DNA of 25,309 nt from a virus: positions 1 through 25,309 of IMG/VR virus record IMGVR_UViG_3300007236_002724, one strand, 5' to 3'. The notes under the pieces were generated by a model. The model searched no databases. It saw only the letters and a program-made list of their open reading frames with translations, and was not told the DNA's origin. This document shows, piece by piece, positions 1 to 25,309 of the stretch; positions within the stretch are counted from its first letter, which is position 1; the number at the start of each line of letters is the position of its first letter. Both the position numbers and the translations under genes were made by a program.

Positions 1-84
1 GCTGCATACAAGCACAAGAGGGAAAGACATACCCCCACTAATTCTTCTATGGGTATCTTATACTAAGAGAGGCACAGAAATCAA

Positions 85-1080
85 ATGAACTACCTGGTCA
101 CAGACAAGGAAGTCCCGGTGGAAGGCGAAAAGCCTGCCAAGAAGAACGTGATCGGGAAGACCGTGGAGATTTCTTATGTCTGTGGCGACAAATTGGCAAA
201 ATACAGGGGCAAACCAGCCAAGGTTCTGGCTATATCCGAGAAGTACGGAGAACCGCACGTCTACACCGTGATGGTGGAAGGCAAGAAGTTCCAGGTTGCC
301 GCAAAAGACCTGTACACAGACCGAAAGATAACCGAGGACGCGGCCCCGGTCACCGCTTCTTCAGAGCTGCTGAAGAACAGCCTTTCTCACTGGGGCGAGC
401 AGAGAAACTATTGGGTCGGGGAGAATGCGGGGCTGGAGGCGATCTGTTTTGCCGTTGCCTCAACCTCAGACAGGTTCAGATGTCGTTTCGACCCGCTCTC
501 CGGATTCCAGTTCTCCATACCTTCCAACAACCAGTACGACATAGCCAGAGCGGAATTCCCGTTTTGTGTGTCCGGGAAATTCTGGTACACCTCAGTTATA
601 ACAATGCCAGACAGGCTGAGCAGACCCGCAGAATTCGAGCAGATAGGCGACCATTGGGAGAGAGTGTTCCAGATGGGAATAAACTGCTCCCCGTACGAGT
701 CTTGGAAGTCCAACTTCGAGGCGAGAAGGGAAGCTACCAGAAAAGTGCTGGTGCCTCTGGCGTCGACCTGCATGAAGAAGGTCGTCACCGCCTACGAGAT
801 AGTGACCGGGGAGAGGGAGAACCCGGCCTACTCCATAGGTTTCTCCAAGATAAGGCTCCCCGTCAACAAGATAGGTCTCAACGACCCTCCCACCGACATC
901 CGGCCATACGCGGTAATGTCCGTGTCTCCGGAAGCTGCCAAGGACTTTGAATACCTTGAGCAGGTCGTCCTACATGAGTGTGTACACGTCGTTGTGGGGA
1001 AGATCGGCGGGGACCCCCACAACGACGTGTTCAACGAGGTTGCCAAGTTGGTGGGCGTGGAGCCTGACAACCGGGATTAA
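85..1080 (+). CDS. SprT-like zinc metalloprotease-domain protein (putative)
   Basis: A 331-residue protein. Residues about 297-325 carry the zinc-binding motif HECVH (HExxH), followed after a short loop by a further His in DPHNDVF and then an EVAKLVG helix. That spacing matches SprT/Spartan-like zincins, where HExxH is followed by HxxxF and a helix. The N-terminal ~25-85 residues look like a small beta-barrel (GKTVEISY, YRGKPAKVL, KKFQVAAKDL), possibly an SH3/KOW-like fold; this is inference. SprT-like proteins act on DNA-bound or DNA-crosslinked proteins, so a role in genome maintenance is plausible but unproven. The start is chosen from AAGAGAGG about 12 nt upstream. Codon use is strongly AGA/AGG for Arg (13 of 17) and ATA for Ile (11 of 16). 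The stop codon overlaps the stop of the convergent next gene within a shared TTAA. Confidence 0.65.
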   Translation: MNYLVTDKEVPVEGEKPAKKNVIGKTVEISYVCGDKLAKYRGKPAKVLAISEKYGEPHVYTVMVEGKKFQVAAKDLYTDRKITEDAAPVTASSELLKNSLSHWGEQRNYWVGENAGLEAICFAVASTSDRFRCRFDPLSGFQFSIPSNNQYDIARAEFPFCVSGKFWYTSVITMPDRLSRPAEFEQIGDHWERVFQMGINCSPYESWKSNFEARREATRKVLVPLASTCMKKVVTAYEIVTGERENPAYSIGFSKIRLPVNKIGLNDPPTDIRPYAVMSVSPEAAKDFEYLEQVVLHECVHVVVGKIGGDPHNDVFNEVAKLVGVEPDNRD

Positions 1081-1466
1081 AAGGCACCCTTGACAGCTGC
1101 CTTGAAGAAGACCGCCCCGATGGCACCAAACACCTTCCCGGCCTTCTCTATAGCCGCCTTGGCCTTCTTCTTCCTGCTGCGTTCTGCGTTCTGAAGCAGA
1201 GCCACGGCATCTGAAGCGGTGCGGGGGGAAGCCCAATCGAGGTCAGCGGGGCGTCCGTTGAGAAGTCGCTTGATCTCTGCCTCGGCTATGTCCAGCCCGG
1301 ACTCCCCAAACTCCCCGACGGCTTCGGCCATGAGGGAGAACACTATCTGCTTGGTGGGGTCGTCGGCGTCCTCAGCGATCTTGTTGATCTCTTCCTTGGC
1401 CTTTTCCACCACCAGGTCACCGACCAGAGGCACCAGAGTGTCCAGAACGTCTGCGAAGTTGCTCAT
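1077..1466 (-). CDS. Unknown helical protein with Lys/Ala-rich C-terminus
   Basis: A 129-residue protein I do not recognise. It appears mostly alpha-helical: an N-terminal hydrophobic/acidic stretch (DTLVPLVGDLVVEKAKEEI), a central acidic part, a basic cluster SRKKKAKAAIEKAGK near residues 95-110, and a hydrophobic but Lys-punctuated C-terminal segment (VFGAIGAVFFKAAVKGAF) that could be an amphipathic or marginal membrane helix. Its ATG overlaps the stop of the upstream lipoprotein gene (ATGA), with GAAGGGA upstream, so the two are translationally coupled. A membrane or lysis-related role would fit the lipoprotein neighbour, but nothing in the sequence proves it. Confidence 0.75.
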   Translation of the reverse strand: MSNFADVLDTLVPLVGDLVVEKAKEEINKIAEDADDPTKQIVFSLMAEAVGEFGESGLDIAEAEIKRLLNGRPADLDWASPRTASDAVALLQNAERSRKKKAKAAIEKAGKVFGAIGAVFFKAAVKGAF

Positions 1467-1846
1467 GGCTGCGTCCCTTCAGCGGCTGGGGGGAGAGGAC
1501 AGGAGAGAGGGGCTATGGCAGGGGGAGAAGCGGGTGGCTCCTCCTGCAGGAGACCTGCGTTCCACAGGCTCATGCTCTTGTGCCACTCGGCACGAGCCTC
1601 CACCGTAAGAACGAAGTCAGCTGCCTCTTTGCACTCGCTGGTGGCGAAGGGTCCTCCTTCCGGATCGGAGCCACACTCACAGTGCTCACCGATGAATTTG
1701 CGAAGGTGAGCGGCCTGTCCGGTCGCCCATCTGTCGTACTGGTCGAGTTCGGCTTGATACACGGCAGCGTCGCGTATAACCGACCTCTGCGCACCACACC
1801 CCGCGAACAGCAGGATGGAAGAGAAAACGAGGAGATTTCTGGTCAT
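1463..1846 (-). CDS. Putative phage lipoprotein
   Basis: A 127-residue protein with a type II signal peptide: MTRN, a hydrophobic core LLVFSSILL, then the lipobox LFAGC with the lipidated Cys at residue 17. The -3 position is Phe, which is less usual. The mature part has four further Cys (two in HCECG, then one each in SECKE and LSCPL) and a proline-rich C-terminus (PPASPPAIAPLSCPLPP). The frame is open five codons further up, but GGAG at 1851-1854 lies 5 nt before the ATG at 1846, so this start is preferred. Export and acylation in a Gram-negative envelope are inferred. Proline-rich short lipoproteins next to lysis genes include Rz1-type outer-membrane spanins, but this one is longer and no inner-membrane spanin partner is evident. 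Confidence 0.75.
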   Translation of the reverse strand: MTRNLLVFSSILLFAGCGAQRSVIRDAAVYQAELDQYDRWATGQAAHLRKFIGEHCECGSDPEGGPFATSECKEAADFVLTVEARAEWHKSMSLWNAGLLQEEPPASPPAIAPLSCPLPPAAEGTQP

Positions 1847-1857
1847 GAGGGCTCCAA

Positions 1858-2259
1858 TCAATCAAACAGGTCGGCCAGCCAGCCTTCCTTGTTGGCTTCT
1901 ATGTCTTCAGCGTTCTTCTCTACCCGCTGGCGAATCCTCTCAAGACCCGACTCGGTGAGAAGAAGGTTGGCGTCTTTGTCCCCAGCTGTGCGGACCCGAA
2001 CGGCATAGTAGGAGTTTGCCGCCCCAAACTTGCGCTCCGTGTTCTCGCGCACTGTGAGAATCCCGCGCTTCAAACCCTCGACGTCTTCGGGGTTTTCCGC
2101 GCCACGGGCGGCGGCGTCGGTGAATTCTTCGTCCGTCAGAAGCAGGTATTCTTCAGCGTCGGAAGCGTAGTCAGCCTGGACCTTCACAAACAGATAGGAG
2201 TCGTTGGCTCCGAACTTCCTGTCTATGTTGGCCACCCTCTTGATTTTGCCTTTTGCCAT
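1858..2259 (-). CDS. Unknown protein built of two copies of a ~48-residue domain
   Basis: A 133-residue protein with an internal tandem duplication. Residues ~14-61 and ~76-121 align: RKFGANDSYLFVKVQ with RKFGAANSYYAVRVR, then EEYLLLTDEEF with DANLLLTESGL, then GAENPEDVE with VEKNAEDIE. Each copy looks like a beta-hairpin followed by an acidic helix. I do not recognise the family. The DNA of the two copies has diverged, so the duplication is old. The start is fixed by a strong ribosome binding site (GGGAGGTGA at 2263-2271), which is itself part of an inverted repeat. It lies in the minus-strand operon after the 114-aa gene and just before the lipoprotein gene. Confidence 0.8.
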   Translation of the reverse strand: MAKGKIKRVANIDRKFGANDSYLFVKVQADYASDAEEYLLLTDEEFTDAAARGAENPEDVEGLKRGILTVRENTERKFGAANSYYAVRVRTAGDKDANLLLTESGLERIRQRVEKNAEDIEANKEGWLADLFD

Positions 2260-2260
2260 C

Positions 2261-2296
2261 GTTCACCTCCCTCGGATTTTACCCAGAGAGGTGAAC
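2261..2296 (-). promoter_or_regulatory. Inverted repeat sequestering the RBS of the 1858-2259 gene
   Basis: GTTCACCTC at 2261-2269 is the exact inverse complement of GAGGTGAAC at 2288-2296. On the minus-strand mRNA the upstream arm would pair with the Shine-Dalgarno sequence (2263-2271) of the gene starting at 2259. The upstream arm can instead form a local hairpin, GAGAG-GTGAA-CTCTC at 2286-2300 (+ coordinates), which would free the ribosome binding site. The sequence allows this switch; whether it operates is inference. Confidence 0.45.
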
Positions 2297-2379
2297 TCTC
2301 CAATAGCCAGACCTCAGTGATTTTTGAGGAAATGCCGATGTGAGGGCTCTATATTGGTCAGGGCGCAATCCTCTCGTGG

Positions 2380-2724
2380 TCACACCGTTTCCCAAAGGTC
2401 CTTTACCCTCCATCTTTTGTCCCCATCATCGGGCATAAAGTCCTTGAAGAGGACGTGTCCGGCTGGCCAACCTTCGAACTTCTCCAATAGTTTGTAGGCC
2501 AGTTCGTCTGGAGAACGGGGTTGGGGTGGCAGCACAATGAACTTAAACCCCTCGTCTTTGTCTCTCATAACTTTACCCACATATTTGTTCCACTCTTTGA
2601 CTTTGTAAGTAGAAGCAGTCTTCTTCAGACCGGACAGGATCGCACGACGCGATTTATCTCCCTTCGGGAGTGAAGCAGCAAGACGAATCAGAGATTTGCG
2701 ATCTGAAGCAGTGAGGGTCTTCAT
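2380..2724 (-). CDS. Unknown phage protein with an SLPKG-type helical N-terminus
   Basis: A 114-residue basic protein. The N-terminal region SDRKSLIRLAASLPKG, DKSRRAILSGLKK (about residues 6-35) resembles a short helical module I recall from the N-termini of assorted large-phage proteins; this is memory, not a search. The rest contains WNKYVGKVMRDKDEGF, a PQPRSPDE loop and WRVKDLW, with no enzyme motif I can name. An upstream in-frame GTG at 2754 exists but falls inside a hairpin. The ATG at 2724 follows GGGGAAAT and is preferred. The gene is the second of the operon after the SNF2 helicase. Confidence 0.75.
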   Translation of the reverse strand: MKTLTASDRKSLIRLAASLPKGDKSRRAILSGLKKTASTYKVKEWNKYVGKVMRDKDEGFKFIVLPPQPRSPDELAYKLLEKFEGWPAGHVLFKDFMPDDGDKRWRVKDLWETV

Positions 2725-2726
2725 AC

Positions 2727-2770
2727 TTATTTCCCCGGCTGGGTGAAAGAACACCCAACCGGAGAAATAA
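2727..2770 (-). promoter_or_regulatory. Long intercistronic hairpin covering the RBS of the 2380-2724 gene
   Basis: Positions 2727-2745 and 2752-2770 form a 19-bp stem with one A:C mismatch and one G:T pair around the 6-nt loop AAAGAA (core CCGGCTGGGTG / CACCCAACCGG). On the minus-strand transcript it begins 5 nt after the SNF2 helicase stop. Its 3' arm contains the GGGGAAAT ribosome binding site and ends 2 nt before the ATG. No U-run follows, so it is not a standard intrinsic terminator. RNA processing, transcript stability or translational control is more likely. Confidence 0.55.
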
Positions 2771-2775
2771 AAGAC

Positions 2776-4395
2776 CTAACGGACCTTCCTCGCGTCCACA
2801 ACCATAGCTTCGAACAGGTCTTTTATGTCCGAACCTGCGCCGATGACTTCGTCGTCCTGCCCCTTGACCCGCTCTCCGAGCACCTGCTCGATCAGCTTCA
2901 TCTTCTTCCGGACCACCTGCCCCACACGTTCGTCAATCGTGTCCCTACACACGAGGTGGACGGCGTAGCAGGTGTCGTTCTCTGACCCGATGCGGATCAT
3001 ACGCCCCACGATCTGCAAATAGTCACCAGCAGACCAGGGCGAATCGTAGAACACCAAGGCTTTCGCGCTCTGCAGGTTGATGGCGTCGCCGCCCGCCATG
3101 GTGATGAAGATGACTCTGGTTTCGTTGTTGTAGTCTTGGAAAGCCTTCATGGCTTCCCGCCTCTGGAACTCGTTTTCGTCCCCGGTGACTCTGACGCACT
3201 TCACACCCTCCTTCTCCAGATAGGGCATGGCCACGTTCACCATTTCCTTGAACCGGGTGAAAACGATGACCTTTTCGTCGTGGAAGTCACCGCCCTCTGT
3301 CAGCATATTCTTGAGTTCTTCGAGCTTTTCGCTCTTGTACCCGGCGTCAAAGCCAATCAGGGCTGGGTGGTTGACGATTTCCTGACAGTAGATAAGGGCT
3401 GTCAGCTGGGTCGTTTCCTTCTCGTCACCATCGCCCATTTCCAGTAGCCCAGCCAGAGCCTCCTGGTACTTCTCGTGCTGGAATTTGGACATTCCCACCT
3501 TGACGGTTCTGGTGGTCAGAACCGGGAGGTCCTTGGCAACCGCGTGTTTGGGCCTGCCCAGATAGGAGGGCTCTCCCGTGGGCTTGGTTCCGTCCAGCTC
3601 GTTGGTCTGGGTTCCCTGGATCTTGTCCCGGAATTTCGCGATGTCGGAAGGTCTGTACCCCACAATCTGTGGGACCATCCTCCCGTTGGCGACTCTCTGC
3701 ATCTTGGTGATACAATACTGGTTGATGAAGGCGTTCTTGCTGTATGGGAACAGAGCAGGTTTGACCACCTTGAAAACCCCATACCCCTCAAGCAGGTTGT
3801 TCTTGATAAGGGTGGCGGTCAGTCCCCAACAACGTGCAGCCTGGGTGCTGTAGTGTCTGCAGACCTTGTGTACACGGGTGCTGGGGTTCTTCACCACAGT
3901 CACCTCGTCCAGAATCAGGGTGTAACCCTCCCAATGTTGCATCGTGGAGAAGTCGTTGCAAGCGGAGGTGTAGCCCTGAATAAGGACAGTTGGGCCCTCA
4001 GTCTCCGCCCACGCTTTCTGCGCCACGGTGCGCTTCTTGGGAGAGCCAACCGCCATGAAGACTTCCACACCCGTGGTGAACTTCTCGAATTCGTCCTCCC
4101 ACTGAGGCACGGAGGACTTCTTGGTCAGGACTATGACCTTGTGGTTGGGGTCGCGCTTCCAGACCTGACATAGACCAGCGATGCTCTCGATGGTCTTCCC
4201 CAGGCCGCAGTCGTCCCCGACGACGAACCGGGGAACAGAGAGGATATGCACCACCATCTGCTGCTGGTATGGTCTCAGGATAAGGGGTACATTATCGCCC
4301 CGAGAGTTTGTAATGAACTCCCTAAAATTGGGTGGGGTAGGAAGTGAAATATCCTCCCGTTCCCTGACGGCCCAAAGTCTGTCAAAAGCGCTCAT
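2776..4395 (-). CDS. SNF2-family DNA helicase/translocase
   Basis: A 539-residue superfamily 2 ATPase with both RecA-like lobes. Visible motifs: LRPYQQQMV (Q-region, ~40-48), Walker A DDCGLGKT (61-68), Ia VIVLTKKSS (87-95), motif II ILDEVT (161-166), motif III GLTATLIKN (191-199), then in lobe 2 KVIVFTRF, motif V AGGDAINLQSAKALVFYD and motif VI QIVGRMIRIGS. The VI motif and LRPYQ are characteristic of SNF2 rather than UvsW-type helicases. Motif II is DEVT instead of the usual DEAH/DEGH. Such phage proteins are thought to remodel protein-DNA complexes or aid replication and recombination. The start at 4395 is set by GGAGG 7 nt upstream; an in-frame GTG at 4428 lacks a ribosome binding site. 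It heads the 4395-1077 operon and diverges from the 4490 gene across 94 bases. Confidence 0.93.
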   Translation of the reverse strand: MSAFDRLWAVREREDISLPTPPNFREFITNSRGDNVPLILRPYQQQMVVHILSVPRFVVGDDCGLGKTIESIAGLCQVWKRDPNHKVIVLTKKSSVPQWEDEFEKFTTGVEVFMAVGSPKKRTVAQKAWAETEGPTVLIQGYTSACNDFSTMQHWEGYTLILDEVTVVKNPSTRVHKVCRHYSTQAARCWGLTATLIKNNLLEGYGVFKVVKPALFPYSKNAFINQYCITKMQRVANGRMVPQIVGYRPSDIAKFRDKIQGTQTNELDGTKPTGEPSYLGRPKHAVAKDLPVLTTRTVKVGMSKFQHEKYQEALAGLLEMGDGDEKETTQLTALIYCQEIVNHPALIGFDAGYKSEKLEELKNMLTEGGDFHDEKVIVFTRFKEMVNVAMPYLEKEGVKCVRVTGDENEFQRREAMKAFQDYNNETRVIFITMAGGDAINLQSAKALVFYDSPWSAGDYLQIVGRMIRIGSENDTCYAVHLVCRDTIDERVGQVVRKKMKLIEQVLGERVKGQDDEVIGAGSDIKDLFEAMVVDARKVR

Positions 4396-4489
4396 GGTTT
4401 TGCCTCCGAAAGGACGAAATACAGCCACGAAAAAGGCGACACATTAATGAACGCTCGAAAGAAGGATAAAGGGGTGGAGGGCGATTTAC

Positions 4490-4951
4490 ATGTACGCACA
4501 CACCGAACATCACGACCTGCAAGACTTCATCGAGTACGATGCCATCCACAGGCGTCCCCTGTACCTCCGTCTCGGACTCACGGACAACAAATCTGACAAG
4601 ATCTGGGTAGTGTGGAGGGAGACGAGGAACAGCCCTCTTCTCGCTCTGTACGGCAAGAGAGGTGCGAACCTCAGGGTCGGGAAATCGTGGGTCCCGCTGC
4701 ACCAGGTCAGCAGCATCCGAAAGAAGATCGAAGAAAAGCTGAAGAAGGGTTACAGTTTCGAACAGGCTTTCACCCTGAACCAGCCTTCGGACTTTGGAGA
4801 GATTCTGGGGGAAGTCAGGAAAGCGGAATTCTTTGCGAAGCATACCATCTTGCGAGACGAACAAGGGAGGGTCGTGGTAGAGGTCCCCAACCACGTCGGG
4901 ACGGTTATCGCCCAAATGGTTAACGGAAGAATCTCGAAGAACTTTGCGTAA
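4490..4951 (+). CDS. Unknown 153-aa protein
   Basis: A 153-residue soluble protein I do not recognise. It starts with a His/Asp-rich segment (HTEHHDLQDFIEYDAIHRR) and has a beta-rich first half (LYLRLGL, KIWVVWRE), a basic helical centre (SSIRKKIEEKLKKGYSFEQA) and a beta-type C-terminal part (GRVVVEVPNHVGTVIAQMV). GGAGGG precedes the ATG. The DNA uses AGG/AGA arginine codons like the rest of the phage. It is divergent from the SNF2 operon and runs in line with the 4975 gene, 23 bases downstream. Confidence 0.8.
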   Translation: MYAHTEHHDLQDFIEYDAIHRRPLYLRLGLTDNKSDKIWVVWRETRNSPLLALYGKRGANLRVGKSWVPLHQVSSIRKKIEEKLKKGYSFEQAFTLNQPSDFGEILGEVRKAEFFAKHTILRDEQGRVVVEVPNHVGTVIAQMVNGRISKNFA

Positions 4952-4974
4952 ACAAACCTCAGTAGGAACACACA

Positions 4975-5220
4975 ATGAGCAATCCCACCCACTTCAAGCT
5001 TGAACTGATCGAAAGATTTGACAGCAAGGGTGACAGCTATTACATCGGCTCAGTCAATTTCAACTTTCCCATGCTCGTGGATTTGTCTGCCGTGGACTTC
5101 CTGGTATTCCACCCCGAAGAGTTGGGACCGGGAGAGGAAGACAAGGACAACCGCACAGCTACTCTGGTTATCCGGAAAGGCAACCGGAACCACGATCAAA
5201 TCTTCCGTCGGAAAGGATAA
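4975..5220 (+). CDS. Unknown 81-aa protein
   Basis: An 81-residue acidic/basic mixed protein with TAGGAA upstream of the ATG. Predicted strands (FKLELIERF, SYYIGSVNFNFPML, FLVFHPEEL, TATLVIRKG) suggest a small beta-barrel. No family recognised. Its stop codon is 6 nt before the truncated tRNA remnant at 5227. Confidence 0.7.
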   Translation: MSNPTHFKLELIERFDSKGDSYYIGSVNFNFPMLVDLSAVDFLVFHPEELGPGEEDKDNRTATLVIRKGNRNHDQIFRRKG

Positions 5221-5226
5221 AGCCAA

Positions 5227-5246
5227 GCCCCGATAGCTCAGTTGGA
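5227..5246 (+). pseudogene. tRNA gene 5' fragment (truncated)
   Basis: The stretch starts with a 7-nt acceptor-like strand (GCCCCGA), then TA (positions 8-9), GCTC (5' side of the D stem) and AGTTGG (D loop), exactly the layout of a bacterial or phage tRNA. It then breaks off. The D-stem partner GAGC, anticodon arm and T arm are missing, and the HNH gene (antisense) ends 2 nt later. No matching 3' half with TCGGGGC is visible downstream. I read it as a tRNA gene truncated by arrival of the homing endonuclease gene. Confidence 0.6.
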
Positions 5247-5248
5247 AA

Positions 5249-5761
5249 TCACCAACCGCCTATTCTGGCGTGTTCTTCTCTGTGGCAGTTAGCGCAAAGC
5301 ATAACGCACTTATCCAACTCCCTTCTGGTTCTGTCGTCAATTTTGTTCAACCTGACACGAGCTATGGTGAAATCCTTTTGAGTAGGGTCTAAGTGGTGGA
5401 ACTCCAAGGCGCTGGGGTGCCTGGAGTACCCACACTTAGAGCACTCTCCCCCCTTATAGTCAACACACTGTACTTTGAATGCCCTCAGGCGTTCCACCAC
5501 CTGTTTGGTGGTGCATGGCTTACAATAAACAGACTTACCTTCTTTCCCTCTTCTCTTGTAGAATTCTGAGCGGGACTTCTTGGTTTTGCACCTCGGACAC
5601 ACCCTGAATTCAGAAACTCTTGGAGAAGGTGAGTTCTCAGTCTTCAGGTTGTACTTTTTCATCCAGTGCTTGATGGTGGATGGGGAACAACCAAATTTGG
5701 TTGCCATACCCCTTATGGTCTCTCCCTTCTCTATCTCGGACTCCAAATTCTCTCTTTGCAT
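5249..5761 (-). CDS. HNH homing endonuclease with N-terminal HTH
   Basis: A 170-residue protein. Residues ~11-40 form a helix-turn-helix (GETIRGMATKFGCSPSTIKHWMKKYNLK) of the kind used for DNA targeting in phage HNH proteins. CPRC at 55-58 and YCKPC near 79-83 form one zinc ribbon. The HNH/treble-clef nuclease follows: C107/C110 (CSKC), catalytic FHHLDP around 121-126, and LCANCH near 155-160 with H164. These nucleases cut DNA and drive their own spread. GAGGT precedes the ATG. It lies antisense between a broken tRNA 5' end and an intact tRNA-Arg, so the tRNA cluster was its likely target. Codon use (AGA/AGG, ATA) matches the phage, so it is not a very recent arrival from the host. Confidence 0.9.
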   Translation of the reverse strand: MQRENLESEIEKGETIRGMATKFGCSPSTIKHWMKKYNLKTENSPSPRVSEFRVCPRCKTKKSRSEFYKRRGKEGKSVYCKPCTTKQVVERLRAFKVQCVDYKGGECSKCGYSRHPSALEFHHLDPTQKDFTIARVRLNKIDDRTRRELDKCVMLCANCHREEHARIGGW

Positions 5762-5773
5762 TTTCTACCTCGT

Positions 5774-5848
5774 GGGGCTATGGTGAAATGGATATCACAT
5801 GGGCCTTCTAAGCCCTCGTTCCAGGTTCGAATCCTGGTAGCCCTGCCA
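5774..5848 (+). tRNA. tRNA-Arg (anticodon UCU)
   Basis: A full cloverleaf: acceptor GGGGCTA/TAGCCCT with a G1:U72 pair, D stem GTGA/TCAC, anticodon stem TGGGC/GCCCT with a T:T mismatch at its top, loop CTTCTAA with anticodon TCT at 5807-5809, and T arm CCAGG-TTCGAAT-CCTGG. The discriminator is G73 and CCA is encoded (5846-5848). It reads AGA, and AGG by wobble, both abundant in several phage genes here. Confidence 0.93.
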
Positions 5849-5856
5849 CTTTATAG

Positions 5857-5900
5857 TAGCCCAACCGAACTATTGCAAAAAACATAGTCTGGTTGGGCTA
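5857..5900 (+). other. Inter-tRNA hairpin
   Basis: TAGCCCAACCGAACTAT (5857-5873) pairs with ATAGTCTGGTTGGGCTA (5884-5900): 15 of 17 pairs, with a 2-nt internal mismatch, around an A-rich loop. It fills the space between tRNA-Arg(UCU) and tRNA-Arg(CCU). Without a U-run it is more likely a processing or stability element of a tRNA precursor than a terminator; a factor-dependent terminator is possible. Confidence 0.5.
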
Positions 5901-5908
5901 TTAGCCAT

Positions 5909-5985
5909 CTCCTCGTAGCTCAGTTGGATAGAGCACAAGATTCCTAATCTTGGGGCCGCAGGTTCGAATCCTGCCGAGGAGGCCA
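5909..5985 (+). tRNA. tRNA-Arg (anticodon CCU)
   Basis: A full cloverleaf: acceptor CTCCTCG/CGAGGAG, D stem GCTC/GAGC, anticodon stem CAAGA/TCTTG, loop TTCCTAA with anticodon CCT at 5943-5945, T arm GCAGG-TTCGAAT-CCTGC, discriminator G and encoded CCA (5983-5985). It reads AGG. With the UCU isoacceptor just upstream it gives the phage dedicated supply for both AGR codons. Confidence 0.94.
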
Positions 5986-6082
5986 TTTTGAGAGGGTAAA
6001 ATAAAACCGTCGACCATCTGGTCGGCGTTAACACACACACACAAGGAGTCTCTTACCGGAAGCAGGCCAGGGCACCCCCCAT

Positions 6083-6158
6083 GGGCCGCTGGCGCAGTTG
6101 GTAGCGCACCGGACTTTTAATCCGAGGGTCGTGGGTTCGAGTCCCACGCGGCCCACCA
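6083..6158 (+). tRNA. tRNA-Lys (anticodon UUU)
   Basis: A full cloverleaf: acceptor GGGCCGC/GCGGCCC, D stem GCGC/GCGC, anticodon stem CCGGA/TCCGA, loop CTTTTAA with anticodon TTT, T arm GTGGG-TTCGAGT-CCCAC, A73 and encoded CCA (6156-6158). It reads AAA and AAG. The 97 bases before it contain a small hairpin (CGACC-ATCT-GGTCG, 6011-6024) and an (AC)n run near 6031-6044, but no gene I can support. Confidence 0.95.
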
Positions 6159-6192
6159 TCTTCCCGTGCGGCTTAGCCGCCAAGGAGCAACC

Positions 6193-6375
6193 ATGAAAAA
6201 GAAGAAGAAGTTCAACGCCGCGAAGGCGGCAAACGCCGCCACGCGAAAGGCCCACTTCGCTGCTGGGGGCACGGTCGCCATGTGGCGAGGTCGTGCTGCA
6301 ACCTTCACCGACCGCAAGAAGAAGGCAAACCGTCGCGCCTGTCGCGGCAACCTTTCCCCCTCCCACGGAGGATAG
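6193..6375 (+). CDS. Small Lys/Arg/Ala-rich basic protein
   Basis: A 60-residue, very basic protein that begins MKKKKK, has an alanine-rich helix (NAAKAANAATRKAHFAA) and ends with a basic TDRKKKANRRACRG segment. AAGGAG lies 6 nt before the ATG at 6193. A nucleic-acid-binding role is likely from charge alone; no family is assigned. All seven Arg codons are CGN, unlike the AGA/AGG-rich phage genes on the left, and it is tightly coupled to the next gene (4 bases between stop and start). The pair looks acquired. Confidence 0.65.
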   Translation: MKKKKKFNAAKAANAATRKAHFAAGGTVAMWRGRAATFTDRKKKANRRACRGNLSPSHGG

Positions 6376-6379
6376 AGGC

Positions 6380-7264
6380 ATGCTCACTGCAAAGAAGCTC
6401 GTCGACACCCACCGCGTTGGTGGTGGGTACGCTCGCCGTTCCGGGAAGCGTGGTCGGTGCAAGAACCCCGAAGTCCTCCGTCTCCGCCGCGAGTGGCTTG
6501 TGCTGGAGGAGGTTGTCGGAGAGGATGGGGTCACCTATCTCGACCTCACCGACCGCTACGATTCCCCCCGCGTGAAGTCGACCCGCCCGAACCGGAGCTG
6601 GGAGCGCAAGGACTTCGGCGAAAACCTGAACCCCTTGTGGCGGTTTCTGCAGAAGTCTGTGGGGCGCAACTGGGATTCCGTCTACAGCGAACTCTGTTCC
6701 CGCATGGACCCGCGAGGTGCCGTTAGCGGACACATCTTCCAGCACCTGTTCGACTTTGTGGTCACGTCTGAGAACGTGACCCTTGTCGATGGGAAGCCCC
6801 ACCACAAGGACTGGAAGGGCCTTCGTCCCATCACCTACAAGGGAAAGGTGGGTGAATTCTGGAACTTCTGGGTTGACCCGCGAGACGGGAAGCTCAAAGT
6901 TGGTGTCAAACCTGAACTCAGCAAGTGGGAGAAGGAAAGAAAGGACCGAGCTGAGCACTTCGCGAACAGCGTCCGCGATCTCGGAAATCGCGAGTGGCTG
7001 TGTCGGGATTCTGCTTCGGGACTTTGGTACCGGGTTCGCTATGAACCCCAGGTATGGCACCATTACACCAAGGAATCCTTGCGCTGGGGGCGGAACCCCG
7101 ATGGCTCTTTTGCCCGTTGTGAGCCCTATCTCCAGGAGTGCAAGGAAGCCCTGGTCAAAGAGGCACCCCACCCCGATACATTGGTTCTGCCGAAGGTCGG
7201 AAAAGATCTGGTCTTGGTCTCGTGTCGGAGCGCCAGCAAGAAGGAAATCAAGACCCACGTCTGA
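6380..7264 (+). CDS. Unknown 294-aa protein of bacterial codon style
   Basis: A 294-residue protein with an N-terminal basic patch (ARRSGKRGRCKN) and Trp-rich body segments (SWERKDFGENLNPLWRFL, VGRNWDSVYSELCSRM, VSGHIFQHLFDFV, WNFWVDPRDGKL). From memory this resembles a widespread uncharacterised family in high-GC Gram-negative bacteria, but I cannot confirm it and no catalytic motif stands out. The start at 6380 is set by GGAGG 8 nt upstream, just after the small basic gene. Arg codons are 29 CGN to 1 AGA and all three Ile codons are ATC, the opposite of the 85-1080 gene. Recent horizontal acquisition is the simplest reading. Confidence 0.8.
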   Translation: MLTAKKLVDTHRVGGGYARRSGKRGRCKNPEVLRLRREWLVLEEVVGEDGVTYLDLTDRYDSPRVKSTRPNRSWERKDFGENLNPLWRFLQKSVGRNWDSVYSELCSRMDPRGAVSGHIFQHLFDFVVTSENVTLVDGKPHHKDWKGLRPITYKGKVGEFWNFWVDPRDGKLKVGVKPELSKWEKERKDRAEHFANSVRDLGNREWLCRDSASGLWYRVRYEPQVWHHYTKESLRWGRNPDGSFARCEPYLQECKEALVKEAPHPDTLVLPKVGKDLVLVSCRSASKKEIKTHV

Positions 7265-7292
7265 TATGGGGATACGTCCCTGTGCCCCTTCT

Positions 7293-7300
7293 GGTATAGT
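7293..7300 (+). promoter_or_regulatory. Candidate extended -10 promoter
   Basis: TGGTATAGT at about 7292-7300 is an extended -10 element (TGnTATAGT) sitting just after the foreign two-gene insert and 33 bases before the next gene. No good -35 hexamer is visible. It could serve the 7333 gene and the CAU tRNA. Weak, motif-only evidence. Confidence 0.3.
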
Positions 7301-7332
7301 GAGGAATCAAAGCTGATTACAGAGATTATCAG

Positions 7333-7662
7333 GTGCTTGAAGCAGAAGTCGCGGCAGTCATCAGAGAACTTGGGTGGAACATCGTACGTGGTCCGTATTA
7401 CAACGGAAAGTACGCACACAAAGGCATCCACCTTTGGTCCATCAAGTCGGTTCTCAGCAAGAAGGAAATGGAAGACAGGGGCATCAAACTGGACAAGAAC
7501 TCCAAACCCGGAGACACCAGAACCGTGCGGTTCATGGCAGTGGTCAAGGATGGAGAGATGAAGCCCCTGCGCCACATCACCTCTTCCGAAAGGAAGAAAC
7601 TCGGTTCGCTCAAAGGCAATAGGAACCGGGTAAAGTCCAACACTCAGAATACGGGGAGTTAG
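7333..7662 (+). CDS. Unknown 109-aa basic protein
   Basis: A 109-residue protein starting at GTG 7333 (no strong ribosome binding site; an internal start is possible). It contains LEAEVAAVIRELGWNIVRGP, then a basic region (SKKEMEDRGIKLDKNSKPGD, SSERKKLGSLKGNRNR) that suggests nucleic-acid binding. No family recognised. Its last 10 bases, including the stop, overlap the 5' end of the CAU tRNA gene, so tRNA processing would cut its mRNA at the stop codon. Confidence 0.6.
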   Translation: MLEAEVAAVIRELGWNIVRGPYYNGKYAHKGIHLWSIKSVLSKKEMEDRGIKLDKNSKPGDTRTVRFMAVVKDGEMKPLRHITSSERKKLGSLKGNRNRVKSNTQNTGS

Positions 7663-7729
7663 CTCAGTTGGTCAGAGCATCCGGCTCATAACCGGACGGT
7701 CCTCGGTTCAAGCCCGAGACTCCCTACCA
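7653..7729 (+). tRNA. tRNA with anticodon CAU, probably tRNA-Ile2
   Basis: A full cloverleaf: acceptor GGGGAGT/ACTCCCT with a G1:U72 pair, D stem GCTC/GAGC, anticodon stem TCCGG/CCGGA, loop CTCATAA, T arm CTCGG-TTCAAGC-CCGAG, A73 and encoded CCA. It is not an initiator tRNA: 1:72 is paired and the three G:C pairs typical of initiators are absent. The choice is elongator Met or Ile2. The adjacent tilS gene, whose product converts C34 of tRNA-Ile2(CAU) to lysidine, argues for Ile2 and AUA decoding. The TTCAAG T-loop resembles E. coli Ile2 more than Met. The C4:G69 and C5:G68 pairs that help E. coli TilS recognition are absent, so the assignment rests mainly on context. Confidence 0.9.
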
Positions 7730-7781
7730 TACACAGAAACCCCCCGTCGGCGAAAACTGGCGGGGGGTTTTCTGTGTATGG
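7727..7781. terminator. Bidirectional terminator hairpin after the CAU tRNA
   Basis: CCATACACAGAAACCCCCCG (7727-7746) pairs with 7761-7781 (CGGGGGGTTTTCTGTGTATGG) over 20 bp with one bulged T. The stem continues a little into the TCGG/CTGG loop region. GGGGGGTTTT is typical of an intrinsic terminator, and the reverse strand is similar. The left arm starts with the CCA of the tRNA, so the tRNA 3' end lies inside the hairpin. Confidence 0.75.
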
Positions 7782-7855
7782 GGCACCCACCGATTTTGGA
7801 GACCAGAGTTTGTCGGATAGCCTATGGTTTGTATGCACGCATTACGGAGTCTCGT

Positions 7856-8512
7856 ATGAAGAAGTACCACCTCAGAGTCAAGAATATCGTTCCACACGAG
7901 GTAGCAGTGGCTGTGTCTGGGGGCGCGGACAGCATGGCGGCTCTGGATTTCCTCAGGCGTCCGGGCAGGGATATTCTGGCCCTCCACATGAACCACGGGA
8001 CTCCATTTGCTGATGAAGCCCAATCCTTGGTGGAGAAATATTGTTCCCAGCACAGCATCCCCCTGGTTGTAGGTCGTCTGGACAAGGAAATGGCCCCCGG
8101 TCGCTCCAAAGAAGACTTCTGGCGTGAGAACCGCTATGAATTCTTCGAAGCCAACCGGGGGGAAAGGAAGGTGGTCACGTGCCATCACCTGGGTGACGCC
8201 GTGGAGAATTGGTTGTTCACCTGCATGCACGGAAACCCGGCACTGATCCCAGAGGTCAGGGGGCACTATATCCGGCCATTCCTACACACCGAGAAGATGG
8301 GCTTTGTCCAGTGGTGTGAGAGGAAGGGGGTCCCCTTCATCGAGGACCCCAGCAACACCGATATTTCCTACATGAGGAACTACATCCGGCACGAAATGAT
8401 GCCGAAGGTCCTAAAAGTGAACCCCGGCATCAAGAAGACCGTCCGCAAGTTGATGGACAAACGGGGGGCCTATGCACACGGGTCGTCGTCTGCCGGGTCC
8501 TCTGGCGGATAA
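7856..8512 (+). CDS. tilS: tRNA(Ile)-lysidine synthase, short phage form
   Basis: A 218-residue N-type ATP pyrophosphatase. The P-loop SGGADS is at 21-26, HMNHG at 44-48, CHHLGDAVEN at 109-118 (TilS consensus HHxxDxxET), the RPFL motif at 140-143, and EDPSNTD followed by MRNYIRHEMMP at 163-183, the TilS-specific signature. TilS uses ATP and lysine to turn C34 of tRNA-Ile2(CAU) into lysidine, which changes its codon from AUG to AUA and its amino acid from Met to Ile. Only the catalytic domain is present; the C-terminal domains of the long (~430-aa) bacterial enzymes are absent. The start at 7856 is set by GGAG 6 nt upstream; the frame is open further up without a ribosome binding site. It has no ATA codon (0 of 9 Ile). 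The C-terminal SSSAGSSGG tail overlaps the convergent virion gene by 43 bases. Confidence 0.92.
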   Translation: MKKYHLRVKNIVPHEVAVAVSGGADSMAALDFLRRPGRDILALHMNHGTPFADEAQSLVEKYCSQHSIPLVVGRLDKEMAPGRSKEDFWRENRYEFFEANRGERKVVTCHHLGDAVENWLFTCMHGNPALIPEVRGHYIRPFLHTEKMGFVQWCERKGVPFIEDPSNTDISYMRNYIRHEMMPKVLKVNPGIKKTVRKLMDKRGAYAHGSSSAGSSGG

Positions 8513-11500
8513 GGAATGAGGGGGATGTTGGGGTCCCTTATCGCATTGGTGGATTTGACCATCGGCTTGCCTTCAAGTCTGTACCTATCAGCCGCTGAAT
8601 AGCCCTTACCGTAGTCCGTGGGGCTGATTATGCCGTCAAGTGCGTAACCGTGCTCGCACCCAGCTCCCTCGCCGTATACGGCGGAGGTCACCACCACCAT
8701 CTGCACTTCGTCGCCGTAGGACCGGATGGCAGTCCCAGCAAACGCTTCCTCGTAGGAATTGTGGACCAGGTATGCTCTCCCTGTCAGGATGGCTCCCTTC
8801 ACCACGGGCTCGTCACCCTCAGAGAGGCCCCCGGCAGAGTAGTCCACCGGACCACCAGCTGCCTCCGAAGAAAGGACGTACACCGACCCCCCACCCCGGT
8901 ACAGTCGGAACCTCCGGGTGCCATCCGGGGCCGAAACGGCGTTGTAAGCCGTGTACTGAAGAATGGCCCCGTCTGCCATCCCCATTTCCCCTCCCGCACC
9001 GTGAAGTCTCTCCGAGGGGATCTGGGAATCACCGAAGAAGGTGGAAACCTCCGTGGTGGACTGAGCACCTCCCCCAGACTTGATAGAGTAGGCCACCCCC
9101 TGGCGAAGCGGGTCCTCACCAAGGAAGTCTGAGTCCTGCACCAGAATCCCAAGCGGGAGTCTGTCGGTCATACCAGCCGCCCTCACAGGGGTGGGGGCGG
9201 AGGAAGACCGGGAGGCGTTTACGGGAACGTTGTGCCCACCGGACAGCGGGAGTCGGGTCAGAAGGGCGGAATAGGACGAAAGCCCAGACTGCAGTCTGTA
9301 GACATCCGTGTCGCTTATGGTGACGAACGTGTCTTCACCAGCAGACCCAGGTACAACAGCCTGTATGACCAGGGTGGTACCATAGGGGTGGGACCTGACC
9401 TTGTAGGTGTTTCTGAGACTGAGACCAACGGAGGTACCGAGGTTGTTGAGGGCCTGACTGAGGTTTTCAACCGACTCAACGGCGCTGGCACCAGCTGTCC
9501 AGTCCACCCCTTCGGTTATGGCTATCCCGGTTCCTCCCCCTCTCTCGAAAACGAGGGTGGTGCCGGATATACTGGGGTTGTCGAGGATGGTGATCGCCAA
9601 TTCGGCATAATGACCGTCTTCGGGCTGTCCAGCGCTCAGGGATCTGACGTGAGGCTGATACTGGTTGTCGGTGGAGGAACTTGGTATCCGCCCTCCGGTG
9701 CTCTCCAGATATCCGGAGTCGGTTACAGTTCCGGGGAACACCTTCCCGCCGATCTTTCCGGTTCCCAGGGTGGTCCAGAAGTCCACGGTGGAGAGAATCC
9801 TCAGACCGCGAGCGTTGGGGATCTCCGGAACCTGGTCGTTGTCGTTGTCGTACTGCTGGAGGGGGGCCTTGAGAGCGAAGGCATCCAGAACTGGTATCTG
9901 GCCGTGCCTGCTCCGGTAGTCTGCGGTCTGCAGGGTCACTGCACTCCGGGTCATGAAGGGGTCGCCCTGGTACACCGTGCGCTGATAGGCTGAGTATCCA
10001 AGCACCCCACCCGGCATAGCGGTGGGGATGATCATTCTTATGTCGTTGACGAGCTGGTCGCTCGTGTAGACCCCTCTGTCAAGAACATAATTGTTCTTGT
10101 TTATGAACCCCTGGGCGAAGCCAAATACCGCCACTTCCACCACGTATTCGAGGTCCTCGAACTTCTGCCCGGAAGTGTAGGCGGGGTGGAGGGAAATGTC
10201 CACAGCCTCTTCCGGAATCACGTAGGTGTGGGCGTCAGAACCTGCAGCCATGACGTCTGCAGCCCCATCCTTCACTATGAAGAGAGTCTGCTTGTCGGCG
10301 TTGGTCCTGAGAAGGTTGGTGCCCTTGGCCACTCCCGTGTCGGGAGTGTATCCAAGACCGTTGAGCCAAGCAGAACCGTTGACGTCGTAGTCGCTCTTCT
10401 CGTAGACCCCGTACACTCTGGCCACGCCGAGATAAGGAGGCAGCTGAATACCCCTCATGGGCTTGTTGATGTCGGTGGACCTGGCGTTGACGTCCGTGTA
10501 GATCCTGCCCTGGTACCTGTTGTTGGGAGAGTCCCAGTACCCGTAGTCGAACCCGGTCGAGGCACCAGTCACTATCTTGAGGGGAAGCCCAGCAGAAGTC
10601 CCTCCCACTATGCCCTTGGTCGCGTCACCGGGAGTTGGGGTGTCGCTGAACAGGTGGTTTATACCGAAGTACGGTCCGTCCGTTCCGGCGTTTTCCCGCA
10701 CCGGGATGTCCTGACGACCGAACCGGGGCATGTACTCCAGAGGAACGTCGTACACGTCCGTGTCGGTGAACAGGCCAGCGCCGTCTATGGGGGTGATCCC
10801 ATCCAGATAGTTGGAGGGGATCTGGGCCCCTGCGGTCCGACGGAGGGGAAGGCTCATGGAGACCTGACGGAAAGGTCTGAAAACTACGGTCTTGGAACCC
10901 CCGTCCAAGAACAGCTCCGACTCCCTGGAAGTTTCGAAGTTGTAGCGGTTTTCCCCGTAGTGAGGTGCTGCAGGTGCGCTGAGTCCCAAGCTCTGGAGTC
11001 TGTTCCAAGCCATGAGGGGCTGGGAATCATAGTAGTACTCGTCTTCCGGCGCTCCGGTTCTGCCCCGTATGTCGGCAGGGCTGGGGTCCTTGTTCTCCGG
11101 GGACTCTCTGAGGACGTTGGTCCCGACAGGGTTGAAGACAGCGAACCTCAACAGGTCGTCGGGGACACGGGCCATAGCCCCACGGCTCGGACCGTAGAGG
11201 ATGCTGGTGTCCAGCACCATTTCTCCGGAGATGGTGGGACCGCCAGTTATGCCGTTCCAGGGATTTGTGGCCCCTCCCCTCACTCCCTGTATGTCGGTTA
11301 TCACCACGACCACAGCAGCGCTGGAAGAACCTATGTTGTCTTCGGTGTTGGTGTAGAGGGACCGGACTTCTGCGTTTACGGTTTCCCCAAGGGAAATGGA
11401 GGAGCCCACACCCACGGGCTCGACCCTGAGCCTGTCTGCAGCCGTGGCAGCGTTGGAGGTGTAATTGGTGATTCCGGCACCTATGACCCTGAAAAGTCCA

Positions 11501-13728
11501 GAATCCGTGGTCCCACCAGTCAGGAAGAGGTACAGCTCGCTGGTCCTTCCGGTGATGTCCCTACCACCGTTGGTGAGCATATCGTACAGGTTCTTCTTCC
11601 CGTGGAGGAGGGTCTTGGAAATACCATCCAAAGAAGAAGTCCGAGGAGAGGAGGGGTCCGCCACCCAGGCTCCGACTGCGTCAAAGTCCTGTCCGGTGAA
11701 CTCGACCTCTATCAGAGGCCCAGCCACGTGGGTCACTGCCACTGCACTCTCAGTGAGTTCGGAGTTCACCACCCCACCGAGGACTGCGTACGGGGCTATA
11801 AACCCTTGGTCCGGGAGTGGGAACATCGGACCGGGGTGGGAATTGGGGGTTTCGCCCAGTCCAGCTGGCTGGCTCCAGGTCTGAGGTCCGGTGGAGGAGT
11901 CACCTATGAACCTCATGAGGAACGGGGTCTGGTTGCCCAGACTGGAGGACTCTGGGGTAGCCACTGGCATCTGGTCGCGAGACAACCAGTATTCCCGTGG
12001 ACCCACAAACCTCATGAAGGCGTCCGAGGAGGCGGAGGTCTTTCTGGCCCCGTCCTGTCCGCTGGAACCGCCGATGAAAAGGCGAATGACTGTGCCGTTC
12101 TCCCAAGTGGAGTTCCCGCTCGGTATGAACCCACTCACGGCAAAGTCAGCTGCAACTTCCCAATCGGTGGAGGCGTTGACTGAACCGGAGTCAGGAACCA
12201 GAGCAAGGGAGACGTGGTTCTGGACACACGCGGAGTCGGAAAACACCGTCCGGATTCCGTCGAAACCGTCGAGCTGCTCGGTCTGGGGAGGAAGGGAACC
12301 AGCTCCTCTGCCGAGGAGGGAATCGACCTCTATGATCCGGGTCCCCTGAGTGTCGGTCCCGGACCCCTGCTTGTAGGAGGAACGCAGGTTTCCGCTCAGG
12401 AGCTTTCCGAGGTTGTGCTTCAACACGGACTCGTAAGACCACTCACCGAATATGACCGACCTGCGGAGGTCCAGGATGTCGCTGCTGTCTATCTGGTCCG
12501 AGAACTTCCCGTCGGGGCGGAAGGTGTAGAACCCGAAGGAAGACCCAGCTTCGTGCAGAGTGGCCTGGGTCCCAAATCTGCCCCTGGAGTCCACGGTTAT
12601 GGTCCCGGCAGCAGCGTCAACCGCACTCACAGTCAGAATCTCGTCACCTATCACGAGGACGGTGGAGGACCACAGTATGTTGACGTTGTCCAGACCCGAG
12701 CCAGCCAGACCAGACACCGAAACCAGTCCCGTGAAGTCTTCATCCAAGTCCCCAACCAAAGTCACCGGGGTGAAGGTTCTGGCAGACTGGACGGGGTCGG
12801 TTATGGCACCGGATGTGGGGTTGCGGTCAAAGGACCCGTTCTGGTTGGCGTTCCCGGTGTCTATGGCCTTGAAGAGGTTGTAGTTGCGCCTGAAGACGGC
12901 ACAGATCGGGATAGCGTACGTGTAGCCGTCCACAGAACCGAGGTCGGACCTACTGGTCTCGTCCCCGTTGCCTGACCTCCACAGCCCCTTGTCCCCAAGC
13001 TCCACCCCCATGTTGGAGAAGGTGTAGCCAGCGACGGGGGAAACCTGAGACCCCTGCGCTATGACGTTGGGGTCGTCCAGACCATCGGGGTACTGGGCGA
13101 GGTCTATGGAGTCCCCAAGACCAGTGCCACTACCAACCACCCGAATGCGGTACTGGAGCTGAACCCTCTCCGTCGTCTCAAAGCCTATGGTTGGGTCCTG
13201 AATATCGTCAGTTACGTTGGTCCCGCCATACTTAACGTTTCCATACTTATAGAGAGTGGAAGCGGCGGGCTTGTTGACGGTGCTCGGGTTGGGAGCTACC
13301 TGAGCCTGCCAAACCTCAAGGAAAACGAAGTCTATGCGTGCATCGGTGGCGGGAGGAGGGAACAGGTTAATGCGGTTACTGGGGTCGCCCTCTGCGACCG
13401 AAGAACCAGAAACAGGAACTATCCACCCGTTTACGTTGGCCCACAGGAACGGAGCCTCGTTGGATTCCGTGGAAGGACGCCCGAACTGAAACCAGTTGCT
13501 CCAATTCGGGTTGGTGACGAAGGAGGACTCGGCTGCACACGGGTTCATGACGAACCCGGAGTGCATTTCGGACTGTACAGCTTCCCTCAGCTGCTCGTTG
13601 CTTATTTGAGCTACGAGGTTGAGTTCAGAGTCCAGGGGAGGTTTGGAAGCCTGCCACACAGTCTGCAGGAATTGGCGACTTTTGGCCGAAAGTGTCCGGC
13701 TAACGCCGTTTCCGAAGTCCTGGGCCAT
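8470..13728 (-). CDS. Giant virion structural protein (tail/baseplate type, putative)
   Basis: A 1752-residue, low-Cys, Gly/Ser/Thr-rich beta protein. The N-terminus SAKSRQFLQTVWQASKPPLD then SELNLVAQ (about 14-41) resembles the N-terminal signature of large phage tail/fibre proteins, where a DxELN-like motif follows a beta-strand. The body is long beta-rich segments. The last ~350 residues include YSIKSGGGAQSTTEVSTFFG, FRLYRGGGSVYVLSS and GRAYLVHNSYEEAFAGTAIR, and the protein ends in a Pro/Asp tail (PPEDPADDDPCA). No catalytic motif is evident. The start is set by CGGAG 9 nt upstream. It follows the sheath-like gene on the same strand but behind a terminator, so it probably has its own promoter. 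Virion location is inferred from size, composition and neighbour; fibre, baseplate and tail-surface roles are all open. Confidence 0.8.
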   Translation of the reverse strand: MAQDFGNGVSRTLSAKSRQFLQTVWQASKPPLDSELNLVAQISNEQLREAVQSEMHSGFVMNPCAAESSFVTNPNWSNWFQFGRPSTESNEAPFLWANVNGWIVPVSGSSVAEGDPSNRINLFPPPATDARIDFVFLEVWQAQVAPNPSTVNKPAASTLYKYGNVKYGGTNVTDDIQDPTIGFETTERVQLQYRIRVVGSGTGLGDSIDLAQYPDGLDDPNVIAQGSQVSPVAGYTFSNMGVELGDKGLWRSGNGDETSRSDLGSVDGYTYAIPICAVFRRNYNLFKAIDTGNANQNGSFDRNPTSGAITDPVQSARTFTPVTLVGDLDEDFTGLVSVSGLAGSGLDNVNILWSSTVLVIGDEILTVSAVDAAAGTITVDSRGRFGTQATLHEAGSSFGFYTFRPDGKFSDQIDSSDILDLRRSVIFGEWSYESVLKHNLGKLLSGNLRSSYKQGSGTDTQGTRIIEVDSLLGRGAGSLPPQTEQLDGFDGIRTVFSDSACVQNHVSLALVPDSGSVNASTDWEVAADFAVSGFIPSGNSTWENGTVIRLFIGGSSGQDGARKTSASSDAFMRFVGPREYWLSRDQMPVATPESSSLGNQTPFLMRFIGDSSTGPQTWSQPAGLGETPNSHPGPMFPLPDQGFIAPYAVLGGVVNSELTESAVAVTHVAGPLIEVEFTGQDFDAVGAWVADPSSPRTSSLDGISKTLLHGKKNLYDMLTNGGRDITGRTSELYLFLTGGTTDSGLFRVIGAGITNYTSNAATAADRLRVEPVGVGSSISLGETVNAEVRSLYTNTEDNIGSSSAAVVVVITDIQGVRGGATNPWNGITGGPTISGEMVLDTSILYGPSRGAMARVPDDLLRFAVFNPVGTNVLRESPENKDPSPADIRGRTGAPEDEYYYDSQPLMAWNRLQSLGLSAPAAPHYGENRYNFETSRESELFLDGGSKTVVFRPFRQVSMSLPLRRTAGAQIPSNYLDGITPIDGAGLFTDTDVYDVPLEYMPRFGRQDIPVRENAGTDGPYFGINHLFSDTPTPGDATKGIVGGTSAGLPLKIVTGASTGFDYGYWDSPNNRYQGRIYTDVNARSTDINKPMRGIQLPPYLGVARVYGVYEKSDYDVNGSAWLNGLGYTPDTGVAKGTNLLRTNADKQTLFIVKDGAADVMAAGSDAHTYVIPEEAVDISLHPAYTSGQKFEDLEYVVEVAVFGFAQGFINKNNYVLDRGVYTSDQLVNDIRMIIPTAMPGGVLGYSAYQRTVYQGDPFMTRSAVTLQTADYRSRHGQIPVLDAFALKAPLQQYDNDNDQVPEIPNARGLRILSTVDFWTTLGTGKIGGKVFPGTVTDSGYLESTGGRIPSSSTDNQYQPHVRSLSAGQPEDGHYAELAITILDNPSISGTTLVFERGGGTGIAITEGVDWTAGASAVESVENLSQALNNLGTSVGLSLRNTYKVRSHPYGTTLVIQAVVPGSAGEDTFVTISDTDVYRLQSGLSSYSALLTRLPLSGGHNVPVNASRSSSAPTPVRAAGMTDRLPLGILVQDSDFLGEDPLRQGVAYSIKSGGGAQSTTEVSTFFGDSQIPSERLHGAGGEMGMADGAILQYTAYNAVSAPDGTRRFRLYRGGGSVYVLSSEAAGGPVDYSAGGLSEGDEPVVKGAILTGRAYLVHNSYEEAFAGTAIRSYGDEVQMVVVTSAVYGEGAGCEHGYALDGIISPTDYGKGYSAADRYRLEGKPMVKSTNAIRDPNIPLIPYPPEDPADDDPCA

Positions 13729-13982
13729 GGTTTCTATCTCCGAGATACAGTCTTATCTGTATTCTACCCCGGTGAACTGATAGGCAGTCTAACGGCTCAG
13801 CCCATTTCTATCCGCACCGTGCTGGGACCAGCTGCATCGTATCCGGTGTTTATCGGCTCAGTGAAATCCAGAAACTCGTCGCCTTCCTCAAGAGAGCCCG
13901 ATTTGAGTTTTCTCTAACGGAAAAAAGAGGTGAAGATGTATTGCGGCTCCTATTACGGTGCGACGAATAAGGACCTAACGAA
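13729..13982 (-). promoter_or_regulatory. Leader/promoter region of the 8470-13728 gene
   Basis: About 250 non-coding bases. Reading the minus strand there is TAGAATA (complement of 13760-13766) followed by an inverted repeat GATACAG-TCTTAT-CTGTATT (13744-13763) immediately before the ribosome binding site. A matching TAGAATA stands upstream of the sheath-like gene (complement of 19250-19256). It may be a shared late -10 element; no -35 hexamer is convincing. I see no supported gene in the rest of the gap. Confidence 0.3.
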
Positions 13983-14020
13983 GAAGCCCCCCAACCGAAG
14001 TTTACGAATTGGGGGGCTTC
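13983..14020. terminator. Terminator hairpin after the sheath-like gene
   Basis: GAAGCCCCCCAA (13983-13994) and TTGGGGGGCTTC (14009-14020) form a perfect 12-bp stem around a 14-nt loop, 22 bases after the end of the 14042-19234 coding region on the minus strand. The following minus-strand bases (TTCGTT) are only modestly T-rich, so efficiency is uncertain. It separates the two giant genes into different transcription units. Confidence 0.7.
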
Positions 14021-14041
14021 CACCTGCTTGCGCTGCTGAGG

Positions 14042-17000
14042 TTACAGGCTGGAACGCAGGTTGAACGTCACGACGATGTAGAGCAGCGGGAAGACGGGCT
14101 GGTAGTAAGCCTCGACTTCAGCGACGGTCGGGTCGTCAGGAGACGTTATCGCGGACACCCCGGTGAAGGCGTTGATGATCTGCGCCTTGACCAGATTCTT
14201 GAGGGTCGCGGAGAGCTGTCCCTCAATCTGAGTGGTGACCCCGTCAAGGAACTTCTGACCGACGAACCTGTCAAGAGTGACGCGAGCCTGCTGCTGGACC
14301 TCGTCCGCGATGGTGATCACGGTAGGGGTCTTGGTCAGGACGTTGGTCATATCGGTGGTGAGACCGTGACGGCACTCGATGATCCGCTGCCGCTGAGCGA
14401 AGACCGAGAGGCCCTTCACAGCGACCTGGTTCTGCTGTACCGGGTCGAGGGTACGGGCGAGGTCGTCAAACCCTACCAGACGCCCACGGGTCCAGGGAGT
14501 AGCCACGTCGATGGTGGGGGCAGCGCGGTTTCCTGCCCAAGCTGCCGCAACGTAGGTCCCGTCCACCAGGTACGTGTCAGTGTTGCCGTCAGCCCTGGAA
14601 ATGCTGAGAGTAGCTATATCCGGGTAGAGGAGGCGGAAGCGGCTACGAGCGATTGCCTGTGCCATGTCTCCAGCTTCGCGGGGTTGGGTTCCGGCAGAGA
14701 GACCGCAGATTGCGGTGCGCTCTGCGCGGTACCGGATGCTGGACTGGATGTCGCAGTGCTTGGCGAGGTACTGGTAGAGGGTCAGGCTGTCACCCCGGAG
14801 AGGGATGATGTAGGACGGGAAGGACCCCCCAGGCAGAGCACCCTCAACGTCGTCGATAGCGGCGATGTAGGCGTCCACGCTGGCGTCGTCGCTGACACCG
14901 TCCGCATCCGTGTCGGTGTCCTTCCTGACCTGCTTCACCGCGACTATCACAGCTCCATTCAGGATGGAGAGGTAGGAGGCGAGGGAAACCGGGTACTCCG
15001 TGCTCTTGGGACCGTAAGAAGCCTCCACGGTGCTGAGCTTGGTGAACAGCTGGGTGGAGAAGCCCTGCTTCTGGTACTCGTAGCTGACGTAGTACACGTC
15101 ACCCACCGAGGGCTGGTTGCCACCCTTTTCGTAGGTCTGCACGATTGCCATGTCGCCCGCCGTGACGCCGCTCGTGTTTGCGACGTAGAGTTCAACACCT
15201 GGCAACGTGTTCACAGGCAGATTGCTGTCCGTGGTGACGTTGTTGCGAACCGAGAACGTGATGGTGGAGGTTCCCCCTGTGGGGTAAGCTGCACCGCCCG
15301 CACGAGGCAGAATGGTGAAGGTCAGCCCCGTCACGGAGTCACGGTAGGTCTGACCGACGATTCCGTCCTGTCCAGTTCCGGTGTTGAGCACCGAAGTGTT
15401 GGCCGTACCAGATCCGGACACGGTGTCGGAAGAAGTGACGTAGAAGCCGTCGACTGCCGATTCTCCCACGTTTCCGTCACCAGCCGTGATGCCGAGACCA
15501 ACTCCAGGTCGCAGCGCCGTGCTGGCTTCAAAAGCCACGCTGGAAGTGGTTCCCGCCCCAGCGGCACCCTGGCTCTGAACGTACAGGTACTTGGCGCTGG
15601 CCCCATCACTGACGGTCTTTGCCAGACCAGCAGCACTGAAAGCGGAAGCGGCCATCAGGCCACTCACCAGCGTCTCAACCGAAAGGTCGGAGCGGTAAGC
15701 AACGTCCCCGTCACCGAACCCGAGAGCCGAGTTGGCGCTACCGGTTCCTATCACGATGCTGGCCGCCGAAGCAGAAGACCCACCCCGGAACCGGATACCA
15801 GCGCCTTCCTGGATGGCGGTGGCGGCGAGCCCAGCAGCCGACATAGCGGAGTTGATCTGTGTGATAATCGGACCAGCAGCTGCACCGCTGGGATCGGTAA
15901 GAGGAACGTCAGCCGAGCCACCAGGGGGGATAGCCGTAGTTCCGTCCGACTGGAGGAACTCGACCGTGACCGGGGTTCCGTCGAAGGTGAACTTGAACAC
16001 GTTGTTCTGGGGGGTGGTTCCACCAGCCGCGTAGAAAGTCACAACCGGGTTTCCTGCGACATCCTGACCACCGGCCAGACCGACCTCTCCGAAGAGGGTG
16101 GGCTCCATGACGGTTGCGCGGATTCCAGCCTCAGCTTCCTCGTTGGCCGTGAGTCCAGCCTGGTCGGCACCTGTGCCTCCCAGGACCTTCAGCTGGCACT
16201 GACCAAGGACGAATTCGCTATCGGTTGCCTGACCGGGGGTAATCCGGTTGGTGAGAAGAATTCGGTCGTAGCCAGCAAGAGCCGGGGGACCAGCGATCTC
16301 GAAGTGGGTAGCGATCTGATCGTTGTGGAGCTTAGCCTGTGCACCACCAGACCCCGCTATGTCAAACCCAGCGAGAACGCAGAAGTCCTCTTCCGCGTTA
16401 CCACCAGCCGAGGCGTCCGAGACAAACTCCAGAACCGCACCGAGGTTGGCAGGGGTGTCGGACTGAGGGATAACCTTTATGGCAATCCGTCCATTGGAGT
16501 CCGCTTCCGCCAGGATGAGCGGGGAAAGGCCAGCGTCGGGAGGACCAGCGAGAGCCGCCCAGGCTGCGTCCACAGCAGCCTGCATCTTGGACTGAACTTC
16601 AACAGCCAGGGTGGAGGCGGTGTAGGGAGTAGCACCGGAGGGGGCTATTGTGGCTGCAGCTGCACCCGTACAATCAACGGTATCTGCTCCGACGATTCGG
16701 AAGTTTATGTCGTCAAAGGCTCCTGCCGCTATGCTAAGCGGAGCCAAGAAACGGGTCGACCCCTTCATGGCAGGGAGGGTGCCCTCGTTGTACAGGACGT
16801 ACTGCTCGGCGGCTCCAGGAGTGTTGCCACCGAAGCCCGCATCGAGGGTCGCGACCTTCGTGGTCCCATTGTAGGCGAGAACCTCTGCCGTATCCCCGAT
16901 AGCCGTCGTGCCGGTGGCGGTCACCAACCGGATCGTCCACCCGACGTAGTAATCGTCGATTCCAGAAGCGGTAGCGTCGAGAGTAATGCTGGTAGTGGAG

Positions 17001-19234
17001 CCCGCAGCCTGCAAGGCGAGTGCAACGCCACCGTTGTCCCAGTCACCAAACGCAGCACGGTTGATGGCGGAAACGTAAGAAGCTGCATCCACCCCAGCTG
17101 CCACTTCTGCCATGGCTTGGACGAGAATACCGTCGATCTCAAGGTCAACGGCGTTGTTCGTGGCGTCAATGTCGTAGGTGGTGTTGCCGCTGTCAGCATC
17201 GTAGGAGATTTCCCCACCCACCATGGTTGCACGGAATCCCGTACCGTTGCCAGTGGGGTCACCAAGGTCGGTTGCCGCAGTGGCACCGTTGTCGATGTTC
17301 ACATCGAGCGAATCCGACTGCCCGTTGATGGGGAAGTAAGGGCCAGGTCCGGGGACCGTGTACTTCGCTATGGTGGCGTCCTGGGAAGCGAACGTCACGG
17401 TGACGTCCTCTTCAACCGCCCCAGTGAGAGAGGTAGCATCGAACGGAGCTTCGAAGCGACAGTCTGGGGTGCGTTCTGAACCCGAGGGGAATTCCACGGT
17501 GACAGAGGCCAGGGCTGCACCCTTGCTGCTGAACTGGGGAGTGGGAAGAACGCTTCCCGCTTCGTTCTTGAGGGTGAAGGTCCCCACGCCCGACGCGCCA
17601 GCGGTCACGCACTCTACGCTGTACTCCTGGTCGACCAGGGTGTTGTAGTAGAACGTGGCGTAGACGGTCGCACCAACGGGGACAGGCTCTGCCAGCGTGA
17701 TGGTGCTGGTGGAGGACTCGACCTTGGTGACCTCAACGCGTCCCCGGTCGAGGGCGTCTTCGACCGAGTAGCCCCAGTAGGCCCACACGAGATCGGGTCG
17801 GTTGGTCGGAAGATCGACGCGACCGTTGGCGACCTCGCTGTACGTCTCCGAGGAGAGCGGCGTGTCGCGACCGTTGCCCGTGGTCGGCTGGAGCGGGAGG
17901 GTGAACTCCAGGCGTCCCTCAGAAGGGGGATTCACAGAAGTGTTCACCACAGCCGAGCACTCAGCGAGGTACTGACGTACGTCCACGAGGGTCGCGCTGA
18001 CCTGGGTGTCGGTGAAGACCGTCCCGCCAGTGGTGTACTCGCCCGACTCGATGGTGACGGCGGTGCCCCAGAGGATCTTGTCGTCCTTGAGAACGAAGTC
18101 TGAACTTTCGACGTAGTCGTTACGGTCGGGGGTCACACCGCACAGAGTCACATCGGTGATACCCCGGTTGGCGAGGTAGTCGAACGTGTCCTGCCAGCTG
18201 TTGAAGTAGTAGCGAATGGTCACCACCACGCCGACTTCGGGGGCGATGGGGAGGGTCACCGCACCGGACTGTCCGTCAACAGCAGTGGGGATGACCTGAA
18301 CGTTGTCAACTAGGACGGTTACGTCGCTGGGGCTCGTGGTGGTAACACCGCCGTTGGTCCCATCGACGATAGGACGCTGGAAGGTGTAGAACACCTTGTT
18401 GCGGTTGGTGGCATCCCCAGAAGAGAGGCCAAGGGTGGTGTTGGCAGAGCCGCTTCCAACCTCGATGTTCCTATCTGCGGTGAGGTAGATGACCGTGTCA
18501 CCGAGGTTGTTGACAGCGGTGGAAGCCGAGAGGCTGGTGCCCGTGGCCGCGCTGTTGATGAAAGCAGCGACCTGGGCTGCAGTCCAACCACCGGAGGGAG
18601 AGGCAGAGATCGTGACGCTGACCGTGTTCGCGTCGTCAACCAGGAACGAGAGGGAGTCGTTCACGTCCGTGGTGATGTCGTATTTCTGGCTAACCTGCCC
18701 GTACAGCTCAGGAGCGTCCGGGGAGATCTGGTCGCTGACGGTGTCGGTGATCAGAGTGTCGGTGCGGTTGAAGAAGTAGGTCACGAGAACCTCGTCCGTG
18801 GCCTCAGGGGACACAGAGAGGGTCAGAACACCCTTGGCACCGTCGATTGCAAGGACGACGACGGGAGAGCCGTTCACGGTGACGTTCACCGAAGAGGAAG
18901 AGGTCGCGGTGGTCCCGGTTCCGTCGCCAGAAACGATGGGGAAGTGCTTGACCTGCAGGCGGTTGTAGCTCCCGTTGAAGTCGCCACGGGTGACCGCCCC
19001 AGCAGCGCTGATATCGACCACTGCTCGACCAGCCTCGTCTTCCTGCACGACCCTCTGGTCCACAGTGGAGGAAGAGCCCCGAACGATTTCGAGAGAGGAC
19101 TGGGAGAGGATTTCCGAACCGGGCCCTATTATGAGGGGGATTCTGACGGACTCCGCCAGCCCCCGAACTGGATCTTCGGTGAAGGTCTGAGTGTAAACGC
19201 CGGGAGGTGCGTAGGTGGAGCCGGGAAATGCCAT
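14042..19234 (-). CDS. Giant tail-sheath-like protein with large internal insertions
   Basis: A 1730-residue protein. The N-terminus MAFPGSTYAPPGVYTQTF carries the PGVY signature of contractile-tail sheath proteins. The C-terminal ~340 residues fit a sheath core: IARSRFRLLYPDIATLSI (1528-1545), VDGTYVAAAWAGNRAAPTID (1557-1576), RQRIIECRHGLTTDM (1615-1629), TIADEVQQQARVTLDRFVG (1641-1659) and a terminal PVFPLLYIVVTFNLR. Usual sheaths are about 400-700 residues. The extra ~1250 (roughly 110-1390) are repeated beta modules: one type at ~116-156, 304-345 and 498-531 (TLSVSP..VLVTYFFN style), another at ~216-273 and 1119-1177 (INSA...GSANTTLGL style) with weaker copies near 685-760 and 830-955. 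GAGG precedes the ATG. Sheath subunits stack around the tail tube and contract on infection; the insertions would decorate the tail surface. Confidence 0.85.
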   Translation of the reverse strand: MAFPGSTYAPPGVYTQTFTEDPVRGLAESVRIPLIIGPGSEILSQSSLEIVRGSSSTVDQRVVQEDEAGRAVVDISAAGAVTRGDFNGSYNRLQVKHFPIVSGDGTGTTATSSSSVNVTVNGSPVVVLAIDGAKGVLTLSVSPEATDEVLVTYFFNRTDTLITDTVSDQISPDAPELYGQVSQKYDITTDVNDSLSFLVDDANTVSVTISASPSGGWTAAQVAAFINSAATGTSLSASTAVNNLGDTVIYLTADRNIEVGSGSANTTLGLSSGDATNRNKVFYTFQRPIVDGTNGGVTTTSPSDVTVLVDNVQVIPTAVDGQSGAVTLPIAPEVGVVVTIRYYFNSWQDTFDYLANRGITDVTLCGVTPDRNDYVESSDFVLKDDKILWGTAVTIESGEYTTGGTVFTDTQVSATLVDVRQYLAECSAVVNTSVNPPSEGRLEFTLPLQPTTGNGRDTPLSSETYSEVANGRVDLPTNRPDLVWAYWGYSVEDALDRGRVEVTKVESSTSTITLAEPVPVGATVYATFYYNTLVDQEYSVECVTAGASGVGTFTLKNEAGSVLPTPQFSSKGAALASVTVEFPSGSERTPDCRFEAPFDATSLTGAVEEDVTVTFASQDATIAKYTVPGPGPYFPINGQSDSLDVNIDNGATAATDLGDPTGNGTGFRATMVGGEISYDADSGNTTYDIDATNNAVDLEIDGILVQAMAEVAAGVDAASYVSAINRAAFGDWDNGGVALALQAAGSTTSITLDATASGIDDYYVGWTIRLVTATGTTAIGDTAEVLAYNGTTKVATLDAGFGGNTPGAAEQYVLYNEGTLPAMKGSTRFLAPLSIAAGAFDDINFRIVGADTVDCTGAAAATIAPSGATPYTASTLAVEVQSKMQAAVDAAWAALAGPPDAGLSPLILAEADSNGRIAIKVIPQSDTPANLGAVLEFVSDASAGGNAEEDFCVLAGFDIAGSGGAQAKLHNDQIATHFEIAGPPALAGYDRILLTNRITPGQATDSEFVLGQCQLKVLGGTGADQAGLTANEEAEAGIRATVMEPTLFGEVGLAGGQDVAGNPVVTFYAAGGTTPQNNVFKFTFDGTPVTVEFLQSDGTTAIPPGGSADVPLTDPSGAAAGPIITQINSAMSAAGLAATAIQEGAGIRFRGGSSASAASIVIGTGSANSALGFGDGDVAYRSDLSVETLVSGLMAASAFSAAGLAKTVSDGASAKYLYVQSQGAAGAGTTSSVAFEASTALRPGVGLGITAGDGNVGESAVDGFYVTSSDTVSGSGTANTSVLNTGTGQDGIVGQTYRDSVTGLTFTILPRAGGAAYPTGGTSTITFSVRNNVTTDSNLPVNTLPGVELYVANTSGVTAGDMAIVQTYEKGGNQPSVGDVYYVSYEYQKQGFSTQLFTKLSTVEASYGPKSTEYPVSLASYLSILNGAVIVAVKQVRKDTDTDADGVSDDASVDAYIAAIDDVEGALPGGSFPSYIIPLRGDSLTLYQYLAKHCDIQSSIRYRAERTAICGLSAGTQPREAGDMAQAIARSRFRLLYPDIATLSISRADGNTDTYLVDGTYVAAAWAGNRAAPTIDVATPWTRGRLVGFDDLARTLDPVQQNQVAVKGLSVFAQRQRIIECRHGLTTDMTNVLTKTPTVITIADEVQQQARVTLDRFVGQKFLDGVTTQIEGQLSATLKNLVKAQIINAFTGVSAITSPDDPTVAEVEAYYQPVFPLLYIVVTFNLRSSL

Positions 19235-19250
19235 GGTGGTTGCCTCTTTT

Positions 19251-19256
19251 ATTCTA
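19251..19256 (-). promoter_or_regulatory. Candidate late -10 element for the sheath-like gene
   Basis: The minus strand reads TTAGAATAAAAGAGG just before the start at 19234. The TAGAATA core is shared with the leader of the 8470-13728 gene. The 105-base gap after the primase gene has no clear -35 hexamer and no hairpin with a U-run. Two occurrences are weak evidence. Confidence 0.25.
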
Positions 19257-19339
19257 ACTCTGTGAGTCGATGCAAGCTCGGAATTTAAACTCAGCTGGGC
19301 TGGTACAATTCCACAGAGTCTATAAAAGAATCAACGAGA

Positions 19340-20071
19340 CTAACCGAAAGCCACCTCCAGTGCCCGTTTCCCACCCTTTTCCCATATCTCGCCGGGGTCT
19401 TTTCCACCCCTGTACTGCACTATCCGGTTGTTGACCCCCGAAAACGACAGCTTCTCCCCGACCCCCCAGATTCTCTTCCCAGTTTCGGGGTGGACGTACC
19501 CGTAAGCCATGTTGCGCCCGGTCTGGTCCATATCGAAGCAGACGTGAACCATAGACTTCCTTCTCACAAACCGAGACAAGAAGTTGACCTGATTGCTGGT
19601 TATCTTGGCTCCTCCACAGGCCAGCACGACGTCCTTGTCCGGAACGAAGTGGTATAGGGACATATCGAAGATGCCCTCAACCAGCCATACGTCTGCGCCT
19701 TTGCTTATCTTCTTCAGAATTCCGGGGGTCATACCAGTGAACACTGGCTCCCACCTGGAATTGGGGAGGAAATACTTGGCTACTCCCTTGTCCCCGTCCC
19801 ACCTGCGCCACTCGGCACCCGCGAGGACTCCCCGTGGGGTCCACAGAGGGATCGAAATATGGTCGTGGAGGTTCTGCCCGGTCGTTCCGTGCCTGTCGCG
19901 AAAAGTCTCGTCCTGCGAGTCTTCGTAGGAGTACGAGTCCCACACCCCCACACCCATGTCGACCATGAGCCTGTGGGGTAGACCCCTGCCGTTCACATGA
20001 CAGAGGAAATCCTCAGACAGATCTTCCGACGCGGACAGCAGACAGGAGGTGAGCCACTCCCTCTGGTTCAT
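19340..20071 (-). CDS. DNA primase (TOPRIM type)
   Basis: A 243-residue primase core. TOPRIM motifs are visible: VEGIFD (131-136, catalytic Glu132), CFDMDQTG (178-185, the DxD pair Asp180/Asp182) and RGGKDPGEIW (221-230, the KDP motif of DnaG). The N-terminal half includes HDHISIPLWTPRGVLAGAEWR, typical of the DnaG RNA-polymerase domain. There is no N-terminal CxxH/CxxC zinc finger and no helicase domain, so it is a short primase acting with the separately encoded helicase. It makes RNA primers for lagging-strand synthesis. The ATG overlaps the stop of the FmdB-type gene (ATGA). It is last in the 22762-19340 replication operon. Confidence 0.9.
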   Translation of the reverse strand: MNQREWLTSCLLSASEDLSEDFLCHVNGRGLPHRLMVDMGVGVWDSYSYEDSQDETFRDRHGTTGQNLHDHISIPLWTPRGVLAGAEWRRWDGDKGVAKYFLPNSRWEPVFTGMTPGILKKISKGADVWLVEGIFDMSLYHFVPDKDVVLACGGAKITSNQVNFLSRFVRRKSMVHVCFDMDQTGRNMAYGYVHPETGKRIWGVGEKLSFSGVNNRIVQYRGGKDPGEIWEKGGKRALEVAFG

Positions 20072-20547
20072 TCTTCGGACTTCTTGGCGCGAGCTTGTTT
20101 GTTGTTCTCGACGTTGGCCTTGTTGACCACCCTGGCCATCTTCCTGCGTTCGTTGATTGTCTTCCTCTCGGATTCAGACATAACCCTGTACCCCTCTTGA
20201 TCCCGCGTCTTGACCAGATGTTGGCTCGAAACACCGATACCAGCCTTTCGTTGTTCCCGAATCATCTTGTCCTTCTTGGACTGGTTCTCGTGGATCCTTT
20301 CCCACTTCTCGGCGGCATCCTTGCCGATGGCCTTGTCATAATTCCAGTCGTCGCTCGTCCCGGTGTTGGGAGGGAGGGGTCCGTTGCGCTGGCTGGCGGA
20401 GTGGTTGAACTTGAACGAAATCGCAGAAACCTGCCTGTGTCCAGTACCACCACAATCGCAGCTGTGCTCTTGGTCGTCCGAGGTCCTGGGATACAGGACT
20501 TCGAACTTGAGACCACAATCGTGGCACAGGAACTCGTATATAGGCAT
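20068..20547 (-). CDS. FmdB-family zinc-ribbon protein
   Basis: A 159-residue protein whose N-terminus is a classic FmdB/CxxC-CxxC zinc ribbon: MPIYEFLCHDCGLKFEVL, then CDCGG, then RQVSAISFKFN (residues 1-48). The rest is a long charged helical tail (KWERIHENQSKKDKMIREQRK and NERRKMARVVNKANVENNKQARAKK). FmdB proteins are small putative regulators of unknown mechanism. The ATG at 20547 follows GGGGAGGACAAA and gives the canonical MPIYEF start; a longer frame up to 20565 overlaps the helicase stop. Sitting between helicase and primase, it could be a replisome accessory factor; this is inferred from position only. Confidence 0.88.
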   Translation of the reverse strand: MPIYEFLCHDCGLKFEVLYPRTSDDQEHSCDCGGTGHRQVSAISFKFNHSASQRNGPLPPNTGTSDDWNYDKAIGKDAAEKWERIHENQSKKDKMIREQRKAGIGVSSQHLVKTRDQEGYRVMSESERKTINERRKMARVVNKANVENNKQARAKKSEE

Positions 20548-20561
20548 TTTGTCCTCCCCGG

Positions 20562-22040
20562 TCACACGTCCAGATCAATCTCTTGTCCGGCTTGCCTGAC
20601 GGTGCTGCCCACCATTTCGGTGGTGGTATAAAGTCGTCTACAATCCCAAAGTACCCCTGCATAGAAGTCAGAGAACGGCTTGTGGTCTCTGGTCTTCAAG
20701 CATTGGAATTTCAGGAGGTTGGACTCTCTCAACTCGTCGTCCACCCAGCCAGCCGTCACGATGTCCGACGAACGTTCAGCTTCGTTGGCATAGGAGAGGT
20801 GAGTCAGGTTGTACCTGCCGCCGTTCTTTTCGGCGCTCTTGTAGCCCTCACGGCTGATCTGGAACAGCGCCACCACAGCGATGCCCATACCCCTGTTGAA
20901 GTTCATCGAGAGTCGCTTCAAATCGCGAAGCACCTCGTTCAACCGCTCCGTGGTGCTGCTGTATCTCGACCGGGACTGCATCAATCCCGCGTGGTCGATC
21001 ACCCCCATCCGAATTCCGGGGTCCTTCTGATACAGGAGCTGCAGTCTGGACTTGAAGTCTTCCACAGTGTAGTCGGACTTGTCTGGGTCCGAAACCTCGA
21101 TGTGGATGTGACCATAGTTGTTGTCGGGGTCGTTGAAGTCCTTGACCACGTGGTCGAACAGGAACCTCTTCTCGACTTCGTTGAGTTCCCCATCCCGCAT
21201 CTTGTCGTATCTCAGGCTCTTTCCTATACCCAGTGACCTTCTGATCTTGTCGAACTTGGGGTGGCAGGAGTGCAGGGCGTAGAAGATACGCCTGACCTGA
21301 GGATAGGGCATTTCCAGTGAGGCCAGAGCCGAAGAGTGCTTGTAATACACCGCTTGGTTATAGCACCAGTTGAAGGCGAAGGTGGACTTCAAGCCACCCG
21401 TGAAAGCCGAGTGGGTCCACAGCTCTCCGCGCTTCGCACCTTTGATGGCTTCGTCTATCTGCTTGATCCCGCAGAACTGCCCGATGCCAGCGAGTGGGTC
21501 GTTTTCCACCCGTTCGTATTCGGAACGGAAGGACTCACCGTCGGTGGTGATATCCCCGGACAGCTTCACCCCGGTGGTGGTGACCAACACCTTGTGGGAG
21601 TTGTCCATGATGTAGCGAGCGGCCTGTTCAGGACCTTTGAGGATTCTCTCTTCTTTCCCCTCTTTGACCGCTATCCCGGTTTCCAGAATTCTGGCTGCAT
21701 CCTTGATAAGGTCCGAGAAGATCCGGATCTTCCTGTCTTCCACACGGGAATTCAGGACTTGTATGAAGTCACCTTGGGCCTTCGGCCTCTCCACACACAG
21801 AGTCTCCATCCGGTCCACAACCGTGACCTGGGAGTTTCTGTTGAAGTAGCTCCTGATGGAGGAGCTGTCTGGCACGTGTTGGTGCTGGGACACGAAGTTC
21901 TGAACGTATCCCCAGATAGCCTCGTCCTCCGGAATGTCGAACACAATCCCGGAATCCTTGAGGGCCTGAAAGTTCCTGAGGAACAGAGTCTGGTCATCAG
22001 AGGGGTCGACCCTGAATGTGGACCTGAGCAGGGTTTTCAT
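20562..22040 (-). CDS. Replicative DnaB-type DNA helicase
   Basis: A 492-residue RecA-fold helicase. The N-terminal domain (1-~150) is helical as in DnaB. The Walker A region is SAFTGGLKST (211-220), a variant with GGLKS in place of the usual GxGKT. Walker B is MGVIDHAG (345-352, Asp349), followed by EVLRDLKRLSMNF, IAVVALFQISREG (387-399; Gln394 is the sensor Gln in DnaB) and LKTRDHKP (448-455) matching the DnaB K-x-R finger motif. It unwinds the fork as a hexamer. The ATG overlaps the stop of the upstream loader-like gene (ATGA). Ile codons are mostly ATC (about 4 of 28 ATA), so ATA richness is not uniform across the phage. Confidence 0.92.
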   Translation of the reverse strand: MKTLLRSTFRVDPSDDQTLFLRNFQALKDSGIVFDIPEDEAIWGYVQNFVSQHQHVPDSSSIRSYFNRNSQVTVVDRMETLCVERPKAQGDFIQVLNSRVEDRKIRIFSDLIKDAARILETGIAVKEGKEERILKGPEQAARYIMDNSHKVLVTTTGVKLSGDITTDGESFRSEYERVENDPLAGIGQFCGIKQIDEAIKGAKRGELWTHSAFTGGLKSTFAFNWCYNQAVYYKHSSALASLEMPYPQVRRIFYALHSCHPKFDKIRRSLGIGKSLRYDKMRDGELNEVEKRFLFDHVVKDFNDPDNNYGHIHIEVSDPDKSDYTVEDFKSRLQLLYQKDPGIRMGVIDHAGLMQSRSRYSSTTERLNEVLRDLKRLSMNFNRGMGIAVVALFQISREGYKSAEKNGGRYNLTHLSYANEAERSSDIVTAGWVDDELRESNLLKFQCLKTRDHKPFSDFYAGVLWDCRRLYTTTEMVGSTVRQAGQEIDLDV

Positions 22041-22762
22041 TCTCTGCCCCCTCGAAGGGTCTTACGAGACTTCTTGATAGGACTTCCCTTGATGCCAAAC
22101 TTCTTCACCGCACCCGGCTTCTTCACCCCTCCAGGGTCTGCGAGATCCTTGACCCTGGAGAATTCCTCAGCCAGACGGAACCCGAGTTGGTCCGACCAGA
22201 ACATGTGACCACTGTTGAGGGGGTGGTGTGGCTCCTCCCAAATCCAGGTGGGTCGGTTGATGGTGGGGTGGGTGCGGAGGTTGATGGCCTCTGCTAGCAC
22301 CTCAGAGGCGGCTTGGTTCCGTGCCGTCTTCACACCCATCTTGATGATAAGAAGGTCGGGTGGGGTGACGAGGTCCGTGATGGTGACATACTTGGTGCTG
22401 ACCATATAGGCGTCGGCATCCAGAATGTCCTTGCCCTTCAAAGCGATGCTTCCCAGCCAAGCAGTCACCAGCTCTGCGTCGGAGGTGATCTTGAAGTTCC
22501 AAGAAGGAGGCATTCTGACGGCAACGTGCCTCAGATGGGGCAGAAACTCCCGGCCAGCGGTGACGACCACGTTCTTGTCGACCACCTCCATCAGAGGGGA
22601 ATTCTCCACCTTGGGGAAGTTCGACAGCCCCTTCATCCCTCTTTCCACGTTTTTGAGGATATCCTGCTTCAGCATGCAGGAACACCTTTTATAAGTGGGG
22701 GGATGCGGCGGGTCAGGAGGATTCTGGATCCTCCCTGTACCGTTGCACTTTTCGCACTCCAT
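22037..22762 (-). CDS. DnaC/IstB-like helicase-loader relative with degenerate ATPase motifs
   Basis: A 241-residue protein. The N-terminus is a zinc-knuckle of the loader type: CEKCNGTGRI (3-12) and RCSCM (26-30). Residues ~75-175 follow DnaC-like AAA+ order, with TPPDLLIIKMG (133-143) at the Walker B place and LAEAINLRTHPTINRPTWIW (156-175) like the DnaC NxRxxxxxPTIITTN segment. No Walker A GxxGxGKT exists, and the Walker B Asp is Lys (LLIIKMG). It is therefore probably an inactive AAA+ fold. The C-terminus is Lys-rich (VKKPGAVKKFGIKGSPIKKSRK). It sits just upstream of the helicase with ATGA overlap, the usual loader position. GGAGGGACGAGT precedes the start. Function as loader or adaptor is inferred. 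Confidence 0.6.
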   Translation of the reverse strand: MECEKCNGTGRIQNPPDPPHPPTYKRCSCMLKQDILKNVERGMKGLSNFPKVENSPLMEVVDKNVVVTAGREFLPHLRHVAVRMPPSWNFKITSDAELVTAWLGSIALKGKDILDADAYMVSTKYVTITDLVTPPDLLIIKMGVKTARNQAASEVLAEAINLRTHPTINRPTWIWEEPHHPLNSGHMFWSDQLGFRLAEEFSRVKDLADPGGVKKPGAVKKFGIKGSPIKKSRKTLRGGRE

Positions 22763-22807
22763 ACTCGTCCCTCCGGTTTTACCGTTTACCGTTTCGAATA
22801 GACGAGT

Positions 22808-23161
22808 TTATCCCCAAGGAAGCTCCTCTATTATTGTGTGGCCTTTGCTCTCCAGATACTTCCTGGCATAAGCGACAGCCTCTTTCATGGACTTCTTAGG
22901 ACCCACCTCTTTACCCCCCAAGAACACCATCCAGCCACCGGGTGCCTCATACACCTCAGCCAAGGGGTCTGGTTGTCCCCCCTTGGGGAAGGGCCAATCC
23001 AGGGTTCTCAAAAATATAAACCCCCCTCCCTCCCTTTCTATGGGAGGGGTGACCATGCTCTTACGGCGATTCACCACCTCCCTCTGGGCTATGGCGAAGT
23101 TTACCGGGTCATCCAGGAGGGTTTTTATGAGTTCATACCTGCCGAGCTTTGAGTTGCCCAT
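22808..23161 (-). CDS. Unknown 117-aa protein
   Basis: A 117-residue protein of unknown function. It has an N-terminal helix (GRYELIKTLLDDPVNFAIAQREVVNRRK), a central segment with GGGFIFLRTLDWPFPKGG, and a beta-alpha C-terminal unit (EVYEAPGGWMVFLGGKEVG, KEAVAYARKYLESKG) resembling small dsRNA-binding or DUF-type alpha/beta folds only in general layout. All six Ile codons are ATA and five of seven Arg are AGA/AGG, the clearest case of the phage codon style. AAGG precedes the ATG by ~9 nt. The 44 bases between it and the loader gene carry a short direct repeat (ACCGTTT twice). Confidence 0.75.
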   Translation of the reverse strand: MGNSKLGRYELIKTLLDDPVNFAIAQREVVNRRKSMVTPPIEREGGGFIFLRTLDWPFPKGGQPDPLAEVYEAPGGWMVFLGGKEVGPKKSMKEAVAYARKYLESKGHTIIEELPWG

Positions 23162-23248
23162 ATTACAGACCTTGAAAGGGTTCGGCCCACCTTACCCACC
23201 CCCGTACCTTTGCAGGGTGGATACGTCAGGGCAGGACACCTCAGGGTT

Positions 23249-23380
23249 TCAATCGAGAGCAGCGTTGAGCCAATTGTAGAACTTGACCCGATCCATGGAC
23301 TTCTTGCCGTCGAATAGGGTGGAAAGTTCTGGAGGGATCTCCCCCAGAGAGATCGTCACGGGCACATAAGCCAACTCCAC
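23249..23380 (-). pseudogene. 3' remnant of a phage gene cut at the right-hand junction
   Basis: A clean 43-residue coding tail: VELAYVPVTISLGEIPPEL, then STLFDGKKSMDRVKFYNW and LNAALD, then TGA. It reads like the well-formed C-terminus of a folded protein. Upstream in frame are only low-complexity Pro/Cys codons before a stop that belongs to the next gene, and there is no ribosome binding site before the GTG at 23380. The 5' part is missing, consistent with a junction at roughly 23371-23420. I cannot name the parent family. Confidence 0.55.
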
Positions 23381-23416
23381 AGCGGACGGCGCACAGCAGG
23401 GTGGTGGTGATGGCGG

Positions 23417-23845
23417 TCATGGCGCAGCCTCCAGCGCAGCGACCAGGACCTCGGCGAGGCTACTGTGCCAGGTCTCCCGCTGGCGGGACGGTCGCTCGAC
23501 CCAATAGACCGGCCCGCCTTCAACCTCGCCCATCGAGGGCAGCCAATGCGGGTCCATCCGAGCGAGGCGCACCAGACTGAGCAGGCAGCCCAGGGTCGCG
23601 CCGTCGTCCAGGTCGGGCAGGTCATCGGGGCCCGGTTGGAGTGTTGCAACGCTTCGGCATGGCCGCCCGCGCTTGTCCTCGACGATGACGACCAGGCCCC
23701 AATGCCGCTCGTCGGTCGGTCCCGACAGCCAGCGGTAAGCCGCGCGGCGATGCGGGGTGCGCACCTCGGAGCGCACCCCAGGCTCCCAGCGCCAGTGTCG
23801 GCAGGCCACCGCTCGCCGCGACAGGTTGAACGATGCGGGACTCAT
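23417..23845 (-). CDS. Unknown 142-aa Arg/Trp-rich protein
   Basis: A 142-residue protein beginning MSPASFNLSRRAVACRHWRW. It has a beta-type segment (HWGLVVIVEDKRGRPCRSVATL), an acidic part (GPDDLPDLDDGATLGCLL) and a C-terminal helix (SSLAEVLVAALEAAP). No family recognised. The ATG at 23845 follows GGAG by 8 nt; a GTG three codons earlier is less likely. Its start overlaps the stop of the 24-aa ORF (ATGA), and an ATG overlaps its own stop, but the frame that would follow runs into the junction. Arg codons are CGN, unlike the phage genes to the left. Confidence 0.7.
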   Translation of the reverse strand: MSPASFNLSRRAVACRHWRWEPGVRSEVRTPHRRAAYRWLSGPTDERHWGLVVIVEDKRGRPCRSVATLQPGPDDLPDLDDGATLGCLLSLVRLARMDPHWLPSMGEVEGGPVYWVERPSRQRETWHSSLAEVLVAALEAAP

Positions 23846-23916
23846 CGCTGGCACTCCTGCTCTAAAGGGCCGGAGTCATAGCCGCCGTCCCCGCAGGCAT
23901 ACGGGTTCTGCTTCAC
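23842..23916 (-). CDS. Tiny coupled ORF, 24 aa
   Basis: A GTG-started 24-residue ORF (MKQNPYACGDGGYDSGPLEQ and ECQR) whose GTG overlaps the stop of the upstream gene (GTGA) and whose stop overlaps the next start (ATGA). The double overlap leaves no gap in the gene chain, which favours real translation or at least coupling. The peptide itself is unrecognised. Confidence 0.4.
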   Translation of the reverse strand: MKQNPYACGDGGYDSGPLEQECQR

Positions 23917-24071
23917 GGCTTCTTCTCCGTCTGCCACAGGGCATCCGTCACCGCAGACTGGACCACCTGGACAGCGTGGGTCCAAGCGTCCACGTCAACG
24001 CGGTTGAGACACCAGCAGTAGTCGCAGGTGAACCGGAACGTGGTCCAACGGATGGTGGTGATCTCAATCAC
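23913..24071 (-). CDS. Small 52-aa protein with a CxxCxC motif
   Basis: A GTG-started 52-residue protein, overlapping the last 8 bases of the upstream gene, with GGAGG 5-6 nt before the GTG. FTCDYCWCLNRVD has a CxxCxC cluster that may be half a zinc site. The remainder is one helix (AWTHAVQVVQSAVTDALW). The frame is open further up, but the longer version overlaps the upstream gene heavily and reads as low-complexity, so the short form is preferred. Confidence 0.6.
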   Translation of the reverse strand: MIEITTIRWTTFRFTCDYCWCLNRVDVDAWTHAVQVVQSAVTDALWQTEKKP

Positions 24072-24408
24072 AGTCCCCTCCCGGTGTGCGGTCCCAGCGG
24101 TCCCCCGTGATGGGCGAGACCTGGAGTGCGTCCCAATCCGCATCCGTCAGGGGTCGCGGCTCAGCCCATCCCCAGGTCCCCCGTGGGCCTCGGTGCTTCG
24201 CCTTGATGGCGTCCACCCTGCGAGCCACGGCGGCACCTCGCTTGGGGGTGTCGAAGCTGCGGGCTTGCGCGGCCTGCTTCGCTCGCTTGTCCCAGGTCAT
24301 GGCGTCACCCTTGAGGATGGCGTCGTTGATCTCCTGCCGGGTCTTCCCGGCGAGGGCACCGATAAGGTGGAGTGCCCGCTCGGCGGGGGTGTAGTTCTTA
24401 CGGGGCAT
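24064..24408 (-). CDS. Unknown 114-aa basic helical protein
   Basis: A 114-residue protein with AAGGAG 8 nt before its ATG. The N-terminal half is helical and basic (TPAERALHLIGALAGKTRQEINDAIL), possibly helix-turn-helix-like. The second half has GPRGTWGWAEPRPLTDADWDAL. It ends in the overlap with the 52-aa gene. Family unknown. The 69 bases upstream, to the 24478 gene, contain a small hairpin GGGTC-ACT-GACCC and no ORF. Confidence 0.7.
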   Translation of the reverse strand: MPRKNYTPAERALHLIGALAGKTRQEINDAILKGDAMTWDKRAKQAAQARSFDTPKRGAAVARRVDAIKAKHRGPRGTWGWAEPRPLTDADWDALQVSPITGDRWDRTPGGDCD

Positions 24409-24477
24409 GGGGGTTCTCCTTGTTCAAGGGATTACCGTCTGTAGTACCGGGAACGGAAGGGTCACTGACCCCCCGCT

Positions 24478-24897
24478 TCACCCCAACACCCGGACAGAGG
24501 GGTTCCGCTCGCGGGCTTCATCGGGGAGCCGCAGTGTGTAGGGCTCAAACGACCCGTCCCAATCGACGTGGATCTCAATGGTTCCGAGAGCCTGTGCAAC
24601 CTTGACTGCGCCGTATTTGTGCAGGCTGAAACGCTCGTCGGCCAACGCAAGCCAGTGATCCCACCGTTCCCACACCTTCCCCTTGCCGCCGCCGTGCTCT
24701 GGCATCGGGTCGTCCATCCACGCGATTTCTGCGAAGATGACCCGCTCGGCCAGCGACCAGCCTCCCGAATCAGGCCACAGCCTCAAGCGTCCCGCGACCT
24801 CTGCCCCCAGAGGCTCCCCTTCCCAACGGCTCACTTCCATGCAGGCATCGTTCAATGCCGAGAACAACGCAGGACTGACCCAGACTTTTCGGCTCAC
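24478..24897 (-). CDS. Unknown 139-aa protein
   Basis: A 139-residue acidic protein starting at GTG 24897, which overlaps the upstream stop (GTGA) behind GGTGAGGA. Features: VWVSPALFSALNDACMEV, a Trp-rich middle (VIFAEIAWMDDPMPEHGG, VWERWDHWLALADERF) and a beta-hairpin C-terminus (IEIHVDWDGSFEPYTLRLP). Not recognised. Ten of eleven Arg codons are CGN and Ile codons seen are ATC. Confidence 0.7.
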   Translation of the reverse strand: MSRKVWVSPALFSALNDACMEVSRWEGEPLGAEVAGRLRLWPDSGGWSLAERVIFAEIAWMDDPMPEHGGGKGKVWERWDHWLALADERFSLHKYGAVKVAQALGTIEIHVDWDGSFEPYTLRLPDEARERNPSVRVLG

Positions 24898-25301
24898 TCC
24901 TCACCCCCCCAGTCGAAACCAAGCGGGGTTATCGGCACCACCTCCCGCTTGGGGAGCCTCAACTCGGAGATCACGCCGATAAAGAAGTCGTCGTCAACCT
25001 CCTTGATCTGGGACAACGACTGACAGTGGAACAGGCCCGTGTAGGTCGCCCCGCAGACCTCGCAGGTCTCCTCTTTCGGCTCCCGACGTGGAAGATCCAA
25101 TAAGGACACCTCGGGGTTCTCCGTCAACCTCATGCCCCAGCATCGACCCCGATACACTGACCCCTCGGGCTGTGGGGCGAGACAGCCAGGACACGCGGTA
25201 CAATCCTCCGCGATTGTATTGACGCCACACTTGAGGCAGTCCCACACGTCAGCCTCAAACCAGCCGGGGTCGTCCTTGGGGAAGAGGGTAGTGGCCTTCA
25301 C
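24894..25301 (-). CDS. Zinc-ribbon protein, unknown function
   Basis: A 135-residue protein starting at GTG 25301, 8 bases from the window edge. Residues ~22-40 form a zinc ribbon (CLKCGVNTIAEDCTACPGC). A second pair lies near 80-95 (CEVCGATYTGLFHC). The C-terminal third is acidic then beta-rich (DDDFFIGVISELRLPKREVV). The start context GGTGAGGAGTGA is identical to that of the next gene, and the same overlap suggests another gene ends just here. Possibly nucleic-acid or protein binding; no family assigned. Confidence 0.7.
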   Translation of the reverse strand: MKATTLFPKDDPGWFEADVWDCLKCGVNTIAEDCTACPGCLAPQPEGSVYRGRCWGMRLTENPEVSLLDLPRREPKEETCEVCGATYTGLFHCQSLSQIKEVDDDFFIGVISELRLPKREVVPITPLGFDWGGEE

Positions 25302-25309
25302 TCCTCACC

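What the first reader, a model, noticed from the sequence alone, without database searches (positions are those of the whole stretch)
7653..8512. Phage-borne tRNA-Ile2(CAU) plus tilS: an AUA-decoding module
A CAU-anticodon tRNA that is not an initiator is followed 127 bases later by a gene with the full set of TilS motifs (SGGADS, CHHLGDAVEN, EDPSNTD, MRNYIRHE). TilS is established to convert C34 of tRNA-Ile2 to lysidine and so create AUA decoding. Some phage genes here are rich in ATA: 11 of 16 Ile codons in 85-1080 and 6 of 6 in 22808-23161, though the helicase has only about 4 of 28. A phage carrying both substrate and enzyme would decode AUA independently of the host, for instance in a host with little tRNA-Ile2, a different AUA tRNA, or tRNA-cleaving defences.
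Basis: partly seen in the sequence, partly recalled or inferred. Interest (0 to 1): 0.85.

Follow-up and report, generated by a model that had tools for sequence, protein, structure and literature searches.

The report
Phage AUA-decoding cassette: tRNA-Ile2 plus mini-TilS
A large phage carries a transfer RNA for the rare codon AUA next to a stripped-down version of the enzyme that makes that transfer RNA read AUA; the same pair recurs in many other phages, and in this phage some genes use AUA heavily where a relative's copies use none.

Summary
Window 7653-7729 is a complete CAU-anticodon tRNA, and 7856-8512 encodes a TilS. The protein passes NCBI's lysidine_TilS_N cut-off, folds like TilS, and keeps all seven active-site residues I checked. 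The tRNA body is closest to E. coli tRNA-Ile(CAU), not to elongator or initiator Met. AUA codons here align with Ile/Val/Leu in relatives, not Met, so AUA is read as isoleucine.

The idea itself has precedents: MIJ3, RsoM2USA and chloroviruses encode TilS. Four things go beyond them. (1) The phage enzyme is catalytic domain only (195-220 aa, no CTD1 or CTD2), outside published types I and II, and forms one phage clade; a viral-contig scan found 457 relatives. (2) CAU-tRNA plus tilS is a recurrent cassette in the closest subclade. (3) Most cassette tRNAs lack the acceptor-stem pairs that E. coli TilS needs. (4) In the window's tail gene 40 of 81 Ile codons are AUA, against 0 of 67 in the homologue of a relative in whose 68 kb fragment neither was found.

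Most likely the phage makes its own lysidine-modified tRNA-Ile2 to decode AUA. Tracking of AUA use by the cassette is seen only here; other tilS phages mostly avoid AUA. Activity is untested.

The parts
7653..7729 (+). tRNA-Ile2 (anticodon CAU, to become LAU); G1-U72, G4-C69, A5-U68, U12-A23, C29-G41, C32, A38, A73, CCA encoded
   Evidence: ARAGORN and Rfam RF00005; body 81% identical to an E. coli tRNA annotated Ile with anticodon CAT, 68% to Met, 72% to fMet
7730..7778 (+). strong hairpin between tRNA and tilS, terminator- or processing-like
   Evidence: -40.2 kcal/mol, z -6.9, 0 of 200 shuffles as stable; not called by the simple terminator scan, since the U run lies in the stem
7846..7849 (+). 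GGAG Shine-Dalgarno-like site of tilS
   Evidence: sequence read
7856..8512 (+). tilS, single-domain tRNA(Ile)-lysidine synthetase, 218 aa
   Evidence: TIGR02432 above cut-off; PF01171 only; AlphaFold pLDDT 89, best PDB hits TilS 1ni5/2e21/2e89; active-site residues kept
5774..5848 (+). tRNA-Arg(UCU), reads AGA
5909..5985 (+). tRNA-Arg(CCU), reads AGG
6083..6158 (+). tRNA-Lys(UUU)
8470..13728 (-). AUA-rich tail protein gene (40 of 81 Ile codons ATA), convergent with tilS and overlapping its 3' end by 43 bases
   Evidence: phrog_1101 tail; G069 homologue 58% identical with 0/67 ATA
85..1080 (+). AUA-rich SprT-like gene (11 of 16 Ile codons ATA)
   Evidence: G069 homologue 0/17
22808..23161 (-). 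small AUA-rich gene (6 of 6 Ile codons ATA)

Best explanation
It is a phage-encoded AUA-decoding cassette. The phage transcribes its own tRNA-Ile2 with a CAU anticodon. Its own single-domain TilS activates C34 with ATP and attaches lysine, giving LAU, which host IleRS charges with isoleucine and which then reads AUA. This supplies AUA decoding to genes rich in AUA, above all the 1752-aa tail protein, while phage tRNA-Arg(UCU) and tRNA-Arg(CCU) supply AGA and AGG. Shown here: the genes, the family and fold, the Ile2-type tRNA, AUA used as Ile, recurrence of the pair, and codon-level AUA enrichment in some genes. Inferred: lysidinylation itself, charging with Ile, the phage tRNA being the enzyme's main substrate, and benefit to late translation.
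For: TilS identity: TIGR02432 111.6 vs 93.6; fold; residues equivalent to A. aeolicus D36, R110, R113, H133, D137, E140 and R205 all kept, most of them invariant across 38 phage proteins. tRNA identity: best E. coli hits are annotated tRNA-Ile and the sequence has anticodon CAT; identity table. Decoding: residues aligned to 123 window ATA codons are I 33%, L 21%, V 19%, M 7%, against M 44% at ATG (p = 9e-13). Cassette: among 17 non-redundant loci at 51% TilS identity or more that hold any tRNA, the nearest tRNA is CAU in 12; among the more distant loci 4 of 32; gaps as short as 7-28 bases. Codon use: tail gene 40/81 ATA where fourfold sites predict 13% (p = 5e-15); ATA 40 in frame against 4 and 8 in the other frames; G069 homologue 0/67, W04 homologue 8/83; among the strongest rises against G069 are ATA, AGA and AGG, the codons of the phage tRNAs.
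Against: The enzyme lacks CTD1 and CTD2, and CTD2 residues are essential in B. cenocepacia TilS (PMC12514573), so activity cannot be taken for granted. Most other tilS phages use AUA less than expected (median obs/exp 0.60-0.65), with no difference between loci with and without a CAU tRNA (p = 0.135). Relative W04 lacks the cassette altogether, and G069 lacks it in the fragment held, so it is not needed by this kind of phage in general. The host and its own tRNA-Ile2 and TilS are unknown.
Confidence: 0.82

Rival explanations
1. The cassette replaces host tRNA-Ile2 lost during infection, through host shut-off or a tRNA-cleaving or tRNA-modifying defence, rather than serving AUA-rich phage genes.
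For: Some tilS phages with an Ile2-like tRNA strongly avoid AUA (the 357 kb contig G030/L036: ATA 8% where 37% is expected), so supply for AUA-rich genes cannot be their reason. Several tilS phages carry large tRNA sets.
Against: No defence or tRNase target is identified, and in the window phage AUA use is clearly raised.
Confidence: 0.3
2. Phage TilS mainly boosts lysidinylation of host tRNA-Ile2, and the adjacent tRNA is modified by either enzyme; proximity is only clustering of translation genes.
For: In about half of the more distant tilS loci no tRNA at all lies within reach (31 of 63).
Against: In the window's subclade the nearest tRNA is preferentially CAU. Most cassette tRNAs lack at least one of the C4:G69 and C5:G68 pairs that E. 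coli TilS needs (PMC12514573 section 4).
Confidence: 0.2
3. The PP-loop protein has lost the tRNA-binding domains and been repurposed for another substrate; the tRNA is a plain elongator Met.
For: No C-terminal domains in any of 38 members scanned; some members have weak hits to QueC-like and PAPS-reductase PHROGs.
Against: TilS equivalog-domain cut-off passed; TilS active site conserved in 38 divergent members; Ile2-type tRNA next door; AUA used as Ile.
Confidence: 0.06
4. The AUA enrichment is an accident of base composition or gene ancestry and has nothing to do with the cassette.
For: n = 1 phage; other cassette phages show no enrichment.
Against: Third-base A is only 10% at fourfold sites in the same gene; the enrichment is confined to the reading frame; sheath and helicases of the same phage are not enriched (p = 7e-10, the only strongly differing amino acid); homologues in relatives have 0/67 and 8/83.
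Confidence: 0.2

Closest known systems
TilS of Pseudomonas jumbo phage vB_PaeM_MIJ3 / PA5oct (PMC6892783)
   Same: Same single-domain enzyme (203 aa, 41% identical, same clade); the genome also carries Ile2-like CAU tRNAs.
   Different: tilS is about 10 kb from its CAU tRNAs; reported only as a TilS homologue, with a suggested role in host viability; no domain loss, substrate tRNA or AUA link was noted in the passages read.
Chlorovirus TilS with tRNA clusters (PMC7589089)
   Same: Virus-encoded TilS plus viral tRNAs, proposed to overcome host codon bias at AUA.
   Different: Eukaryotic algal viruses; relation to the phage clade not tested here; no linked tRNA-Ile2/tilS pair was described in the passages read.
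Ralstonia jumbo phage RsoM2USA ORF84 (PMC8504454)
   Same: Phage-encoded lysidine synthetase with many tRNAs.
   Different: 349 aa; not recovered by tblastn with the window TilS.
Bacterial TilS types I and II (E. coli 1ni5, A. aeolicus 1wy5/2e21/2e89, G. kaustophilus 3a2k)
   Same: Same catalytic domain, active site and fold.
   Different: Bacterial enzymes add CTD1 (type II) or CTD1 plus CTD2 (type I); the phage protein ends at the catalytic domain. Closest bacterial sequences found are 27-36% identical.

Membership tests
tRNA(Ile)-lysidine synthetase (TilS), catalytic domain | Match to TilS N-terminal domain model above curated cut-off | tested here: met
   TIGR02432 111.6 bits vs 93.6
tRNA(Ile)-lysidine synthetase (TilS), catalytic domain | SGGxDS PP-loop and catalytic/lysine-site residues D36, R113, H133, D137, E140, R205 (A. 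aeolicus numbering) | tested here: met
   Alignment to 1wy5, invariance in A1; that these are the catalytic residues is from my own knowledge of the structures
tRNA(Ile)-lysidine synthetase (TilS), catalytic domain | TilS fold | tested here: met
   AlphaFold pLDDT 89.2; top PDB matches are TilS, TM-score 0.76-0.79 on query length
tRNA(Ile)-lysidine synthetase (TilS), catalytic domain | Forms lysidine at C34 of tRNA-Ile2 | not testable with these tools
   needs biochemistry
TilS type I or type II | CTD1 (type II) or CTD1 + CTD2 (type I) after the catalytic domain | tested here: not met
   38 of 38 phage members scanned match PF01171 and none match PF09179 or PF11734; 6 of 8 bacterial controls match PF11734; phage lengths mostly 195-220 aa, bacterial median 442
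tRNA-Ile2 (CAU) | CAU anticodon, not initiator; closer to Ile2 than to Met | tested here: met
   0.81 / 0.77 to E. coli Ile2s vs 0.68 Met and 0.72 fMet
tRNA-Ile2 (CAU) | E. coli TilS determinants C4:G69 and C5:G68 | tested here: not met
   window has G4:C69 and A5:U68. These are E. coli-specific and not universal; B. cenocepacia TilS needs additional elements
tRNA-Ile2 (CAU) | IleRS elements A73, A37, A38, U12-A23, C29-G41 | tested here: met
   (A37 from the sequence); that these are the IleRS elements is from my own knowledge (E. coli IleRS)
Phage AUA-decoding cassette | tRNA-Ile2 and tilS adjacent in other phage contigs | tested here: met

The most novel reading that the evidence does not exclude
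Phages have evolved a minimal, orthogonal lysidine system: a catalytic-domain-only TilS that ignores the acceptor stem, paired with a tRNA-Ile2 whose acceptor stem (weak 1:72 pair, inverted 4:69 pair) escapes host TilS. In this phage it gates translation of AUA-rich late genes on the phage's own modified tRNA.
Probability: 0.25. Interest if true: 0.78.

Novelty: new variant of a known kind. Interest (0 to 1): 0.58.

Why it matters
TilS is almost universal in bacteria and essential in E. coli and B. subtilis, and it must tell tRNA-Ile2 from tRNA-Met though both carry CAU. How a TilS without its tRNA-reading domains could do this is a sharp biochemical question, and the phage family offers many natural pairs to test it. 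The window phage and its relative G069 also give a rare natural comparison of phage tRNA supply against codon use in the same gene.

Tried and rejected
1) Self-avoidance of AUA by tilS: 79 ATA of 955 Ile codons across 80 loci against 238 expected, absent from bacterial tilS. It looked like a bootstrapping signature, but a family control showed that a ClpP-like family (0.30), a DNA polymerase-like family (0.42) and a small DsbA-like family (0 of 95) avoid AUA as much, so it is not specific (these family names are by eye).
2) That carrying the cassette generally raises AUA use: not seen (median obs/exp 0.65 with a CAU tRNA vs 0.60 without, p = 0.135).
3) GATC or other motif avoidance as the cause of ATA for ATC: GATC in the tail gene 11 observed, 12 expected.
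4) AUA read as Met: rejected by aligned residues.
5) Short bacterial TilS L160 (223 aa) as a cellular single-domain enzyme: it looks like a frameshifted full-length gene, since the sequence after the stop reads on as TilS (by eye), and it groups with full-length Prolixibacteraceae TilS.
6) A degenerate TTCATA pattern search of bacterial genomes was uninformative. Scanning viral contigs for the tail protein found no relative. No host was identified.

Full report
What is there. The window is a linear 25,309-base virus record. It carries four tRNAs: Arg(UCU) 5774-5848, Arg(CCU) 5909-5985, Lys(UUU) 6083-6158, and a CAU tRNA at 7653-7729 that Rfam also finds at 68.9 bits. After the last comes a very stable hairpin (7730-7778, -40 kcal/mol, z -6.9), then tilS. 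The ORF is open from ATG 7778, but that ATG sits at the foot of the hairpin. ATG 7856 has GGAG at a good distance and fits the N-termini of relatives, so the protein is probably 218 aa (7856-8512).

The enzyme. NCBIfam lysidine_TilS_N gives 111.6 bits against a cut-off of 93.6. By phmmer the best solved structures are E. coli, A. aeolicus and G. kaustophilus TilS. Residues equivalent to A. aeolicus D36, R110, R113, H133, D137, E140 and R205 are all kept, and most are invariant among 38 divergent phage proteins. The AlphaFold model (pLDDT 89) matches TilS structures first. The protein ends where the catalytic domain ends. None of 38 phage members matches the TilS substrate-binding or C-terminal domain, while 6 of 8 bacterial controls match the C-terminal one. 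Phage ORFs are mostly 195-220 aa (a few reach 240); complete bacterial ones in the same comparison have a median of 442 aa. Published TilS types have one or two C-terminal domains, and CTD2 residues are essential in B. cenocepacia TilS (PMC12514573). This is therefore a TilS by family and fold, but neither type I nor type II.

How widespread. A scan of IMG/VR with the family profile found 457 relatives among 480 candidate stretches; the best 80 were fetched, so the length and clade statements rest on those and on the 60. In a tree of 38 phage and 40 bacterial sequences the phage proteins form one side of a branch with full support. The closest bacterial TilS found are 27-36% identical, while phage ones reach 60%. 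PHROGs has no TilS family that fits.

The tRNA. Its best matches in E. coli genomes are annotated tRNA-Ile, and the sequence fetched has a CAT anticodon. Over the body it is 81% and 77% identical to two E. coli Ile2 tRNAs, 68% to elongator Met and 72% to initiator Met. U12-A23, C29-G41, A37, A38 and A73, known from E. coli IleRS work (my knowledge), are present. C4:G69 and C5:G68, which E. coli TilS needs (PMC12514573), are not: the window has G4:C69 and A5:U68. The 1:72 pair is G-U. Among 15 such tRNAs (window plus loci L218-L241), 13 have a weak or mismatched 1:72 pair, 11 have G4:C69, and only 3 keep both E. coli determinants. L226, L234, L235 and L241 share the window's first six acceptor pairs.

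The pair recurs. Among 17 non-redundant loci with TilS at least 51% identical to the window's and any tRNA nearby, the nearest tRNA is CAU in 12; among more distant loci, 4 of 32. Gaps can be very short: tRNA 7 bases before tilS in L222 and L232, 19 in L227; tRNA 27 bases after tilS in L218, 11 in L233, 28 in L018. The window TilS and these loci form a supported clade (96). Apart from tilS, and one HNH endonuclease match, no window gene has a relative in those loci, which suggests transfer of the cassette between phage backbones; the loci are only 4-13 kb, so this is not proven. Large contigs in which tilS is far from the tRNAs also carry Ile2-like CAU tRNAs (275, 237 and 357 kb contigs and MIJ3).

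AUA is used as isoleucine here, and some genes are rich in it. Across homologues in G069 (a 68 kb relative, DnaB 71% identical) and W04 (LR745208.1, 485 kb), residues aligned with the window's ATA codons are Ile 33%, Leu 21%, Val 19%, Met 7%; at ATG codons Met is 44% (p = 9e-13). In the tail gene 8470-13728, 40 of 81 Ile codons are ATA although A makes up only 10% of fourfold sites (expected 13%, p = 5e-15). ATA occurs 40 times in frame and 4 and 8 times in the other frames. The G069 homologue (58% identical) has 0 of 67 and the W04 homologue 8 of 83. The SprT-like gene 85-1080 has 11 of 16 against 0 of 17. Compared with G069, ATA, AGG and AGA are among the codons that rise most in the tail gene; these are the codons of the phage's Ile2, Arg(CCU) and Arg(UCU) tRNAs. 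Part of the Arg shift may reflect lower GC (58% against 64%). The ATA shift cannot, since within the window the tail gene differs from sheath plus helicases essentially only at Ile (p = 7e-10; next p = 0.01). W04 has 36 tRNAs but no TilS and no Ile2, and uses ATA at 11% where 27% is expected. G069 has no tRNA or tilS in its fragment and uses ATA at 2.3%.

Limits. Other tilS phages mostly avoid AUA, with or without a CAU tRNA, so AUA enrichment is a feature of this phage, not of the family. tilS genes themselves avoid AUA, but so do other conserved phage genes. The host is unknown. No lysidine has been measured.

Mechanism. Most likely the phage makes both substrate and enzyme for LAU-tRNA-Ile2, so that AUA-rich genes, notably the tail protein, are translated well in a cell where AUA decoding is weak. 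An attractive but unproven extension is orthogonality: a TilS without acceptor-reading domains paired with a tRNA without the acceptor marks that E. coli-type TilS needs.

Comparison with the known. Phage-encoded TilS was reported in MIJ3 (PMC6892783) and RsoM2USA (PMC8504454), and viral TilS linked to AUA use in chloroviruses (PMC7589089). The passages I read in these papers, and my literature searches of open-access papers, did not show the single-domain architecture, the recurrent tRNA-Ile2/tilS cassette, or a gene-level codon comparison with relatives; subscription papers and preprints were not searched. The concept is therefore known and the variant appears new.

Noticed in passing
L018 (IMGVR_UViG_3300017917_001172), 5112-6679: A tmRNA gene (tag ANDNVAPRLALAA) lies directly upstream of tilS, which is followed after 28 bases by the only tRNA found in the locus, Ile2-like CAU: a compact translation-support locus.
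   Followed up: partly
L065 2831-2907 and 3312-3388 (phage MIJ3): Two CAU tRNAs with identical bodies but entirely different acceptor stems (C1-G72 and G1-C72).
   Followed up: no
L182 7629-7705 and L189 2332-2406 (LR745208.1): The 485 kb relative of the window phage carries a tRNA called with anticodon TTA (would read UAA stop) and one with an uncertain four-base anticodon.
   Followed up: no
L002-L061 and L218-L297: In tilS phages conserved genes (tilS, a ClpP-like protein, a DNA polymerase-like protein, a small DsbA-like protein) avoid AUA strongly while other genes do not.
   Followed up: partly
window 2776-4428: The SNF2-type helicase is 550 aa, against 869 and 997 aa in the two relatives; possibly N-terminally shortened or a missed start.
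   Followed up: no
loci L218-L241, tRNAs next to tilS: Weak or mismatched first acceptor pair (G-U, A-U, U-A, U-U) in 13 of 15 Ile2-like tRNAs including the window's; unexplained.
   Followed up: partly

Follow-up and report, generated by a model that had tools for sequence, protein, structure and literature searches.

A 1730-residue tail sheath protein with a largely conserved insert and a variable apex in a lineage of large phages

The sheaths of known contractile tails are assembled from rings of six subunits. In jumbo phages, Evseev et al. 2022 described multi-domain sheaths of 'type 3', the longest of them 1283 aa (LacPavin_0818_WC45); in these sheaths the core is conserved from both ends and several accessory domains, often Ig-like, lie distant from the tube (PMC9230969). 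Known structures place additional sheath domains away from the tube, sheath size follows phage genome size, and a general parallel with flagellin architecture has been drawn (PMC9230969). A very large sheath that matches the present protein in fold, shorter at 1492 aa, is found in the isolated Synechococcus phage S-CBWM1 (A0A3G1L3U1, in BFVD). The best named-phage relative of the sheath described here, beside LR745208.1, is gp326 of Tunturiibacter phage Tunturi_5 (1204 aa, 31% identity), which is annotated as a tail sheath. Tunturi 5 is a jumbo phage with a contractile tail of about 167 nm, 'typical for myoviruses', which has been seen both extended and contracted (PMC11924767).

The stretch of DNA analysed here (the window) comprises all 25,309 bases of an IMG/VR record, and is hence a fragment of a larger genome. 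Its giant tail sheath gene is one intact ORF on the minus strand (14042-19234) that begins with ATG and comprises 1730 codons with no internal stop. The chance of 1730 random open codons at the 58% GC of the window is about 10^-27, and conservation across relatives is stronger proof than this probability that the ORF is genuine. A plus-strand reading of the interval was rejected because of stops in that frame, and a fused or chimeric ORF was rejected because the same length occurs in dozens of independent contigs. The protein ranks with the largest sheath proteins found to date, although big phages with multi-domain sheaths were known before; new here are the greater length, the defined insertion site and the modular apex. 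Type 3 sheaths are known to 1283 aa, whereas the giant sheath has 1730 aa and its family reaches about 1880 aa. The gene is divided as follows.

14042..19234, minus strand: whole giant tail sheath gene (1730 aa, 178.6 kDa)
19106..19234, minus strand: N-terminal arm, residues 1-43 (YAPPGVYT...), colinear with the Tunturi_5 sheath from its residue 1 onward
17315..19105, minus strand: conserved first half of the insert, residues 44-640 (55-78% mean identity, little length change, low dN/dS)
18764..18967, minus strand: beta module copy 1, residues 90-157 (profile match to 279-346)
18407..18715, minus strand: flagellin/FliD-like domain, residues 174-276 (fold match to Vibrio FlaA)
18197..18400, minus strand: beta module copy 2, residues 279-346 (repeat of 90-157; DUF2460 match)
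16235..17314, minus strand: variable apex, residues 641-1000 (22-46% mean identity, indels of about 80-115 aa, highest dN/dS)
16775..17074, minus strand: Ig-like domain, residues 721-820 (a unit that is either present or missing)
15077..16234, minus strand: conserved second half of the insert, residues 1001-1386, including a module copy at 1081-1173 (identity blocks, self-comparison, model)
14045..15076, minus strand: sheath core, residues 1387-1730 (phi812 fold match, PHROG 2839, Finch profile match)

The sheath core was recognised by its fold and by a sequence profile. AlphaFold2 was run as two overlapping models, residues 1-1200 (mean pLDDT 78) and 532-1730 (mean pLDDT 86.5), with the N-terminal arm and the core in different models; positions in the second model plus 531 give protein residues. 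Residues 1389-1717 of the predicted model match the sheath of phage phi812 with Z 27.5 and an rmsd of 2.7 over 292 aligned residues, and the core model matches the R-pyocin sheath with Z 26.5 and T4-like sheaths with Z 22-24. The PDB fold matches at E<=0.001 number 55, and those listed are all contractile-system structures. Sequence searches of the PDB, whether with the full protein or with a core profile, returned no match, and fold comparison alone succeeded. At the profile level, PHROG 2839 'tail sheath' matches residues 1357-1726 (E=1.7e-26) and the Finch sheath matches the core at 99.5%. The sheath family stays below Pfam thresholds throughout: the C-terminal sheath model PF17482 scores 17.4 bits against a curated cut-off of 26.9, and PF04984 has no match in the giant sheath. 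PF17482 misses half of the relatives and is thus an unreliable detector for the family; the fold and PHROG matches weigh more than these Pfam scores. The sequence-only reading had proposed a contractile-tail sheath layout at the C-terminus, and the PHROG and phi812 matches bear this out, about the last 344 residues being confidently sheath-like. The predicted structure supports the 1730-aa protein as a contractile tail sheath with a near-complete core fold.

The PGVY N-terminus on which the same reading had relied is present as YAPPGVYT and is near-invariant among 24 sequences. This arm has a pLDDT below 50 when modelled without the core, its partner being in the other model. In nearly all listed sheaths the fold match begins at about residue 32-47 of their chain, and the piece before the core is therefore read as the insert preceded by an N-terminal arm of about residues 1-43. 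The insert of about 1340 residues occupies a single site, between the arm of about 43 aa and the core, a placement based on the ranges of the alignments and on profile alignments, not on residue-by-residue superposition. The very large insert that had been noted thus stands, at a size slightly above the proposed 1250 residues or so; the N-terminal core piece comprises about residues 1-43, not 1-110, because residues 60-158 already form an accessory beta domain that is repeated at 279-346. T4 gp18 and the phi812 sheath share the core fold with the giant sheath, but T4-like and phi812 sheaths carry their unaligned accessory residues inside the aligned core range, whereas the insert of the giant sheath precedes that range. 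A homologous core (profile probability 99%) is also present in the PHROG 2839 sheaths of Rhodococcus phage Finch (483 aa) and of Mycobacterium Bixzunavirus phages, among them Ava3 (581 aa). By alignment the Finch and Ava3 sheaths apparently have the same insertion site. The matches of the Finch and Mycobacterium phage sheaths are restricted to the core, and their insert is about 70-170 aa against about 1340.

The Tunturi_5 sheath is colinear at profile positions 1-636 and 1255-1705 with the same insertion layout, and differs in the absence of most of the apex and of residues 1080-1255 or so. LR745208.1, a 485-kb uncultured phage, carries an unannotated sheath ORF of up to 1677 codons, aligned to 79% of the query at 49% identity, as its single sheath; its apex is shorter and the match is interrupted between residues 732 and 810. 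A literature search for papers naming LR745208 found none. The S-CBWM1 sheath was absent from the sequence-search matches among named phages and was detected by fold. A single-sequence scan of IMG/VR returned at least 43 loci with relatives at 37-79% identity, and a scan with an alignment as query confirmed 304 stretches, the best 80 of which were retained. Full-length relatives are typically about 1620-1880 aa, on contigs that include some of 223, 288, 297, 316 and 536 kb. The sheath frame is broken, by split ORFs or an early divergent end, at L022 (2887-8333) and L004 (9893-15102), probably through assembly or sequencing errors.

The insert is far from uniform. In 40-residue blocks, mean identity to the relatives is 55-78% at residues 41-640 and 41-77% at 961-1400, against 54-79% in the core. 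Residues 44-640 and 1001-1386, about three quarters of the insert, are therefore about as conserved as the core. Profile self-comparison finds residues 90-157 repeated at 279-346 (99.3% probability, 37% identity) and residues 196-278 repeated at 1081-1173 (96.6%), with weaker repeats near 500-540 and 682-730. DUF2460 is matched in all 24 alignment members, in the window's protein at residues 302-345 and there below its curated cut-off. The domain at 174-276 resembles Vibrio flagellin FlaA (Z 10.3, rmsd 2.1, 90 aligned by VIA-align) and FliD (Z 7-8.5), and matches accessory domains of the Pa193 and E217 phage sheaths with Z 6.5-6.8 (Pa193 Z 6.8). The parallel drawn by Evseev et al. is a general one, whereas in the giant sheath a flagellin-like domain fold lies within the insert itself. 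This likeness concerns a single domain fold of about 100 residues, with no flagellin families among the Pfam matches of the protein. The giant sheath as a flagellin or FliD, which would call for D0/D1 helices or a flagellin Pfam domain, was accordingly rejected. The several accessory modules outside the core, seen in the models and the repeat analysis, place the protein among the 'type 3' multi-domain sheaths. Weak matches to parts of the insert (residues 88-141 and 281-329) also turn up in other giant ORFs, 1764 and 2125 aa long (LR745208.1, 262126-262284; the record of L070 (G015), 76318-76461), which suggests modules that may be common to large virion proteins.

Over residues 641-1000 mean identity falls mostly to 22-46%, and whole domains of about 80-115 residues have been acquired or lost several times. 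Of 49 non-identical full-length proteins, 40 keep the Ig-like domain at 721-820, which matches a domain of a GTA virion protein (Z 9.5 by fold comparison). In the other 9 it is cut back to exactly 12 residues, a distribution that requires three changes or more on the core tree. Some relatives carry additional modules of about 100 residues at two further sites in the apex. For L024, L089 and L032 the match in each case is PHROG 28344 (E 1e-7 to 4e-14), and the L107 module only weakly matches the sheath family PHROG 165 (E=0.008); the L024 module had no tblastn match among phages. Distances in the apex follow core distances with a Spearman coefficient of 0.67, against 0.86 for the first half of the insert.

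All regions of the giant sheath are under purifying selection. Pairs with 70-94% identity give dN/dS values of 0.10-0.46 for the apex and 0.05-0.31 for the other regions, and the apex is the region with the highest value of the four in nearly every pair. Positive selection at the apex was not seen, no region having a dN/dS above 1 as averaged over about 350 codons, which could mask a few selected sites; for pairs further apart, dS reaches saturation. This pattern agrees with a constrained body that bears a tolerant, exposed tip and does not fit an arms-race receptor-binding surface.

The protein is probably, if by no means certainly, the single sheath of a large (jumbo or huge) phage lineage, in which an ordinary contractile core is enclosed by a conserved structural layer and topped by a modular tip that is exposed. 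The arm (1-43) and the C-terminal domain (1387-1730) would make up an ordinary sheath core around the tail tube that drives contraction, and the inserted residues, about 1340 in all, would project outward by analogy with solved sheaths (PMC9230969). Conserved parts of the insert may pack on adjacent subunits and make the tail stiffer or more stable, as their conservation suggests. The apex (641-1000) would be an exposed tip where Ig-like and flagellin-like domains could be gained and lost without harm to contraction, weak adhesion to surfaces being a possible side benefit. The 'unusually thick, decorated' tail proposed from the sequence, perhaps serving adhesion or protection, fares less well: most of the insert matches the core in conservation and so looks like an integral structural layer, only about 360 residues are decoration-like, and the tail of Tunturi 5, the nearest relative to have been imaged, is described as typical (PMC11924767). 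With six subunits per ring, a ring would weigh about 1.07 MDa (178.6 kDa each), less than a quarter of which would belong to the core. The sheath protein of T4 has 659 residues, and a contractile tail is apparently able to bear a subunit about 2.6 times as long.

Other roles for the insert have been weighed against this arrangement. It is rather unlikely that the insert chiefly makes the tail sticky, with hundreds of Ig-like or flagellin-like copies weakly binding host glycans or surfaces and so aiding host finding. The domain swapping at the apex and the flagellin/FliD-like fold would agree with such a function, as would the recurrence of Ig-like domains in phage adhesion and in sheaths (PMC9230969), but the apex lacks diversifying selection (omega 0.10-0.46), about three quarters of the insert is conserved like the core and unlike a receptor-binding region, and no carbohydrate-binding family scores above its cut-off in the window's protein. 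Distinctly unlikely is a sheath that doubles as a surface-display organelle, in which a swappable Ig-like or flagellin-like tip, in hundreds of copies per tail, would decide which surfaces are bound, separately from the receptor-binding fibres. An insert that is neutral or dead weight would accord with the scaling of sheath size with genome size (PMC9230969) and with the absence of much of 640-1255 from Tunturi_5; strong purifying selection, together with the fact that 44-640 and 1001-1386 hardly vary in length among divergent relatives, makes it highly unlikely.

That the protein is sheath-derived and has another role, for example as a tail fibre or a sheath paralogue, with the true sheath encoded at another locus, is largely refuted and extremely improbable. 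The window, being a fragment, has no recognised tube or baseplate gene, and Pfam sheath models are below cut-off or unmatched, as such a role would allow. Against it stand the near-complete core fold, the annotation of the Tunturi_5 homologue as the tail sheath of a phage whose tail is contractile, and the single sheath match in each relative genome. No second sheath was found in the large relatives searched (66-536 kb, including those of 485 kb and 536 kb and the complete 309-kb Tunturi_5). The separate sheath of normal size that would have overturned the sequence-only reading is thus missing from every large relative searched, the window's own genome being represented by a 25-kb fragment.

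For the cause of sheath growth with genome size, the family amounts to a clean experiment made by nature. With a single site of insertion, a long and strictly conserved outer layer, and a tip that gains and loses entire domains while the rest of the protein stays stable, ideas of stability, adhesion and dead weight become separable by domain. The family also supplies a profile for annotating huge-phage sheaths missed by Pfam models.

The genes around the sheath differ among genomes. The Tunturi_5 sheath gene lies between annotated head and tail genes, L040 has terminase and portal genes 4-7 kb downstream of the sheath, and the sheath neighbours in the window are replication genes and a putative tail protein of 1752 aa. 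The T4-type tube family PF06841 had no match in the relatives, and gp25 (PF04965) gave weak sub-threshold matches only. MAG-contig matches carry the labels Verrucomicrobiota and Actinomycetota; these may be binning artefacts, and no host is therefore assigned.

Toprim primase and DnaB-like helicase genes (19340-22040, minus) directly adjoin the window's sheath, at the place where many relatives have a protein of about 400 aa similar to Tunturi_5 gp324 ('tail terminator'). Upstream of the sheath, in most cases directly next to it, 41-43 of 45 compared loci encode a protein of about 150 aa with four conserved cysteines and a near-invariant P..TG core (Zn_ribbon_8/FmdB-like; 20068-20565, minus); in the window the Toprim primase gene intervenes. 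The neighbouring gene at 8470-13728 (minus) encodes the giant 1752-aa protein, which is weakly like a PHROG tail protein, is 40% identical over 98% to one in LR745208.1, and resembles at its N-terminus a Tunturi_5 tail fibre and gp420 of Bacillus phage G. Long antisense ORFs lie over the sheath gene (14009-17479, plus, 1156 aa; its L041 counterpart 9941-15316, minus, 1791 aa) and were rejected as genes, being judged an artefact of GC-rich codon structure and usage. Four tRNA genes (Arg-TCT, Arg-CCT, Lys-TTT and Met-CAT) are found at 5774-7729 on the plus strand, opposite to the sheath.
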